Source: Desulfuromonas acetoxidans DSM 684
GTDB taxonomy: Bacteria; Desulfobacterota; Desulfuromonadia; Desulfuromonadales; Desulfuromonadaceae
Reading direction: 5' to 3'
DNA: 64,000 bases
Assembly (NCBI RefSeq): GCF_000167355.1
Contig: NZ_AAEW02000001.1
Span: 1-64,000 of the forward strand
In this document: piece by piece, positions 1-64,000 of the stretch
How positions within the stretch are numbered: position 1 is the stretch's first letter
Layout of the letters: the number at the start of each line of letters is the position of its first letter
Notes under the pieces: model-generated
What the model was told of the DNA's origin: nothing
Database searches by the model: none
The model's input: the letters and a program-made list of their open reading frames with translations, nothing else
Program-made: the position numbers and the translations under genes

Positions 1-22
1 ATCCGGAAGACAGGAGTTTTTC

Positions 23-925
23 ATGGCAAAAGACTATTACGCAACTCTCGGCGTGACCAAACAGGCTTCGGAGCAAGAGATCAAAAAAGCCTATCGCAAG
101 CTCGCCGTTAAATATCATCCCGATAAAAACCCCGGCGACAAGCAGGCCGAGGAGAAGTTCAAAGAGATCAGTGAGGCCTATGCGGTGCTCAGTGATCCGG
201 AAAAAAAGACCCAGTACGACCAGTTTGGTGACACGGGCTTTCATCAGCGTTATTCACAGGAAGATATCTTTCGCGGTGCTGATTTCGGCGATATTTTCCG
301 CGAATTCGGCATGGGTGGTGACGACATCTTCAGCCAGCTGTTCGGTGGCATGGGTGGCGGCCGTGGACGGCGCTCGGCGTTTCATCAGGGGCGTCCCCAG
401 CAGGTCAAGGGCCAGGATTATGTGATGCGCGTCAACCTGCCGTTTCGTCAAGCGGTAACCGGTGGCGAACGGATGATCAATTACAGCCACGACGGCCACA
501 ATGAGCAGATTCAAGTGCGGATTCCGCCCGGCATTGAAACCGGCCAGAAGCTGCGAGTCGGCGGCAAAGGTGGTCCCAGCCCCACCGGTGGCAAATCAGG
601 CGATCTGCTGCTGGAGATTACCGTCGACAAGGACGCCCATTTTACCCGCGATGGCAACAACCTGCAGGTTCAGGTTTCGGTACCGTTCAGCGGTGCCTGC
701 CTCGGCACCAGTGCAGCAGTGCCAACCCTTGATGGTGAAAAGCGGATCAAGGTTCCGGCGGGCACGACTAATGGCAGCCGTATCCGTTTGCGCGGTCATG
801 GAGTGCCGGCTCATGGCAAACACCCGGCCGGGGATCTTTACGCTCAGGTGATGGTGAAGGTGCCCAAGCAGTTGACTGATGAGCAGAAGGCGTTGTTGGA
901 GGAGCTGCAGAAGCAGGGACTCTAG
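23..925 (+). CDS. cbpA: DnaJ-like co-chaperone / curved-DNA-binding protein (CbpA type)
   Basis: A 300-residue Hsp40 that should deliver substrates to DnaK and stimulate its ATPase in the cytoplasm. The J domain covers residues 1-70, with the HPD tripeptide at about 32-34. A Gly/Phe-rich stretch follows (about 75-125, with [10 protein letters not shown]), then the two beta-rich C-terminal substrate-binding domains (about 135-295). The four CxxCxGxG zinc-finger repeats of true DnaJ are absent, which places it in the CbpA/DjlA-like class B group. The start is supported by CAGGAG about 8 bases upstream. It is followed directly by a strong terminator and no partner gene (cbpM) is visible downstream. 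DNA binding is known for E. coli CbpA and is only inferred here. Confidence 0.93.
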
Positions 926-947
926 CTGGCACGTTCAAATCGACACC

Positions 948-977
948 AAAAAGGCTCCGCAATGCGGGGCCTTTTTT
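948..977 (+). terminator. Rho-independent terminator after cbpA
   Basis: A GC-rich hairpin (AAGGCtCCGC / GCGGgGCCTT, loop AAT) runs into six T, 23 bases after the cbpA stop. The A-run on the 5' side means it could also work on the minus strand. Confidence 0.85.
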
Positions 978-1003
978 ATTTCCCCCTATCACCAGAACGA
1001 AAC

Positions 1004-1473
1004 AGATCGCATTGGCAAACATCATCCGTTCACCATACTTGGTACGCACGTGACGTGGGCTTCCGCGCCCACACCTCGGGCCACATTTTGCGTCGACAAA
1101 AGTGGCGCAAAATCGACTCCCAAGGGGTTGCCGACAACCATCGCGCTGACGTTCATTGCGTTCGGTGCTGCTGAACGGGAGGGCTTGGCTGCAAAATAAC
1201 TCGCTGAAGGGTGGGCACTGCCCACCCGTTTTGTCGGAGCCACGGAAGAACTAGAAAGCGACGTCAAATCGTTATCAACGTTTTACGCCAGAGATGATGA
1301 ATTGCACGATTTGCCGAGCTAAAGGGAGGCAAGCCGAATTCATAAAGCATAACGGAAACAGATACATTGTCGGTTAATCCAGGTCCAGGAGGTGTTCAAG
1401 CTGGTTTTTGCATACTTTTGAGCGGCCAGTCAAAAGTATGTCGGCTGCCGGGACGAAACCCGGCGACATTGAC
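1004..1473 (+). repeat. Composite intergenic repeat, complete unit 1
   Basis: First full copy of a repeat family found in three places in the window. Sub-elements in order: link (1004-1041), A (1042-1121), E (about 1122-1190), D (about 1205-1235), C (about 1270-1378) and B (1379-1473). A folds as GTGGGC-TTCCGC-GCCCAC (1056-1073) and as GCCAC/GTGGC plus TTTTG/CAAAA (1080-1106). D is GGGTGGGC/GCCCACCC (1209-1227). B contains an 11-bp stem, CATACTTTTGA / TCAAAAGTATG (1411-1440), followed by GCCGGG/CCCGGC. No plausible gene lies inside: open frames shift from copy to copy. It fills the gap between the convergent genes cbpA and the PilU-like gene. Confidence 0.85.
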
Positions 1474-1496
1474 TTTGGTTTTCGGTGGTTCGTCAT

Positions 1497-2047
1497 TCGG
1501 AACGGATTGCTCTGGCAGACATCATCCGTTCGCGATGGTGGTACGCACGTGACGTGGGCTTCCGCGCCCACACCTCGGGCCACATTTTGCGTCGACAAAA
1601 GTGGCGCAAAATCGACTCCCGAGCTTCGCGCTCTTCGAGTTCCCTCACTCCATCCGCTTACGCCGTGATATCGGCAAAAACTCGCTATCGCTCAAACAGT
1701 TTGCCGAAAACCATCACGACGACGCTCCTTGCGTTCGGCGCTGCAGTACGGGAGGGCGAAGGTGCAAAATAAGGAAGAGCAGGGTGGGCTCCACCCCACC
1801 CGTTAGATCGGTGCCACACCAGAGATAAAGAAAGATGAAAGAGTGTTATCAACGTTTTACATCTAAGATGATGAGTCGCAAGATTCGTCGACCTAAAGGG
1901 CGACGAGCCGAATTCGTGAAGCATCTCAGAAACAAACTCAGTGTAGGTATATCCAGGTTCAGGAGGTGTTCAAGCCGGCTTTTGCATACTTTTGAGCGGC
2001 CAGTCAAAAGTATGTCGGCTGCCGGGACGAAACCCGGCGACCTTGAC
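1497..2047 (+). repeat. Composite intergenic repeat, complete unit 2
   Basis: Second full copy in the same orientation, directly after the first, making a two-unit tandem. Link at 1497-1539, A at 1540-1620, E at about 1640-1770, D at about 1780-1810, C at about 1845-1950 and B at 1951-2047. Its E segment is longer than in unit 1. It ends 31 bases before the stop codon of the PilU-like gene. Confidence 0.85.
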
Positions 2048-2078
2048 CTTACCGCTCACAACTCCGAACAAAACGAAA

Positions 2079-3137
2079 TTATCCTTCATCCTTCGGCTTA
2101 AACCGATTTTTATCCTGCGCCTTGAGATACGCCTCATCCGGGCTGATCAGTTCATCTTTGAGGTAACTGGCCAGCACATCATCCATCATCTGCATACCCA
2201 AGCTCTTACCACCCTGGATGATGTTACGGATATTGCCAATGTTATTTTCACGAATACTCGCCGCCAGCCCCGTCGTACCGATGAGAATCTCATTGGCGGC
2301 AATCCGCCCGCCCCCCTCTTTTTTCAGCAACAACTGAGCGCAGATGCCGCGCAGCGAATCGGCCAGCATGGTGCGCGCCATGCCCTGCTGATCTGAGGGA
2401 AATACATCGATAATCCGGTCGATGGTCTTCACCGCCGAGTTGGTGTGCAGGGTGCCGAACACCAGCGTGCCCATCGACGCGGCGGACAACGCCAGAGAAA
2501 TGGTTTCGTAGTCGCGCATCTCACCGACCAGGATGACATCACAATCCTGGCGTGAGGCGGTATGCAGACCATCGCCAAACGAATGCACGTCACTGCCCAC
2601 CTCACGCTGACAGAACACGCTACGCTTGTTGGGGTGAACAAACTCGATGGGTTCCTCAATGGTTAGAATATAACGCGAATAATTGTCGTTGATGTAATCG
2701 ATGATCGCCGCCAGTGTGGTGGACTTACCACTGCCGGTCGGCCCGGTCACCAGCACCAGCCCGGAGCGCAATGCGGCAAACGATTTCAACACCTCGGGCA
2801 GGTGCAGCTCCTCCATGGTGAGAATCTTGGTGGGAATAACGCGAAACACTGCGCCCATACCATGCAACTGGCCGTAGTAGTTGGCGCGGAAACGCGCTTT
2901 TTCATCTTTTTCGTAGGCAAAGTCGAGATCTTTATTGGCCAGAAACTCGGTCCAGCGCTCCGGTACACAGATCTCCTTGAGGTAGCCAATCATCTGCTCC
3001 TCATTGATGGGCGCTTCGCCGTCAATGGCCACCATCCGGCCATGCTCACGGATCTTCGGCGGTTGGCCCTGCAGCAGGTGCAGGTCAGACGCTCCCCGGT
3101 CCAACATAATATCAAACAAGCGGTCAATCTGAGCCAC
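2079..3137 (-). CDS. PilU/PilT-like twitching-motility retraction ATPase
   Basis: A 352-residue secretion-type ATPase of the PilT/PilU family, expected as a cytoplasmic hexamer that drives type IV pilus depolymerisation. The Walker A motif GPTGSGKST lies at about 132-140, the Asp box (LTIEEPIEFVH) at about 158-168, a Walker B-like region (VILVGEMRD) at about 200-208 and the His box (GTLHTN) at about 228-233. The GTG at 3137 is chosen because AGGAGG lies 6 bases before it; a frame continuing upstream reads through this ribosome site. It follows the longer PilT-like gene by about 40 bases and should be co-transcribed with it. The segment before Walker B is unusual (SFGDGLHTASRQ, where PilT has an ALRAALREDPD type of sequence), so it fits the accessory PilU role better than PilT. 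Confidence 0.88.
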   Translation of the reverse strand: MAQIDRLFDIMLDRGASDLHLLQGQPPKIREHGRMVAIDGEAPINEEQMIGYLKEICVPERWTEFLANKDLDFAYEKDEKARFRANYYGQLHGMGAVFRVIPTKILTMEELHLPEVLKSFAALRSGLVLVTGPTGSGKSTTLAAIIDYINDNYSRYILTIEEPIEFVHPNKRSVFCQREVGSDVHSFGDGLHTASRQDCDVILVGEMRDYETISLALSAASMGTLVFGTLHTNSAVKTIDRIIDVFPSDQQGMARTMLADSLRGICAQLLLKKEGGGRIAANEILIGTTGLAASIRENNIGNIRNIIQGGKSLGMQMMDDVLASYLKDELISPDEAYLKAQDKNRFKPKDEG

Positions 3138-3176
3138 AACATCCCTCCTTTGCGACAGCAACACAAACAGCCATCA

Positions 3177-4622
3177 TCATTCCCCGGCCACCTGTTCAGG
3201 TTGATACTGCTTGAACGGTGATTTGTTGGCGGCGGCATACCACGCCTCGGTGCCGTCGATCTGCTCCTCCTGCACCAGCGTTTGCAGCGAATCCTCCAAC
3301 TGACACATGCCTTTGTCGCGATTGATCTGCATCATGGTCGGCAACTGGAACATGCGATCTTCGCGAATCAGGTTACCGATGGCGGTGTTGTTATACATGA
3401 TCTCCAGCGCCAGTACGCGCCCCTCACCCTCTTTACGCGGCATCAATCGTTGACAGACAATACCGCGAATCGACTCGCTGATCATCGAGCGCACCTGACC
3501 CTGCTGATCCGCCGGGAAGAAATCGAGAATCCGGCTGATCGTCTGTGCTGCGCCCGTGGTATGAAGCGAAGCAAACACCAGATGACCGGTCTCTGCCGCC
3601 GAGATCGCCAGCGTGGCGGTCTCTCGATCACGCAGCTCACCGATCATGATCACGTCCGGGTCTTCACGCAGTGCCGCGCGCAACGCGGCGGAGAAACTCA
3701 TGGTGTGATCCCCTACCTGCCGCTGGCTGATATGCGACATCTCAGCGCTATGCACATATTCAATCGGATCTTCCATGGTGATGATATGGTCTTCACGATG
3801 CTGGTTGATCAACTGAATCATCGCCGCCAGAGTGGTAGTTTTGCCACTTCCCGCCGGACCAGCCACCAGCACCAGGCCCTGATGGTATTCGGTTAACTGC
3901 TTGAGATGCATGGGCAACTGCAATTGCTCAAATGTTGGGATGGTCTGATCAACAATACGAAATGCCCCGTCCCAGCCACGGCTCTGCTTGGCAAAGCAGG
4001 TGCGGTAACGACCCAGGCCGGAAAACTCGCAACAGGTATCCAACGCCAGTTGCTCATAGAGCAGTGATCTCTGATCACCATCCAAGGCACTGAACAACAG
4101 CGCTTCCGTTTCCTGCGCGGTAAACGGCTCCCGCTCCAGTGTCATCAGCACACCGTCTTTACGCAACAGCGGCGGCGAACCGGCATTGATGTGTAAATCC
4201 GAAGCCCCTTGGCGACGGGCAAAGGACAGATAATCCTCCAGAGTCGTCAATGACCCAACATCGTTCGGCGCAGCAGAGACCGCTGGTGATGGCGCAACCG
4301 CCGCTGCCGGTGCTGCCTCAGGTTCAAAAGCCGGTAACGCCCCTTGATCGACAGGTGGCGGTGGAGGCGGAGCGGCGGCTGGAGCAGGTTGAGGAGCCGG
4401 TGCCGCAGGCTCGGCAGGCGCAGCCGACGGTTGGCTGGCCTCAAACTTATCGCGAATCATCGTGACCTGCTGAGGTTTGAGCACCTTGGCCCGCACCAGA
4501 AGATCGGCCAGTTCCAGTTCAGGGTGGCTTTCCAGATAGGCTTTGGCTTTTTGCAGCAGCTCGGCATTCACCAGCTTGTTATGCACCACCACTTTTTCAA
4601 CGAATTGATCAAACGGCGTCAT
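3177..4622 (-). CDS. PilT-like ATPase with long N-terminal extension
   Basis: 481 residues, against about 345-370 for ordinary PilT. Residues 1-62 form a small helical domain (DLLVRAKVLKPQQ region). Residues 63-120 are a Pro/Ala-rich linker including a run of prolines. The PilT core begins near 125. Walker A is GPAGSGKTTT at 255-264, the Asp box ITMEDPIEYVH at about 281-291, Walker B VIMIGELRDRE follows, and the His box is FASLHTT. The catalytic glutamate of Walker B is present, so it should be an active retraction-type motor. AGGAG lies just before the ATG. The head domain may bind a partner; the small protein encoded just upstream is an obvious candidate, but that is inference. Confidence 0.87.
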   Translation of the reverse strand: MTPFDQFVEKVVVHNKLVNAELLQKAKAYLESHPELELADLLVRAKVLKPQQVTMIRDKFEASQPSAAPAEPAAPAPQPAPAAAPPPPPPVDQGALPAFEPEAAPAAAVAPSPAVSAAPNDVGSLTTLEDYLSFARRQGASDLHINAGSPPLLRKDGVLMTLEREPFTAQETEALLFSALDGDQRSLLYEQLALDTCCEFSGLGRYRTCFAKQSRGWDGAFRIVDQTIPTFEQLQLPMHLKQLTEYHQGLVLVAGPAGSGKTTTLAAMIQLINQHREDHIITMEDPIEYVHSAEMSHISQRQVGDHTMSFSAALRAALREDPDVIMIGELRDRETATLAISAAETGHLVFASLHTTGAAQTISRILDFFPADQQGQVRSMISESIRGIVCQRLMPRKEGEGRVLALEIMYNNTAIGNLIREDRMFQLPTMMQINRDKGMCQLEDSLQTLVQEEQIDGTEAWYAAANKSPFKQYQPEQVAGE

Positions 4623-4641
4623 TCGACTCTCCTGTTGTTAC

Positions 4642-4992
4642 TCACTCAACATCAAGATCAAGTTCCTGCTGATCCTCATCCGTGTCGTGGCGTCGCTGAA
4701 GCAGCCAGGTTCCCAAACTGCCCATATCATCACACTCGCAGTCTACGGCATCGGCAGGAAGGATAATCTCAATCTCGTCACGGCTGACATTGATGAAACC
4801 CGCCTGCAGCAGATGGTTCCCGGTCTGACGCTCCCACACCTGCGCCTCAGCCACGGCAATAAACTGGCGCGCCTCACACACGGCATCGGTCAACCGGGCA
4901 CCTTTTTTGACATACACCCGCCCGACAACCCGATAATTATGGGTCAAAATAACCACTTTCATCATGGTGTTTGGTTCACGACTGACAGTCAT
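4642..4992 (-). CDS. Unknown small protein in the pilus-ATPase operon
   Basis: About 116 residues, first gene of the minus-strand operon that continues with the two PilT-class ATPases (19-base gap). I do not recognise the family. The N-terminal two thirds looks beta-rich (MKVVILTHNYRVVGRVYVKKG) and the C-terminal 25 residues are very acidic (Asp/Glu-rich tail ending in ELDLDVE). No signal peptide or membrane segment is seen, so it should be cytoplasmic. The ATG at 4992 has GGAGG seven bases upstream; a TTG two codons earlier overlaps that site. Context suggests an accessory or regulatory role in pilus retraction. Confidence 0.75.
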   Translation of the reverse strand: MTVSREPNTMMKVVILTHNYRVVGRVYVKKGARLTDAVCEARQFIAVAEAQVWERQTGNHLLQAGFINVSRDEIEIILPADAVDCECDDMGSLGTWLLQRRHDTDEDQQELDLDVE

Positions 4993-5240
4993 GTGCAATC
5001 CTCCCTCCCAAACCGGCTCAGTGATTCAATAGGTTGTATTTATTCTCAAATCAGGTTAACCGAAATGACTTGATCAGCAAACTGATTTTCAATTTTTTCG
5101 GGTAAATATGCCATTCACAGAAATCAGAGCAAAATTCCACTCGCTTCTTCATTGGGAAATAAAATTATTAAAGAAATTGTAAAAACAATCTAATGGGCGT
5201 AAGTTACGTATATATTTTTAGACAACCACCAAGGATCAGT

Positions 5241-5930
5241 GTGGACGTAATTAAGATAAAAATCCCCCGAGTCATTGTTGTTCTTTTTCTGTTACTCGCT
5301 ACATTTTCTCCCCAGGCTGATGCCAATGAGATCGAAAAGCGATTCATATCGGCTGGGCTTGTTGACATTTCAACAATTGATTCCACGATACAAATTGACC
5401 TAGTCAACTCTGATCCTGCCAAAAACTTCTTTCGGGAAAACTTCTACAATGGTCTTAGTACCACCTACCTGCAACGCGAGGTGGCGATAAAATTGGCCAA
5501 AGCTCAGAAAATCTTAAAATCAAAACATCCCTCCTATTCCTTACAGATTCTGGACGCAGCACGACCTCGCAGCGTATCTCAAGCCATGTACGATAAAATG
5601 AAGGGCACCAAGTTCGAACGGTTTGTCGCCAATCCGGCAAAAGGATCTATGCATAATTACGGAATCGCCGTTGATATCACCATTGTCGATGGCACTGGTG
5701 AGGAGCTGGACATGGGCATCACACCGTTCAGAAGAAGCACTGTCCGACTTTACTGGGAATACGCCCTGAAAAAGCTCGGCAAACAGCTTTCACCAGAACA
5801 GAAAAGCAACCGACAACTTCTTTCCGAGACGATGAAACAGGCAGGATTTTTACCGCTGCGCTTTGAATGGTGGCATTTCAACGGAATGGAAAAAGACTTA
5901 GCTCGGAAGAAATACACCATCATTGAATGA
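5241..5930 (+). CDS. VanX-type D-Ala-D-Ala dipeptidase (peptidase M15D), exported
   Basis: A zinc dipeptidase of the VanX/DdpX family, about 229 residues from the GTG at 5241. That start has AAGGA five bases upstream and gives a clean signal peptide (about residues 1-28, basic start then VIVVLFLLLATF, ending QADA). Zinc and catalytic residues are visible: SMHNYGIAVD at 136-145 (His138, Asp145), EWWHF at 209-213 (Glu209, His212), and the transition-state arginine in DAARP at 105-109. Export argues for peptidoglycan turnover or D-Ala-D-Ala nutrition, not cytoplasmic vancomycin resistance; no vanH/vanA partner is adjacent. Base composition is much richer in A+T than in flanking genes, suggesting transfer. 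Confidence 0.88.
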   Translation: MDVIKIKIPRVIVVLFLLLATFSPQADANEIEKRFISAGLVDISTIDSTIQIDLVNSDPAKNFFRENFYNGLSTTYLQREVAIKLAKAQKILKSKHPSYSLQILDAARPRSVSQAMYDKMKGTKFERFVANPAKGSMHNYGIAVDITIVDGTGEELDMGITPFRRSTVRLYWEYALKKLGKQLSPEQKSNRQLLSETMKQAGFLPLRFEWWHFNGMEKDLARKKYTIIE

Positions 5931-6007
5931 GTTTTTGAAAATACATGGGGAAATTTTGTAAGTGCTGGCAAATTTTTTAAGTGCCGAACTTTTAAAACAT
6001 TCTGCCG

Positions 6008-6263
6008 ATGCGATCTTTGCAAGCAAAGGGAACATCCCTGAAAAAAAAATTACATTTCACTTGGCCTTCAGGGAATAAGATTCCTCTTCAATATTGCCGT
6101 TGGCACCTGGCTATTCTACCAGGCTAAAGACTTGAAATTTAATAGGTTCCTGTGGCCTTTGTTTGGTCTGGCAAAACCCTCTGGAGCCATTGTTATCTTT
6201 ATGCTTATTCTAGTTTATGAATGCAGGAAAACCCAATCGGAGAATCTTGAAACGCAAGCCTGA
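6008..6263 (+). pseudogene. Frameshifted small membrane protein gene (A9 run)
   Basis: From ATG 6008 the frame reads MRSLQAKGTSLKKK and then, after a run of nine A (6041-6049), continues into an unconvincing frame that stops. Removing one A gives a continuous reading to TGA 6261-6263 with a typical small inner-membrane protein: FNIAVGTWLFYQAKDLKFN, a WPLFGL turn, then a second hydrophobic helix (AIVIFMLILVYE). So this is either a gene disrupted at the homopolymer, a phase-variable gene, or one decoded by slippage. No good ribosome site is seen at 6008, so the true start is uncertain. Family not identified. Confidence 0.4.
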
Positions 6264-6289
6264 TTTTCACTATTTTTTGCAGAGGCAGG

Positions 6290-6562
6290 ATGGGAAAGGA
6301 TTATAAACCTTCGACGGGAGAAGTTTTATTTTTAGTTGCGGTTTCTTTATTTATCGCTCTCAATGTATTTTTCCGTCAGCTATTTATCAACACGTCCAAC
6401 AGCCCCTTCTCTCTTGAAAATGTATTCACAAAGGAAAATCTCTTGCTCACGGCTGCTCAACTAGCATTTCTTTTCTTCGCTTATTTGATTGCACTCGGTA
6501 TCAGGAAAAAAATGAGCTCATTCAAAAAAGAAAAGCAACGCCACAAAGACTTTAAATCTTAG
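6290..6562 (+). CDS. Small two-helix membrane protein, unknown
   Basis: 90 residues with two predicted membrane segments (about 11-31, VLFLVAVSLFIALNVFF; about 53-72, LTAAQLAFLFFAYLIAL) separated by a periplasmic or cytoplasmic loop, and a strongly basic C-terminal tail (KKMSSFKKEKQRHKD). AGAGGCAGG precedes the ATG. It lies 26 bases after the broken membrane gene and may have formed an operon with it. Codon use is AT-rich like the rest of this pocket. No function can be assigned. Confidence 0.6.
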   Translation: MGKDYKPSTGEVLFLVAVSLFIALNVFFRQLFINTSNSPFSLENVFTKENLLLTAAQLAFLFFAYLIALGIRKKMSSFKKEKQRHKDFKS

Positions 6563-6580
6563 AGCATCTCCTTTAAAGGC

Positions 6581-6976
6581 TCACCAAACCACCATATCAA
6601 CATATTCACGATCTTTATACGTATCAAAACCTCTGATTTTGTTGAATTCAAAGGTCATGGGATTGACCTCCCACACCGCAGCATATTCACTCCAGGGGTC
6701 GACAAGAAACTCCACGATCTCTGGAGTTTTCACCCGAATGGCGTGAACCCACTTTATCTCAGCATGGTCAATGCGTTCGATTCGATCTGGCGTCCAAACG
6801 ATTAACGACTCCCCGGCAATAATCGCCCAACGATGATTTTTGTCGATCAATCCGCAGCCGGGTTCACCGTACAAGTCATCCTCAAAGAGAACCTTACCCG
6901 TGGCTTTTTCTTTTAAGGTCACTGATTCGTAGTGATGTTCAAGAATCAGCAGGTCTGTTTCATCAAGAACCGGCAT
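6581..6976 (-). CDS. Unknown acidic 131-residue protein
   Basis: A soluble, aromatic-rich and acidic protein with no signal peptide, membrane helix or motif I recognise. The sequence alternates short hydrophobic strands with turns (for example ESLIVWTPDRIERIDH, YAAVWEVNPMTFEFN), suggesting an all-beta or WD/immunity-like fold. It is convergent with the small membrane gene (18-base gap) and stands alone 45 bases beyond the hemH stop. Small acidic beta-rich orphans in AT-rich pockets are often immunity proteins, but no toxin gene is visible here, so that remains speculation. Confidence 0.65.
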   Translation of the reverse strand: MPVLDETDLLILEHHYESVTLKEKATGKVLFEDDLYGEPGCGLIDKNHRWAIIAGESLIVWTPDRIERIDHAEIKWVHAIRVKTPEIVEFLVDPWSEYAAVWEVNPMTFEFNKIRGFDTYKDREYVDMVVW

Positions 6977-7021
6977 ATAAATAACGCCTTTTGGTCAGAA
7001 GTTGTCCGCTCTTGTCTGTGG

Positions 7022-7990
7022 CTAATCAACGCCCTCGTCTTTATCAACCAACGCCGCCAAAGCCTCAATAAACGACTCCCGATCATTCAACGCCGGAACC
7101 CGCCCAAACCAGGACACTCCATGTTCCTCGGCATGGTCACGAAACTCCACATCCACCTCTTCAAGGGTTTCAATGTGATCGGAAACAAACGACACCGGAA
7201 TCACCAACAAACTGCGTCGCTCCTTACCGGCAGCGGCAATCAGATCGAGCGTATCGGGTGACATCCATTTGACCGGACCACTGCGACTCTGGTAGCCGAT
7301 CTGACACGGATAATCACCGACACGCTCCATTACCCCGGCCACGGTCTCTTCAACATGTTGCTGATACGGGTCGCCACGATCAATGAACTTCTGCGGCAGG
7401 GCGTGGGCGGAAAACAGTAAGGTCAATTTGCCACGTTTGGCCTCGGGTACCTGCGCTAAACCATCCTGCACACATTCAGCCAGGGCATCAAGGTATTGAT
7501 CCTGATCGTGCCACTCTTCGATGTAGCGGCATTGCAAATCCGGCGCATGCTGACTGACGGCACGCTTGAAATCTTTGATACTGCTGCCGGTGGTGGCGCC
7601 GGTGTAATGTGGATAAAGGCTGACGACCACGGCCTCTTTAATCCCCTGGGCAACAATGCGCTGCACCACCTCATCGGCACGCGGCCCCCAGTAACGCATG
7701 GCGACAAAGGCCTGCCAGTCTTCGCCCAGTTTGTCACAGGTTTTTTCCGCCTGCAGGCGTGACCAGTGCAGCAATGGTGACTTACCACCGATACGGCGGT
7801 AATTTTCGCGCACGGTTTTGGCCCGGAAGTGAGAGATCATTTTGGCGAACGGCTTTTGCAACAGCGCGCCAAGAGGCAGTTGAATCAGGTCGCGATCGGA
7901 GAAGAGTTGGTAGAGAAACGGTTCAACGGCTTCCACGGAATCGGGGCCGCCCATATTGAGTAACACCAGCGCTTTTTTCGGTTCAGACAT
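7022..7990 (-). CDS. hemH: Ferrochelatase
   Basis: 322 residues, usual family length. It inserts Fe(II) into the porphyrin ring (protoporphyrin IX, or coproporphyrin in some lineages) at the end of haem synthesis. The N-terminus LVLLNMGGPDSVEAVEPFL is the classic start of the family. The metal-site histidine lies in LLFSAHALPQK and the conserved acidic stretch appears as HIETLEEVDVEF. GAGGAGG lies before the ATG. It is a single gene here, about 140 bases after the terminator of the rhodanese operon, with hemE and hemL elsewhere in the window. No hemG/hemY is in view. Confidence 0.95.
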   Translation of the reverse strand: MSEPKKALVLLNMGGPDSVEAVEPFLYQLFSDRDLIQLPLGALLQKPFAKMISHFRAKTVRENYRRIGGKSPLLHWSRLQAEKTCDKLGEDWQAFVAMRYWGPRADEVVQRIVAQGIKEAVVVSLYPHYTGATTGSSIKDFKRAVSQHAPDLQCRYIEEWHDQDQYLDALAECVQDGLAQVPEAKRGKLTLLFSAHALPQKFIDRGDPYQQHVEETVAGVMERVGDYPCQIGYQSRSGPVKWMSPDTLDLIAAAGKERRSLLVIPVSFVSDHIETLEEVDVEFRDHAEEHGVSWFGRVPALNDRESFIEALAALVDKDEGVD

Positions 7991-8074
7991 GTGGACCTCC
8001 TCTGGCGAATCATTTTATAGCAACACACGCTCTGGTCTGAATATCGCCGAGAGTTTACCACAGGATTGATCCAT

Positions 8075-8107
8075 AAAAAAAGCCGACCTGAGCAATCTCA
8101 GGTCGGC
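8075..8107 (-). terminator. Terminator of the rhodanese-barrel operon
   Basis: An 11-bp perfect stem GCCGACCTGAG / CTCAGGTCGGC with loop CAAT. On the minus strand it is followed by seven T, 26 bases beyond the stop codon at 8133. Confidence 0.9.
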
Positions 8108-8132
8108 GGAAATAACAATGAGGATCAGGAAC

Positions 8133-11100
8133 CTATTCTGGCCCCTCAATCACAATCGGGTTGAGCACTGGATCGGCACCGGCATAATCAGAACCTTCAC
8201 CCATACTCCATTCGAACCAACCACTATCGAAGTTGTAGTTGCGCTCGTAGCCCATCATGTAGCCGTAGAACCAGGCCAGACTGGAACGCCAGCCGGTGCC
8301 GCAGTAATAGCTGAGGGCTTTGTCAGAGGTGATGCCCTGTGAGGTCCAGTAGGTTTCGATCTGCGCAGGAGCAACCAGGGTGTTATCGCTATTGACATAA
8401 GCTTCCATGGTCCACGGGCCATCACCGGCTTTGCCCCACAGGGCACCGGGGATGCGACCAATGGTCGGGATGTAGCTATACGGTGCACCATTTTCGCTGT
8501 CACCGATATATTCATCCCAGGTGCGGATATCGACGATGACGCCATCGGCTTCAACACCGCTGACCACGTCACGCACGTAAGGAATCTCCGACTTGTAGTC
8601 AGAGTTGATGGCCACACTGCGCCCTGGAACCTCGGGGTCAAACTCGTCAACAGGAGTCCGCTCTGCGGTTTCAGTGGAACCTTCGTAACCGGCAGCTTCC
8701 CAGGCAGCATAACCCCCTTCCATGAGACGCACATCTTCAACTCCGGCATAGAGAAGTGTCCACACCAGACGGGCTGCTGCAGTCTGATCACTGCCATAAA
8801 CAACCACGGTGGTCTCTTTGTCGATGCCCATGTAGGCAATGCCGGGCAGCAAGTATTGGTCGGGGTAGATGTTCCACCAGTTGCGCGGCAGTGAATCATC
8901 CGGGCCAAGACCTTTGGCAGCATCTTGCTCTTCAGTGGTACTGCGATCCCAGCACGCCGGATCACCGGCATCGACCGGCCAGTCGTTACGGGCATTAAAA
9001 CAGTCGTATTCGATCTCATCGGTATTGACGTGGATGGCGCCGGGCACATGGCCGTTATTGTACGCATCACCCGCCGGACCCCAACCAACTTCGGCAATCA
9101 CATAGGGGTTATCGAAGTTGTTGTTTTCCAACAGCACTTCTTTAACCCAGCGCGCGTCCACCACGTGGTTGACATTGGGATAGGCATCAAAGTCCCACTC
9201 GGGATGGACGCCAAAGGAAACCGGACGCACTGAACGTTCCTGACGCCAGCCGTCGGTGCTGCCGGGAACATCCTCTTCAGCGACGTAGGAGGCATCTTCG
9301 ACGTAGTTGGTACTCCAACCTTCCCAGCCGTCGGAGTAGTTGCGTACATTGCTGATCCCCATCAGGTGAGCATAGAGGTAGCTGATACTCGAGCGGTAGC
9401 CGCTGCCACAGTAGAAAATAACCTCTTTGCTGAAGGTGGTGTCGGTGGCGTTTTCAATACCGATACCGTTCCACATGGTGGCCACTTCGCTGTAGTTGCG
9501 GAAGGTGCCGTCATCGTCGAGATACTCACGATCCGGGTTATCGGCATGGAACGCGTAGGTTGCACCGGGGATGCGCCCTTTGTTGACCACATAGCTGTAG
9601 CCACTTACTTCACCGGCATACTCCTCATACATCCGCACGTCGGCGACCAGGGTATGGGCATTGTCATAGACACCAGCCACGTAGTCCGTGGTGGCAACGA
9701 CTTCGGGCAGCGTGCTGCCGTTGTAGGTGGTGGCAACCGGCTCGTTGATGGTGGTCTCACCGTCATATCCGGCGGCAGCCCAAGCATCATAACCGCCGTT
9801 GAGCAGGCGCACATCATCGACCCCGGCATAGAGCAGAATCCACCACAGGCGGGCGGCAAAAATCGGGCTATTGCTGTAGACGATGACGGTCGTGTCTTCG
9901 GTAATACCCATGTTGCCGACAGCGGCTTTCAGCTCGTCATCGGGCAGCATGAACCAACGCGGGTAACCGTTTTCATACACATCGGAGTTGGAGTGGATCG
10001 CTCCGGGGATATGGCCGTCGAGGTAGGAGGCATCGGCCCAGCCATTGGCCATATCGGAAAAGCTGCCCCACTGGGTTTCAAAGATCAGGTATTTGTGATC
10101 GCGATCATAACTGTAGTTTGCCGGAGCAGCGCTGGTGCTGCCAGCGGCATGATAATCAATCACCCCTTTGACCCAGCCGGGATAGACCAAATCGGCGTAG
10201 TTGGGCAACGCTTCCATGGGATAGGTGGTAGAGTCTGCAGCGGCCCAGTCCCACATGGAGGCATCATAGTTGGCAACATTTTCAAAGCCCATCAACCGGC
10301 CGAGGAAATACGCGAAACCGCTGCGAATACCGGCAGTGCAATACGCGGCCACCTGTTTGTCGGCGGTAATACCCCGCGCATCAAAGTAAGCCTTCATGGT
10401 GGTGTAAGGCACCAGGGTAAGATCATCGGCATAAGACCACTCATAAGGCAGATGCACCGCACCGGTGATGTGCCCTTCGCGCGCTTCACCGTAGAGTTGC
10501 CAGCCATTGTACTCTTCATCGGTACGGGTATCGATCAGTACAAAATCATTGTCGCCCAAGCGGGAGGCAATGGTTTCTTTGTCGATCACCACCGAGGTGT
10601 TGACCGAAGCGGTAAAGGTGGTTTCTTCAAGGGTGTTTTCAGCCAGTTCGGTGGTACGGCCGTCGGCACTCCATTTGTCCCAGCCACCGTTGAGCAGGTG
10701 GACATCGGTACAACCGAGGTATTCCAACGCCCAGAACACCCGCCCGGCAGACCCCCAGGAGGTGATGGTATCGTCGTAGAGAACAATTTTGGCGTCAGTC
10801 ACCAGACCTTTGGCACTCAACAATGCTTCCAGCTCGGCAACAGATTTGAGATTGAGGCTGCCATCGGCCAGTTCGCTATGAGCCATGTGAATGGCACCTG
10901 GAATGTGACCGGCAGCGTAAGCATCAGCAGAGCGGGTGTCGATCACAATCAGGGTACCGGTGGTGGCCGCCGCAGTGGCCTCACCGGTCAGCAGAGTCGC
11001 CAGATCATCTGCGGAGAACAGCAGATCGGCGTTGGGATACGGAGTGGAGGCAGTGTCACCACCGTCATCACCGCCAGTGTTTCCACCGTCTGTTGTTGTG

Positions 11101-11201
11101 GTGGTTTTATGGGTCACGGATTCACCGCAGCCACTGAGCATGAAGGCAGTCATCGCCACCAGCATCAGCAACAGCAGCATCGATTTAAGTCGTTGCGTCA
11201 T
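8133..11201 (-). CDS. Six-rhodanese-domain lipoprotein (ExtH-like)
   Basis: About 1022 residues, an exported lipoprotein (MLSGC lipobox near residue 25) with a Thr/Gly/Asp linker and then six rhodanese domains arranged as three pairs. In each pair the first domain lacks the active cysteine (loops YDDTITSWGSA, YSNSPIFAA, YGSDQTAAA) and the second keeps it: CTAGIRS (about 288), CGSGYRS (about 598) and CGTGWRS (about 967). This is the thiosulfate-sulfurtransferase layout repeated three times. It should move sulfane sulfur, or analogous selenium, in the periplasm or at the outer membrane. The ATG at 11201 is preferred: AAGGA lies 8 bases upstream. It follows the barrel gene by 27 bases. The pairing resembles extH-extI of Geobacter sulfurreducens, a rhodanese lipoprotein and a porin-like protein linked to selenite/tellurite uptake; this assignment is by analogy only. 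Confidence 0.9.
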   Translation of the reverse strand: MTQRLKSMLLLLMLVAMTAFMLSGCGESVTHKTTTTTDGGNTGGDDGGDTASTPYPNADLLFSADDLATLLTGEATAAATTGTLIVIDTRSADAYAAGHIPGAIHMAHSELADGSLNLKSVAELEALLSAKGLVTDAKIVLYDDTITSWGSAGRVFWALEYLGCTDVHLLNGGWDKWSADGRTTELAENTLEETTFTASVNTSVVIDKETIASRLGDNDFVLIDTRTDEEYNGWQLYGEAREGHITGAVHLPYEWSYADDLTLVPYTTMKAYFDARGITADKQVAAYCTAGIRSGFAYFLGRLMGFENVANYDASMWDWAAADSTTYPMEALPNYADLVYPGWVKGVIDYHAAGSTSAAPANYSYDRDHKYLIFETQWGSFSDMANGWADASYLDGHIPGAIHSNSDVYENGYPRWFMLPDDELKAAVGNMGITEDTTVIVYSNSPIFAARLWWILLYAGVDDVRLLNGGYDAWAAAGYDGETTINEPVATTYNGSTLPEVVATTDYVAGVYDNAHTLVADVRMYEEYAGEVSGYSYVVNKGRIPGATYAFHADNPDREYLDDDGTFRNYSEVATMWNGIGIENATDTTFSKEVIFYCGSGYRSSISYLYAHLMGISNVRNYSDGWEGWSTNYVEDASYVAEEDVPGSTDGWRQERSVRPVSFGVHPEWDFDAYPNVNHVVDARWVKEVLLENNNFDNPYVIAEVGWGPAGDAYNNGHVPGAIHVNTDEIEYDCFNARNDWPVDAGDPACWDRSTTEEQDAAKGLGPDDSLPRNWWNIYPDQYLLPGIAYMGIDKETTVVVYGSDQTAAARLVWTLLYAGVEDVRLMEGGYAAWEAAGYEGSTETAERTPVDEFDPEVPGRSVAINSDYKSEIPYVRDVVSGVEADGVIVDIRTWDEYIGDSENGAPYSYIPTIGRIPGALWGKAGDGPWTMEAYVNSDNTLVAPAQIETYWTSQGITSDKALSYYCGTGWRSSLAWFYGYMMGYERNYNFDSGWFEWSMGEGSDYAGADPVLNPIVIEGPE

Positions 11202-11228
11202 GGTCATCATCCTTTTCTACTGTGCGGG

Positions 11229-12062
11229 TTAACGAAGCTGATAGGTCAACGCTAGGGTGTAGGTGGCACCAACAGCGGTATTTTCACCGCACAAAGCCGG
11301 GGTGTACACGGCTTCCCAGCCCCAGGCATCATCAATACGATAGCCAACCGCCACATCAAGCTTGAGCAGGTCGTATTCGGTGGTAATGGTCGGATTACCT
11401 GAGGCATCGACCATTTCGTCGCCGTTGTTGGCACTGAGCAGACCATCGAGTTTGACCCGCGCATACCATTGGTCGGTCAGATCACTGCCTACCTCGATCA
11501 GGTAGCGGTATTCATCGCTGGGTTCTTCGAACCGCCAGCGATAGCCCAACTCAAAATTGCAATAGCCGGGAAACAGGTAGGCCAGGGAATGGCCGAACAA
11601 GATGCGCGCTTCAACATCGTACTGACCGTTGCCCAGCGGCAGGGAATCATTTTCATCGTACAGTTCAGGAATTTTGACCAAGCCCTGAACAGCCAGCACA
11701 CCGCCGGAGAACTGCACCAAGCGGTATTTGAGCCCCAGATCGACATCACCGAAACCATAGGTTTTCATCTCAATCGTGTCGTCGTCGTGTTTGATCTGTT
11801 TGTAATAGACCGACGCAATCACCGTTGCAGCATCGGTGACGCCATATTCAACATAGTAGTTGAGGTTGACATCAGTGAACTTGCCGTCATTGGCCATTTT
11901 TTTACGGTCGCCATCGTCATCGAAATTACGATCGGCAGCATAATAATTACCGGAAAGACGATTGTAGGCGGTTCCGGCTTGTTGGGTCCAGGCACCGGCA
12001 AACACCTGGCTGGCACAGCACAGAACCAGCAAAAACAGTGGCAGTAGTGTTTTTTTCAACAT
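11229..12062 (-). CDS. Outer-membrane beta-barrel protein (ExtI-like porin candidate)
   Basis: 277 residues with a signal peptide (MLKKTLLPLFLLVLCCASQVFA) and then alternating amphipathic strands rich in Tyr, Trp and Asp with Gly turns (FGDVDLGLKYRLV, FELGYRWRFEE, YTLALTYQLR). The final residues form a terminal strand without the classical C-terminal Phe. It is about the size of a 12-14 strand barrel. First gene of a two-gene operon with the six-rhodanese lipoprotein, which suggests that it passes that protein's substrate, a small oxyanion, across the outer membrane. GAGAGGT is found about 12 bases before the ATG. The family name is not certain from sequence alone. Confidence 0.75.
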   Translation of the reverse strand: MLKKTLLPLFLLVLCCASQVFAGAWTQQAGTAYNRLSGNYYAADRNFDDDGDRKKMANDGKFTDVNLNYYVEYGVTDAATVIASVYYKQIKHDDDTIEMKTYGFGDVDLGLKYRLVQFSGGVLAVQGLVKIPELYDENDSLPLGNGQYDVEARILFGHSLAYLFPGYCNFELGYRWRFEEPSDEYRYLIEVGSDLTDQWYARVKLDGLLSANNGDEMVDASGNPTITTEYDLLKLDVAVGYRIDDAWGWEAVYTPALCGENTAVGATYTLALTYQLR

Positions 12063-12333
12063 CAGGGGGGAGACCTCTCTTCCATAGAAATACGAACTGA
12101 TGAGAACAACAGAATGAAGAACACATCAGCTCATTAAGCTAAGCGATACTAGCCTCTTATTGCATAAGAAAAGTCGAAAACACAAATAAGTAATCCAGAT
12201 GGAAAGAAGATTCATTATTTAATATTTTGATAGTGGCGACAAAAAGCGCCCTCGGTGGCATTAAAACAAACGATATCTGACCAGGCGATTAACTGAAACG
12301 GTTGGAAAAAACTCGGAAAGGAGGTCGCAGAGC

Positions 12334-12363
12334 AAAAAAAAGCCTCGCAGATCACTGCGAGGC
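12334..12363 (-). terminator. Terminator after hemE
   Basis: Stem GCCTCGCAG / CTGCGAGGC, loop ATCA. The minus-strand transcript then runs into eight T, 17 bases beyond the hemE stop. Confidence 0.88.
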
Positions 12364-12379
12364 CTTGAGGTTTATCTCA

Positions 12380-13417
12380 TTACTTCTGGCTGAGGCGGTG
12401 TACCGCATCAACCATGAAAATGGCATTTTCCGGTGGCACCGTCGGCATAATGCCATGACCGAGGTTGAAAATAAAACCGGGACGACCAGCATTTTCATCA
12501 AGGATGCGTTGCACCTCTTTTTCAATGTACGGCTTGGGTGCGAAAAGCACGGTCGGATCAAGGTTCCCCTGCACGGCAACGTCTTCGCCGAGAATGTCAC
12601 GGGCTTTGCCGAGATTGACATGCCAGTCGAGGCCGATCACGTCACTGCCGGCTTCTTTGACCAATTCGAGCATGGTGCCGGAGTTTTTCACGAAGTAGAT
12701 CACCGGAATGTCTTTGCGGTTGAGCCCGGCAATCAGCTTTTTAGTGTAAGGCAGGACGAACTTCTCAAAGTCATGCGGTGCCACCAGGCCACCCCAGGTA
12801 TCAAAGATCTGAATCGCCTGAGCACCGGCTTCGATCTGCATGTTGAGATAGCGGCGGTCCATCTCGGTGATCTTTTCCATCAGGGCATGATACAGGCTCG
12901 GATCGCCGTACATCATCTGCTTGAGTGCGGCGAAATCTTTGCTGCCTTTGCCTTCAACCATGTAGCAGGCCAAGGTGAACGGCGCGCCACCAAAACCGAT
13001 CAGCGGCACACGCCCTTCAAAGGCAGTGCGCAAGCGCTTGATAATGGCCGGGACATAAGAAACGGCTTCAGCCATGTTCTCGGGAACAATAAGCTTGTCC
13101 ACATCAGCCTGGGTGCGGATCGGGTTGGCAAACACCGGACCGGGGTTGAAGTCGAGGTCCATGCCCATCGGCTCAATCGGCGTGAGGATATCAGAAAACA
13201 GGATCGCCGCATCCGCATCGAGAATATCGATGGGCTGAATGGTCACCTCGGCAGCACGCTCGGGATCTTTACACAGATCAAGAAAGGTGCCTTCACCACG
13301 AGAGCGCACTTCACGGTACTGCGGCAGATAACGGCCGGCCTGACGCATCAGCCATACGGGGATTCGGTCGACGGGCTGGCCCCAGCAGGCCTTGAGAAAG
13401 TCGTATTCAGTCGCCAT
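12380..13417 (-). CDS. hemE: Uroporphyrinogen decarboxylase
   Basis: 345 residues from the ATG at 13417 (AAGGA nine bases upstream; the in-frame ATG three codons earlier abuts that site). It converts uroporphyrinogen III to coproporphyrinogen III. The family signature PVWLMRQAGRYLP is near residue 20, followed by the substrate-binding aspartate region (DILTPIEPMGMDLDF) and the GFGGAPFTLACYMVEG motif. The C-terminus has FNLGHGIMPTVPPENA. It is followed by a terminator and preceded closely by the SPASM radical SAM gene, forming a two-gene haem unit. Confidence 0.96.
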   Translation of the reverse strand: MATEYDFLKACWGQPVDRIPVWLMRQAGRYLPQYREVRSRGEGTFLDLCKDPERAAEVTIQPIDILDADAAILFSDILTPIEPMGMDLDFNPGPVFANPIRTQADVDKLIVPENMAEAVSYVPAIIKRLRTAFEGRVPLIGFGGAPFTLACYMVEGKGSKDFAALKQMMYGDPSLYHALMEKITEMDRRYLNMQIEAGAQAIQIFDTWGGLVAPHDFEKFVLPYTKKLIAGLNRKDIPVIYFVKNSGTMLELVKEAGSDVIGLDWHVNLGKARDILGEDVAVQGNLDPTVLFAPKPYIEKEVQRILDENAGRPGFIFNLGHGIMPTVPPENAIFMVDAVHRLSQK

Positions 13418-13463
13418 TGAACTCATTCCTTTTTTTTATTGATGAAATCGGGTTGTCTTTGCG

Positions 13464-14573
13464 TTATTCGCCGCGGTTTTCCGCAGCCTCTTTTTCCATG
13501 CGCAAACGTGTCTTGCGCGGGATGTAATTACAGAACGGCTCTTCGGCCATGTAATCGCCATACACCGCATCGGCACGGGCGCGGCAGCCGCCGCAAACGT
13601 TGATGAACTCGCATTCGCCACATTTGCCTTTGTATTTGGAAAAGTCGCGCAGATCGTTGAACACTTTGGAGTTAAACCACAAATCCTTGAACGGAATCTG
13701 CTTGACGTTGCCCACCGACGAGTGGAAATAGGAGCACGGCTTGAGATTGCCAAAGCAGTCGATCAGGCAGATAGTTTGAGCGGCAATACAGCCTTTACCA
13801 CCACCAGTGGAAAAGGTCAGGCTACGTCGCTTGAAATCCACCCCTTCGGCCTTGGCCATCTGCGGCACAATGCGGTAATAGTGCGGTGCACAGGTGGGGC
13901 GCATGAGAATGTCGTCTTCGTTCTTCTCCTGCTCGTAGTGCCAGGAGAGAATCTCTTCGTAATCTTCCTTGGACACCAGCTCGTTCATGATCTCTTCACC
14001 ACGACCGGTGGGCACAATCATAAACATGTACCAGGCCGTGGCTCCCAACGATTTAGCCAGTTTGAACGTATTGGCGATATCGTGCTGGTTGCGTTTGGTG
14101 AAGGATGAGTTGATAAGAAACTTGATACCGTTGCGGGTGAGGGTTTCCGCCGCGCGTTTCACCCCTTCAAAAGCACCGGGGCATTGGCGGAAATCGTCAT
14201 GAATTTCAGCAGTGGAACCGTCGAGAGACAGGGACACCATTTTGATGTCAGCCTTGTTCATCTTGGCGCACACCTCATCCGTGATCAGTGTGCCGTTGGT
14301 GGCCATGCACATGCGCAGCCCTTTTGAGGTGCCGTACTCGGCAATCTCGAAAATATCGGGACGCATCAGCGGTTCGCCGCCAGACAGCACCATCACCGGT
14401 TTGGACACTTCACAGATGTCGTCAATCATTTTAAACGCTTCCTCGGTGGTAAAATCTCCGGAAGCGGCTTCCATATCGGAAGAGCAACGGCAATGGACAC
14501 AGGTCAGGTTGCAGCGACGGGTGGTTTCCCAGGCAATCCACTTGGGGATAAATTTTTCTTCTTGATCAGCCAT
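13464..14573 (-). CDS. Radical SAM-SPASM protein, AhbC/AhbD/NirJ-like
   Basis: 369 residues. The radical SAM cluster motif is CNLTCVHC (about 21-28), then the SAM-binding GGEPLMR. The C-terminal SPASM region carries many cysteines ([39 protein letters not shown]) for auxiliary Fe-S clusters. CGGCRARAD in this position is typical of the tetrapyrrole-modifying AhbC/AhbD/NirJ group, and the neighbouring hemE (46-base gap, same strand) supports a haem-related role. Whether it decarboxylates a porphyrin side chain or modifies a peptide cannot be decided from sequence. The ribosome site AGGAG lies about 11 bases from the ATG. Confidence 0.82.
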
Positions 14574-14644
14574 GCGGCGATTTTCTCCTGAGGGTCAAAG
14601 GGTTTAGCAGGTCTTTTCACCGTGTTTTTCAGCGAAACGCGATT

Positions 14645-15160
14645 CTAACCCAGATCGCTTTGTGAGACAAGTTCCGCGATGGTTTCGGCCATCTCGTCCT
14701 GATCCATCACATTGCCGTCTACGGTGACTTCCGCATAGCGACGATAGAGCTGCAAACGTTCCTGATAGAGATCTTCGAAGGTCTGGTTTTCGGCGCAGGC
14801 AATGCCCCGAGTATCGAAGTTATGAATTCTGCGGCAGATTTCATCGAACGACACATCGAGAAACACAATGGTGGAGATAGTTTTGAGGTGAGCCATGGTT
14901 TTTTCGCTGTATACGGCACTGCCGCCGGTGGCGATAATCTGATTGGTAATATTCAAGCGGAGAATTTCCTGTTCTTCAACCCGACGCAGGTTGAGATAGT
15001 CGGATTCATCGAGAATCTCCTGTAGGGTCTTCTGCTGGTTGATCTGAATCAGGATATCGGTGTCGATGTAACCCATGCCGAGGTTTTTGGCGAGGATGAT
15101 GCCGATGGTGCTTTTGCCGGCACCGGGCATGCCGATCAGAGTAATGTTGCTCTTTTTCAT
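14645..15160 (-). CDS. aroK: Shikimate kinase
   Basis: 171 residues from the ATG at 15160, which has AAGGAA upstream; eight extra codons upstream lack support. It phosphorylates shikimate at O3 with ATP for chorismate synthesis. P-loop GMPGAGKST at 10-18, substrate aspartates in DTD at about 33-35, LRRVEE for the conserved arginine, and the TGGSAV glycine pair. The lid region is somewhat divergent (FDTRGIACAENQ) and the C-terminus is acidic, so a kinase with shifted specificity is possible. It is followed by the SPASM radical SAM gene 71 bases downstream, and its upstream region is a repeat block. Confidence 0.85.
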   Translation of the reverse strand: MKKSNITLIGMPGAGKSTIGIILAKNLGMGYIDTDILIQINQQKTLQEILDESDYLNLRRVEEQEILRLNITNQIIATGGSAVYSEKTMAHLKTISTIVFLDVSFDEICRRIHNFDTRGIACAENQTFEDLYQERLQLYRRYAEVTVDGNVMDQDEMAETIAELVSQSDLG

Positions 15161-15228
15161 GGGGTTCCTTTTTATGCAGTGCAATGTTGCGTGTACTTTA
15201 AATTCTTATGGTCAAGATCAAGGTCAAA

Positions 15229-15770
15229 GTCAAGACCGCCGGGTTTCGTCCCGGCAGCCGACATACTTTTGACTGGCCGCTCAAAAGTATGCAAAAACCA
15301 GCTTGAACACCTCCTGAACCTGGATCCACCGACAATGAATCCATTTCCGTCAAGCTTCACAGATTCGGCTCGCCGCCCTTTAGGTCGACGAATCGTGCAC
15401 ATCATCAACGCTAGCGTAAAACGTTGATAACATGCTCATGCCTCGCTCTATTTCTGGTGTGGCACCGTTCAAACGGGTGGGCAGTGCCCACCCTGCCTGG
15501 GTTTGTTATTTAGCAGCCAAGCTCTCCCGTTCAGCAACACCGAACGCAATGAATGTCAGCGCGATGGTTGTCGGCAACCTGTTTGAGCGTTAGCGAGTTT
15601 TGCCGACATCGCGGTGTAAGAGAATGGAGAGAGGGAACCCGATAGGGTGCAATGACGGGAGTCGATTTTGCGCCCCTTTTGTCGACGCAAAAGGGGCCCG
15701 ACGTGTGGGCGCGGAAGCCCACGTCACGTGCGTACCAAGCTCGCAAACGGATGAAGCCCAATCAATCGTC
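15229..15770 (-). repeat. Composite intergenic repeat, complete unit 3
   Basis: Full copy in minus orientation between the aroK start and the SH3-protein stop. Along the plus strand: B 15229-15325, C to about 15430, D about 15460-15500, E about 15510-15640, A 15657-15736, then link. Its A element has a perfect 10-bp stem, GCCCCTTTTG / CAAAAGGGGC (15672-15697, loop TCGACG). Unit 1 has GCCAC/GTGGC there, so a base pair has changed on both sides. The remaining 68 bases next to aroK hold no gene. Confidence 0.85.
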
Positions 15771-15777
15771 CCCCTGA

Positions 15778-16395
15778 TCAAGGCGCCACGACCTCACCCC
15801 GCACAAACTGCCGCCACACCCATCCAAATCCACCATCAGGCAGACGCACATAATACCACTCCGGTGCCTGCCCCAGCACGTATAATCGATCACCGGCTGC
15901 CACATGATCATTGACCGGATGCAACCGACTCGGTCCGCCACGCACATTGAGCACTTCCACAGTAACCGTGACGGTTCCAAGGGCCGATGCTGGAACCGCT
16001 GTCACATCCGGCTGCGGCGGAGGCGGCGCAGTCGGCGGCGCTTCAACCACGCGGTAGCCACGCCGTAGGGGCTCATAGTAGATATCGTTGTAGCGAGCAT
16101 AGAGCCGGTTGCCGAAACGGACATCGACATAGCCATAGGGCAGCGTTGAAACCACCAGCCCAACCGGCGGATACACCACCCGGTAAAAGCTGTCATAGGG
16201 AGAATAGAAAATGCCGTTACGGTAAAAATAGGTGCTGCGATGATGGTGGATTTTATGGTGGCCGCGTGGCAACACCTTCACCACCTCGCCGTAGCCCGGA
16301 CGATGATGGGAGTGGCCCCGTTTTGCCCAGACAAACGTGCTGCTTGTAACAAGCAACGCAGCGACGACCAATAAGAATAGGGAAAGTGGTTTCAT
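15778..16395 (-). CDS. Exported His/Tyr-rich protein with C-terminal SH3b domain
   Basis: 205 residues from the ATG at 16395 (AAGGAG eight bases upstream). A signal peptide (LFLLVVAALLVTSSTFVWA) is followed by a His/Arg-rich stretch (RGHSHHRPG, RGHHKIHHHRS), a Tyr-rich beta region of the kind seen in DUF6515-like envelope proteins (YFYRNGIFYSPYDSFYRVV, YARYNDIYYEP), a proline linker, and a bacterial SH3 domain (about 140-200: VEVLNVRGGPSRLHPV, WYYVRLPDGGFGWV). SH3b domains usually bind cell-wall peptide, so an envelope role is likely. The gene ends next to the repeat block. Confidence 0.78.
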   Translation of the reverse strand: MKPLSLFLLVVAALLVTSSTFVWAKRGHSHHRPGYGEVVKVLPRGHHKIHHHRSTYFYRNGIFYSPYDSFYRVVYPPVGLVVSTLPYGYVDVRFGNRLYARYNDIYYEPLRRGYRVVEAPPTAPPPPQPDVTAVPASALGTVTVTVEVLNVRGGPSRLHPVNDHVAAGDRLYVLGQAPEWYYVRLPDGGFGWVWRQFVRGEVVAP

Positions 16396-16454
16396 GGCAA
16401 AGCTCCTTTCAAACAACGGGAGCTTCTATTTTACCACACAGGTCCACTACACAT

Positions 16455-16485
16455 AAAAACAGCGCACCGTTTTTACGGTGCGCTG
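16455..16485 (-). terminator. Terminator after the FMN oxidoreductase gene
   Basis: An 11-bp perfect stem CAGCGCACCGT / ACGGTGCGCTG with TTTT loop. On the minus strand it is followed by TTTTTATG, 30 bases past the stop at 16515. Confidence 0.85.
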
Positions 16486-16514
16486 AACGATTCTTTACAA
16501 TATGTGTTGAGATG

Positions 16515-17567
16515 CTAATCAAACAACTCGGCAAAAATTTCTGCCACGGTCTCCATCTTGTGAGCTTTCCAGGCATTGGTGCCGCAGAAGATCAGGCCGG
16601 TATCGCGGTCACCGCGCTGAGCACGATCCAGTGCGTGAACGATGCAGAACCGTTCTTTGTCTTTTTTATAGGCACACTTTTTCAGACAACCTGACGGGCA
16701 GGAGATGTTGCCGTCAATATCGTGAGCACGAACCTGATCGATATTGGCTTTGAGGGCACGGCCCGGCAGACCGGCGGGACTCATGATCAAACCGATATCT
16801 TCCTGGGTGCAATCAAGATAAGCTTGCTTGAACGCCGGGTCAGCATCACACTCTTCGGTGCAGACAAACCGGCTGGCCATCTGCACGCCATCAGCGCCTT
16901 CGGCCAGGGCACGTTCCAGATCGTCGCGATCCCAGATGCCGCCAGCGGCAATGATCGGCATGTCGAGTTGCCATTTCTCTTTAAAGTAGGCTTTAACACC
17001 GCGCACGGTTTCATACTGATCGTAATCGCCGTTGCCGATATTCTCCAGCTTCTCACCCAGGTGACCACCAGCTGTATCGGGATCTTCCACCACCACGGCA
17101 TCGGGCAAACGACCAAAACCCTTGTGCCATTTACGGGCAATCAGTTCAGCGGCTTTCACCGAGGAGACAATAGGCACCAGAGCCACATCAGGATAATCCA
17201 CAGTCAGACCAGGAAGATTGAGCGGCAGTCCGGCACCGGAGACAATCACTTTGGCGCCGGCTTCACAACTGGTGCGGACAATATCGTCATAATCAGATAC
17301 CGCCACCATACAGTTGGTGCCGATCACGCCGTCCGGTGCAATTTCATAAGCTTTGCGAATTTCATCCTTGAGCGCGAGCAGATCGGCCTCAAAGTATTTC
17401 TTATCAGTATGATCGCTGTTGAGCGCCAAACCCGCAGTGGCAATCAGACCGACCCCACCACATTTGGCCACGGCTCCGGCTAATCCAGCCGCAGAAACAC
17501 GCACTCCCATGCCTCCCTGGATCAGAGGATAAGGTACCGTATGCTTGCCAATGGTCAGAGATTTCAT
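16515..17567 (-). CDS. Nitronate monooxygenase / FabK-type FMN oxidoreductase
   Basis: 350 residues, a TIM-barrel FMN enzyme of the 2-nitropropane dioxygenase family. N-terminal IQGGMGVRVSAAGLAGAV, the phosphate-binding glycine motifs (GGHLGE, AAGGIWDRDDL, GADGVQMASRFV) and the histidine in AGGHLGE are visible. Unlike simple nitronate monooxygenases it has a C-terminal cysteine cluster, CPSGCLKKCAYKKDKERFC, and a later FCGTN, which could hold an Fe-S cluster. This long form is common in anaerobes and its substrate is unknown. Single gene with its own terminator, divergent from the histidine kinase gene. Confidence 0.85.
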   Translation of the reverse strand: MKSLTIGKHTVPYPLIQGGMGVRVSAAGLAGAVAKCGGVGLIATAGLALNSDHTDKKYFEADLLALKDEIRKAYEIAPDGVIGTNCMVAVSDYDDIVRTSCEAGAKVIVSGAGLPLNLPGLTVDYPDVALVPIVSSVKAAELIARKWHKGFGRLPDAVVVEDPDTAGGHLGEKLENIGNGDYDQYETVRGVKAYFKEKWQLDMPIIAAGGIWDRDDLERALAEGADGVQMASRFVCTEECDADPAFKQAYLDCTQEDIGLIMSPAGLPGRALKANIDQVRAHDIDGNISCPSGCLKKCAYKKDKERFCIVHALDRAQRGDRDTGLIFCGTNAWKAHKMETVAEIFAELFD

Positions 17568-17732
17568 AGTGATTGAATCCTGTTATCGTTTTAAGCTATC
17601 TTTAATTTGTTATTTCGCCAACTTTAGAGCGCCATGCTAGCAGAAGCACGGCTTATCCCAATGTAATACTTGTGTAAAAGCTCCCACGCTTTGCGCTTGT
17701 ATTCTCTAAAACAACAATGGTAAACCAGTGTC

Positions 17733-18686
17733 ATGAAGCTGCAACGCCCCTCCATCAACCCTTTACTGGCCTTTATCGCCATCCAGTTCACCTGGATTGT
17801 CGTGGTCGTATTCTGGATTTACTGGTTTCTCGGCAGTCACCGCCGCCTGCGCAGTATTGCTGAAAAATACAGCCCGGAACTGCTGCAACCCGGCATCGAC
17901 TGGGTCATCCTCACCGAGGGCCTGCTGCTGCTGTTTGTGATTCTTGCCGGGGTTTATGTCATTTTCCTCTACTGGCGTCGCCAACTGGCTCTCAACCGCG
18001 AACAAAAAAGCTTTGTCTCCCAGGTCACCCATGAGCTCAAGTCGCCGGTGGCATCCGTTCAACTGCATCTGGAAACGATCCGCCGTCACCACCCGGCTGA
18101 AGAACAGCTCGACGGATTTATCGATACCATGCTGGCCGATACCGAGCGGCTCAACAGCCTGATCAACAAGATGATCACAGCCAACCGCCTGGAACAGAGC
18201 CGCTGGCGACTGACCCTGCGACCTTGCAACCTGTCCGAATTTCTTGACGATTACATGCGCCAGTGGCGCAACACCCAAGATGACTCACTGCAGCTCAGTT
18301 GCGAAATTGCTCCGGATATTCATGCCAATATCGAACCCGATTCGTTCTCCATGGTTCTGCGCAACCTGCTTGAAAACGCTGTGCTCTATTCCGATCCGCC
18401 GGTTAAAATCAGCGTGGAGCTTAAAGCTTCCCATCAACGCTGCCATCTGCTGGTCCGTGATCAGGGCCGCGGCATTGCCGCCAGCGAGCAACACAAAGTA
18501 TTTCGTCTGTTCTACCGCCTGCACCGCGAAGACAGCCACGTCAAGGGCTCCGGACTGGGCCTGTTCATTGTCCGCGCTCTGGTCAAACGTCATAAAGGTC
18601 AGATCATGCTGCACAGCCACGGTCCAGGCAAAGGGACAACCTTTCACATCATTCTGCCTGAACTGGTTACGGAGACGAACGCATGA
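17733..18686 (+). CDS. Membrane sensor histidine kinase
   Basis: 317 residues. Two membrane helices (about 10-32 and 57-78) enclose a very short periplasmic segment, so it probably senses a membrane or partner-protein signal. The DHp helix has the phospho-acceptor histidine in VTHELKSPVASVQL (about 100), followed by the ATPase domain: N box NLLENAVLY, DQGRGI, and GSGLGLFIVRALV. No HAMP or PAS domain. It overlaps the following response-regulator gene by 4 bases (ATGA), so the two are translationally coupled. The stimulus is unknown. Confidence 0.92.
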   Translation: MKLQRPSINPLLAFIAIQFTWIVVVVFWIYWFLGSHRRLRSIAEKYSPELLQPGIDWVILTEGLLLLFVILAGVYVIFLYWRRQLALNREQKSFVSQVTHELKSPVASVQLHLETIRRHHPAEEQLDGFIDTMLADTERLNSLINKMITANRLEQSRWRLTLRPCNLSEFLDDYMRQWRNTQDDSLQLSCEIAPDIHANIEPDSFSMVLRNLLENAVLYSDPPVKISVELKASHQRCHLLVRDQGRGIAASEQHKVFRLFYRLHREDSHVKGSGLGLFIVRALVKRHKGQIMLHSHGPGKGTTFHIILPELVTETNA

Positions 18687-19402
18687 GTGATGACACCATC
18701 CGCATCCTGCTGGTGGAGGATGAACAGCATATTGCTCAGGGGTTGATTTTCAACTTGCAGCAGGAAGGGTATGAAGTGATCCATGCGATCACCGGCGAAG
18801 AAGCGTTGCACAGCTTGGACAAGGAATCTTTTTCTCTGGCCATTCTTGACCGCATGTTGCCGGGAAAGATCGATGGCCTGGAGATCTGCCGCCACATTCG
18901 TCGCGCTGACCCGCAACTTCCTGTGCTGATGCTCACGGCCATGAACCGCGAACAGGACCGGGTTGCCGGACTGGGTGAAGGTGCTGACGACTACCTGGGC
19001 AAGCCGTTCAGCCTCGATGAGTTGCTACTGCGTGTTGCCGGCATGTTGCGCCGTCAGGCCTGGTATCGACCGGCAGCCCCACGCCAGAACAACTATCACC
19101 TCGGCCAGTATGATGTTGATCTGAAAACCGGCCAATTGACCGATGCTGAGGGCCACAATCAACAGACCCTGACCGAACTGGAACTGAAAATGCTCCGCCT
19201 GTTCATCGACAATGAAGGTGAAATTCTCAGTCGGGCGTTTCTGCTCAAATCGGTGTGGGGCATGGCACCGGATACCGAGACCCGTACGCTCGACAACTTC
19301 ATTGTTCGACTGCGCAAATATTTTGAACAGCGCCCCTCCCATCCCCGCTATTTTCTCACAGTGCGTGGTCGCGGCTACCGTTTCACCAATCACCAACAAT
19401 AA
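18683..19402 (+). CDS. OmpR/PhoB-family response regulator
   Basis: 239 residues. The receiver domain has the acidic pair in LLVEDEQ, the phospho-acceptor Asp56 in LAILDRMLP and the switch lysine in YLGKPFS. A PhoB-type winged helix follows (about 130-235: LTELELKMLRLF, RTLDNFIVRLRKYFE, VRGRGYRF). Cognate of the overlapping histidine kinase. Its targets are not visible; the quinone oxidoreductase gene lies 141 bases downstream on the same strand. Confidence 0.94.
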   Translation: MSDDTIRILLVEDEQHIAQGLIFNLQQEGYEVIHAITGEEALHSLDKESFSLAILDRMLPGKIDGLEICRHIRRADPQLPVLMLTAMNREQDRVAGLGEGADDYLGKPFSLDELLLRVAGMLRRQAWYRPAAPRQNNYHLGQYDVDLKTGQLTDAEGHNQQTLTELELKMLRLFIDNEGEILSRAFLLKSVWGMAPDTETRTLDNFIVRLRKYFEQRPSHPRYFLTVRGRGYRFTNHQQ

Positions 19403-19543
19403 TCTGAATCTGCAACCAGCCGGGCCGTATACGGTTTTCGGTTGCATGACACAGCGGATTCTCTATAATCAACACAGCGTTTTATTCCATGTTGAACCCT
19501 GTTCAACCGTGATTTTTCGATGCATTTTAAAGGAGATACCCGT

Positions 19544-20536
19544 ATGAAAGCAGTTCTGCTTGACGATTTTGGCGGTCTTGACGTCCTCAAAGTGGGCGAA
19601 GTCGATAAACCCTCGCCCAAAGAGAAAGAGGTCCTTATCAAGGTCGTTGCGACCAGCATAAACCGTCCCGATCTGGTACAACGCGCCGGAAAATATCCGC
19701 CCCCTCCGGGCGATTCGGAAATTCTCGGCCTGGAAGTGGCCGGTGTTATTGAGGAACTCGGCAGCGAAGCCTCGGGCTGGCAAGTCGGCGACCGGGTTAT
19801 GGCCCTGGTCGGTGGTGGCGGTTATGCCGAATACGCCGTTGCCTACGACAACCACGTGATGCCGATTCCCGACAGCATGAGTTTTGAAGAAGCCGCGTGC
19901 GTGTGTGAAAGCTACATCACCGCGTTTCTCAACGTGTTCATGATCGGCGATTTGCAGGACGGCCAAACCGCTATCCTTCACGGCGGCGGTGGCGGCGTCA
20001 ACACAGCCGCTATCCAGTTGGCTAAAGCCCTGACCCCCAACACCAAGCTGATTGTCACAGCCAGCCCCGAGAAATTGGATCGCGTCAAAGAACTCGGTGC
20101 CGACCTGGTGATCGACTACACTCAGACCCCGGACTTTGCTCCCCAGGTCAAGGAATTCACCAATAAAAAAGGCGTTGATGTGATCCTCGACCATGTGGGT
20201 GCCAAGTATCTGGCGCCGAACATGAATTCACTGGCCTACAAAGGCAAGCTGGTGATCATCGGTATCATCAGCGGCATCAAGGCGGAACTCAATCTGGCCC
20301 TGATGATGGTCAAGCGCCAGCAGATCATCGGCTCGGTGCTGCGTTCCCGTCCGGTCTCGGAAAAAGGCGAGATCATCAGCGAGTTCACCAAGCGCGCCCT
20401 GCCCCACTTCGCCAAACGAGACATCGTACCGATCATCGAGAAGGTATTCACCATCGATGAGATCGTTGACGCTCACGGCATGATGGAAGAGGACAAGCAC
20501 TTCGGCAAAATCGTTCTAAAAATTGCCGAGGCTTGA
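19544..20536 (+). CDS. NAD(P)H:quinone oxidoreductase-like MDR protein
   Basis: 330 residues from the ATG at 19544 (AAGGAG just upstream); eight codons before it are unsupported. A zinc-free medium-chain dehydrogenase of the Qor/PIG3 class. N-terminal MKAVLLDDFGGLDVL, the GroES-like fold with NRPDLVQRAGKYPPPPG (typical of PIG3/quinone oxidoreductases), and a nucleotide-binding Rossmann domain (HGGGGGVNTAAIQLAKA, then VTASPEKLDRVKELGAD). It should reduce quinones or enals with NAD(P)H in the cytoplasm. It is followed by a strong terminator. Confidence 0.88.
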   Translation: MKAVLLDDFGGLDVLKVGEVDKPSPKEKEVLIKVVATSINRPDLVQRAGKYPPPPGDSEILGLEVAGVIEELGSEASGWQVGDRVMALVGGGGYAEYAVAYDNHVMPIPDSMSFEEAACVCESYITAFLNVFMIGDLQDGQTAILHGGGGGVNTAAIQLAKALTPNTKLIVTASPEKLDRVKELGADLVIDYTQTPDFAPQVKEFTNKKGVDVILDHVGAKYLAPNMNSLAYKGKLVIIGIISGIKAELNLALMMVKRQQIIGSVLRSRPVSEKGEIISEFTKRALPHFAKRDIVPIIEKVFTIDEIVDAHGMMEEDKHFGKIVLKIAEA

Positions 20537-20560
20537 TCACTCCCACGACACGGTAAAACC

Positions 20561-20598
20561 CACAAAGGCCGTTGCAGCAATCTGCAACGGCCTTTGTG
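20561..20598 (+). terminator. Strong bidirectional-type hairpin after the quinone oxidoreductase
   Basis: A 17-bp perfect stem (CACAAAGGCCGTTGCAG on the left arm) with a CAAT loop, 24 bases after the stop codon and between convergent genes. The T-tract is weak (TTTGTG inside the stem), so termination strength is inferred from stem length. Confidence 0.8.
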
Positions 20599-20627
20599 TT
20601 GTCAACAACGAACACAAGCACTCACGC

Positions 20628-21812
20628 TTATCTTGCTGGCGGCTCCATACCCAGCGGCAACAGCAACCACAAACGCCCGGAGTATTTCATGCGTCCGGCC
20701 ATGGCCCCGGCCTCGTCACCAATACCCCAGAAAAAATCAGCACGCACCCGGCCTTTGATGGCACCACCGGTATCCTGAGCGACCATGGCCTGCTGCAGCG
20801 GTTCATTGCGGTCCGGCCAGCGGGTGGCTACATAAACGGGTGCTCCCAAAGGGATATAGCGCGGATCCACGGCCAAACTCCGCCGACTCGACAACGGCAC
20901 GCCCAAGGCCCCCGGAGGACTGCACACCTCACCATCCAGTTCACGGAAAAACACATAACTGGGATTTTCATTGAGCAGCTCCTGCACTGCGACTGGGTGT
21001 TGACGTCCCCAGGCTGCGATGTTCTGCATCGACATCTGGTCGCGGGTCATCTCCCCCCGCTCCAGCAGTAACGCGCCAATGGAACGATAGGGGTGACCGT
21101 TCTGCTCGGCATAGTTGACCATCACCTGAGTGCCGTCATCAAGGTTGATCCGCCCCGATCCCTGAACCTGGAGAAAAAACAATTCTACCGGATCGCCGAC
21201 CCAGAACAGTTCTTCACCGTGCAATGGTTGTTTAAAACCGTCAATATCGCGACGCTCCCAGTAAGGAACAACTCGTTGGCCGTCGAGACGGCCACGCAGA
21301 CGGTAATCACCCAGCTCGGGATACACCGATGACAGGTCGATCACCAGAAGATCGTCGGGACGACCATAGACGGGATAAGGATAACGGGAGCTGGATTGAC
21401 GACTGCCTTCGAGATCGGGGACATAATATCCGGTAATCAGCCCTTCCTCCGTGCCATCCTCATTGATCAAGGCCCAGGGCTGAAACGAGCGCTCAAAAAA
21501 AACTCTTGCCGCTGCCGGAGTCTCAATGGTTGCCGCTTCTTCACACACCGCCTGCCAGCCGGAGCGATACTTGAGCGATTGGCAACTGACCACAAAGGTC
21601 TTAAGCAGTGCCAAAGGGTCATCTTCATTCCAACCCGGAAGATCGCGCCATCCCACCTGCTGAACCAAGTCAGCGGCAGACACGTCTTTTTTCTCTGCAC
21701 GGGAAGGCTCTTTCTTCGGAGTAAGCGTACACCCCGTCACCACCAACATAAGGCTTAACAGCGCAAGCCACATCAGACGACAAACTCGCCGCCTCGTTAT
21801 CACAAAATTCAC
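20628..21812 (-). CDS. mltA: Membrane-bound lytic murein transglycosylase A
   Basis: About 394 residues from GTG 21812 (GGAGG four bases upstream; a TTG ten codons earlier is possible). It cleaves peptidoglycan between MurNAc and GlcNAc. Lipoprotein signal LLSLMLVVTGC, then the MltA domain (YYVPDLEGSRQSSSRYPYPV, DDGTQVMVNYAEQNGHPYRS) and the C-terminal 3D domain with its aspartates (LAVDPRYIPLGAPVY, VAQDTGGAIKG, RADFFWG). The catalytic aspartate is expected in the 3D region (QDTGGAIKGRVRADFF). Anchored in the outer membrane facing the periplasm. It is divergent from the DUF898 gene with a 200-base promoter region. Confidence 0.93.
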   Translation of the reverse strand: MNFVITRRRVCRLMWLALLSLMLVVTGCTLTPKKEPSRAEKKDVSAADLVQQVGWRDLPGWNEDDPLALLKTFVVSCQSLKYRSGWQAVCEEAATIETPAAARVFFERSFQPWALINEDGTEEGLITGYYVPDLEGSRQSSSRYPYPVYGRPDDLLVIDLSSVYPELGDYRLRGRLDGQRVVPYWERRDIDGFKQPLHGEELFWVGDPVELFFLQVQGSGRINLDDGTQVMVNYAEQNGHPYRSIGALLLERGEMTRDQMSMQNIAAWGRQHPVAVQELLNENPSYVFFRELDGEVCSPPGALGVPLSSRRSLAVDPRYIPLGAPVYVATRWPDRNEPLQQAMVAQDTGGAIKGRVRADFFWGIGDEAGAMAGRMKYSGRLWLLLPLGMEPPAR

Positions 21813-22012
21813 ACATCCTCCATGTGGATGACGTTCCTTCAATCATAGCCGTTGCCCAATTATCATCATGAGCTGAACCCGACTGTCAACCACCAGTGTC
21901 GGGAAATCACATTCGATAGTAAATTTTCCCTCATTGAATCGACAACGACTTTTTTTTATGATAGCGTGTTCACGATCTTTTCTAAAGTCTCCCCCCCAAG
22001 ACGAGGAAAACG

Positions 22013-23218
22013 ATGCCGACGATTCGCTGCCCCGAGTGTTCTTACAGTAAGGACACTGCACCCTCAATAATTCCAACAGGTTGCTACCTGATCACCTGTC
22101 CGGTTTGCGGCCATAGCTTTCCACCGCATCAGCCGGAAAAGCCCTCAGAAAAGCCCCTATCCAACACACCGGAAATTCGTGAGATTCCATTTACCTTTCA
22201 TGGAAAAAGCGGCGAATACTTTGGCATCTGGATCGTCAACACACTGCTGAAAGTTCTGACTCTGGGGTTCTATTCACCTTGGGCCAAGGTGCGCAAGCGG
22301 CGTTACCTGTACGGCAACACCCAGCTTGAAAACCACCCGTTTGACTATATCGCCGATCCATGGGTGCTGTTCCGAGGGTTTCTGATCGGAGTCGCCTTAT
22401 TCGTCAGCTATACGGTACTCAATCAGCTCAACCCCTTGCTGGCGCTGCCTTTGACGTTGGCCTTCTTTATTGCCATGCCCTGGCTGATTGTTCGGTCACG
22501 CATGTTCAACAACCGCAACACCAGCCATCGCAATTTGCGCTTTTCTTTTGCGCCAAACTACCGCGAAGCATATATGACCTTTGCCCTGTTACCCATTTTG
22601 ACCACGGCGACTCTCGGATTGGCTGCCCCCTATGTGCTCTACCGCCAGAAACGCTTCTTGATGGAAAACAACCAGTTCGGCCGGACGCCGTTTTGCTTTG
22701 AGGCAACCGTCGGTGACTACTATCAGGTTTTTCTACGCCTTCTTGGCCTCGGGATTCTTACCCTGATGATCGTCACGGCAGCAGGTTATGCGGGTGTCGT
22801 CTACCTGGCACCAGCGACAGGATTGTCCCCCCTCTTATCCGGTGTAGGACGCTCGGAAATCTTCGCCGTGAGCTTTATGTTGGTATTTTTCCTGTTCTCT
22901 ATGGCCAGCAGCCTGTATCTTTATGTGCGCTTGAACAACCTCAACTGGAACCGCACCCATCTCGACGGCCACTATTTCAACAGCACCTTGTCGGTGCGTG
23001 CCATGGCGTGGATTTTTCTTTCCAACCTGATTGCGATCAGCCTCAGTGCCGGCCTGCTGATCCCTTGGGCCACGGTCCGCCTGGCCCGCTATCGCGTTGA
23101 AAACCTCAGCCTGGTGGCCCACGGATCTTTGGACCATTTTCTGGCAGGCAAGGATGAAGAGGTCAGTGCTATTGGCGAAGAGATCGGCGATATCTTTGAT
23201 GTGGAAATCGGCTTATGA
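22013..23218 (+). CDS. DUF898 (YjgN-type) membrane protein with N-terminal zinc ribbon
   Basis: 401 residues. Residues 1-40 carry two CxxC pairs (CPEC, CPVC), a small zinc ribbon. The rest is a polytopic membrane protein with about eight helices and the repeated YjgN signature: FHGKSGEYFGIWIVN, LTLGFYSPWAKVRKRRYLYG and, in the second half, ATVGDYYQVFLRL. Function of the family is unknown. GAGGAAAACG precedes the ATG. It overlaps the M48 metallopeptidase by 4 bases (ATGA), a pairing that suggests the two act together in membrane-protein quality control. Confidence 0.85.
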   Translation: MPTIRCPECSYSKDTAPSIIPTGCYLITCPVCGHSFPPHQPEKPSEKPLSNTPEIREIPFTFHGKSGEYFGIWIVNTLLKVLTLGFYSPWAKVRKRRYLYGNTQLENHPFDYIADPWVLFRGFLIGVALFVSYTVLNQLNPLLALPLTLAFFIAMPWLIVRSRMFNNRNTSHRNLRFSFAPNYREAYMTFALLPILTTATLGLAAPYVLYRQKRFLMENNQFGRTPFCFEATVGDYYQVFLRLLGLGILTLMIVTAAGYAGVVYLAPATGLSPLLSGVGRSEIFAVSFMLVFFLFSMASSLYLYVRLNNLNWNRTHLDGHYFNSTLSVRAMAWIFLSNLIAISLSAGLLIPWATVRLARYRVENLSLVAHGSLDHFLAGKDEEVSAIGEEIGDIFDVEIGL

Positions 23219-24279
23219 GTCAGTGTCAGGCAACCTATTATGACGGTCACACCACGCTGAGCCGTCAGGTTCAACTCAGCACAACCAATGGTTGGCTGAC
23301 AATCAGCGGACATGCGTTTGAACAACGCTATCCACTCATTCAATTGCGGTTATCACCGCCACTGGGCACATTGCAGCGAACCTTGTATCTGCCCGATGGC
23401 GGACGCTGTGATCTCGCCGACGATCAACTCTGTTGTCACCTTGAGCAATGTCTCAGCCAACGGCGCTTTGTGTGTTTTATTCATCGTTGGGAGTCGAGTC
23501 TGAAGCGGGCAGGAATCGCCTTACTTCTGACCATTGCCGTGGTCTGGGGTTTTATCGCTTTCGGCATCCCTATCCTGGCCGGGCAGGTGACGGAGATGAT
23601 TCCACCAACGATTGAAGTCCGGACTGGAGAGGAAACGCTGAACCTTCTTGACCACGCCATGCTGCGCCCTAGCCATATACAGGCGGCCCGTCAAACACAT
23701 ATCCGTCAGCTGTTTTCAACGATTTTGCTTGATCTGGGGGATAATCGTCCCTACCAATTGCTGTTTCGCCAGTCAACGCCCATCGGCGCCAATGCTCTGG
23801 CCCTGCCCGGTGGAACCATCATTTTGACCGATGCCATGGTCAACCTGGCAAAATCGGATGAGGAGTTAATCGCGGTCATGGCCCACGAAATTGGCCATAT
23901 CAAGCACCGTCACGCCCTGCGTATGGTGATCCAGAACACCTCGGCCGGTTTTCTAGTCGCCGCTCTCACCGGTGATCTGCTATCCACCACCTCTTTATCT
24001 GCGGCTCTGCCAACCATGTTGGTCGAGAGCAAATATTCACGGGATATGGAACGTCAGGCGGATGAATACGCGGTTCACTACCTGACCCAAAAACACATTG
24101 CCCTGACCCACTTTGCCGCAATCCTCAACCGCCTGACAAAATATCATGCCGAAGGGGCCGATAAAGATCGGGTCGATAGCTGGAACCAGTATTTGCGCAC
24201 CCATCCCACCACCACGGAACGCATTCAGGCCTTGAGTCTGACACGTCGGCCAACGGAAATCACCAACCCTAAAAAATAG
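23215..24279 (+). CDS. Membrane-anchored M48 family metallopeptidase
   Basis: 354 residues. A beta-rich N-terminal domain (1-90), one membrane helix (about 100-122), then a zinc protease domain. Zinc motif HEIGH at 224-228 followed by KHRHALRM; the third ligand glutamate is expected in the SRDMERQADEYA segment. The active site should face the periplasm. The closest overall design is the YfgC/Oma1-like group of M48 enzymes, which degrade damaged membrane or outer-membrane proteins. Translationally coupled to the DUF898 gene; convergent with msrAB, 20 bases away. Confidence 0.9.
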   Translation: MSQCQATYYDGHTTLSRQVQLSTTNGWLTISGHAFEQRYPLIQLRLSPPLGTLQRTLYLPDGGRCDLADDQLCCHLEQCLSQRRFVCFIHRWESSLKRAGIALLLTIAVVWGFIAFGIPILAGQVTEMIPPTIEVRTGEETLNLLDHAMLRPSHIQAARQTHIRQLFSTILLDLGDNRPYQLLFRQSTPIGANALALPGGTIILTDAMVNLAKSDEELIAVMAHEIGHIKHRHALRMVIQNTSAGFLVAALTGDLLSTTSLSAALPTMLVESKYSRDMERQADEYAVHYLTQKHIALTHFAAILNRLTKYHAEGADKDRVDSWNQYLRTHPTTTERIQALSLTRRPTEITNPKK

Positions 24280-24299
24280 TCCCGCCCGACAGGCACCGC

Positions 24300-25409
24300 T
24301 TACGGAGCAGCCTCCGGATCTACCAGTTTAACCCAAGCACCGTAGCCCTCTTCGCTCATCGTCTCTAAAGGGATGAATCGTAACGCCGCCGAATTGATGC
24401 AATACCGCAGACCAGTGGGCGGCGGCCCATCTTCAAAGACATGGCCCAGATGGGAATCGGCTACTCGGCTGCGCACTTCAGTGCGCACAATGAACAGCTT
24501 GCGATCCTTCTTTTCAACCAGGGCATCTTCCGTCACCGGTCGATAGAAACTCGGCCAGCCGGTTCCCGAATCAAATTTATGTCGTGAACTGAACAACGGC
24601 TCTCCAGACACCACATCCACATACAGACCCGACCTTTTCTCACCATTGTACGGATTATCAAACGGACGTTCGGTGTCTTCATGCTGGGTCACTTGATACT
24701 GCAATGGCGTCAGTTGTTGTTTTAAGGTCGCGTCATCCGGCTTGTGAAATGTCTGGCGACGCTGCTCCCAGGTTGTAACCTGCATGTTATTATCTGTCAT
24801 CTGTCGCTCCGTTCCCCACACCTGATCGAGATACTGGTCCCGACCGGAATAGTGGCGATAGGTGGTATAACGACGCTCAGAACGCTTATGGAAATCCTGA
24901 TGGTAGTCTTCAGCCGGATAAAAGGCGTCATAGCTACGGATTGCCGTAACAATCGGCTGATCATAACGACCACTGGCGTTAAGACGCTGTCGCGACGCTT
25001 CAGCCTGTTGGCGCTGGGCTTCGTTGTGAACAAAAATTGCACTGCGGTAGTGTTGGCCGCGGTCAACAAACTGGCCGCCGGCATCCGTGGGATTGATCTG
25101 GCGCCAATAAATTTCCAGCAAGGTGTCATAATCCACCTTGGCCGGGTCATAGGTGATCTGCACCGCTTCCAGATGCTTGGTAAGGCCAGACGCCACCTGC
25201 TCATAGGTCGGATTCAGCTCTTCGCCACCACTGAACCCTGACACCACATCGACCACACCATCCAGCGCTTCAAACGGAGCTTCCATACACCAGAAGCAGC
25301 CGCCGGCAAACGTGGCTTTTTCGACTCGCGAAGGCACTGCCGCCACAACCTGCGGAAGCGGTAGCAACACCAGCAACCACGTCATGATGGATACATATCG
25401 TTTCAACAT
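24300..25409 (-). CDS. msrAB: Exported bifunctional methionine sulfoxide reductase MsrAB
   Basis: 369 residues from the ATG at 25409, chosen for GGAGGTGACA just before it and for the signal peptide it exposes ([16 protein letters not shown]). MsrA domain first: GGCFWCME puts the catalytic cysteine at about 38. MsrB domain second (about 225-365): [22 protein letters not shown] and the catalytic cysteine in RYCINSAAL. The MsrB zinc cysteines are replaced ([13 protein letters not shown]), as in Neisseria-type fusions. It repairs both S- and R-methionine sulfoxide in periplasmic proteins. An upstream extension of 68 codons exists in frame but is not needed. Confidence 0.92.
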
Positions 25410-25455
25410 TGTCACCTCCATGATGCAAGATGCAAAAAAACTGCTCGGGAACATT

Positions 25456-25475
25456 TTCCCGATCCGAATCGGGAA
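25456..25475 (-). promoter_or_regulatory. Hairpin in the msrAB leader
   Basis: Perfect 8-bp inverted repeat TTCCCGAT / ATCGGGAA with a 4-base loop, 47 bases before the msrAB start. On the minus strand a run of seven T follows about 15 bases later, too far for a standard terminator. It could be an operator or part of a leader structure; I recognise no riboswitch. Confidence 0.3.
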
Positions 25476-25636
25476 GACTGTTTTGGGATGCCGGGTTGAC
25501 CATTCGCCATTAAGGCCATAACGGATCGACCCATCGCACACGGTCCCTTTCAAGTATACATAACTATTTTGGTCATAAATGAAAAAAACTAGATCTTTAT
25601 AAAATTCCGTCAAAGCTTCAGTAACGAACAGGGCAA

Positions 25637-26653
25637 TTACACAGTGGTAAGATCGTGAAAAAAAACACAGCAGTTGCGCCCACGTGCCTTGGCAGCATAC
25701 AGGGCCTGGTCAGCACGGCTATAGAGATCGTCGGCGGAAAGATTTTCTTCAGGACGGTGGAGATACACCCCGGCCGAGGAGGTGACCCGACCGTAGGGCA
25801 GGTTTTTGCGATGATCGATATTCATGTCTTCAATCGCCATCAGCAGATTCTCCATCATCAATGGCACATCTGCGGGATCATCAATGGCGTAGAGCACCAG
25901 AAATTCCTCTCCACCCATGCGAAACACGTAGTCTCCGGCCCGGGCCAGATGATTTTTCAACACCGTCGCCAGACGGGTCAACAACTCATCCCCTTTGAGG
26001 TGGCCATAGGTATCGTTGTACTTTTTAAAATAATCGAGATCGAGCATGGCATACACCAGCACCTTGCCATCGCGCCGTGCCCGCTGCATCTCATTGACAA
26101 TGGTCTGATTGTAGTAGCCACGATTGTACAACCCGGTCAACGGGTCGGTCACAGAGAGGATCAGGGTTTTTTCCAGCAGGTCTTCGGAACGCTTCAACTC
26201 GCGCAGGTCAATATCAAGACAGTAAATTTCCTTATCACCCTGCGACGTGTGCACCAGCACATGTTGCGAGTAAACCGGCACCTGTGAACCGTCTTTATGG
26301 CGACGCACCACTTCTATGGCCGGCATCACCTCGCCCTGCTCCACCCAGGCATCGATTTTTTCTGCAGCAGCCTGGCGCATCTCCTCGGGGATAAACAACT
26401 CTTCCCAGGTTCGGTTGAGCACTTCGTCCTTGGAATAGCCGTACAGCTCTTCACAGTACAGGTTCCAATAAATCAGCTTGCGCTCACGGCTGTAGCTCTG
26501 CACGGCGATGTGGGGAGTTTTATCAAACAGATTGCGGAAAACACGTGTCGTCTCATCGCGCTGGCGTAAAATCCGTTGATTCTCTTGTGCCAGACGCTGG
26601 TTTTCCTCGCGCAGTTTGTGGAGTTCTTCTCTGAGGTCGTCCTGATGATCCAC
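25637..26653 (-). CDS. PAS-GGDEF diguanylate cyclase
   Basis: 338 residues from the GTG at 26653 (AAGGAG nine bases upstream). An N-terminal coiled coil ([20 protein letters not shown]) is followed by a PAS domain (about 45-165: [21 protein letters not shown], then [17 protein letters not shown]) and the GGDEF domain ([17 protein letters not shown]; active loop RMGGEEF). It makes c-di-GMP from two GTP. The product-feedback I-site RxxD is not obvious. No membrane segment, so the PAS domain senses a cytoplasmic cue. Single gene. Confidence 0.93.
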
Positions 26654-26790
26654 GTTGATCGCTCCTTTTGCTGTCACCTAAGCTAATAAAGCCTAACAAG
26701 GAAATTAAAAAGAGCAATAGGGGCGTGCTGAAAAACGTTTACGGAACATGGCGCAACCTCACTAATTTATTTCAGATAGTTCACCTCAGG

Positions 26791-27453
26791 TCATGATTGT
26801 TGTTCAAGTGTCCGGATAAACCGATCCGCTTCGTCCACAGCCACCTCCAGTTCATGGAGAAGGCTGGCCACATCGCTACGCACTTGCACTAACTCCTGAC
26901 TCAAAGCATTGACGGCGCGCGCGTTGAGGTTGTGTTTGAGATAGAGAACCTGATCGCGCAACGGAACCAGCACCGGTTCAATTTTGGCTTCAGCACGCCG
27001 CATCTGACGAATCAGCTGATCGCAGCGCTGGCGGGTGGTTTTCAATTGCTTTTCACTGGAGCGGCGCAACGACAGGTTGTGATACTGGTCGAGTTCTTCC
27101 TGCCATTCGTCAAACAGCGCTTCGGCAACATCTTCCACGGCATCAATGCGCTCGCTCAATTCATCGGCCCGCTCTTCGCTGCGTTCCAGCACATCGTTAA
27201 GATCACGATAGGTGGCTTCAAGGTCACCGCCATCATAATTGGTCACAGCCATAAAGGCATCGAGAGCCGATTGAAACTGCTCTTTGGTGTCCTGTTGCGA
27301 CTCGCGGGCATCTTCCACCCGGTCGATGAGGATATCGCGTTTATGCACGCCAACCTTTTCCATGGCCGAAAAATAGAGGCTCTGGCAGCCAGCCAACAGT
27401 GTCGTCAGAACCAACATTGCCAGAACAATCCGTCTTGAGGAGGTCATTGTCAT
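26791..27453 (-). CDS. DUF2959 family lipoprotein
   Basis: 220 residues. The lipoprotein signal peptide ends in TTLLAGC. Then comes a nearly all-helical protein with long charged heptad-like stretches (RVEDARESQQDTKEQFQSALDAF, read as a coiled coil). The segment YFSAMEKVGVHKRDILIDRV is the DUF2959 signature. The family's job is unknown; an envelope structural or stress role is likely. The ATG at 27453 has AAGGAG six bases upstream. It follows priA by 28 bases on the same strand, so it may be the last gene of the symporter-priA-DUF2959 transcript. Confidence 0.88.
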   Translation of the reverse strand: MTMTSSRRIVLAMLVLTTLLAGCQSLYFSAMEKVGVHKRDILIDRVEDARESQQDTKEQFQSALDAFMAVTNYDGGDLEATYRDLNDVLERSEERADELSERIDAVEDVAEALFDEWQEELDQYHNLSLRRSSEKQLKTTRQRCDQLIRQMRRAEAKIEPVLVPLRDQVLYLKHNLNARAVNALSQELVQVRSDVASLLHELEVAVDEADRFIRTLEQQS

Positions 27454-27481
27454 CGCCATCTCCTTGTCATCATCTCATCCA

Positions 27482-29692
27482 TCACATCATATCGGCCGGA
27501 TCGACATCAATCGCCAGACTGACGGTCGCCGGAAAGATTGAACGCCATTGGGGACTTTCATTAAGCATATGCCGCAACGCTGCACGTGTTGATGCCTTGA
27601 GCAGTATCTGCACCCGGTAACGGTTGCGCAACCGGAATAGCGGACAGGGAGCCGGACCCAGAACTTCCACATCCTGCGCCGCCATCAGGCGCTCAGCCAG
27701 ACGTCTGGCACAGCCTTCAACCGCCGGGCGATCCAAGCCGGACACCACCAGGTTCACCAGATAACCGTAAGGCGGATAAACCAGCAACTGGCGCATGGGA
27801 AGTTCCAGCTCAACGAAATGCTTGTAATCGTGGGTCACGGCACACTCGAGAACCGGACTGTCCGGGGCATAGGTCTGCACCAGAACTTCGCCGCGCACAT
27901 CACCGCGTCCGGCCCGTCCGGCCACCTGGGCGAGCAGAGAAAAACTGCGCTCAGCCGCGCGAAAGTCGGGAAAGTTAAGCGCGGCATCCGCATCAAGAAT
28001 ACCCACCAGGGTCACGGCTCCAAAATCGTGGCCTTTGGCAATCATCTGGGTGCCAACGAGGATATCAACCTCACCGGCTTCCATGCGTGACACCAATTGC
28101 TGCTGGGCCCCTTTGGCCGCCGTGGAATCTCGATCCATGCGGGCAATACGGGCCTCGGGAAAACGTTCCTGAAGTTCTGCAGCCAGGCGCTCTGTGCCCA
28201 TCCCCTCCGGTTCGATTGCCGCTCCGCCGCAACGGGGGCATAGCTCCTGCGGCGGCTCGACATAATCACAATAATGACAGCGCAACGCCCCGGCCTGGCG
28301 GTGCCAGGTCAAGGTGATATCACAGTTGGGGCAGCGAAAACTGGCGCCGCAATCACGACACAGCAGATAGGGGGAGAAGCCGCGCCGATTGAGCAGCAAC
28401 AGGCTCTGCTCACCACGCTCAAGGCGAAGCTGCAACGCCTCAATCAACTCTTGGGACAGCCCATGCTCCACCTCGGCTTCGCGCATATCAATCAGCCGCA
28501 CTTCGGGCAGGGTGCGGTCGCCGATCCGTGTCGGTAACGAAACCTCGGACAAGGCGCCCTGTTGCATGCGTCGATAGCTGGTCAACGACGGGGTGGCACT
28601 GCCCAGCACCACCGGAACCTGCTCCATCTGCCCACGTAACAGCGCCATGTCACGGCCCTGATAGCGAAAGCCTTCACCCTGCTTGTAGCTGTCGTCATGT
28701 TCTTCATCCACGACAATCATACCAAGCCGTGTCAACGGTGCAAATACGGCGGAGCGGGCACCGATGACAATGGTCACCTCATCGCGGACAATCGCCCGCC
28801 ACATGTCATAGCGTTCTGCGGCTGACAACCCGGAGTGCAACACCCCGATCCGTTGCCCCTGTTGTTCAAAACGAGCACGAAAACGCGCCACCAGTTGCGG
28901 CGTCAATGCGATCTCCGGCACCAGAACCAGCGCTTGTTTATCAGCCGCCAACACGGCGGCAATGCTGTGCAGGTAGACCTCGGTTTTACCGCTGCCGGTA
29001 ATACCATGCAGCAAAAACGGTTTAAAGTCCCCGCCATCGAGACCTTCGGCAATCGAATGGACAGCCGACTGCTGAGCTTCGTTAAGGGTGGGAGGCTGAT
29101 CAGCGGTGACCTGACAACCGACAAACGGATCACGCAGCGACTCCTGTTCATCGCAGCAGATCACCCCAAGCTCCTCCAGACGTTTCAACACCGGGTAGGG
29201 AGAGGTAAACTGGTCACGCAATTGTGTCAGGTCAACGGGCTGATGTTGAACAATAAAGCTGAGAATCTGTTGCTGCAGAGTGCCGCGTAAATTGACCGAG
29301 GAATCCGTGGCCCGGTACACGCGGGTCTGGCGAATTTTCGGCGCCCCCTTCAATGACGACAGTCCGGCAGGCAATGCGGTTTTCAATGCCAGCCCCAAAG
29401 GATGGACATAATAGCGGCTGGCCCGCTCAATGAATTCCAGCAACCGTTCAGGCAGCAAAGGCATTTCATCGAGCACGGCATCAATGGCTTTGAGTCGCTC
29501 GCGTTGCACCGCTTCATCGTCTACCGCAAAGGGTTTGAGCGCCACCACCACGCCAACGGCGCTGCGTCGGCCCAAAGGCACTTTGACACGGATGCCAGGC
29601 GCCACACGCTCACCATCCTTATCCGGTAACCGATAGCTCAAGGTCCGGGGCAACGGCGCCAAAACCGCTACTTCTGCGTAATAAGTCTCCAC
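27482..29692 (-). CDS. priA: Primosomal replication-restart helicase PriA
   Basis: 736 residues. The N-terminal DNA-binding domain (YYAEVAVLAPLPRTLSY) is followed by the superfamily 2 helicase core: Walker A HGITGSGKTEVYLHS, Walker B DEEHDDSYKQ, and motif VAGRAGRGDVRGEVLVQT. Between them is the zinc-binding region with eight cysteines (CRDC, CPNC, CHYC, CPRC). It reloads the replisome at stalled forks. GTG start, 6 bases after the symporter stop, so probably co-transcribed with it. Confidence 0.96.
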   Translation of the reverse strand: METYYAEVAVLAPLPRTLSYRLPDKDGERVAPGIRVKVPLGRRSAVGVVVALKPFAVDDEAVQRERLKAIDAVLDEMPLLPERLLEFIERASRYYVHPLGLALKTALPAGLSSLKGAPKIRQTRVYRATDSSVNLRGTLQQQILSFIVQHQPVDLTQLRDQFTSPYPVLKRLEELGVICCDEQESLRDPFVGCQVTADQPPTLNEAQQSAVHSIAEGLDGGDFKPFLLHGITGSGKTEVYLHSIAAVLAADKQALVLVPEIALTPQLVARFRARFEQQGQRIGVLHSGLSAAERYDMWRAIVRDEVTIVIGARSAVFAPLTRLGMIVVDEEHDDSYKQGEGFRYQGRDMALLRGQMEQVPVVLGSATPSLTSYRRMQQGALSEVSLPTRIGDRTLPEVRLIDMREAEVEHGLSQELIEALQLRLERGEQSLLLLNRRGFSPYLLCRDCGASFRCPNCDITLTWHRQAGALRCHYCDYVEPPQELCPRCGGAAIEPEGMGTERLAAELQERFPEARIARMDRDSTAAKGAQQQLVSRMEAGEVDILVGTQMIAKGHDFGAVTLVGILDADAALNFPDFRAAERSFSLLAQVAGRAGRGDVRGEVLVQTYAPDSPVLECAVTHDYKHFVELELPMRQLLVYPPYGYLVNLVVSGLDRPAVEGCARRLAERLMAAQDVEVLGPAPCPLFRLRNRYRVQILLKASTRAALRHMLNESPQWRSIFPATVSLAIDVDPADMM

Positions 29693-29698
29693 AGGCGG

Positions 29699-31036
29699 TC
29701 AGTTCTCCCGTGCAGAGGAAAAATAGTCGCGGGTCAATTTGACAACAACTCCGGACAGGCCGATTAAGCCAAGCAGGTTGGGAATGGCCATGGCACCGTT
29801 CATGGTGTCGGAGAAATCCCAGACAAAACCGATCTTCTGCAACGCCCCCCAGGCGATAACGGTACAAAACAGATAACGATACGGTGTGCGCGCCGACAGT
29901 CCGAACACATACTCGATACACTGTTCGCCGTAGTAAGCCCAGCCGATCATGGTGGAATAGGCAAACACCGCCAGAGCAAGGGTGACGATCATTGCTCCAC
30001 CGTGAGGAAGCGCCGTCTGGAAGGCCAGCGCAGTGAGCGCACTGGAGCGTTCGCCGCAGTCCCACACACCGGAAGTGAGGATCACCAGAGCGGTCATGGT
30101 GCAGACGATGATGGTATCAAAAAAGACCCCGGTCATGGCCACCAGCCCCTGACGCACAGGGCTGGTTGTGCGGGCCGCAGCATGGGCGATCGGCGCACTG
30201 CCGAGCCCGGCTTCGTTGGAGAACACGCCACGCGCCACACCGTAACGGATGGCCATGGCGACAGTGGCTCCGGCAAAGCCGCCACTACCGGCCGCCGGGT
30301 TGAACGCATGGGAAAAGATCAGGGCAAAGGCCTGCGGGATATGCGCAGCATTGATCACCAGAATCACCAGCGCCGCGCTCACATAGAGCACCGCCATCAC
30401 CGGCACCAGTTTAGCGGTGACTCGGCCAATGCGGCGGATACCGCCGATGACGACAATGGCAGCGAGAAACGCCAGGGCGAGACCGGTCATCAGCGGACTG
30501 ACACCAAAGGTGCTTTCCAGAGCTACGGCCACGGAGTTGGACTGAACCATGCTACCGATACCGAAAGCCGCCACGCTGCCCATAACGGCAAACAACATGC
30601 CGAGCCATTTCATCCCTAAGCCTTCAGCCAGGTAGCGCATGGGACCGCCCTGCATGGTGCCATCGGGCAAATGCTGACGGTAGTGGACCGCCAGGACCGC
30701 TTCGGCGTATTTGGTGGCCATGCCGAACACGGCGCATACCCACATCCAGAACACCGCTCCCGGCCCGCCAAGGTAGATGGCCGTGGCCACCCCGGCAATA
30801 TTGCCGGTACCGATGGTCGCGGCCAGCGCCGTCGTCAACGCCTGAAACGGTGAGATATCCCCTTCGGAACGCTCTTCATCCTCGCTGTGGCTGAACACCA
30901 GCTTGAGCGCATGGGGCAATTGAGTCAGTTGTAAACCGGCCAGTCGTACGGTCAGCAGGACACCAGTTCCCACCAACAGGGCCAACATCACCGGCCCCCA
31001 GACAAAAGCATTGACACTGGACATCAAGGCGTTCAT
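29699..31036 (-). CDS. Sodium:alanine/glycine symporter (AGCS family)
   Basis: 445 residues with about 11 membrane helices. It takes up small amino acids with Na+ (or H+). Family signatures: VWGPVMLALLVGTGVLLTVR at the N-terminus, then ATIGTGNIAGVATAIYLGGPG, with GMATKYAEAVLAVHYR following. GGGGAG precedes the ATG. First gene of the minus-strand run with priA. In a Desulfuromonas-type cell such carriers feed alanine or glycine to the oxidative metabolism; substrate preference cannot be read from sequence. Confidence 0.92.
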   Translation of the reverse strand: MNALMSSVNAFVWGPVMLALLVGTGVLLTVRLAGLQLTQLPHALKLVFSHSEDEERSEGDISPFQALTTALAATIGTGNIAGVATAIYLGGPGAVFWMWVCAVFGMATKYAEAVLAVHYRQHLPDGTMQGGPMRYLAEGLGMKWLGMLFAVMGSVAAFGIGSMVQSNSVAVALESTFGVSPLMTGLALAFLAAIVVIGGIRRIGRVTAKLVPVMAVLYVSAALVILVINAAHIPQAFALIFSHAFNPAAGSGGFAGATVAMAIRYGVARGVFSNEAGLGSAPIAHAAARTTSPVRQGLVAMTGVFFDTIIVCTMTALVILTSGVWDCGERSSALTALAFQTALPHGGAMIVTLALAVFAYSTMIGWAYYGEQCIEYVFGLSARTPYRYLFCTVIAWGALQKIGFVWDFSDTMNGAMAIPNLLGLIGLSGVVVKLTRDYFSSAREN

Positions 31037-31270
31037 CGTCTCCCCCCCTTTTTTAGATAAGCAGCATACCAGAAAAATATCCTCACAGAGTAGCGAGGCT
31101 ACCCTGTGAATTCAAGGATTTTCCTTGTATTGGACAGTGGTTAGAAGATTTTCGCCCCCCTGGAGAAATTGCTTTTCACCACAGGCTATGATAGTCTCCG
31201 ATGTTTTTTATAACGGTTTTTTTTCGAGGAAGCCGCCTCACTTTACCAAACGACGTTAAACGGACAGAAC

Positions 31271-31981
31271 ATGACACAGCGACAGATCGAAATCACCTCC
31301 CCGACGTTTATTGACGCCTGGAAACTGCCGGCAGATCAAGACATCCACCAATTGTTCGACCAACAACAACCGCTGGCCCTGGAGATCGGCTGCGGCACGG
31401 GTGACTTCATTGTCCAGCGCGCCGCTCAGCAGCCTGACACCAACTTTCTGGCCATCGATATCTACAACAAGGGGTGTTACAAATCGTGCCGCCGCATTGA
31501 CAAAACCGATCTGGCCAATATCCGGGTGATGCGCATGGAAGCCCGCTACCTGCTCAGCCGTTTCGGTCGTGCCGACATGCTCAGTGCCATCTACATCAAC
31601 TGTCCCGACCCCTGGCCGAAGAAACGGCACCGTGATCGCCGTCTGGTCAACACCACCTTTCTCACCCAGATGCTCTACTATCTGCAGCCGGGTGGTGACC
31701 TGTATTTTGTGACCGATGTAGCCGACTACGCCGAACAGGTCGCGGAGCTGATCCCAGCTCTGCCCGGCTACCAGAACCAGCTGGACACGCCCTTTACACT
31801 GGAATTGGAAGGCTACCCGCTCTCCAAATATATGCGCCGGTTTCTCAGCCAGAATCTGCCGGTTCACTTTCAACATCTCAAGCGACGCGAGGACTTTATC
31901 CTGCCGAAAGAACAGCTTCCGGTCACGGAAAAAGGCTTTCGCAACCGCCACAATCTGGATACCCCATGTCACATTATCTGA
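31271..31981 (+). CDS. trmB: tRNA (guanine-N7)-methyltransferase
   Basis: 236 residues. A SAM-dependent enzyme that makes m7G46 in tRNA. SAM-binding LEIGCGTGDFIV (about 39-50), the FLAIDIYNKG acidic loop, and the TrmB signature YINCPDPWPKKRHRDRRL with the catalytic aspartate (CPDPW). It overlaps truD by 16 bases, so the two tRNA-modification genes are an operon. The ribosome site before the ATG is weak (CGGACAGAAC). The 230 bases upstream are shared with the divergent symporter promoter. Confidence 0.94.
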   Translation: MTQRQIEITSPTFIDAWKLPADQDIHQLFDQQQPLALEIGCGTGDFIVQRAAQQPDTNFLAIDIYNKGCYKSCRRIDKTDLANIRVMRMEARYLLSRFGRADMLSAIYINCPDPWPKKRHRDRRLVNTTFLTQMLYYLQPGGDLYFVTDVADYAEQVAELIPALPGYQNQLDTPFTLELEGYPLSKYMRRFLSQNLPVHFQHLKRREDFILPKEQLPVTEKGFRNRHNLDTPCHII

Positions 31982-33168
31982 CCGAACATTTTCCCGGCAC
32001 CGGCGGCACCATCAAAGAGAGTGCAGAGGATTTTATTGTTGAAGAGATTCCGGCTTATGACCCTTGCGGTGAAGGCGATCATCTCTACCTGCGCGTTGAA
32101 AAGCAGGGCATGAGCACCTTTGCCATGATTCAACGCCTGGCCACCGCCCTCGGTATCAAGGAGAAAGAGTTCGGCTATGCCGGGCTTAAGGATTCCAGGG
32201 CCATCACCCGTCAGTTAGTGTCCTTGCCGTTGATCGACGAAGCCCGCATCACTCACCTCGATCTCGAGGGGATCACGATCCTTGAAGCGCGCCGCCACAC
32301 CAACAAGCTGCGCCTTGGACATCTGCGCGGCAACCGCTTTACCATCCGTGTTCACGGCGTGACTCAGGGCGCTGAGCAATGCGCCCTCGACATTCTGCAC
32401 ATCTTGGAACAGACGGGTGTTCCCAACCTTTTCGGTCCGCAACGCTACGGCGTTCTGGGAACCAATCACCTAGTGGGACGCGCCATACTCCAGGAACATT
32501 TTGAAGAGGCGGCGGCCCTTATTATCGGCGACCCGGCCGGCATCAGCAACGAACGCTGGAAAACCGCTGCAACCGCTTATCGCAGCGGCGATATGGAGCA
32601 AGCACTGCAGGCCTTCCCCGGCCGTTTCCGTGACGAACGCCGTCTACTCCACAGTCTGCTTAGAGGCCAATCCCATCAGCAGGCCGTGCTCGCACTGCCC
32701 CGCAAATTGCTGCGTCTGTTTCTCAGCGCCTATCAATCCCATCTCTTTGACCGCCAGGTGACCATGCGCCTCGACAGTCTCGATGTATTGTGGCCGGGTG
32801 ATATTGCCTATATCCACAGCAAAGGAGCCTGCTTTCGCGTCGAAGACGCCGACGAGGAACAACCCCGTGCCGACCGCCTTGAGATCAGCCCCACCGGGCT
32901 ACTCCCCGGAAAAAAAGCGATGACGGCCCGCGGTCAGACCGGCATCCTTGAAGAGAGCCTGCTGGAAAAAGAGCAAATCGAAACGGATCGTTTCACAGCA
33001 CTGCCCGGCCTCAAACTCAGTGGAGAACGACGCCCCCTGCGCGTTCCTCTGCACCAGGTAAGCTGTCAGCAAGAGGACCCGGAGACCTTGCGGGTCAACT
33101 TTGCTTTACCGGCAGGCAGCTTTGCCACCAGTGTATTACGTGAAATCACCAAATCCAGCGACGGATAA
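31966..33168 (+). CDS. truD: tRNA pseudouridine(13) synthase
   Basis: 400 residues. It isomerises U13 of certain tRNAs. Catalytic aspartate in FGYAGLKDSRAITRQ (about residue 78), the TruD insertion domain, RGNRFTIRVHG, and NLFGPQRYG. The N-terminal motif IKESAEDFIVEEI is typical. The start codon lies inside the end of trmB. No gene follows for 550 bases. Confidence 0.94.
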   Translation: MSHYLTEHFPGTGGTIKESAEDFIVEEIPAYDPCGEGDHLYLRVEKQGMSTFAMIQRLATALGIKEKEFGYAGLKDSRAITRQLVSLPLIDEARITHLDLEGITILEARRHTNKLRLGHLRGNRFTIRVHGVTQGAEQCALDILHILEQTGVPNLFGPQRYGVLGTNHLVGRAILQEHFEEAAALIIGDPAGISNERWKTAATAYRSGDMEQALQAFPGRFRDERRLLHSLLRGQSHQQAVLALPRKLLRLFLSAYQSHLFDRQVTMRLDSLDVLWPGDIAYIHSKGACFRVEDADEEQPRADRLEISPTGLLPGKKAMTARGQTGILEESLLEKEQIETDRFTALPGLKLSGERRPLRVPLHQVSCQQEDPETLRVNFALPAGSFATSVLREITKSSDG

Positions 33169-33202
33169 CCGCTGCACCCCACTGGTGACGATCGCTTTGC
33201 CG

Positions 33203-33218
33203 TGGCATTGTTATTGCA
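33203..33218 (+). promoter_or_regulatory. Candidate sigma-54 promoter
   Basis: TGGCATTGTTATTGCA: GG at 33204-33205 and GC at 33216-33217 are separated by exactly 10 bases, with the flanking TGGC and TTGCA of the -24/-12 consensus. It points to the IclR gene 500 bases away; no convincing gene starts in between. Confidence 0.5.
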
Positions 33219-33462
33219 AATTCTCATGAAGTAAATAACGGCGAACGACCCCGTCGGTCAAGACCAATGGCGACAAAAATCCGTGGCCGCAGTTCTCGTA
33301 TACGCAAACGGCCTGAATTGGATTGGTTTGCTCCGCTGAATCAGCCGAACAAATCTTATCATTTTCAAACTGTTATATTATCGTAAACGGTTCTATCCTA
33401 CCTTTTAAACATGGATTTTTCAAAAAAGGGCCTGTTAACGATCCATTTTCGAACTAATCACC

Positions 33463-33491
33463 TTGACAGCTTTAAAACAACATTCTATATT
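33463..33491 (+). promoter_or_regulatory. Candidate sigma-70 promoter upstream of the IclR gene
   Basis: TTGACA (33463-33468), a 17-base spacer, then TATATT (33486-33491). A second TTGACA at 33636 has TATAAA after 15 bases and lies closer to the gene. The rest of the 33169-33722 gap holds AT-rich DNA and only tiny frames (39 codons from 33267, 19 codons near 33500) without ribosome sites. Confidence 0.55.
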
Positions 33492-33722
33492 TCAACTGAA
33501 TGAACTTTCCAACCCTTTTTGACAACGGAGAGTCGAAACCGTCTACACTGCGACTTTGAACGACGATAAAACAGCCTTGAAAAATAGTAAAACACTATCA
33601 AAGGCAACAGATTTCGCATTATTTACCACGTAGACTTGACAAGTGAAAAACAATTCTATAAAAAGCCATCACTATAAATAAAACAGCATCTAGCCATTAT
33701 TACGCAAGCAGGGGACACCAAC

Positions 33723-34505
33723 ATGCCCGCTAAAAAAGACAAATCGGAATATATAATTCAGGCTGTATCCCACGCCCTGGATCTGCTTGAGCAGTTCCAC
33801 GACGATGTGGATGAACTGGGCGTTACCGAACTGAGCAAACGTCTGAAACTGCATAAAAACAACGTGTTCAGACTTCTGGCAACGTTGGAGTCTCGTGGCT
33901 ATATCGAGCAGAACAAGGCAACGGAAAACTACCGCCTCGGCCTGAAATCCTTGGAGCTGGGTCAAACCTTCATCAAGCAGATGGGCCTGCTGCGTCAGGC
34001 AAAACTCACTCTGGAACATCTGGTTGAAGAGTGCAACGAAACGGCTTATGTTGCCATCTTTAAGGAAAACCATGTTGTCTATCTCGATGTGGTTGAAACC
34101 GACATGACCGTACGCGTTGTTTCGCGCGTCGGCTCACGCCTGCCCGCTTACTGCACTGCTGCCGGCAAGGTCCACCTCGCCCACATGTCTGACGAGGAAC
34201 TCGAATCTGTCCTACCCAAGGAGCTACCGACCTTTACCGCATCAACCCACTCCAGTCGTGAAGGGCTGAAAAAGGAGCTGGCTGAAGTGTGTGAAAAAGG
34301 TTATGCCATGGACAATGAAGAGCTCGATCCCGGAGTTCGCTGCATTGCCGCTCCGATCCGCGATTACACCCGACGCATTGTCGGTGCCATCAGCCTGTCC
34401 GGCCCATCCATGCGCTTCACTGACGAACGGATGACCGACGAGTTGACCCCGCTGGTGATCGATGCAGCAGCCACCCTGTCTACGCGACTCGGCTACCGCC
34501 ACTAA
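33723..34505 (+). CDS. IclR-family transcriptional regulator
   Basis: 260 residues. N-terminal winged helix (ALDLLEQFH, then LGVTELSKRLKLHKNNVFRL as recognition region, TLESRGYIEQ) and a C-terminal effector domain with the usual signature (RVGSRLPAYCTAAGKVHLA, EELDPGVRCIAAPIRDYT). Such proteins control catabolic genes for aromatic or small acids, as repressor or activator. No neighbouring catabolic operon is visible; the gene stands alone with two or three possible promoters upstream and a terminator after it. Effector unknown. Confidence 0.93.
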   Translation: MPAKKDKSEYIIQAVSHALDLLEQFHDDVDELGVTELSKRLKLHKNNVFRLLATLESRGYIEQNKATENYRLGLKSLELGQTFIKQMGLLRQAKLTLEHLVEECNETAYVAIFKENHVVYLDVVETDMTVRVVSRVGSRLPAYCTAAGKVHLAHMSDEELESVLPKELPTFTASTHSSREGLKKELAEVCEKGYAMDNEELDPGVRCIAAPIRDYTRRIVGAISLSGPSMRFTDERMTDELTPLVIDAAATLSTRLGYRH

Positions 34506-34531
34506 ACCACGACAACGCACGATTAAAAGTT

Positions 34532-34562
34532 AAAAACCCATCCTGCCCGGATGGGTTTTTTT
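34532..34562 (+). terminator. Terminator after the IclR gene
   Basis: AAAAACCCATCC / GGATGGGTTTTTTT with a five-base loop (TGCCC), 27 bases after the stop codon. Classical form. Confidence 0.92.
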
Positions 34563-34601
34563 GTTTCTTCACAACGGTATCTTGAAACCCTCCCCATATT
34601 G

Positions 34602-34616
34602 ATATACATTGTATAT
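34602..34616. promoter_or_regulatory. Perfect palindrome before the CHAD-ParA operon
   Basis: ATATACA-T-TGTATAT, 15 bases, ending 19 bases before the operon's first ATG at 34636. It probably overlaps the -10 region or the transcription start, the right place for autoregulation, for example by the small RHH-like protein of the same operon. Confidence 0.45.
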
Positions 34617-34635
34617 ACATAACAATGAGGAGATC

Positions 34636-36135
34636 ATGACCACCGCATTATCCTGGAAACTCAAAAAACCACTCACGCATGAGCAGATTTCCCGCCTGTT
34701 GGAACCCTACACCGTCGAGTGCATCGACACCAGGGAGATGCAGTGGTCTGTTCTTGATGACCCAGTCTGGCATATCTGGCAAAACGGCTGCACCCTGCTC
34801 TATGCCCACCACCAACCGTCTTTGCAACTGTGGCAAAACAATGCGCTTCAATTCAGCGATGCCAACGCTTCGCCCGAGGCGCGATTTCCCTACCAGCTCC
34901 ACAACCAACATCTGGCAGAACGCCTACACCCCCTGCTCGGCGTGCGGGCATTTACCGAGAAACATCGCGTATTCTGGCAACAAACCACCCTGGCGGTACG
35001 CAATGACGACCGAAAAATCGTCTGTCGGCTGATCCTCATCCAACAGCCGCAAATCTTTTTGCTCAGCCTGCATCCATTACGCGGTTATCAGCAAGAAGCC
35101 AAAGCCATCCGCCGCCAACTGTCGACGCTGAACATGCAGCCCTGCGCCTCGCTAACCATGCGACAAATCCTTCTCTACAGCGGCCTTGAGGTTACGGTCC
35201 CACCCAAGCAATTGACCTTCAACCTCAAAGCGACAGATCCCGCACAGCAAGCGATTTTGCACATGCTCAAACATCTGGTCACATCAGCGCGCCAGCAGGA
35301 GCAGGGACTGGTTGACGATATTGACACGGAATACGCTCACCAGTACCGGGTGGCACTGCGCAAGGCCCGCTCACTGATCAGCCTGTTTAAAACCTGCCTG
35401 CCGCAACAGCCACGCAATGCCCTGAAACACCAGTTTAAACAATTGGCCCAACGCAGCAATCGCCTGCGTGACCTGGATGTGTTTCTGCTCGATCGCAACC
35501 ATTATGTCACGCTCCTTCCGCCTGCACTTGGCCCCGGCCTGGACAAGGCGTTTCAGCGCATCCAGCGCCAGCGCAACCGAGAGCAAAAACAACTGACAGC
35601 CCTGTTGTCTTCTGCGGAGTATCAGGATGAAGTCCAACACCTGATGACCACTCTAGACCTGGCACAACAGCCGTTGACCAACAAAGGGACGAAAGCGATC
35701 AGGCCGTTGGCCGCCAAAAAGATTGCCCGTCACTACCGGCAGATTTGCCGGGATGGTCTAGACATTGACGACACCACCGCCGATGTCGTCATTCACGCAT
35801 TGCGTATTGAATGCAAGAAATTGCGCTACCTGCTCGAACTGTTCAGCGAACTCTTTCACCGCAATCGGATCAAACGGCTGATCAAAAAACTCAAGCAACT
35901 TCAGGATATCCTCGGACGTTTCAATGACCTGACCGTACAACAGGCGTTTCTCAGCCATCTGGCCACCACAACCCGTGACTCGGCTCAAGCCATCAGCCTC
36001 AATGCGCTAATCGCGGTTCTCTATCAACAACATGTTCAGGAACGCCGACGGGTGGTGGGCGCCATTGCCGCCTTTACCGGTGAAGAGGGTGTCATGGACA
36101 TTCAAACCCTGACTCAAGACGGAGACACGTTATGA
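34636..36135 (+). CDS. CHAD-domain protein with degenerate CYTH-like N-terminus
   Basis: 499 residues from the ATG at 34636 (GAGGAG five bases upstream). The C-terminal 290 residues form a CHAD domain, a bundle of charged helices known to bind polyphosphate: HQYRVALRKARSLISLF, LRDLDVFLLDR, VVIHALRIECKKLRYLL and LKQLQDILGRFNDL. The N-terminal 200 residues look like a CYTH-type barrel without the ExExK catalytic motif, so triphosphatase activity is unlikely. No signal peptide. It overlaps the ParA gene by 4 bases (ATGA). In other bacteria CHAD proteins sit on polyphosphate granules; that location is inferred here. Confidence 0.88.
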   Translation: MTTALSWKLKKPLTHEQISRLLEPYTVECIDTREMQWSVLDDPVWHIWQNGCTLLYAHHQPSLQLWQNNALQFSDANASPEARFPYQLHNQHLAERLHPLLGVRAFTEKHRVFWQQTTLAVRNDDRKIVCRLILIQQPQIFLLSLHPLRGYQQEAKAIRRQLSTLNMQPCASLTMRQILLYSGLEVTVPPKQLTFNLKATDPAQQAILHMLKHLVTSARQQEQGLVDDIDTEYAHQYRVALRKARSLISLFKTCLPQQPRNALKHQFKQLAQRSNRLRDLDVFLLDRNHYVTLLPPALGPGLDKAFQRIQRQRNREQKQLTALLSSAEYQDEVQHLMTTLDLAQQPLTNKGTKAIRPLAAKKIARHYRQICRDGLDIDDTTADVVIHALRIECKKLRYLLELFSELFHRNRIKRLIKKLKQLQDILGRFNDLTVQQAFLSHLATTTRDSAQAISLNALIAVLYQQHVQERRRVVGAIAAFTGEEGVMDIQTLTQDGDTL

Positions 36136-36896
36136 AGACCGTCGCCTGTTACAGCATTAAGGGTGGAGTGGGTAAAACCGCTTCAGCCGTAAACTTTTCC
36201 TACTGGTCGGCCCACCAGGGCCATCGCACCCTGCTGATTGACCTTGATGCCCAGGGGGCTTCGTCATTTTATTTCCGGGTGCGTAACCCATCGAAAAAGA
36301 ACTGGGCCAAGCGCTTCTTCAAGACCTATGAACAGTTGCTCGACCAAATCAAGCAGAGCGATTTCAACCAGCTCGACATTCTGCCGGCCCATCACTCGTT
36401 TCGTCATTTTGATACCCTGCTAGCTGAGCATGGCGGTAAAACCAACCGCCTGCGTAAAGTCCTTAAGGGGCTGGCGGTGCATTATGATGTGGTCATTTTC
36501 GACTGCCCGCCGAGTATCAGCCTGTTGGCGGAAAACATCTTTGCCGCAGCCGACCTGATCAGCGTACCGATGATCCCCACCACCCTGTCACAGCGCACGT
36601 TTGGGCAATTGCTTGATTTTTTTGACCAACAGGGGTATTCACAAGATCGGATACGCCCTTTTTTCACGTTGGCCGACGGCCGCAAACAACTGCATCGCGA
36701 CACGGCGGCAACATTGCGTAAGGCGTATCCGCTGTTTCTCGAACAGGCCATACCACACTCCACCTACGTGGAAAAAATGGGCCTCCACCAGGCGCCCATT
36801 GATCTGTTTGCCCACAACAGCCAGGCTAACCGATGCTACCAGGCCTTATGGCAGGAGATTGCCTCGGCACTCAACCTGAACCACCCCTCCTCTTGA
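36132..36896 (+). CDS. Minimal ParA/McdA-type partition ATPase
   Basis: 254 residues. Deviant Walker A KGGVGKTAS at about 10-18 with the signature lysine, switch I LIDLDAQGAS, Walker B-like VVIFDCPPSISLL, and the conserved MIPTTLS. It has no N-terminal HTH, like ParA proteins that move cargo such as carboxysomes or chemosensory arrays over the nucleoid instead of binding a plasmid centromere. The coupled CHAD gene and the two basic proteins downstream suggest the cargo is polyphosphate. A housekeeping chromosomal ParA is less likely because no parB or gid genes are adjacent. Confidence 0.9.
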   Translation: MKTVACYSIKGGVGKTASAVNFSYWSAHQGHRTLLIDLDAQGASSFYFRVRNPSKKNWAKRFFKTYEQLLDQIKQSDFNQLDILPAHHSFRHFDTLLAEHGGKTNRLRKVLKGLAVHYDVVIFDCPPSISLLAENIFAAADLISVPMIPTTLSQRTFGQLLDFFDQQGYSQDRIRPFFTLADGRKQLHRDTAATLRKAYPLFLEQAIPHSTYVEKMGLHQAPIDLFAHNSQANRCYQALWQEIASALNLNHPSS

Positions 36897-36912
36897 CGAA
36901 CAGGGAGCGACC

Positions 36913-37089
36913 ATGAGTGACAAAAAGAAGAAAAAGAAAAAGGACAGCCAACTGTTGATCCGCATCAACAGTGAAGAACGGGATCGCTTTGTAGCACTGT
37001 GCGACGATCTGGACACCAGTGCGGCCCGCGAGATCCGTAAATTCATCAAAGCATTCATGCGCGAGCATGATGCAACGGAAAACGAATAA
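36913..37089 (+). CDS. Tiny basic RHH-like protein
   Basis: 58 residues: a lysine run at the N-terminus (MSDKKKKKKKD), a beta strand QLLIRIN, then two helices (SEERDRFVALCDDL and AAREIRKFIKAFMREH). This strand-helix-helix order is the ribbon-helix-helix fold used by ParA partners and plasmid repressors. GGGAGCGACC precedes the ATG. It lies 16 bases after the ParA stop and 28 bases before the HhH gene. Likely the ParA adaptor, the operon repressor, or both. Confidence 0.75.
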   Translation: MSDKKKKKKKDSQLLIRINSEERDRFVALCDDLDTSAAREIRKFIKAFMREHDATENE

Positions 37090-37117
37090 CCACTTCCCCC
37101 ACCAAGGAGACAAGACC

Positions 37118-37483
37118 ATGACGACCCCGATCCTCAATGTCCGTGGTATCGGCCCGGCCACCGCAGCCCTTCTCGCCGAAAACGGTATCACCAGCGCTGA
37201 ACAACTCGCTGCACAAAAAGTCGGTAGTTTGGCCGCGGTGAAAGGATTCAGCGAAGCGCGTTCACGCCGCGTAATTGCCGATGCCCAGGCATTATTTGCT
37301 GCTGTCAGCACAGAAACTGAAACAAAAACATCGGACGTTCCAGACCAAGACACGGCCAAGAAAAAGAAGAACAAGAACCAGAGTTCCGCGAAGAAAAAAG
37401 CAACTAAAAAGCCGGCGAAAAAGGTCGACAAAAAAAAGGGGAAGAAGAAGAAAAAAGGGAAGAAAGCAAAGAAGAAAAAGTAA
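37118..37483 (+). CDS. Helix-hairpin-helix protein with histone-H1-like lysine tail
   Basis: 121 residues from the ATG at 37118 (AAGGAGA upstream). Residues 1-60 form a helix-hairpin-helix DNA-binding unit (VRGIGPATAALLAENGI, VGSLAAVKGFSEARSRRV). Residues 70-121 are mostly lysine with Ala, Pro and Gly, ending in long KK runs, as in bacterial H1-like proteins such as AlgP and PhaM tails. Such tails bind DNA and inorganic polyphosphate without sequence specificity. Last gene of the CHAD-ParA operon; it ends 6 bases from the convergent radical SAM gene. Confidence 0.85.
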   Translation: MTTPILNVRGIGPATAALLAENGITSAEQLAAQKVGSLAAVKGFSEARSRRVIADAQALFAAVSTETETKTSDVPDQDTAKKKKNKNQSSAKKKATKKPAKKVDKKKGKKKKKGKKAKKKK

Positions 37484-37489
37484 TAACAG

Positions 37490-38752
37490 CTAAGGCAACA
37501 CCGGGTTACGCCACGGGCGCAACTTTTCATGATCAAGATTGCGGCGGCCATCAAAAAAACCGCAGGCGCGATAGTAACGCAGGTCTTCACGCCACAGGCG
37601 GTAAAAGGTGCGATCTTTCCATAGCCGCTGCATCAGACGACCCGGGGCCAGGCGCAGATCGAGCAGCGGTGAAAACAGCTCGGTCGGGTCGCGAAAGCAT
37701 TCCCAGTCGCAACGGCGGCACTCTTGAGCTGCAGAACAGGACGGTGGGGTCATCTCTTCAAAGCGCCCCAGATCCTCATCGCCACGGTAGCCGCACGGGT
37801 AGCTGTGCCCGCTCTGGCTGTCAACAAAGAAGTAATCAATGCCACCACGGCAGGGTGTCGTCAGCTCCTCACGGCCACGATACTGTTGCAACAGGGCATG
37901 CAGACTGCAACGTGGGGTAAAAATACGGATGTTCTGCCGATGGCCGGGAATGGCATCAGACAAAGCTTGAAACAGGTTGAGCTTCTCTTCGTAGGTAAAA
38001 CTCACCACCCGATCCGTGGCTGTGGCCGCATAGACGGCCTGATCGGACTCATCGTCACCATGCATCGGATAACACACATTGGCAATGGTAAAACCAAGCT
38101 CCGTCACAAAGCGGTAAAAGCGATCAAACCCGGCACGAAAGAACGGATAGTCGAGATGATCCCGATCTTTATCACGCCCGGCAAAGTTACGGTTGATGCC
38201 GAGGTTGGCCGACAGATACAGCCCCCGCTCGGCAAAGATCGGCAGGGCCTTTTCCACCCCTTTGATTACGCCGGGCAACCCACGCATCTGCTCGTGGGTT
38301 GCGACATCGGCGGAGTCGATACTCACCCAGATATTACGCAATGGGGTAGCGGCCAATTTATCGGCCAGCGTCTTCATACGATCGCTAAAATCCGCATTCT
38401 CGGCACCGCGAAACAGGTAGCCGTTGGTGCCGGTTCGAATATAGGGAATCTTATGTGCGCCGGCCACGCTTGCCAGACGGCAGACTTCATCCAGACACAT
38501 AAACGGTTCGCCGCCGGTAAAAGACAGCGCGGCAACGCCGTGATCAGCGGCATGACGAATCATCTCAGCCACACGCTGTTCGGCCAGAGTGGTACGCGCA
38601 AAATCGTTGGTCACCCGCATGCCGCACTGCGGACAGGTGGCGTTACAACGATCAGTGTATTGAATGATCAACTGACCGGGCACCCGTCCGGAACGCAGCA
38701 GGCGGCCGGTGACTTTAAGGACCTCGCCCAGCGGAGAAATCTTTTCAGTCAT
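37490..38752 (-). CDS. Radical SAM protein with auxiliary cysteines
   Basis: 420 residues. Cluster motif CNATCPQC (about 33-40), then FTGGEPFMC for SAM binding. The C-terminal third has many cysteines (FTPRCSLH, TTPCRGG, SYPCGYRG, CSAAQECRRCDWECF), enough for one or two auxiliary Fe-S clusters in a SPASM-like region. Substrate unknown. Its start overlaps the end of the PHP-glycosyltransferase gene by 8 bases, so the two are coupled and probably act on the same lipid, glycan or peptide. I cannot name the family. Confidence 0.85.
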   Translation of the reverse strand: MTEKISPLGEVLKVTGRLLRSGRVPGQLIIQYTDRCNATCPQCGMRVTNDFARTTLAEQRVAEMIRHAADHGVAALSFTGGEPFMCLDEVCRLASVAGAHKIPYIRTGTNGYLFRGAENADFSDRMKTLADKLAATPLRNIWVSIDSADVATHEQMRGLPGVIKGVEKALPIFAERGLYLSANLGINRNFAGRDKDRDHLDYPFFRAGFDRFYRFVTELGFTIANVCYPMHGDDESDQAVYAATATDRVVSFTYEEKLNLFQALSDAIPGHRQNIRIFTPRCSLHALLQQYRGREELTTPCRGGIDYFFVDSQSGHSYPCGYRGDEDLGRFEEMTPPSCSAAQECRRCDWECFRDPTELFSPLLDLRLAPGRLMQRLWKDRTFYRLWREDLRYYRACGFFDGRRNLDHEKLRPWRNPVLP

Positions 38753-41186
38753 AAGAGTGTACCATCATGTTGGAGGCCAGTTTCAGCAGTCCACCGAGAC
38801 CGGGTTGATGACGATGCCGCGACAAACGCGGCAAGGGGGTATCCGTAGGGCGGGTCATGTCCAACAAAATGCTGTCCCAGCTAAAACGCTGCTCAACCCG
38901 TTGCCGAGCCGCCTGCGACAAGCGCTGATAGTCACTGCGATCCCCTTCCAGATCCGACAGCAGACCGTCAAGCCGATCAACCCAACCATCAATGGATTCG
39001 GAGGAAAGCACATAGCCGGTTTCACCATCGACGACAATTTCCTTGGGTCCTCCGATATCGGCGACCAGAGCCGGCACACCGCAGGCCTGGGCTTCAAGAA
39101 CCACCATGCCAAAGGTGTCGCTGAGGCTGGGAAAAACAAACAGGTCATGGCTGTTATACACCGACGGCAGTTCGTCATAAGCGACCCGACCGAGAAACGC
39201 CACCTCGGGCAGGTCACGACAGGCCAGTTTCATCTCGCCCAGATAGGGACCGGCGCCGGCAATACTCATGCAGATGTCGGGATGCCGTTGGCGCACTTTG
39301 CGATACACCTCGAGCAGAAAATCGAGATTTTTATCTTTGGACACCCGACCAACATAGAGCAAGCGTCGTCGTCTCGACAGCTCCGGAGAAGGACGCTCCA
39401 TCGGGCAAAAGTGCTCAGTACGCAGCCCACGCCGAAACAGGGCCATATGGCGATGACGGTAACCACGCTCCTTGAGCAGATGCATGTACTCGCTGGTCGG
39501 CACCAGCAGAGTGTCAAACTGGTTGAAAAACCATTTGCTGTACTGTTCGATCATGTCGCAGATTGCCGGTTCATCGATGATCGACTGCGACTCCACAGTA
39601 AAGTCGGTATGATAAATCCCTTTGACTTCGGTACCGAGCATGCGACCGATCAACAAACCGAGCAGCCCCACCGGTCCTGGGGTCGAGATGTACAGCTCAT
39701 CGGGATTGTAATCGTAGACCATCTTCAGCATACGCAGCACCGACGGCACATTGACGGTAATGTCCTCGTAATGGGGCAAGGCCGTTGAATAGAGCGGCGG
39801 CACAATCAGTGTCGACTGCGGCAGTCCTGACTGTTTTTGTTCATCGGTCAGACTGGTCATAATCCGGATGGCAAACCCTTTTTCTTCGGCCAGATGACCA
39901 ATGGTCTGCAAGGTCATGGAGACGCCGTTGAGATCGGTCAGCGTATCGGTCAGCCACAGGATGCGCTTGGAGTTGCGGGTGACTTGCTTGCCGAGGCTGG
40001 CATTAAATTCATTGATCAACTGACGATCGCCAAACATGTGCCGGAACGAGGAAAAAAACGGCACGGACAGGAAAATCCCCGGAATCGACGACGACAACCC
40101 CTGAATGATGCGGATGATATCCATCTCGGTAATATTGGTGTTCAGCGAGCCCAGCAGCGAGCGGAAATACTGGTCGGAAATATTGGCAATGCAGTCGTAG
40201 AGCAGATCAAGGCGCGAATCAATATCATCTTGCTGTAGCGTGCGACTGGTCTCGATGAGCTGCACCAAGTTCTGATAGACCTGATTGTTCTTTTTCGACT
40301 TCATCTTGTTCAAACGCAGTCGATCCTTGAAGCTGAGCTTTTTATCGCTGAACAGATAGCGGGTCAGATCGCTGAGGGTTGACTGGGCAAAGGCGGTGCT
40401 GTTGTGCTGGGAAAAATCGAAGGCGATTTTGTAGATGGCAAAAGTCAGCCCCTGAAAATCGTTCTGGCGTCCGCATGGCTCCGTGGCACCGCGTTTGAGC
40501 TGATCGAGAAACTCCTGAGGCGTGCGTGCTTCAACGCGGGTCGAAGTCTTGCCGATAAACAGCCCGGCGTGGTCATCAGAGCCTCCGGTCAGCCCTTTCA
40601 GCCACGGCGTGCGCCCCCAGGGTTCGAGATCGTGCTTTTGCGCCAGGCGTTCCACATCGTCCGGAGTCAGGCCCTGCAATACCTGGGAGAGAATATCGTT
40701 ATTGAGGACGCTGCGGCTGCCGTTGCGTCCTTCAAAATTGTTGAACAACACGATCAGTTTTTCCAGATGATCAAGGGTCAGGCGATTGTTGACCGCGTAG
40801 GTGGCGTGCGCAACAACGCAGGCCAGATCTTCCTGGCGCAGATAGTCGCGCAATTTGTAAATGTTTTTCCGTTTCTTCTGAATCTTGCTGAACTGGTCGC
40901 GATCCAACCCGTATATCAGCACGTGAATTTTGCACTTGTCCTCGGGAAAATAAGCCGTGGCCTCCACTCCACTGAAACAATGCTGCGGATATTTTTCCAC
41001 CAGCTCCAGCGATGCCTTGATGCGATTGTGGTCGGTGATGGTGACGAAATCCATGCCGCGTTGACGGGCCAGTTTGTAGATGGTCTCCGGTTCGGTGTAG
41101 GATTCGGAGGCACCGAGACGTTGCAGAAACCATTCGGAAGGGTGGTTGGAATACTTCGAGTGGACGTGTAAATCGATCTGTGCCAT
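38745..41186 (-). CDS. PHP-domain / GT4 glycosyltransferase fusion
   Basis: 813 residues, two enzymes in one chain. Residues 1 to about 240: a PHP metal-dependent phosphoesterase (LHVHSKYSNHPSEW, FVTITDHNRI, HVLIYGLDRDQF, VVAHATYAVN). Residues about 240-400: a helical linker. Residues about 405-800: a GT-B glycosyltransferase of family 4 (ILWLTDTLTDLNGVSMTL; LYVGRVSKDKNLDFLLEVY; VVLEAQACGVPALVADIGG with the E-x7-E pattern). A GT4 enzyme with a UgtP/PimB-like fold makes glycolipids or teichoic-like glycans; the phosphoesterase half may trim or proof-read a phosphorylated sugar. Cytoplasmic, peripheral to the membrane. Confidence 0.9.
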   Translation of the reverse strand: MAQIDLHVHSKYSNHPSEWFLQRLGASESYTEPETIYKLARQRGMDFVTITDHNRIKASLELVEKYPQHCFSGVEATAYFPEDKCKIHVLIYGLDRDQFSKIQKKRKNIYKLRDYLRQEDLACVVAHATYAVNNRLTLDHLEKLIVLFNNFEGRNGSRSVLNNDILSQVLQGLTPDDVERLAQKHDLEPWGRTPWLKGLTGGSDDHAGLFIGKTSTRVEARTPQEFLDQLKRGATEPCGRQNDFQGLTFAIYKIAFDFSQHNSTAFAQSTLSDLTRYLFSDKKLSFKDRLRLNKMKSKKNNQVYQNLVQLIETSRTLQQDDIDSRLDLLYDCIANISDQYFRSLLGSLNTNITEMDIIRIIQGLSSSIPGIFLSVPFFSSFRHMFGDRQLINEFNASLGKQVTRNSKRILWLTDTLTDLNGVSMTLQTIGHLAEEKGFAIRIMTSLTDEQKQSGLPQSTLIVPPLYSTALPHYEDITVNVPSVLRMLKMVYDYNPDELYISTPGPVGLLGLLIGRMLGTEVKGIYHTDFTVESQSIIDEPAICDMIEQYSKWFFNQFDTLLVPTSEYMHLLKERGYRHRHMALFRRGLRTEHFCPMERPSPELSRRRRLLYVGRVSKDKNLDFLLEVYRKVRQRHPDICMSIAGAGPYLGEMKLACRDLPEVAFLGRVAYDELPSVYNSHDLFVFPSLSDTFGMVVLEAQACGVPALVADIGGPKEIVVDGETGYVLSSESIDGWVDRLDGLLSDLEGDRSDYQRLSQAARQRVEQRFSWDSILLDMTRPTDTPLPRLSRHRHQPGLGGLLKLASNMMVHSYD

Positions 41187-41265
41187 ACAATTCTCTCCAT
41201 CATCAGTTGTCGCTGATTATGGCGTTTCATATAAGGCACGGATGAGGGTTGTGTAAGGAGCCGGT

Positions 41266-41877
41266 TCAGAGCTGCGCAGCGTGAGGACAGAGCTGATAAA
41301 ACAGTTGATGCACTTTGCTTTTCAAGGCAGGAAAATCCGCCGAATTATCAAGGACATAATCGGCACGGCGCGCTTTTTCCTCTTGCGGCATCTGGGCGTC
41401 AATCCGTTGCTGGGCGGCAACCGCATCACACTGATCACGCGCCATCAGCCGCTGCAGTTGCACCTCCTCAGCCACCGTCACCGTCAGAACCCGATCCACC
41501 CGATCTTCGGCACCCGCCTCGTAGAGCAATGGCGCTTCATAAACCACCAGGCCATCCGACCCCACCTGTTGCGCAGCCTGGTGAAGACAACGCCTGGAAA
41601 GCTCGGCAATCGCCGGATGAAGAATCGCTTCGAGATCACGCCGTGCCTCGGAATCGGCAAACACCAGACTTCCGAGACCTTTACGATCCAGGGTTCCATC
41701 CGGGTTAAGAATCGTTTCCCCAAACCGCCTAACCAGTGCGGCCAGCGCGGGTTGCCCTGGTTCCACCAAATCTCGTGACAACTGGTCAGCACTGACCACC
41801 TGGGCTCCCAGATCAGCCAATAAAGCAACAACAGTACTTTTACCGCTGGCGATTCCTCCGGTCACTCCTAAAATCAT
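41266..41877 (-). CDS. coaE: Dephospho-CoA kinase
   Basis: 203 residues from the ATG at 41877 (GAGAGG about 8 bases upstream); 21 further codons upstream are unsupported. It phosphorylates the ribose 3'-OH of dephospho-CoA. P-loop GVTGGIASGKSTV at residues 4-16, DADQLSRDLVEPGQPA-type substrate loop, HPAIAELSR, and VVYEAPLLYEAG. It lies 80 bases after the start of the PHP-GT4 gene and points the same way. Confidence 0.93.
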   Translation of the reverse strand: MILGVTGGIASGKSTVVALLADLGAQVVSADQLSRDLVEPGQPALAALVRRFGETILNPDGTLDRKGLGSLVFADSEARRDLEAILHPAIAELSRRCLHQAAQQVGSDGLVVYEAPLLYEAGAEDRVDRVLTVTVAEEVQLQRLMARDQCDAVAAQQRIDAQMPQEEKARRADYVLDNSADFPALKSKVHQLFYQLCPHAAQL

Positions 41878-42073
41878 TGAAAAACCTCTCCCTAACCCCC
41901 TAAAAACAGGGGGATAATCACCAACGGCTTTCCTTGACAAGCGTCAAGACGATATGCTAGCGTCCAAAACGTCGCCCTGACTGCGCAGAGCGCGTAAAAC
42001 CGGCACTGCAGCTGCGTTCGACACTGTACCACTTCATTGATTGAAACACCAACATCGCTCTGGGAGAGTTGTT

Positions 42074-43357
42074 ATGAAACATGATTGTTCGCACGATTAT
42101 TTTGCCAAGGCTAAAGAGGTTATCCCCGGCGGAGTTAACAGTCCGGTCCGCGCATTTAAATCGGTCGGCTGCGATCCGTTGTTTATCGAACGCGCCGAAG
42201 GTAGCCGCATCTATGATGCCGATCACCAAAGCTATATCGACTATGTCGGTTCCTGGGGGCCGATGATTCTCGGCCATTGCCACCCCGAGGTGGTTCGTGC
42301 GATTCAGGATGCCGCCGTCAACGGCGCCTCCTTTGGTGCTCCCACCTATAAAGAAATTGAACTGGCCGAAATGGTCTGCGAGGCCTATCCCAACATCGAA
42401 AAAGTGCGCATGGTGTCCTCGGGGACCGAAGCAACCATGAGCGCCATCCGTCTGGCCCGTGGCTGCACCGGTCGTGACAAGATCCTCAAATTTGATGGCT
42501 GCTACCACGGTCATGCCGATTCTCTGCTGGTCAAAGCCGGCAGTGGCGCGGCAACCTTCGGCGTACCCACCTCACCGGGCATCCCGGCAGACTTTGCCAA
42601 ATACACCCTCACCGCCACCTACAATGATCTCGACGAGGTCAAGAGCATGGTCGCGGCCAACAAAAATGAGATCGCCTGCATCATCCTCGAACCCATCGCC
42701 GGCAACATGGGCTGTGTCCCGCCGCAGCCGGGCTTCCTCGAAGGATTACGCGAGCTGTGTACGGCCGAAGGGATCGTGCTGATCATTGACGAAGTCATGA
42801 CTGGCTTCCGCGTCGCGTTTGGCGGCGCGCAGGAACGCTTCAATGTGCGCGGCGACCTGGTCTGCCTGGGTAAAATCATCGGCGGTGGTCTACCGGTGGG
42901 CGCTTTCGGCGGCAAGAAGGAACTGATGGACCAGCTCTCTCCCGAAGGCGGCATCTACCAAGCCGGTACCCTGTCCGGCAACCCTCTGGCCATGAGCGCC
43001 GGCATTGCCACCCTGAAGCTGCTCAAGCAGGAAGGGTTTTACGAGCAGATTGAAGAAAAAAGTGCTTACCTCGAAGCGGGACTGCGTCAGGCGGCAAGTA
43101 AGAGTGCCATTCCGACCTGCCTGCAACGGGTCGGCGGCATGTTCTGCACCTACTTCTGTGAAGGACCGGTCAACAACTTCAGTGATGCCAGCAAAAGTGA
43201 CACCGAGGCGTTTAGCCGCTACTTCCGCACCATGCTCGACAGCGGCATCAACATGGCGCCCTCTCAGTTTGAAGCGGGCTTCATGAGCGTTGCCCACACC
43301 AAGCAGGACCTCGATCAGACCATTGAAGCGGCGGAAAAAGCGTTCGCCCTGCTTTAG
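42074..43357 (+). CDS. hemL: Glutamate-1-semialdehyde 2,1-aminomutase
   Basis: 427 residues from the ATG at 42074 (GGGAGAG upstream); eleven codons upstream are unsupported. A PLP enzyme that makes 5-aminolevulinate from glutamate-1-semialdehyde in the C5 pathway. [24 protein letters not shown] at the N-terminus is typical (split here: [18 protein letters not shown]). The PLP lysine is in [17 protein letters not shown] and the aspartate in [12 protein letters not shown]. With hemE and hemH in the window it shows the C5 route is used. It is followed by a terminator. Confidence 0.96.
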
Positions 43358-43383
43358 CAAAACATCTTACCGTAATCTCTGCG

Positions 43384-43420
43384 CAGGGGCGGCCTCTTCA
43401 AAAGGTCGCCCCTGTTGTTT
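43384..43420 (+). terminator. Terminator after hemL
   Basis: Near-perfect 11-bp stem CAGGGGCGgCC / GGtCGCCCCTG with a nine-base loop, followed by TTGTTTG, 27 bases after the stop. Confidence 0.75.
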
Positions 43421-43510
43421 GATGGCACGACCCGCTTTTCATCTTTGCTTGTAAAACGTAGCCTGGCGCGCATCCAGGTCATCCTAAAAGGCGAAAAACG
43501 CATTAAGCCC

Positions 43511-43571
43511 TTCCAACATGTTGGAATCTTTCGCTTGGCAATTTACAAAACCACCATCTGACGTTATGGTG
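43511..43571. promoter_or_regulatory. Two inverted repeats upstream of the HEAT-HD-GYP operon
   Basis: A perfect 16-base palindrome TTCCAACATGTTGGAA (43511-43526) and, further down, CACCAT-N8-ATGGTG (43552-43571). Both lie 55-115 bases before the HEAT gene start, a normal operator position. No regulator gene of known specificity is adjacent. Confidence 0.4.
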
Positions 43572-43625
43572 TTAGAGGTGTTCATTCTTAAAAAACAACG
43601 TTTTTTCGGGTAAAAGGAAGACTTG

Positions 43626-45197
43626 ATGGAAGGATTTACTGATAACGCGTTGGAGCAAGCGTTGATTGGCTGGGCCAAGTTGTTGAAAAATGTCAGCTAC
43701 TACCCTGACGGCCATCCAGCACTCAACACGGCAATCCACCAGTCAGTGGATCTGCTTCGCACCGTGCTGGCTCGCAACGACGCGCCTCTGGTTCTGACCG
43801 TCAAGCGCCGCCAGTTCCTCATCGACAACCACCCGTTGATCAGTAACAACCCGCTGCCCCCCGATGTGGCCAATCGGCTGTTTGCTCATAAAATCAAGAC
43901 TCTGACTTTTTTGCCGGACCTGGTTGACCGTCACCTGTTAAGCCTGTGCCGCATCATCACTAGTGAACCGGCCACGGTCGTTATCGAAGGAGGGGTTCAA
44001 GAACTTCTCGAGCGACAGCAGGTAACAACGATCTGGACCAATGAACTTGATTTAGGTGCGATCAATAAACGACGTGAAGCACTGGAACAGAAGCATAATG
44101 GTGCCAGCCCAGGCAAAGAAGAATCCTCGCCGGAACAAAATGGGCAGCCTGGACAACTTCTGGAGTCTTCAGAGGCCTCTCTGCAGCAAGTTCTCGATAA
44201 ATTGCAGGAAATTCTTCTGGCTCCAGCCAAAGATAAGGAGATGCCGTTTCTCCATGCCTTACGCCAGCTCACTCAGTCACTGCAGCGTCTGATGGGAGAG
44301 GGACACCACCAGCAAGCTCTGCAGATTCTCAAACAGTTGGACGTGTGGATTCAAAGCCCACAGACCGATGCCCGCTACGTGCGGGTTCTAAGGCAGGCGG
44401 TCGCGTCTCTGATTGGCCACCCGCTGGTGGATCTGTTGATTGATAACGCCAAGACCCGCCAGGAACAACACTTCGTAACGCGCATTATCATGGACCTTCC
44501 CGCAGAGCAGGTTGGTTCTTTGTTGATCCAGCGTCTAAGTGAAGAGCTGGACAACAAATTACGCAGATTCCTGAGTCAATTACTGGTTGCCATGGGTGCC
44601 AAGGTTTTCCCACTGCTGATCGACAGCTTGTCCGACGAACGCTGGTTTGTCACCCGTAACGCCATCACCATTCTCAGTGAAAGCCGCGATCCGGAACTGA
44701 CAGAACAATTCATTCCCTACCTCGACCATCCCGATGGTCGCGTCGCCAAGGAAGCGATCCGTGCTTTGGCCCGCATCAAAACCGAACAAGCCAGCCAGGC
44801 TCTCATCGCCAAACTGGAAAGCAAAGACTACGAGTTTCCCAATCAGATCATTCTCGCTCTGGGGGCTCAGGCAGACCCGGCGGCAGTACCACCGCTGGTA
44901 AAAATTGCCCGCCAACGCGACCCCTTCCTCAACCAGAAGAACCAGGTGCGCGATGCCATCCTCGCCCTGAGCGAGATCGCCTCACCAGACTGCAGTCAGG
45001 CCCTCATTGACTTGGTTGAACGCGGCAAACTGGTAAAACGCAAAGAGTACAACGAAATTCGCTGTCAGGCCGCTGCGGCCATGGGCAACCTGTCCGATCC
45101 GGAAAGCCTCGCGGCTCTGCAACGCGCCAGCGACTCCTCGAATCAAAAACTGGCGTCCACGGCCCGTCAGGCCCTGCGCCAACGATCGGAATCCTGA
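43626..45197 (+). CDS. HEAT-repeat scaffold protein
   Basis: 523 residues from the ATG at 43626 (AAGGAAG upstream; a TTG one codon earlier also fits). The N-terminal part resembles that of the next gene (ALIGWAKLLKNVSYYPDGHP; compare LNGILNGLKLYPPQHP in the HD-GYP protein), a shared helical module. A charged linker follows (EQKHNGASPGKEESSPEQNG), then HEAT repeats from about 310 (DERWFVTRNAITILSES, DPELTEQFIPYLDHPDGRVA, KEAIRALARIKTEQASQAL). No enzyme motif. Probably a docking scaffold for the HD-GYP protein encoded 3 bases downstream. Confidence 0.85.
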   Translation: MEGFTDNALEQALIGWAKLLKNVSYYPDGHPALNTAIHQSVDLLRTVLARNDAPLVLTVKRRQFLIDNHPLISNNPLPPDVANRLFAHKIKTLTFLPDLVDRHLLSLCRIITSEPATVVIEGGVQELLERQQVTTIWTNELDLGAINKRREALEQKHNGASPGKEESSPEQNGQPGQLLESSEASLQQVLDKLQEILLAPAKDKEMPFLHALRQLTQSLQRLMGEGHHQQALQILKQLDVWIQSPQTDARYVRVLRQAVASLIGHPLVDLLIDNAKTRQEQHFVTRIIMDLPAEQVGSLLIQRLSEELDNKLRRFLSQLLVAMGAKVFPLLIDSLSDERWFVTRNAITILSESRDPELTEQFIPYLDHPDGRVAKEAIRALARIKTEQASQALIAKLESKDYEFPNQIILALGAQADPAAVPPLVKIARQRDPFLNQKNQVRDAILALSEIASPDCSQALIDLVERGKLVKRKEYNEIRCQAAAAMGNLSDPESLAALQRASDSSNQKLASTARQALRQRSES

Positions 45198-45200
45198 CCC

Positions 45201-46523
45201 ATGTTTCACGATGAACTGAGCCAGTTTCTCCAGTCCCTCAACGGCATTCTCAACGGCTTGAAACTGTACCCACCCCAACATCCGGCCAACAACCGCTTCC
45301 ACGACAACCTGTGGCAGGCTGTGCAACAGGTGTTTGAAGACACCAAAAGCTTAAAAATCGGCATTGTCGATGACACCCTGTACATCGGAGATCACCTGTT
45401 TGCCGACAATCCGCCGCCAGCCCAGGGCTTGCTTAAATTGTTGCAGGCACATCAGATCTACGGATTGGAAATTTTCCCTGAAGTGGCGGAAAACGAATTG
45501 CAGACCTTTGTCGAGATGCTTTACGCCGGTCAACTCAATGGTGAACTGTTTGATCATCAACTTGATCAGGTTGGTATTTACGCCATCCGTTACGCCAATG
45601 CGGGAGAGGGCAAAGAGGGCAGTCCGGCACGCAAGGTGTATGACCATGCGGTGAAAACGCTGTCGTCACTGTGTGATGATATTCAACTTGGCCGTATTCC
45701 ACCAACCGGTCCGGTGGTGACGACGGTGGATAAAATGGCGCGGCAGATGGTTAAAACCCCCTATGCCATGCTGGCCCTGAGCATGCTCAAAGATTACGAT
45801 GATTACACATTCAGTCACTCGGTTAATGTGTCTGTCATCGCCCTGACTCTGGGATGCGCCTGTCAACTGGATAACGATACCCTGCAAATCCTCGGTGTTG
45901 GCAGTCTGCTCCACGATCTGGGAAAATTGAAGATTGCCCCGAACATCATCAGAAAACCGGGCAAACTGTCGTCACAGGAATACGAAATCATCAAAAAGCA
46001 TCCGGAGCTCGGCGCTGAAATCGCTTCACAGATGAGCGATATCGATCCGCGAATCATCAGTATGATTCTCGGTCATCATATCGGCTACGATCGCAACGGT
46101 TACCCTCAGGGCAGGATCAGCGAACCCGTGTCACCGTTGGTGGACATGACCACCATTGCCGACACCTTTGACGCGATCACCACGTTACGCGCCTACCGCC
46201 GCCCCAGCTCCCCGCTACAGGCCGTTGCCATCATGGACAACTTGTCCGGTGGTCACCTGCACCCGGACTATATGGAACAGTTTCGTCTTGCTTTGGGGAA
46301 ATTTCCAGTCGGCAGTCTGGTGCGCCTGGTCAGCAATGAGATCGGTCTGATCGTTGATATGGATGCCCTCAACCTCGACAAGAGTACCATCCGTATCATC
46401 CGCGACCACCAAGGAAATGAGGTGGAAACGCCTTACGACCTGCAACTGGAAAAAAGCAATGAAGCCATTGCCGGTGAAGTTGATCCGCTGCGCCTCAACA
46501 TCGACATTACCACTCTGATGTAA
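45201..46523 (+). CDS. HD-GYP phosphodiesterase-like protein, altered active site
   Basis: 440 residues. Residues 1-150: the helical module shared with the upstream HEAT protein. Residues about 200-400: the HD-GYP domain, with SHSVNVSVIAL, the HD pair in LLHDLGKLKI, KKHPELGAEIA, and TIADTFDAITTLRAYRRP. The signature loop reads HHIGYDRNGYP, where the family has HHExxDGxGYP: the metal-binding glutamate is Ile and the following Gly is Arg. It may have weak or no c-di-GMP hydrolysis, or act as a binding protein. Three bases separate it from the HEAT gene. Confidence 0.88.
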   Translation: MFHDELSQFLQSLNGILNGLKLYPPQHPANNRFHDNLWQAVQQVFEDTKSLKIGIVDDTLYIGDHLFADNPPPAQGLLKLLQAHQIYGLEIFPEVAENELQTFVEMLYAGQLNGELFDHQLDQVGIYAIRYANAGEGKEGSPARKVYDHAVKTLSSLCDDIQLGRIPPTGPVVTTVDKMARQMVKTPYAMLALSMLKDYDDYTFSHSVNVSVIALTLGCACQLDNDTLQILGVGSLLHDLGKLKIAPNIIRKPGKLSSQEYEIIKKHPELGAEIASQMSDIDPRIISMILGHHIGYDRNGYPQGRISEPVSPLVDMTTIADTFDAITTLRAYRRPSSPLQAVAIMDNLSGGHLHPDYMEQFRLALGKFPVGSLVRLVSNEIGLIVDMDALNLDKSTIRIIRDHQGNEVETPYDLQLEKSNEAIAGEVDPLRLNIDITTLM

Positions 46524-46531
46524 CAGAAAAA

Positions 46532-47098
46532 TTAATCGACGAGCTGCCCCAGAGCCGTTGCCGCCGCAGCTCGTACCGTAGCAGAACCACTGCTCAAGGC
46601 TTCAAGCAGGCACGCTTCAGCCGCAGCAAAACCCATCTCGCCCAACGCTTTGAGACAGGCGCACTGCAACTCTTCATCACCGCGCCGATAGATGGTTTCA
46701 AAATAGGGGACCAGCCGCGCATCTTTATAATGCGCCAACGCCTGGGCCGCATACACGGCAACCGCCGGATGGCGATCTTGCAGACAATTGACCAAATCGT
46801 TCAGCGCCGCCGGGTAACGTTTGCGCCCCACCACCTGAACCGCCACCGCACGGACATCCGCCTCATCATCTTTAAGAGCCCCGCACACAGCGGTTCTGAC
46901 TGCATCACTCTCCACCGCCTCCAGGCCGAACAAGGCGGAAATTTTCTGTTGTGACGAACCACGGGCCAGATGCTCGAGCAACTGGTCGGCATGGCCGCGC
47001 TGATCCAACTGCGCCAAGGCCTCTGTCGCCGCCTGCCTCACCTGCTCGTGCGGGTCCTGTAGTAAAGGGACTAACGCTTCACGCCGCTGTTGTTCCAT
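46532..47098 (-). CDS. HEAT/PBS-lyase-like repeat protein
   Basis: 188 residues made almost entirely of about five HEAT-like helical pairs of 30 residues (VRQAATEALAQLDQRG, VRTAVCGALKDDEADVRAVA, VAVYAAQALAHYKDARLV, LKALGEMGFAAAEACLLEAL). No cysteines arranged for metal and no enzyme motif. GGGAG precedes the ATG. Its stop lies 8 bases from the stop of the HD-GYP gene on the other strand. Role unknown; a protein-binding scaffold is likely. Confidence 0.85.
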   Translation of the reverse strand: MEQQRREALVPLLQDPHEQVRQAATEALAQLDQRGHADQLLEHLARGSSQQKISALFGLEAVESDAVRTAVCGALKDDEADVRAVAVQVVGRKRYPAALNDLVNCLQDRHPAVAVYAAQALAHYKDARLVPYFETIYRRGDEELQCACLKALGEMGFAAAEACLLEALSSGSATVRAAAATALGQLVD

Positions 47099-47147
47099 GG
47101 CACTCCCTCATTGCATTGATTTATTACGTTACTCACTGATTCAGGTT

Positions 47148-48572
47148 TTACGCTGTCGTCTCCGGCAATTCAATCACTTTGAGCAAATTCGTTGAACCGG
47201 ATTGCCACAGCGGGGTTCCCGCCGTGACCACAATCCGTTGTGTCGCCGCGACCAGATGACGCTTAATCACTTCCTCACGCGCCTTTTCGAACATCTCATC
47301 GGTGTCGCTGCACGGCTCAATTGTTACCGGCAACACCCCCCACAGCAGGTTCATCTGCCGACAACGCTGTTCATTGGTGGTCAAACCGATCACCGGACAG
47401 TCAGGACGAAAGCGTGACACACATGAGGCGGTAAATCCTGACTGGGTATAAGCCACAATCGCCGAGGCGCGCAGATCTTCCGCCAGAGTCACCGCCGCCC
47501 GACCAACCGCCCAGGATACCTGGGGGGGATCGTTGCCATCATCCTGAATCAGACTCAGGGCGCTATCCAAGTGCGGTTCGGTGGAACGGGCAATGCGGTC
47601 AAGCATACGAGTTGCCGCCACCGGGTAATCACCGGACGCCGTCTCATCGGAGAGCATCAGGGCATCGGTTCCATCATAGATGGCATTGGCGACGTCCGCA
47701 GCTTCCGCCCGGGTCGGCCGTGGATTGGACACCATACTTGACAGCATCTGAGTTGCGGTGATCACGGCTTTGCCTTTGAGGCGCGCCTTATGAATCAGTT
47801 GCTTCTGCAACACCGGCACCTGCTCCAGCGGCACCTCCACGCCAAGATCGCCACGTGCAATCATCACCACATCCACCACATCAAGAATCTCTTCAATATG
47901 GGCAACAGCCTGCGGTTTCTCAATTTTTGCCACCAGCTTCGGCGCTTCAGGAACCTCGGCCAGCATGGTACGGATCTCTTTAAGATCGTCAGCACCGCGC
48001 ACAAATGACAGGGCGACAATATCCACCCCCTGCTGCAGGCCAAACCGCAGATCGTCGCGATCTTTCTCCGTAAATGCCGGAATACTCAGATGACTGCTCG
48101 GCATATTAACGCCTTTGCGGCTGTAAGCGACGCCACCGCTGATGACGCTGCACTGAACCTGGGGCGCATCGATCCGCTCAACCTGTAATTCCATCAGCCC
48201 GTCAGACAGCATAATGGAATCCCCCACCTGAACATCCTCATGCAAACTGGGATAATCGACCGGCAGATCGCCTTCACCGGCCTGACCAGTGGAACACAAA
48301 CTCACCGCATCGCCCTGATGCAGTCGCACGCCCTGCTCCGGCAATTGGCCGAGGCGAATTTTCGGGCCACACAGATCCTGTAGAATCGCCACCGGCTGAT
48401 TGAGCCGCTTGGCCACGGCGCGAATCCGCTCAATCAGTTGTTGATGGGAATCGTGATCGCCATGGGAAAAGTTGAGGCGGGCTACATTCATACCGCTGCT
48501 GATCATCTGCTCCAGAGTGGCCTCATCCGCCGACGCCGGACCCACGGTACAGACTATTTTTGTTCGTCGCAT
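47148..48572 (-). CDS. pyk: Pyruvate kinase
   Basis: 474 residues, the usual bacterial length. It makes pyruvate and ATP from phosphoenolpyruvate. RRTKIVCTVGPAS at the N-terminus, NFSHGDHDSH, the metal/phosphate site in VAKIEKPQAVAHIEEI, GDLGVEVPLEQVP, and ITATQMLSSMV. The C-terminal domain has TQSGFTASCVSRFRP for the allosteric site. In minus orientation after a 49-base gap from the HEAT-repeat gene, but with its own upstream region, so probably a single gene. Confidence 0.96.
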   Translation of the reverse strand: MRRTKIVCTVGPASADEATLEQMISSGMNVARLNFSHGDHDSHQQLIERIRAVAKRLNQPVAILQDLCGPKIRLGQLPEQGVRLHQGDAVSLCSTGQAGEGDLPVDYPSLHEDVQVGDSIMLSDGLMELQVERIDAPQVQCSVISGGVAYSRKGVNMPSSHLSIPAFTEKDRDDLRFGLQQGVDIVALSFVRGADDLKEIRTMLAEVPEAPKLVAKIEKPQAVAHIEEILDVVDVVMIARGDLGVEVPLEQVPVLQKQLIHKARLKGKAVITATQMLSSMVSNPRPTRAEAADVANAIYDGTDALMLSDETASGDYPVAATRMLDRIARSTEPHLDSALSLIQDDGNDPPQVSWAVGRAAVTLAEDLRASAIVAYTQSGFTASCVSRFRPDCPVIGLTTNEQRCRQMNLLWGVLPVTIEPCSDTDEMFEKAREEVIKRHLVAATQRIVVTAGTPLWQSGSTNLLKVIELPETTA

Positions 48573-48675
48573 AAAAAATCCTCACACACGCACCAGACCA
48601 ACGCTGGATTTGCCGTGATGAAATGGTTAAAGTAGACGTAGCTCGTTTACCGTAACTACCATATCAGGTCACATC

Positions 48676-49110
48676 ATGATGATCCACCACCAACATCTCA
48701 ATATTCTTGCCTCTGTTATCTGGTACACAGGCAGTTTTGCCCTGTTTGCAAAAAGCGGTGAATTGTTTTTGGCCGCAGAGCAACTGTGCCCACAACAGTG
48801 GCAGCATTGGCTGGCGCCCGGCGCAGGAACAATTCTGGGAGGTGTCAAAGGACAGTGGATTTTTCGCCGCGCCTGCCGAAAAAACCGTCGGCGCATTCGC
48901 CAGCTCCGTCGGCCTCAACTCTGGCAATGTTATCGGGGAGTTTTCTATCTGATGCTTGCGACGATGATCGCCACAGGGGCTCTGCTTTCCTACTGGGCAC
49001 AGGGTTCCTACGCCGGTCTGATCGCCGTGGCGACACTCGACATGAGTCTGGCGGTCGGATTACTGTATGGCAGTCAGGAATTCTGGAAAGACTGGCCACA
49101 GGCCGAATGA
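48676..49110 (+). CDS. Small membrane protein, unknown family
   Basis: 144 residues with four hydrophobic segments (about 10-30, 45-60, 90-108, 113-130). A conserved-looking core reads [20 protein letters not shown], then [15 protein letters not shown] and [20 protein letters not shown], with basic residues after each membrane segment. It overlaps the end of the macrodomain gene on the other strand by 37 bases, a tail-to-tail overlap. No function assigned; it resembles the short conserved membrane proteins that accompany metabolic genes in Geobacterales and relatives. Confidence 0.75.
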
Positions 49111-49619
49111 CGACGTCGAGCCAGGCTCGCCTGCAACGCCTGGCAGATGCCCTCATCAACACAGGCAAAAAGGACGCGGTTCAGCACGCTACTCGGTTCG
49201 AGCACCGCACACACTTCACGCACCGCAATCTCGCTGGCAATCTCAATGGGAAAACGATAGACACCGCAACTGATAGCTGGAAAAGCAATCGTACTCAAGC
49301 CATGGGAAACTGCCAGTTTCAAGCTGTTGCGATAACAGGCCGCCAACAACATCTCTTCATTTCCCCCCCCACCGCTCCACACCGGGCCAACGGTGTGGAT
49401 TACGTAACGGGCGGGCAGATCATAGCCGCGCGTCATTTTGGCTTCTCCGGTCGGACAACCGCCGAGAGTGCGGCACTCTTCGAGCAACTGCGGTCCAGCG
49501 GCACGATGAATGGCACCATCGACACCACCGCCGCCAAGCAATGAGGTGTTCGCAGCATTCACAATGGCATCAACCTGTAAACGGGTAATATCTCCCCGGA
49601 CAATTTCAATCTGCTTCAT
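49074..49619 (-). CDS. Macrodomain ADP-ribose hydrolase, canonical motif
   Basis: 181 residues from the ATG at 49619 (GGAG six bases upstream, inside a CTCCATATGGAG palindrome). MacroD/YmdB type: the ADP-ribose loop [20 protein letters not shown] with the NAAN asparagines intact, then [12 protein letters not shown] and [13 protein letters not shown]. It should remove ADP-ribose from O-acetyl-ADP-ribose or from acidic residues. The last residues overlap the convergent small membrane gene. A second macrodomain gene lies 2.6 kb away. Confidence 0.93.
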
Positions 49620-49757
49620 AACAGTCTCCATATGGAGAAAAGGACTGACAAACAGCACGCAAAAGAGACAGCGTAACAACAGCAGCCTCTTGTCAAATAT
49701 AGCGGCTTGGCGCATATTGTCCAGAGACCATCCTGCCACCCAAACCATGGAAATCAT

Positions 49758-50909
49758 ATGTCACTGCATCTTTCTCAACGAGCCTCAGAGGTTACACCGT
49801 TTCTCGCCATGGAGGTGATGGAACAGGCGAAAACCCTTGAAGCTGCAGGCCGCGACATCATCTACCTGTGTCTGGGGGAACCCGATTTTCCCACCCCGGG
49901 AAAAATCGTTGCCGCCGCCCAGCAAGCGATTACCGACGGTCATACCGCGTACACCCATTCACTGGGTTTACTGGAACTGCGTGAAGAGATCTGCCGCCAT
50001 TATCAACGCCGCTATCAGGTCACCATTGATGCCGATCAGGTCATTGTCTCGTCAGGCACCAGTCCGTTGATGCTGCTGCTGTTTGCAGCCCTGCTCGATC
50101 CCGGCGATGAGCTGATTCTGACCAATCCCGGCTACGCCTGCTACGCCAATTTTATCCGCTTCAACGGCGGGGTTCCCGTGGAGATCACCACCCGTGCCGC
50201 TCAAGGCTTTCAGCCCGATCCGCAAGATGTACGCAACGTTCTGTCATCACGAAGCCGCGGACTGCTGATCAACTCGCCGTCCAACCCGGCCGGATCGTTA
50301 TTGTCGACAGACTGGCTGCAACAATTGGCGTCGCTGCCGGTGCCGATCATCTCCGACGAAATTTATCATGGCCTGACCTATCAGGGCGAAGAGCGCAGCA
50401 TTCTCGAATTCACCGACCAGGCATTTGTCCTCGGCGGATTTTCCAAGACCTACGCCATGACCGGCTGGCGTCTCGGCTACCTCATCGCCCCCAAAGCGGC
50501 GGTGCGCGTGTTACAGAGCCTGCACCAGAACTTTCTGATCTGTGCCGGCAGCTTTATTCAGCACGCCGGGATTGTCGCGCTGCGCGATTGTGATGACGAT
50601 GTGGAACGGATGCGCCGGGCCTACGACGAACGCCGCAAATACCTCGTTGCCCGGCTCAAGGAGCTGGGATTTGTCATCCACAGCGAGCCGGTCGCAGCCT
50701 TCTACGTCTTTGCCGATGCCCGCCATTTGAGTCACGATTCCATGGCACTGGCGCGGGAAATTCTTGCTGAAACCGGTGTGGCTGTGACACCTGGTATTGA
50801 CTTTGGCAGTGGTGGTGAAGGGTTCCTGCGTTTCTCTTACGCCAACAGTCTGGAACGGCTTAAAGAAGCCACGGATCGTTTGGAGCAGTGGTTGCAAAAA
50901 CGTTCCTGA
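49758..50909 (+). CDS. Class I/II aminotransferase
   Basis: 383 residues from the ATG at 49758 (GGAAAT-type ribosome site, weak). PLP-dependent aspartate-aminotransferase fold: [64 protein letters not shown], and the PLP lysine in [18 protein letters not shown]. Substrate not determinable: alanine, aspartate or aromatic amino acids are all possible. Divergent from the macrodomain gene by 138 bases; followed by a repeat block. Confidence 0.9.
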
Positions 50910-50939
50910 ATGACAGCTTACTCGCAACTCTCTACTCTT

Positions 50940-51334
50940 AGCAGCCCTGCCCCCTCGTTCAGTAGCGCCGAACAGAGTGAACGTCGCTGCGATGGGTGTC
51001 GGCAAACTGTTTGAGGACTGTGGCACACAGGCCGAGTTTTTGCCGACATCGCAGGGTAAGTGAATGGCGTGAGGGAACCCGTAGGGGGCATTGGGGGTGT
51101 TATTAATCAGATGAACGAGAGGTGTTGCGTGAGATTTTTTGCGTCAGCAAGGCAGAGGGAGGAGCTATAGTTGTTCTATGGCGACGACCGATAACGCCGC
51201 TGACGTGAAAAAGATCCGCAACAACTCCGTGAAGGCTGATTGATGACAACCCCTTGGGGGTCGATTTTACGCTACTTTTGTCGACGCAAAAGTGGCCCGA
51301 GGTGTGGGCGCGGAAGCCCACGTCACGTGGGAAC
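50940..51334 (-). repeat. Composite intergenic repeat, partial unit 4
   Basis: Minus orientation. An E-type fragment (about 50940-51100) and an A element (51257-51334, with GTGGGC/GCCCAC stem) are separated by about 150 bases not found in other copies (51100-51250), so this unit is either rearranged or carries an insertion. The unique stretch holds only a 21-codon frame and no ribosome site at proper distance. D, C and B elements are missing. Confidence 0.75.
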
Positions 51335-51414
51335 CAACTGGTGTGAATAGCTGATGTTCGCCAGCGCGACCTGTTCCGAAATCTGAACCACTGACGATCA
51401 AGATCAAAGGCAAA

Positions 51415-51926
51415 GTCAAGGTCGCCGGGGTTCGTCCCGGCAGCCGACATCCTTTTGACTGGCCGCTCAAAAGTATGCAAAAACCAGCCTGAATACCTTC
51501 TGGCCCTCAGATCAACCGACAATGAGTCTGTTTCCGTTATGCTTTGCAGATCCGGCTCGCCGCCCTTTAGGTCGACGAATCATGCAACGCATCATCTCTG
51601 GCGTAAAATGTTGACAACAATCTTCAGTCGCGCTCTATCACTGGTGTGGCACCGATCAAACGGGCGGGACGGTGCCCGCCCTGCAGTCGTGTGTTATTGA
51701 GCAGCCAAGCCCTCCCGTTCAGCAGCACCGAACGCAATGAACGTCAGCGCAATGGTTGTCGGCAACCTGTTTGAGCGGTAGCGAGTTTTGCCGACATTGC
51801 GATGTAAGAGAATGGAGAGAGGGAACCCGGAGGGTGCAATGACGGGAGTCGATTTTGCGGTACTTTTGTCGACGCAAAAGTGCCCCGACGTGCGGGCGCG
51901 GAAGCCCGCGTCACGTGGGTATCACC
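51415..51926 (-). repeat. Composite intergenic repeat, complete unit 5
   Basis: Complete copy in minus orientation: B 51415-51505, C to about 51620, D about 51640-51690, E about 51700-51830, A 51844-51926. The D stem is GGGCGGG / CCCGCCC (51662-51681) where unit 1 has GGGTGGG / CCCACCC. The A stem is GCGGGC / GCCCGC (51892-51909) where unit 1 has GTGGGC / GCCCAC. Both are paired changes that keep the stem. Confidence 0.85.
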
Positions 51927-51996
51927 TTCGCGAACGGATGAAGTTCGCCGGTGCGATTCGTTGCGTATTACGAACCACTGAATCTCAAGATCACAG

Positions 51997-52262
51997 TCAA
52001 AGTCGCCGGGTTTCGTCCCGGCAGCCGACATACTTTTGACTGGCCGCTCAAAAGTATGCAAAAACCAGCTGAACTTCTCCTGAACCTGGGTTAACCGACA
52101 CGGGATCAGTTTCCGTGATGTTTCACCTATCCGGCTCGTCGCCCTTTAGGTCGGCGAATCGTGCGCGTCATCACCTTTGGCGTAAAACGTTGGTAACAGT
52201 CTTTCGTCTTTCTTTATCTCTGGTGTGGCACCGATCTAACGGGTGGGCAATGCCCACCCTTC
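51997..52262 (-). repeat. Composite intergenic repeat, partial unit 6
   Basis: B (51997-52092), C and D elements (to 52262) only. The D hairpin GGGTGGGC/GCCCACCC touches the stop codon of the second macrodomain gene at 52264, where it may act as a terminator. Confidence 0.8.
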
Positions 52263-52263
52263 T

Positions 52264-52845
52264 TTAGACTGTTATTTCACAACCCGGGTAATTCGTGAAG
52301 CCGGGTTGTGGTGCTAAGTTGTCAACCAAAGGCATCATTTTCTCCGCAAGGAGTTGCTTCAACGTCCGCTCCACGGCATCACGATAACAGACAAAGATGA
52401 CCCGTTCGATCTGATCATTCCCACGCAGACACTGTTCCACCACATCCATGGCGATCTCACAGGCTGTCGGCACGGGGAACTGATAACTGCCGCAACTGAT
52501 GGCCGGAAAGGCCAGAGTTTTCAGACCATATTCACGTGCCAGACTGAAACAGGCCCGGTAACAGGAAGCCAGCAACGCCTGCTCATTGCCTTGGCCCTCG
52601 TCCCATTGTGGTCCGACGGTGTGAATGACATAGCGGGCCGGCAGATTATAGCCTGATGTGATTTTCGCGGTTCCAACCAGGCACCCTTTGAGCCGCCGGC
52701 ACTCTTCCATCAGCTCCGGTCCGGCTGCATCGTGAATGGCCCCATCAACACCGCCACTTCCCAACAACTTTGTCGTCGCCGTATTGACAATCGCATCAAC
52801 ATTGAGCTGAGTGATATCCGCTTTGATAATCTCAATCCGTTTCAT
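52264..52845 (-). CDS. Macrodomain protein with altered ADP-ribose loop
   Basis: 193 residues, paralogue of the macrodomain gene at 49074. The loop reads VDAIVNTATTKLLGSGGVDG: the second Asn of the usual NAAN is Thr. The remainder ([42 protein letters not shown]) is well kept. The lost asparagine normally contacts the distal ribose, so binding may persist with changed hydrolysis. An extra tail of about 25 residues (KMMPLVDNLAPQPGF) follows the family's usual end and stops at the repeat block. AGGATGAATC precedes the ATG. Confidence 0.9.
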   Translation of the reverse strand: MKRIEIIKADITQLNVDAIVNTATTKLLGSGGVDGAIHDAAGPELMEECRRLKGCLVGTAKITSGYNLPARYVIHTVGPQWDEGQGNEQALLASCYRACFSLAREYGLKTLAFPAISCGSYQFPVPTACEIAMDVVEQCLRGNDQIERVIFVCYRDAVERTLKQLLAEKMMPLVDNLAPQPGFTNYPGCEITV

Positions 52846-52902
52846 GATTCATCCTGTTTTCAAGTTGACGTTCGCAGCTTCCATCCCACCCCAGGATGCA
52901 CG

Positions 52903-54315
52903 TCAGCCACCACTCAACATCTGATGAATCCGGGCCGCCGCCCGCTTACCATCACCCATGGCCAGGATCACCGTCGATCCGCCGCGGGTGATATCGCCCC
53001 CGGCATAGATACCCGGCAGGTTGGTCTGGCCGTCGTCGTCAATCCGAATCTGACCGGAAGGCTGCAACTCCAGATGGGGAGCCGTTGCCGTCAACAAGGG
53101 ATTGGGCCGGGTTCCCAAGGCATTAACCACCACATCAACAGCCAGATCAACGGTTTCGCCGTCAATCGGCTCCGGCCGCTGACGCCCTGAGGCATCCGGC
53201 TCACCGAGACGCATTTTCTGACAGCGCAAGGCCGTTGCCCAGCCCTGGTCATTGCCGAGGATCTCCAGCGGTGAGCTGAGCATGACAAACTCAACCCCTT
53301 CGGCTTTGGCGTGATGCACCTCTTCACGGCGGGCAGGCATCTGCGCTTCGCTGCGGCGATAAACGATCATGGCCTGCTCGGCGCCCAGACGACGCGCGGT
53401 CCGCACGCAGTCCATGGCCGTGTTCCCGGCACCAACCACCGCCACTCGCTTGCCCTGGACAATCGGTGTCGGGCTGTCGGCCAAACGACCAGCGCCCATC
53501 AGGTTGACACGGGTCAGGTATTCGTTGGCGGCATACACCCCTTTGAGGTGCTCTCCGGGAATATTCATCATCATCGGCAAGCCGGCACCATTGCTGATCA
53601 ACACCGCATCGAAATCCTCTTTGAGCTGATCAATGGTCAAGGTTTTTCCTACCACGACATTGCACTGAATCTCGACCCCCAAGGCTTCGAGTCGAGCGAC
53701 TTCCTGATCAACGATGGTCTTCGGCAGACGAAATTCAGGAATGCCGTAACGCAATACGCCACCGGTATCGTGAAGGGCTTCGAAAATAGTTACTTTATGC
53801 CCCTGACGGATCAGATCCCCAGCAGCGGACAGCCCACACGGGCCACTGCCAACCACGGCCACCAGCTTACCACTGGCAGTAGGTGGAGTTGCCTGTTCCA
53901 GCCCTTCAGCATGGGTCATGGCCCAGTCCGCGACAAAGCGTTCCAGATAGCCGATGGCCACAGCCTCCCCTTTAACACCGCGCACACAGCGTGCTTCACA
54001 CTGATTTTCCTGCGGGCAAACCCGACCACAAACGGCAGGTAAAGCATTATCCCGCTGCAGGATACGTGCGGCGCCGGGCAAATCATCGTTGGCCACAGCG
54101 GCAATAAATTCGGGGATGCCGACCTGTACCGGGCAGCCATCGACACACACCCGGCTTTTACATTGCAGACAGCGTTGTGCTTCCGCCACCGCCTGCTCAT
54201 GATTGAGGCCAAGGTTGACTTCGGTAAAGTTGGCACTGCGCGCACCGGCATCCTGCTCCGGCATGATCACGCGTTGAATGGCCAGACGCTGTTTTGGCGT
54301 CATCGCTTCAGTCAT
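52903..54315 (-). CDS. nfnB: NADPH-binding subunit of Nfn transhydrogenase (GltA/NfnB-like)
   Basis: 470 residues. The N-terminal domain holds cysteines for two [4Fe-4S] clusters (CLQCKSRVCVDGCPV, CGRVCPQENQCEARCVRG). Two Rossmann folds follow: FAD (VGSGPCGLSAAGDL) and NADP(H) (VVGAGNTAMDCVRT). It is the same fold as the small subunit of glutamate synthase, but no gltB is adjacent; instead it overlaps nfnA by 4 bases, the NfnAB order. The complex couples NADH, NADPH and ferredoxin by electron bifurcation. SudA/sulfide dehydrogenase is the alternative name for this protein. Confidence 0.9.
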   Translation of the reverse strand: MTEAMTPKQRLAIQRVIMPEQDAGARSANFTEVNLGLNHEQAVAEAQRCLQCKSRVCVDGCPVQVGIPEFIAAVANDDLPGAARILQRDNALPAVCGRVCPQENQCEARCVRGVKGEAVAIGYLERFVADWAMTHAEGLEQATPPTASGKLVAVVGSGPCGLSAAGDLIRQGHKVTIFEALHDTGGVLRYGIPEFRLPKTIVDQEVARLEALGVEIQCNVVVGKTLTIDQLKEDFDAVLISNGAGLPMMMNIPGEHLKGVYAANEYLTRVNLMGAGRLADSPTPIVQGKRVAVVGAGNTAMDCVRTARRLGAEQAMIVYRRSEAQMPARREEVHHAKAEGVEFVMLSSPLEILGNDQGWATALRCQKMRLGEPDASGRQRPEPIDGETVDLAVDVVVNALGTRPNPLLTATAPHLELQPSGQIRIDDDGQTNLPGIYAGGDITRGGSTVILAMGDGKRAAARIHQMLSGG

Positions 54316-55151
54316 GCCACACCCCCTTGGGCCATGGCGGCATCCAAATGACAGGTTTCATGCTCACGATACATGGTCAGACGATCCATCAGACCGGAAA
54401 AGTCCACCTGATGGGCATCAAATTCAGGACCATCGACACAGGCAAAACGCACCTCATCATTAATGGTCACCCGGCAACCACCGCACATGCCGGTGCCGTC
54501 GATCATGATCGGGTTGAGGCTGACCACGGTTTTGATCTGCCAGGGACGTGTGACGTCGGCCACGGCGCGCATCATCGGCAACGGCCCGACGGCAAAAACC
54601 GCCTGCGGGCGTTGAGCTTCGTCGGCAATCAAGGACTCCAGCGCCTGGGTGACAAACCCCTGGCTGCCGCGACTGCCATCATCGGTCGTCACCTGCACGG
54701 CATCACTGAACTGGGCCAATTCCTCTTCAAGGATCACATAGTCGGCCGAACGACCACCAATAATCGAGGTCACGGCATTACCCGCTTCATGCAGGGCACG
54801 CACCAGCGGATAGAGCACGGCAGTACCAACCCCACCACCAATGCAGGCGACCCGTCCCCAGTGTTCAATCTCGGTCGGCTGGCCCAAGGGACCGGCCACA
54901 TCGCGCAGCTCACCACCGACTGGGGTGGCGACAATACGTTGCGTTGCAGCACCGGTGGCCTGAACAAACAGGGTAATGGTGCCGTCTTCACTATCGGATG
55001 CACCGATGGTGAGAGGAATCCGCTCCTCACCAACATCACGACGCACCATAACAAACTGTCCCGGTTGACGAGCAGCGGCAATGCGTGGTGCCACCACCGT
55101 CAGACGGTGTAAACCGGGAGCCAATATCGTGTTTTCAACAATCTCGAACAT
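54312..55151 (-). CDS. nfnA: NADH-binding FAD/[2Fe-2S] subunit of Nfn transhydrogenase (NfnA)
   Basis: 279 residues from the ATG at 55151 (GGAGAG three bases upstream); 14 codons upstream lack support. Ferredoxin-reductase fold: an FAD domain (RQPGQFVMVRRDVGEERIPL), an NAD domain (ACIGGGVGTAVLYPLVRAL) and a [2Fe-2S] site in the C-terminal region (GTGMCGGCRVTIN, FACVDGPEFDAH). Its start lies after three GTATAC motifs that may be operator sites. Partner of nfnB. PyrK and sulfhydrogenase gamma subunits share the fold; neighbours argue for Nfn. Confidence 0.9.
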   Translation of the reverse strand: MFEIVENTILAPGLHRLTVVAPRIAAARQPGQFVMVRRDVGEERIPLTIGASDSEDGTITLFVQATGAATQRIVATPVGGELRDVAGPLGQPTEIEHWGRVACIGGGVGTAVLYPLVRALHEAGNAVTSIIGGRSADYVILEEELAQFSDAVQVTTDDGSRGSQGFVTQALESLIADEAQRPQAVFAVGPLPMMRAVADVTRPWQIKTVVSLNPIMIDGTGMCGGCRVTINDEVRFACVDGPEFDAHQVDFSGLMDRLTMYREHETCHLDAAMAQGGVA

Positions 55152-55166
55152 AGTCTCTCCAGACGC

Positions 55167-55246
55167 GTATACACAATAAAAAACCGTATACAATACGGGT
55201 ACTTACTTCACCGTATCAGCAGTTTTTTCAAACGTCAAACGTATAC
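55167..55246 (-). promoter_or_regulatory. GTATAC motif cluster upstream of nfnA
   Basis: GTATAC occurs at 55167-55172, 55186-55191 and 55241-55246. The middle one is part of CCGTATacaATACGG-type dyad (CCGTATtgtATACGG on the minus strand) followed by T6, which could also be a small attenuator. All lie within 100 bases of the nfnA start, so they may be operators for redox control. Confidence 0.35.
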
Positions 55247-55277
55247 ATCATCTGGAGAGTTTCTCGTTGAAATTCAT

Positions 55278-55307
55278 AAAAAAAAGCGCCCCGGATTGGG
55301 GCGCTTT
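55278..55307 (-). terminator. Terminator after the haem lipoprotein gene
   Basis: GCGCCCC / GGGGCGC with a five-base loop (GGATT). On the minus strand it runs into seven T, 25 bases past the stop at 55333. Confidence 0.88.
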
Positions 55308-55332
55308 GGTGTTCAAACATGGCCTGGAAAAA

Positions 55333-56001
55333 CTATTTTTTGTGGCAACCACTACATTTTGTTGGACCGTTTTTCTCTTTATGGCAATCCTTGCACAACA
55401 CATGCGCCGTTGCCTTACCCAGCTCAAAAGGTCCCGGCGTGTTGTCGCCATGACAGGTGGGGCAGCCATAGGTTTTACCGTGAAACGCATGAGTCAACGT
55501 CACGTTGCCATAGTTATTTTCGATCACCACCGTCTCTGGAGGAGTAACCGCGGAGGTGGCTGCTGCCGCTTTTTCTTCGGCTTGTGCCACCATGTCACCG
55601 GTAGCGCTTTCGGCTGTGGTTTGCGTTTCTGTCACGCTCTGGGCTTTTTGTGTCAGGCCGCTCAGCAGGGCGCTGCTGGTTTCAGCGGCTCCCTCAGTGG
55701 CTTCACTGACTTGCTTTTCAGCGCTGGCCGCCATGTCCGTCACCTGTGCTTCAACATCCTTGGCCGCGGTTTCCACATCTTCAACAGCCTGGGTTGCCAC
55801 CTCTTTACCGGCGTCCACCACATCAGTCGCCGTCTCTTTCACCGCATCGACTGTTTGCTCCACGGTCTTTTCAACCGTTTGGACCGCAGATGTTTCCGTT
55901 GTTTCATGGGCGGGTTGCTCCGGTGCTTTGGCGGTTTTCTCCTCGCCACAGCCAGCCAGCATCAGCAGCAGGATCATCAGGGGAATCAGTGCAGTTTTCA
56001 C
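55333..56001 (-). CDS. Tri-haem c-type cytochrome lipoprotein with long helical spacer
   Basis: 222 residues from the GTG at 56001 (GGAGG five bases upstream). The signal peptide ends in the lipobox LMLAGC (Cys18). Residues about 35-150 are a long Ala/Glu/Val/Thr-rich amphipathic helix with an 11-residue-like rhythm (VEKTVEQTVDAVKETA, VEDVETAAKDVEAQVTD), similar to apolipoprotein or LEA-type repeats. The last 65 residues are a small cytochrome c7-like domain with three CXXCH motifs (180-184 CPTCH, 203-207 CKDCH, 216-220 CSGCH) and further histidines as axial ligands (THAFHGK, ATAHVL). It should carry electrons in the periplasm, held at a distance from its lipid anchor. Confidence 0.9.
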   Translation of the reverse strand: MKTALIPLMILLLMLAGCGEEKTAKAPEQPAHETTETSAVQTVEKTVEQTVDAVKETATDVVDAGKEVATQAVEDVETAAKDVEAQVTDMAASAEKQVSEATEGAAETSSALLSGLTQKAQSVTETQTTAESATGDMVAQAEEKAAAATSAVTPPETVVIENNYGNVTLTHAFHGKTYGCPTCHGDNTPGPFELGKATAHVLCKDCHKEKNGPTKCSGCHKK

Positions 56002-56129
56002 GTTGCCCTCCATTGTTGGATTTTTAGTAAAATTTGTTAAACAAAAACAAAGATTACTGCGTTTCCCTCAACCTGTCCAGTCTGGTTTTTAGGCGTCAGC
56101 CCCTTGAAAAGCGTTCACCAAAAAATCCG

Positions 56130-57311
56130 TTACAGCACAGCCTCAATCGCGTCAGCCGCAATCATGGCCTTATGGCGCGCCGCATCCACCGAATGATCAC
56201 GGGCCAACACCACGCCAAGGCGGCGTTTCCCGGTAACACCCGGTTTACCAAACAGCCGTAACTGGGTATCCGGTTGCGACAGAGCGATATCAAGCCCACT
56301 GAAACTGACCTGGGTTGAATGGCCTTCCACCAGAACCACCGCCGAAGCCGAGGGGCCGTGCTGGACGATATTGGGAATCGGCAAGCCGAGAATCGCCCGT
56401 GCATGCAGAGCAAATTCGGACAAGTCTTGAGAGATCAACGTCACCAGGCCGGTATCGTGCGGCCGTGGCGAGACCTCGCTGAAATAGACCTCGGAGCCCT
56501 GAATGAACAGTTCCACCCCGAAAATACCCCAGCCGCCCAGCGCATCAGTGATCTGTTTGGCCATCTGTTGCGCTTTGTCCAGTACCTCACCACTCATCGC
56601 CTGTGGCTGCCACGATTCACGATAGTCACCATCCTCCTGACGATGGCCGATAGGCAGACAAAAGCTGGTGCCCTCTTTATGGCGGACGGTCAACAGGGTA
56701 ATTTCATAATCAAAGTCGAGAAAAGCCTCAACAATCACTTTGCCACCCCCGGCACGCCCGCCCTTCTGAGCATAGTCCCAGGCCGCATCGAGATCATCTT
56801 CACTGCGCACCACGCTCTGCCCCTTGCCAGAGGAACTCATAATCGGCTTGACCACACACGGAAAACCCAGTTCAGCCACGGCCGCCTGAAAGGTCACTTC
56901 ATCTTCGGCAAACCGATACCTCGTGGTCGGCAGACTAAGGTCTTCAGCGGCCAGGCGACGAATCCCTTCACGGTTCATGGTCAACTGGGCGGCAAGCGCC
57001 GTAGGCACGACATTGAAGCCCTCTTTTTCCAGCTCCACCAGGGTCGCCGTGGCAATCGCCTCCACCTCGGGAACAATATAGTGGGGCCGCTCAAATTCCA
57101 CCACGCGGCGCAATTCCTCGCCATCAAGCATGGAAAAGGTATAGGAGCGATCCGCGACCTGCATGGCCGGGGCATTGGCATAGCTGTCACAGGCAATAAC
57201 CTCGACACCTAAACGCTGAAATTCGATAACCACCTCTTTACCCAGCTCACCGGAACCGCACAACATGACGCGGGTCGCTGTCGGGGAGAAGGGCGTTCCT
57301 ATTGTCGCCAT
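56130..57311 (-). CDS. purT: Formate-dependent phosphoribosylglycinamide formyltransferase
   Basis: 393 residues from the ATG at 57311 (AGGAGG eight bases upstream); a longer frame upstream is unsupported. ATP-grasp enzyme that forms formyl-GAR from formate, ATP and GAR in purine synthesis. [20 protein letters not shown] is the classical N-terminus. ATP-grasp signatures: [38 protein letters not shown], and [20 protein letters not shown] with the metal ligands. It uses formate, which fits an anaerobe. Single gene. Confidence 0.95.
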
Positions 57312-57473
57312 GACTGATCCTCCTGAAACGGAAAAAAGCTGTGGGTGAAGCAACCATCTCACCCTCTGCAGATTCATGTCGGGAAGCTGTGCCTCCCTGC
57401 TCAAGGAGCATAACAAACAGTAGCTCTATTGACGAGTTTGTAAACACAATCAACCCGTTTCCAGATCAAATAG

Positions 57474-57507
57474 CACAAGCCGCCCGGAACGATCCGGGCG
57501 GCTTGTG
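57474..57507. terminator. Long hairpin after cstA
   Basis: A 14-bp perfect stem (CACAAGCCGCCCGG on one arm) with loop AACGAT, 24 bases past the cstA stop on the minus strand. No strong T tract on either side, so it may end transcripts only in part or protect their 3' ends. Confidence 0.6.
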
Positions 57508-57530
57508 AATGCGGTGTTTTAAGAGGATGG

Positions 57531-58955
57531 TTAGATAGAGTCCTGATCCAGAGCCACATCAGGCTCACGACCAAAGCAGATCATGAAAATGGTCAGGCTA
57601 AAGATCGCGACCCCGAGACCAATGTAGGTCGCAATCTGCAGCGGCATGCCGAAACCAATCGGAGCATAGCCGAGATAGGTGGCAGCCACGGCGGTCATAA
57701 ACGTCGCCGGTACCGTGGCGATCCAATGCAGCTTGCCCTGCTTGATCAGATAGGCGGCAGCCGTCCACAACACGATGGTCGCCAGGGTCTGGTTGGCCCA
57801 GCCAAAGTAACGCCAGATGACACCGAACTCCGCTTTGGAGATCAGGAAACCAATGGCAAACAGGGGAACGGCCAGCAACAGACGACGTCCGGCCTGACGC
57901 TGTTCCATATTAAAGAAGTCGGCAATGATCAGACGGGCACTGCGAAACGCCGTATCCCCCGAAGAGATCGGCAGAATGATAACACCGATCACCGCCAGCA
58001 AACCACCAACAGGGCCAAGCAAGGTGGTGGAAATTTCGTTCACCACGTGAGCCGGACCACCAACGGCCAAAGCCTCATTGAGAGCACCGGGCTCGTGGTA
58101 GAAGGCCATGCCGAGGGTTGCCCACACCAAGGCGATCAAACCTTCGCCGATCATCGCCCCATAAAACAGCGAACGGCCATGACGCTCGTTAGACACGCAG
58201 CGCGCCATGAGCGGCGACTGAGTGGCATGAAAACCACTGATGGCGCCGCAGGCAATGGTGATAAACATCAGCGGCCACAGCGGCAGCTCTTTAGGATGCA
58301 CGTTGCTCAGGGTCAGTTGCGGATAAAACTCATAGCCCTGCACCATCAGGGCAATGGTCAGACCGACAGCCATAAAGATCAGCACCGCACCAAACACCGG
58401 ATAGAGGCGACCGATGATTTTCTGGATCGGTAGAATAGTGGCCAGGAAGTAGTAGCCAAAAATAATGGCCACCCAGGCGGTGACATTGAGACCGGACATA
58501 TTGCCGAGAAGTTTGGCCGGGCCGAGGACAAAGACAATGCCGACCAACAGCAACAACACAATGGAAAACAGGCGCATGAACTGCTTGAAACCGTTACCGA
58601 GCTGAACGCCGACCACATCGGGAATGCTCTTGCCGTTATGACGGATCGACAGCATGCCGGAAAAGTAGTCATGCACGGCTCCGGCAAAGATGGAGCCGAT
58701 GACGATCCACACCAGAGCCGATGGGCCATACAGCGCCCCGAGAATCGGGCCGAAGATCGGGCCGAGTCCGGCAATATTAAGCAGTTGGATCAGGAAGATT
58801 TTCCTCGGTGAAATCTCGACATAATCAACACCGTCGGCCAGGGATTGGGCCGGAGTCGGACGATTGGGGTCGGGGCCGAAGACGTTATCGACAAAACGGC
58901 CATAAAAAACGTAGCCGAGAATCAGAGCGAGTACACAAGCAAAAAAATACAGCAT
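57531..58955 (-). CDS. cstA: CstA-family transporter (pyruvate/peptide uptake)
   Basis: 474 residues from the ATG at 58955, with AAGGAGG six bases upstream inside the frame's first codons. About 14 membrane helices. CstA signatures: VYFGR-like FYGRFVDNVFG, QLLNIAGLGPIFGPILGALYGP, GSIFAGAVHDYFSG, FHATQSPLMARCV, and SSGDTAFRSARLIIADFF. It is shorter than E. coli CstA (about 700), like BtsT-type and Gram-positive CstA. In E. coli members of this family import pyruvate or peptides. It follows a LytS/LytTR pair and has three direct repeats in its leader. Confidence 0.93.
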   Translation of the reverse strand: MLYFFACVLALILGYVFYGRFVDNVFGPDPNRPTPAQSLADGVDYVEISPRKIFLIQLLNIAGLGPIFGPILGALYGPSALVWIVIGSIFAGAVHDYFSGMLSIRHNGKSIPDVVGVQLGNGFKQFMRLFSIVLLLLVGIVFVLGPAKLLGNMSGLNVTAWVAIIFGYYFLATILPIQKIIGRLYPVFGAVLIFMAVGLTIALMVQGYEFYPQLTLSNVHPKELPLWPLMFITIACGAISGFHATQSPLMARCVSNERHGRSLFYGAMIGEGLIALVWATLGMAFYHEPGALNEALAVGGPAHVVNEISTTLLGPVGGLLAVIGVIILPISSGDTAFRSARLIIADFFNMEQRQAGRRLLLAVPLFAIGFLISKAEFGVIWRYFGWANQTLATIVLWTAAAYLIKQGKLHWIATVPATFMTAVAATYLGYAPIGFGMPLQIATYIGLGVAIFSLTIFMICFGREPDVALDQDSI

Positions 58956-59056
58956 GGCGAGCCTCCTTGTCGTCATGCGGTTCCAGTCACGTCAGCGCGC
59001 CGGACACCGCTGTTACCATAAGGATAATCAAGGAAAACAAGGAAGAGAAAAGGTTC

Positions 59057-59110
59057 CCGACGAGTGGTTTGATCTGTCGGGTAAGTGGTTGTCCAGGCCG
59101 GGTAAGTGGT
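59057..59110 (-). promoter_or_regulatory. Three 12-bp direct repeats at 21-bp spacing (LytTR operator candidate)
   Basis: On the plus strand CGGGTAAGTGGT occurs at 59078-59089 and 59099-59110, and a weaker copy CCGACGAGTGGT at 59057-59068. The period is exactly 21 bases, two helical turns, which is how LytTR response regulators bind. The array lies 100-155 bases before the cstA start. Confidence 0.6.
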
Positions 59111-59156
59111 CAGGGGCGGAACGACCCTCCCGCCCCCGAAAGAAACCGGTCACGGG

Positions 59157-59798
59157 TTAATGGTTCTGCGCCACAAAACTCAGGGAAAGGATGTACCGGG
59201 TTTTATCAAAAGGAATGTCTTTGACCGTTCCGGAGCGATCCAACACCGAAGAGGTCAGCAGCAGATAACGGCCGTGTACTTGGGTGTCAATAACAACCCG
59301 TCCCGAATCGTCCGTGGTGTAAACCTGCTTTGTTCGCTCGGGATCATACACGGTAATTTTGGTCTTGGGCAGCGGCTGTCCTTCGAGAAGCAGCTTAAAC
59401 GTATTACTGTCAGGCGCCTCAGGCACCAGATCCAGATTCAATAACGCAACGGTTTGCCCATTGCCGCAACGGGCCATGAAGATATTTCGCAAAATTTCCT
59501 GTTTGGTCCGGCTTTTGCGCGGCAGCATCGCCTCTTCCAAGGCCACATCACCGGCGTGGCCGACCGTTAAGGCAATATGATCCTGCAGACGTTGCCGGGA
59601 AACCAGCGCTCCTGACGGCAAAACGGTTTCAGCTTTGATGATATCCAGCCGTTCCCCGGTTTTCTCAACCATACCGTTGTCGTAATGACCAAAATACACC
59701 CTCACCGGGCCTTGCCCATCACGTTCCAGCCACACATTGTGGGCATACACCTGCGATGTTGCCATGAGCATTATGAACACACTAAAAAAAAGACGCAT
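59157..59798 (-). CDS. Exported DUF4198-like protein
   Basis: 213 residues from the ATG at 59798 (GAAGGATTAATCTCA upstream); the frame's earlier codons are not supported. A signal peptide (LFFSVFIMLMATSQVYA) is followed directly by HNVWLERDGQGPVRVYFG, the DUF4198 opening, and later by a carboxypeptidase-regulatory-like beta sandwich (GQPLPKTKITVYDPE, YTTDDSGRVVIDTQ, HGRYLLLTS). Members are linked to cobalt/nickel or other metal uptake, binding metal through the N-terminal His after signal cleavage. It lies between the LytTR regulator and cstA on the same strand. Confidence 0.8.
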   Translation of the reverse strand: MRLFFSVFIMLMATSQVYAHNVWLERDGQGPVRVYFGHYDNGMVEKTGERLDIIKAETVLPSGALVSRQRLQDHIALTVGHAGDVALEEAMLPRKSRTKQEILRNIFMARCGNGQTVALLNLDLVPEAPDSNTFKLLLEGQPLPKTKITVYDPERTKQVYTTDDSGRVVIDTQVHGRYLLLTSSVLDRSGTVKDIPFDKTRYILSLSFVAQNH

Positions 59799-59916
59799 TG
59801 AGATTAATCCTTCCACCAACAGTGTTAAACACCACGTGAACAGAGTGACCTCCACCCTGATCCGCTTAACCATGGCCGGGGCAATATCACCTTTTCCCCC
59901 ACCATGGTACATCGTG

Positions 59917-59939
59917 CTGACACGTTATTACCGTGTCAG
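59917..59939. promoter_or_regulatory. Inverted repeat upstream of the DUF4198 gene
   Basis: CTGACACG-TTATTAC-CGTGTCAG, an 8-bp perfect dyad 119-141 bases before the start at 59798. Possible operator. The other 300 bases between 59799 and 60109 show no gene or other element. Confidence 0.35.
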
Positions 59940-60109
59940 ACGAAAAGACGCCGTGACGACAATCACGATTTTGATTATTGTTTTCATAACGCTGAGAACA
60001 ACTTGTTTTGGCAGGATTATTTTACGGCAACAGAACACTGCAACAGAGGAAAAGGCAGGAACAGCAACGTGCCGCCTTCAGAGAGTGGCACAACCACGCC
60101 GCATCTTCG

Positions 60110-60820
60110 TCAAAAAGAAAGCTGTTCTTTGAGCAAGCGCAGATAACGGCGACTGACCGGCACGTCATGACCACTGCGGGTCAGCACGGTTGCGGTGCCC
60201 CCTTCATGGAGCTGTACTTCGTCGATAAACGTAAGATTGATCAGATATTGCTTATGGCAGCGCACCAATGGCGTACGTTGTTCCAATACTTTGAGGGTCA
60301 GGTCGGTGCACAGATCACTGTCCGCTGTAAGCAGATGGACACCGCTGAGATCGGTAAACACACATTCCACCTTATCGACGTCCACCAGTTTCACCCGGCG
60401 GCCACTACAACAGGGAATCCGCTGTAGATCTGGCGTCTCATAGCGCGGCACCTGTCCCTGGTGTAAGATCCGTTTCAATTTTTCCAGAGTCAGAGCCAAC
60501 CGCTCCGGCTCCACCGGCTTGAGCAGATAGTCGAGAGTCTTCTCCTCAAACGCTTTGAGGGCAAACTCATCGTAAGCGGTAACAAACACCACGTGCGGCA
60601 TGCGCTCCTCATCAACCATACTCAACAACTGAAACCCATTAATCACCGGCATCTCAATATCAAGAAACATCACCTCCGGGCGCTGTTCATTGATCATTTT
60701 GACCGCATCAAAACCGTTGGCGCACGGAGGCAACAGCTCAAAAGCACCGGTCTCTTCCAACAGCGCCTGCAGCTCTTCACGAGCCATCTGCTCATCATCG
60801 ACAATCAGGGCACGAATCAT
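60110..60820 (-). CDS. LytTR-type response regulator
   Basis: 236 residues from the ATG at 60820 (AAGGAGG seven bases upstream). The receiver domain has IVDDEQMAREELQAL, the phospho-acceptor aspartate in VMFLDIEMPVINGF (about 53) and the lysine in YLLKPVEPERL. The LytTR DNA-binding domain spans about 135-230: VKLVDVDKVECVFTD, CHKQYLINLTFIDEV, VPVSRRYLRLLKEQL. It overlaps the LytS-type kinase by 4 bases and should bind the 21-bp direct repeats upstream of cstA. The nearest well-studied relatives are BtsR/YpdB of E. coli. Confidence 0.93.
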   Translation of the reverse strand: MIRALIVDDEQMAREELQALLEETGAFELLPPCANGFDAVKMINEQRPEVMFLDIEMPVINGFQLLSMVDEERMPHVVFVTAYDEFALKAFEEKTLDYLLKPVEPERLALTLEKLKRILHQGQVPRYETPDLQRIPCCSGRRVKLVDVDKVECVFTDLSGVHLLTADSDLCTDLTLKVLEQRTPLVRCHKQYLINLTFIDEVQLHEGGTATVLTRSGHDVPVSRRYLRLLKEQLSF

Positions 60821-62502
60821 TGCTCTGCCTCCTTCCCCTCCGGCGCTGGCAAGGTCACCGTCACTTGAGTTTCTTCGCCGGGAAGACAACTCAATCTGAC
60901 GCCGTATCCCGGGCCATAAAGGTTCTTGATCCGTTTATCAACAATCTGCAACCCGAGGCCATCACTGTGTTCATGGTCGGCACAGGTGCCGGCATTATCG
61001 CAAATGACAATCTCGACATCCTGCTTTATTCGCCTGCCGGTCACCGCAATCTCCCCCGGTCCGATAATGTTCGAAATCCCATGTTTAATCGCATTTTCGA
61101 TCAGCGGCTGCAGGGTGAACGCTGGCAACTTGAGAACCATCAACGTTGGATCAACATCCATGGTCACGGTCAAACGGTCGCCAAAACGCGCCTCCTCGAT
61201 ATACAGATACGAACGCACATGGTCCAGCTCCTCTTCGAGAGAGGCGATATCACTGGTGCGCTTAAGGTTCTTGCGAAAAAAGCGCGACAGATGCAACAGC
61301 AGATCACGGGCACGGTCCGCATCCTTGCGCAACACGGCGACAATAGTATTCAGCGCATTAAACAGAAAATGGGGATTGACCTGGGCCTGGGCCAGCTTCA
61401 GTTCCGACTGGGCCAACAACGTCTTCTGCTCCTGATAGCGGCTGTGGACCAGTTGCTCCGACAACAGGGCAGCCAAGCCCTCGCCCAGAGAACGGTTGAT
61501 ATTGAGAAACAATTTGCGCCGCGGCTCATACAGTTTAATGGTGCCGATCACATCCCGATCCACACGCAACGGCACCACCAACGCCGAGCTCAGCGGGCAC
61601 TGATCACTGATGGAGCAATGATAGTGCTCGCGCCCGCCATCGGCAAACACGGTCTGATTCTGGTCAATGGCACGCCTGGTCAACGGCGACATGATCGGAT
61701 TCCCAGCCAGATGGTGATCTTCACCAAGACCGACAAACGCCAGCACCTGTTCACGGTCGGTGATGGCCACCGCACCGACCCCGGTCCAGCGATGAATCAA
61801 TTGGGCCATCTCCAGCGCACTTTTATGGTTGAGGCCATCGCCGAGAATCTCCAACACCCGCTCGGCCAACTCAAATGCCTTGGCCGAGAACAGTGCGCCG
61901 AAATGATCATACATGCGCCGTTGATCGCGGATAATACTCATAAACAACGCCGCTCCGGCGGAATTAGCCAAGATCATCGGCGCGGCAATCGCTTGCACCA
62001 GTTGCACGGCGTCTTCGGTGGGCGTTGCCAGCAGCAGAATGATCACCATCTGCATCCCTTCGGCGACCAGGGTGGTCAACAAGGCAATACGCGGATTAAA
62101 GCGTTGTTCCGCCTGCCCACGGCGCAGCAGCACCAGACACACCAGACCGCCGATCAGCCCTTCAACGGTCGTCGACACACCACAGGAGAAGGCGGTAAAT
62201 CCGCCGAGAAAATAGCGATGAAGTCCACCGGTCAGGCCTGTGGCCAATCCGAGCACAGGCCCGCCAATAAGACCCGCCAGCACCGGGCCAATGGCACGGG
62301 TGTTGGCAATGGCATCCTGCACCGGCAGACCAAAATAGGTGCCCATAATGGAAAAGGTGGAAAAAATGACATAGAGAAGCAGCTTATGACGATGGCTGAG
62401 GCTTTCACCGGTCAGCGGGCGGAACGCCGGTGACTTCGTAAAAATATAGGCGATGACCAGAAACACGGACATCTGCTGCAACAGATCAATAATCAGCCCC
62501 AT
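60817..62502 (-). CDS. LytS/BtsS-type sensor histidine kinase
   Basis: 561 residues. The N-terminal 5TMR-LYT membrane sensor has about five or six helices (FSIMGTYFGLPVQDAIANTR, VLAGLIGGPVLGLATGLTGG). A GAF domain (about 215-340) follows, then the His_kinase domain with VNPHFLFNALNTIVAVLRKD (phospho-His about 373) and the ATPase domain (FTLQPLIENAIKHGI, DGLGLQIVDKRI). The LYT domain in BtsS binds extracellular pyruvate; the ligand here is unknown. AAAGGATC before the ATG. Forms a coupled pair with the LytTR regulator. Confidence 0.94.
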   Translation of the reverse strand: MGLIIDLLQQMSVFLVIAYIFTKSPAFRPLTGESLSHRHKLLLYVIFSTFSIMGTYFGLPVQDAIANTRAIGPVLAGLIGGPVLGLATGLTGGLHRYFLGGFTAFSCGVSTTVEGLIGGLVCLVLLRRGQAEQRFNPRIALLTTLVAEGMQMVIILLLATPTEDAVQLVQAIAAPMILANSAGAALFMSIIRDQRRMYDHFGALFSAKAFELAERVLEILGDGLNHKSALEMAQLIHRWTGVGAVAITDREQVLAFVGLGEDHHLAGNPIMSPLTRRAIDQNQTVFADGGREHYHCSISDQCPLSSALVVPLRVDRDVIGTIKLYEPRRKLFLNINRSLGEGLAALLSEQLVHSRYQEQKTLLAQSELKLAQAQVNPHFLFNALNTIVAVLRKDADRARDLLLHLSRFFRKNLKRTSDIASLEEELDHVRSYLYIEEARFGDRLTVTMDVDPTLMVLKLPAFTLQPLIENAIKHGISNIIGPGEIAVTGRRIKQDVEIVICDNAGTCADHEHSDGLGLQIVDKRIKNLYGPGYGVRLSCLPGEETQVTVTLPAPEGKEAEQ

Positions 62503-62587
62503 ACCGATCCTTTCATTTCGGGGAGTTGTGTCTTCCAGCTATTTTAGCCATTAGCACCCCCGGTTGCAAATGCTCCAACCGGCAACA

Positions 62588-62623
62588 AAAATGCCCTGCA
62601 ACACGACCATCGCGTTGCAGGGC
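62588..62623 (-). terminator. Terminator of the unknown 133-residue protein gene
   Basis: GCCCTGCAAC / GTTGCAGGGC with an 11-base loop, followed on the minus strand by ATTTTTG, 75 bases after the stop at 62698. Confidence 0.7.
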
Positions 62624-62697
62624 AAGGAGAAAACGAACTATTCCTTTTACTTAGCCGGACCTTTTACAAAAAGCCACGAACGACTTTTTGCAAAGAA

Positions 62698-63099
62698 TCA
62701 GCCGAGATATTTGCGAACCAGGGCGCCATTTTCGTAACAGCGCGATCCATCGGAACGCTCAAGAATGGCACAGTCTGTCGGTGAATGAACACGCAAACCG
62801 GCAACCTTATAGGTGAAATTACCCCGTTCAAACGATTTCCCCAACCAGTTGGCCTGCATACCGAAGCTCTCGGCGTAACAGACGAAATCCTCTTCCTCTT
62901 TCTGGCTGGCCACGGTTTTTTCCCGCTCCGGCACCGAAAACTCACTGCGAGCAACCATTAACGTGCCATCAGGATAATGGCTGCTGTGCAGTAGCTCGAA
63001 TTGCAGGCCGTATTCCTCGGCAATGGGTTTCATTGCCGCAGCAACTTTTTTTTCGATTTCGGCGCAGACTTCTTCGGTAAGATTTTTGACAGCGGTCAT
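62698..63099 (-). CDS. Unknown 133-residue protein
   Basis: From the ATG at 63099 (AAGGAG seven bases upstream). A soluble protein, N-terminal helix (LTEEVCAEIEKKVAAAMKPI), then beta-rich (YGLQFELLHSSHYPDG; NFTYKVAGLRVHSP). Two Cys near the C-terminus (DCAILERSDGSRCYENG). No signal peptide, membrane helix or known motif. It stands alone: the next gene upstream on that strand is outside the window and a structured element lies 75-150 bases before its start. Confidence 0.7.
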   Translation of the reverse strand: MTAVKNLTEEVCAEIEKKVAAAMKPIAEEYGLQFELLHSSHYPDGTLMVARSEFSVPEREKTVASQKEEEDFVCYAESFGMQANWLGKSFERGNFTYKVAGLRVHSPTDCAILERSDGSRCYENGALVRKYLG

Positions 63100-63174
63100 G
63101 AGCGTTCTCCTTTCTGAGTGTAAGCAACAGCACACACAGAGAATTCAGTGGAGGACGTCATTGGCCGCCAGCAG

Positions 63175-63248
63175 GTTCCACACCGGAGTGGTTGACACCC
63201 GGGTCAAGGCTCCGGGTTGAGATCGGCTGCCATAGCCGAAAGTGGAAC
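63175..63248. other. Candidate structured RNA element with three stems
   Basis: Outer stem GTTCCAC (63175-63181) / GTGGAAC (63242-63248) encloses two inner stems: CCGGAG (63183-63188) / CTCCGG (63210-63215), which itself contains TTGAC (63192-63196) / GTCAA (63203-63207), and CGGCT (63224-63228) / AGCCG (63234-63238). All stems are perfect Watson-Crick. On the minus strand it would be a leader of the gene at 63099; on the plus strand a far leader of the chemotaxis receptor. I recognise no known riboswitch. The rest of 63100-63852 holds a GTAATT-AAAA-AATTAC dyad (63564-63579) and a C11 run, but no gene. Confidence 0.45.
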
Positions 63249-63824
63249 TGAGTTCTCAAAAACAATCTTTTCCAGTAAGCCCCCAAGAGGGCCATCTGTC
63301 AAGGGTAAACAGGGGCTTTTGTTGGTCATTCTCAATGGAATAGGACTCCTGCTGATGAGTAATTCCTCTTTGCATTTACGCCATGACTTTTTTTAATTTT
63401 TGAAATTCCCGAAAGAAGCGGCTCCAGTAACCTGCAACGGTCAAACGCCCCTCACTCCACTCGTCGTCTCAGCCACGTTCTTGATCCGTTTCAAAAAATG
63501 GCATCAGAAACCACTCAGATAGACCTCCGTGCTGATGAATAGGAAAGACTCTGTCTTGCGTGTGTAATTAAAAAATTACGGTATATTTATTTGTAAGTTG
63601 CACACGGCAACAATTTTGGTGCTTTTCGCCCGACACGCTCAAGGCGTCACGAACCACCGACGATCACTTCAGGAAAATTTTACGATCCTGAATTTGCAAC
63701 GCACGGGCTCTACTGCGACGCTTTTGAACTGAATTTTAAACATCCCGCTAAAAATGATCAGAGAAGCGTTCACAACCGAAAGTCTTACAAAAGTCATCAC
63801 TGAAAAACCGAGCAATTAAGGCGT

Positions 63825-63835
63825 CCCCCCCCCCC
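63825..63835 (+). repeat. C11 homopolymer next to a ribosome binding site
   Basis: Eleven C in a row, 17 bases before the ATG of the chemotaxis receptor and just in front of its ribosome site (AAGGAAGGAAGG). Such tracts change length by slippage and alter the spacing of promoter or leader elements. Confidence 0.75.
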
Positions 63836-63852
63836 AAGGAAGGAAGGCGATC

Positions 63853-64000
63853 ATGTTCAGAAATTTAAAACTACGCAATAAGATACTGATTCCGACAATG
63901 CTGGTGGTCATGTTCTCTCTGACTCTAGTCTCCGTATTGCTCGTCTATTGGGCCAGTATGTCTGCCATTAAAGAGGCGAAACAACTGGCACAAGAAACCG
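63853..64000 (+). CDS. Methyl-accepting chemotaxis protein, N-terminal end (cut by window)
   Basis: The first 49 residues are visible: MFRNLKLRNKILIPTM leads into a membrane helix (LVVMFSLTLVSVLLVYWA) and a periplasmic helix (MSAIKEAKQLAQET). This is the standard start of a receptor with a periplasmic four-helix or Cache sensor. ATG 63853 has a run of AAGG repeats upstream. The rest lies beyond the window, so the ligand domain and the HAMP and signalling domains are not seen. Leader contains a C11 tract. Confidence 0.8.
   Translation, partial: MFRNLKLRNKILIPTMLVVMFSLTLVSVLLVYWASMSAIKEAKQLAQET

Follow-up and report, generated by a model that had tools for sequence, protein, structure and literature searches.

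The occurrence of a ParA-type ATPase gene directly downstream of the gene for a CHAD protein raises the question of what, if anything, such an ATPase positions. We addressed this question for an operon of Desulfuromonas acetoxidans DSM 684 lying in the window, i.e., the whole 64,000-nucleotide stretch of DNA analysed. The original prediction was that its four genes could tether and space polyphosphate (polyP) granules. All four predicted open reading frames were present, co-directional and on the plus strand (Table 1), and their junctions were as described: an ATGA overlap of 4 bases between the CHAD and ParA genes, followed by gaps of 16 and 28 bases.

Table 1. Features of the CHAD-ParA operon and its upstream region (window positions).
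Feature	Coordinates	Strand	Remarks
CHAD protein gene	34636..36135	+	499 aa; proposed polyP-granule adaptor; ORF, Pfam and fold match
Degenerate CYTH/TTM domain	34636..35205	+	aa 1-190 of CHAD protein; no ExExK motif
CHAD domain	35209..36126	+	aa 192-497; conserved polyP-contact residues
ParA-type ATPase gene without HTH	36132..36896	+	254 aa; intact deviant Walker A KGGVGKT
RHH-like gene	36913..37089	+	58 aa, Lys-rich N-terminus; proposed autorepressor, possible ParA activator
HhH gene with Lys-rich tail	37118..37483	+	121 aa; proposed nucleoid tether
Palindrome ATATACATTGTATAT	34602..34616	.	Candidate operon operator; overlaps -10-like hexamer
Promoter-like TTGAAA-N17-TACATT	34582..34610	+	Before CHAD gene; weak

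Four more genomes of the genus keep the gene order CHAD-ParA-RHH-HhH, and so do two from another family of the same taxonomic order, apart from an inserted CYTH gene; because the gene order recurs in these genomes, the arrangement is more than chance. The prediction would have been refuted had its genes failed to co-occur elsewhere, and the CHAD-ParA pair was found to be conserved over several phyla. The core of the operon is CHAD and ParA, with RHH as a clade-specific addition and the HhH/Lys-tail gene probably another. A decayed second copy of the operon (L033) was observed in genome G008.

The CHAD-ParA pair

Among the best 80 relatives of the ParA subfamily in named genomes, which were picked by ParA alone, a co-directional CHAD gene lay upstream of ParA in 60 of 78 evaluable loci (L060 and L077, whose contigs begin less than 130 bases from ParA, are outside the denominator). 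Pairing of a ParA gene with one whose product should reside on the cargo is a mark of McdAB-type positioning systems, and these loci bear it from Proteobacteria to Actinobacteria. Control loci of generic Soj-type ParA, covered with roughly 1.5 kb of flanking DNA per side, contained CHAD in 0 of 18 cases. The CHAD-ParA junction was a 4-base overlap in 46 of 74 measured loci, a count that leaves out L043 (broken ParA), takes in the decayed L033 and includes L120, in which CHAD lies about 5 kb downstream of ParA. In the methanotroph Methylotuvimicrobium buryatense 5G (L056), CHAD precedes ParA by 39 bases. No in-frame CHAD-ParA fusion was found among the ORFs scanned, and the ParA gene was separate from CHAD in 15 Methylococcales.

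Genome-wide counts, which compare genomes related to one another and whose Fisher values disregard phylogeny, gave subfamily ParA in 12 of 58 relatives, all 12 with CHAD. In the phylum draw of 118 genomes, CHAD was present in 10, ParA in 5 and both in 4 (own genome included), with the two genes adjacent in all four; G111 had ParA and no CHAD. CHAD and ParA are a widespread, though barely studied, bacterial gene pair.

The ParA protein matched Pfam AAA_31 (E 1.5e-33) and forms a distinct subfamily. It is an ATPase of the type lacking an HTH, and the Walker A signature Lys, the Walker A' Asp and the Walker B Asp were intact; K10, GGVGKT, D37/D39 and D123 were invariant in the 12 sequences compared. 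ParA was broken in G019.

By analogy with those MinD-like ATPases that regulate secretion or enzyme complexes, the ParA-like ATPase could instead be a switch acting on CHAD and PPK that controls polyP synthesis or granule nucleation, not positioning. This is supported by the same gene links to PPK1, PPK2, CYTH and SixA (see below), by the many loci in which no recurrent ParA partner besides CHAD was seen, and by BcsQ of cellulose synthesis being the second-best NCBIfam match of ParA (E 1e-18). We nevertheless regard a switch as unlikely: ParA retains the nucleotide-site motifs of its class, its nearest solved-structure relatives were ParA/Soj proteins, with MinD weaker, and the HhH/Lys-tail protein, likely a DNA contact, follows ParA in nine other intact loci.

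The RHH-like and HhH proteins

The best Pfam match of the RHH-like protein was RHH_9, below the cut-off (E 0.068). Its AF2 monomer model (pLDDT 77.9) had helices at residues 20-33 and 36-53 and a low-confidence Lys-rich N-terminus; a low-confidence N-terminus and two helices are the pattern expected of an RHH monomer. The 13-base core of the upstream palindrome preceded the operon in all seven RHH genomes and was found in 1 of 51 other relatives. The protein had been put forward as a possible ParA partner, a role it may still have, but because the gene is found in 7 of 58 relatives and tracks this operator-like palindrome, a role as the operon's repressor is better supported and, judged from these sequence patterns, more likely. 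As a universal ParA partner, the RHH protein was rejected for its presence in only those seven. IclR is less likely to act at the palindrome, since L036 and L037 keep the palindrome and showed no IclR-like ORF ahead of CHAD. Neither promoter-like nor terminator-like sites clearly outnumbered those in shuffled sequence; the promoter-like site is considered weak because two such sites were found versus 1.4 in shuffles, and its TTGAAA was found at the equivalent place in L031, L032 and L034.

In ParF/ParG plasmid partition, the gene beside that of the ParA ATPase encodes a small RHH protein whose N-terminus is basic and flexible. The present operon, with its RHH-like protein next to ParA, resembles ParF/ParG modules, and differs in that RHH is a clade-specific addition and CHAD the constant partner. 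The resemblance, together with the palindromic site upstream, would suit a captured plasmid- or element-type partition module (ParA and a ParG-like RHH protein) beside a CHAD gene and acting on DNA. We consider such a capture very unlikely, as ParA pairs with CHAD and not RHH (RHH in 7 versus ParA in 12 of the 58 relatives), and an exact match to the palindrome occurs only once in the 3.82 Mb genome. In addition, Pfam identified no ParB-type partner gene among the four genes and four neighbouring ones, the flanking TruD, IclR, radical SAM and PHP-GT4 genes are common to the operon of another genome of the genus, and a separate Soj-type ParA is encoded on contig C9.

The HhH protein with its Lys-rich tail was confirmed (HHH_5, E 7.8e-12; 26 Lys in the last 50 residues). 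Its gene also follows ParA in two Gammaproteobacteria, and is present in 8 of 12 ParA genomes and in G053, which is without ParA, CHAD or PPK1. Loss of AlgP, a histone H1-like protein of Pseudomonas aeruginosa, alters polyP granule size and spacing, and AlgP, which likewise has a basic tail, has been proposed to link these granules to the nucleoid (excerpts of PMC9239181 and PMC13052382). The tail of the HhH protein differs in being Lys-rich on an HhH head, with no KPAA-type repeats seen by eye, whereas AlgP has KPAA repeats. The AlgP model also includes no ATPase, and the word ParA is absent from the main text of the AlgP paper.

The CHAD protein and its link to polyphosphate

The CHAD protein matched Pfam CHAD (PF05235, E 9.8e-54, aa 211-439) and the polyP-bound CtCHAD structure 6qva (Z 34.8, rmsd 1.5 over 302 residues). 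All six polyP-contact residues mutated in CtCHAD (H253, R256, R260, R296, R418 and Y419) were present, as H235, R238, R242, R278, R397 and Y398, and were invariant across 53 sequences (alignment A2, the window CHAD and 52 of the 56 CHADs of ParA-subfamily loci).

The N-terminus had been called CYTH-like. Up to E 0.01, Pfam gave no match for aa 1-200, and the fold proved the description right, TTM proteins matching with a Z of about 12 (for 7ns8, Z 11.9 and rmsd 3.4 over 149 residues). ExExK, the catalytic motif of CYTH/TTM enzymes, was absent from the window protein and from the first 60 residues in all 56 CHADs of these loci, a count that includes L120 and leaves out five frames that lack a usable start (L044, L050, L102, L112 and L122), and was present in 10 of 10 stand-alone CYTH proteins. 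These observations suggest that the N-terminus is a pseudo-triphosphatase domain. Among the relatives, subfamily ParA accompanied 12 of 15 CHADs with this domain and 0 of 7 without it; in the phylum draw it accompanied 4 of 5 long and 0 of 5 short CHADs, long and short denoting open-frame length alone. G054 was classed as short because, although its frame is longer, the CHAD domain already begins at residue 8. Long CHADs without subfamily ParA occurred in G036, G055 and G089.

No disordered basic activator peptide stood out on the window CHAD protein, whose first 15 residues have a net charge of +3, yet are modelled as folded. Across the 56 CHADs, a charge of +3 or more was found in the last 15 residues of 22 and the first 15 of three. 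The C-terminal tail 'LLAMG...RQ..AR..F' was dropped as a ParA contact because most CHADs in ParA-less genomes carry it too.

More doubtful than a captured module is that the CYTH-CHAD protein is a polyP-regulated signalling enzyme (adenylate cyclase or triphosphatase) to which ParA is incidental. Its N-terminal fold does match CYTH cyclases and triphosphatases, and in Acidithiobacillus the CYTH-CHAD protein encoded next to ppk and parA was proposed to have cyclase activity (an excerpt of PMC6416229). Against this stand the missing ExExK motif in the 56 CHADs (Acidithiobacillus not among them), the stand-alone CYTH genes with ExExK in some of the same CHAD-ParA clusters, and the frequent 4-base overlap with ParA.

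The operon and PPK1 were co-present in five genomes of the genus and co-absent in five. CHAD occurred in 22 of 58 relatives, 21 of them with PPK1 and the 22nd (G049) with PPK2 beside CHAD; G012, G013, G018, G028 and G056 had PPK1 and no CHAD. A polyP kinase gene lay within the examined stretch around ParA in 14 of 94 loci and no PPK gene in that of the other 80, many stretches being short. CYTH genes were found in 10 and SixA-type genes in 17 of the 94 loci (Pfam-checked in examples), and PPK1, CYTH and SixA are grouped together elsewhere in the D. acetoxidans genome. Least probable is that the cargo is another storage body, e.g., glycogen or PHB, as suggested by ParA lying beside carbohydrate (glycogen) phosphorylase in nine loci and mgtE in eight (one example of each Pfam-checked) and by a weak PhasinPhaH match of the HhH protein (E 0.02), given that CHAD is encoded elsewhere in 17 of the 18 genomes whose ParA does not lie next to it and that PPK1 and CHAD track ParA, in a one-sided comparison covering polyP genes alone.

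A candidate granule-positioning system

Based on the tight CHAD-ParA pairing, the co-occurrence with polyP kinase, the conserved polyP contacts, the motif-less CYTH fold and the intact ParA motifs, we think it fairly probable that the operon serves to position polyP granules by means of ATP, CHAD being the cargo adaptor. The CHAD-ParA pair probably moves or spaces these storage granules in the cell, where positioning would mean spacing or partition to daughter cells. The CHAD protein would coat the granule through its helical domain, and ATP-bound ParA dimers would sit on the nucleoid. ParA would hydrolyse its ATP upon contact with the CHAD protein, whose non-catalytic CYTH-like N-terminal domain is the most likely contact site, so that granules would move along a ParA gradient in the way that carboxysomes do with McdA. 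A passive contribution may come from the HhH/Lys-tail protein as an AlgP-like bridge between granule and DNA. The RHH protein would repress the operon at the palindrome and may also touch ParA, as plasmid ParG does. By a narrow balance, we favour the broader view of a dedicated ATP-driven polyP-granule partition system in several phyla, in which the dead TTM-CHAD fusion would be a ParB-like adaptor, and the HhH tether and RHH autorepressor would be specific to a clade.

Such a system would differ from McdA/McdB in having as its adaptor a pseudo-CYTH-CHAD protein, to our knowledge unrelated to McdB, and polyP as its cargo. It would be similar in that a ParA-type ATPase and a partner bound to the cargo act together on a body in the cytoplasm instead of on DNA (excerpts of PMC6328274). 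The claim that no such system had been described held for the four-gene set, none being found in the open-licence literature searched (no preprints), but clusters of the same three gene families (ppk, parA and CHAD) are published for Acidithiobacillus. In the excerpts of PMC10892726 and PMC6416229, ParA is labelled as a protein for plasmid or chromosome partition, the CYTH-CHAD protein is taken for a cyclase or a copper-resistance candidate, and no positioning role is proposed. Granule positioning was proposed for ppk-parA-CHAD clusters nowhere in the excerpts of that same literature.

A 2025 review enters the polyP granule spacing factor as 'AlgP/?' and its ATP dependence as 'Unknown', and states that the energy need of spacing remains to be seen (excerpts of PMC13052382). 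The CHAD-ParA pair is a direct candidate, in cultured species, for energy-driven granule positioning. If true, ParA would gain a new kind of cargo and a dead CYTH domain a new use, and the question of whether polyP granule positioning uses energy would be answered.

The CHAD-ParA pair and its ParA subfamily

Re-reading of the window sequence placed the four genes and their 4-, 16- and 28-base junctions where the original prediction had them, and Pfam searches of the window proteins upheld the CHAD, ParA (AAA_31) and HhH (HHH_5) identities. The prediction withstood the main check set for it, co-occurrence of the genes elsewhere: the CHAD-ParA pair was kept across other genomes.

Features of the operon and of two loci outside the window
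Feature	Location	Positions	Strand	Remark
Palindrome ATATACATTGTATAT	window	34602-34616		exact 15-mer; no second copy in the own genome (3.82 Mb)
CHAD protein	window	34636-36135	+	
ParA	window	36132-36896	+	
RHH-like protein	window	36913-37089	+	
HhH/Lys-tail protein	window	37118-37483	+	
PPK1, CYTH and SixA-type genes	own genome, contig C4 (L145)	5601-8678		
Related ParA without CHAD	compared genome G111 (L138)	7572-9007		

The best NCBIfam match of the window ParA was NF041546 (74.9 bits, where the cut-off is 180), followed by BcsQ (E 1e-18), and judged by sequence it is only a distant relative of the named partition ATPases. It was matched in the genomes of all 58 relatives, but the matches split into two groups. 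Twelve genomes had 45-100% identity over nearly the full length, and the remainder mostly 22-35%, apart from local matches of short length and a broken G019 copy that is 47% identical across 104 residues. CHAD, matched in 22 of the 58 relatives, lay directly upstream of ParA in all 12 genomes of the first group (Fisher p = 7e-7 for ParA with CHAD, shared ancestry ignored); in the control, it was found at none of 18 generic ParA loci within about 1.5 kb on each side. We take the window ParA to belong to a separate subfamily that goes with CHAD.

When the ParA alignment was run against the species-genome collection, at least 511 relatives were returned, of which the best 80 were kept. A same-strand upstream CHAD gene was present in 60 of these 80, or 60 of 78 evaluable loci, because two loci start at a contig edge and were left out of the denominator. 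Taxa were taken from record titles, and many of the 60 loci are metagenome bins; the titles named Gamma- and Alphaproteobacteria, Nitrotoga, Actinobacteria, Acidobacteria, Gemmatimonadetes, Planctomycetes, Dormibacterota and Deferrisomatales. CHAD-ParA junctions fell between -30 and +100 bases in 72 of 74 cases, with a 4-base overlap in 46. The 18 loci lacking an upstream CHAD were L084, L095, L120 and 15 from Methylococcales (L047-L049, L052, L054, L055, L058, L059, L063, L065, L072, L073, L076, L082, L091); CHAD above the cut-off was still encoded in 17 of these 18 genomes, and in L120 it lay about 5 kb downstream of ParA. Across the loci, the subfamily ParA adjoined a carbohydrate phosphorylase in nine and an mgtE gene in eight (one example each checked).

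A second draw of 118 genomes over the phylum, own genome included, identified CHAD in 10, ParA of the subfamily (E no higher than 1e-45) in five and both in four, adjacent each time (Fisher p 1.3e-4). With the own genome removed, three of four ParA genomes had CHAD (p 1.2e-3). In G111, where the related ParA occurs without CHAD, the gene before it encodes a coiled-coil, PAS-domain protein that may be a different cargo adaptor.

Polyphosphate-enzyme genes near the pair

Neighboring genes were counted on either strand in the examined stretch around ParA at 94 loci. The polyphosphate (polyP) kinases PPK1 and PPK2 were present in 10 and six loci (one or other in 14), stand-alone CYTH in 10 and a SixA-type phosphatase in 17; those co-directional with ParA numbered 9, 3, 8 and 9, respectively. 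Pfam upheld one example each of PPK1, PPK2 and the SixA type, and two of CYTH. One locus, L040, had the full order PPK1-CHAD-ParA-CYTH-SixA-HhH/Lys. Since PPK1, CYTH and SixA-type genes sit together on another contig of the own genome, away from the CHAD-ParA operon, the window operon looks like a split-off piece of such a cluster.

PPK1 was matched in 26 of the 58 relatives, including 21 of the 22 CHAD genomes (Fisher p = 4e-10, shared ancestry ignored) and five genomes without CHAD. In G049, the 22nd CHAD genome, which had no PPK1 match, PPK2 adjoins CHAD. Within the genus, five genomes had PPK1, CHAD, ParA, RHH and HhH, and none of these was found in the other five, three of which are only 80-88% complete.

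The RHH and HhH/Lys-tail proteins

The RHH assignment was weak by Pfam, and the protein model showed a Lys-rich start, at low confidence, and two helices. The protein was present in seven of the 58 relatives, and in all seven a TATACA(A/T)TGTATA palindrome stood just before the CHAD gene; it stood before CHAD in none of eight compared loci without RHH. Genome-wide, the palindrome core occurred in eight of the 58 genomes, namely the seven RHH genomes (G001 having one second site) and G018, the only one of 51 non-RHH relatives (Fisher p 2.7e-8). The best reading of these sequence patterns is that RHH would be an operon-specific autorepressor with the palindrome as candidate operator. Of the four-gene set originally predicted, the CHAD-ParA pair stands as a widespread, PPK-linked core; RHH, cast as a possible ParA partner, is probably a regulator of the operon instead. 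A second copy of the whole operon (L033, contig 2 of G008), decayed by frameshifts and stops, lies downstream of an integrase-core (transposase-type) ORF and lacks the palindrome.

The last 50 residues of the HhH protein include 26 Lys. Ten other loci have a similarly built protein after ParA, among them the decayed copy and L051 and L067 of Gammaproteobacteria. HhH was matched in nine of the 58 relatives, comprising eight of the 12 ParA genomes and G053, in which subfamily ParA, CHAD and PPK1 were absent. Its natural reading would be as a tether, because P. aeruginosa without AlgP, an H1-like polyP granule protein, is reported to have granules of altered size and spacing (PMC9239181, PMC13052382).

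The CHAD protein as a proposed adaptor

For the CHAD protein, AF2 gave a confident model (pLDDT 94.1, pTM 0.88). Its residues 192-497 resembled the CHAD-polyP structure of C. tepidum, with Z 34.8 and rmsd 1.5 (aligned to about residues 194-496). Residues 1-186 resembled TTM/CYTH proteins, where the best Z scores were 11 to 12; a yeast polyP polymerase (3g3q, Z 10.2) was among these matches. Mutation of six CtCHAD residues reportedly lowered polyP binding (PMC6537752); their window equivalents are H235, R238, R242, R278, R397 and Y398, and all six were invariant across 53 CHAD sequences. All 10 stand-alone CYTH proteins carried the catalytic motif ExExK; in the 56 CHADs examined from these loci, the first 60 residues lacked it in every case. 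Among the relatives, ParA accompanied 12 of 15 CHADs bearing the CYTH-like N-terminal domain versus none of seven short CHADs (p 7e-4), and in the phylum draw four of five versus none of five; given this association, the dead CYTH domain may be the ParA contact. In three loci of genomes without subfamily ParA (L127, L129, L131), CHAD is followed by an in-frame Cys-containing stretch like CxKCGAVSxKKxHLCxPEK, and in L131 the CHAD frame runs on into SixA.

In Acidithiobacillus, parA adjoins ppk and CHAD (PMC6416229, PMC10892726). The former report proposes that the CYTH-CHAD protein is a cyclase and the latter calls the ParA a plasmid partition protein; granule positioning is not proposed for it in the available portions of either. 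The open-licence literature, preprints not covered, yielded in the excerpts available no assignment of ParA to polyP granules, and the ATP dependence of granule localisation is described as "unknown" (PMC13052382). From the known behavior of ParA proteins, we infer that the operon probably positions polyP granules.
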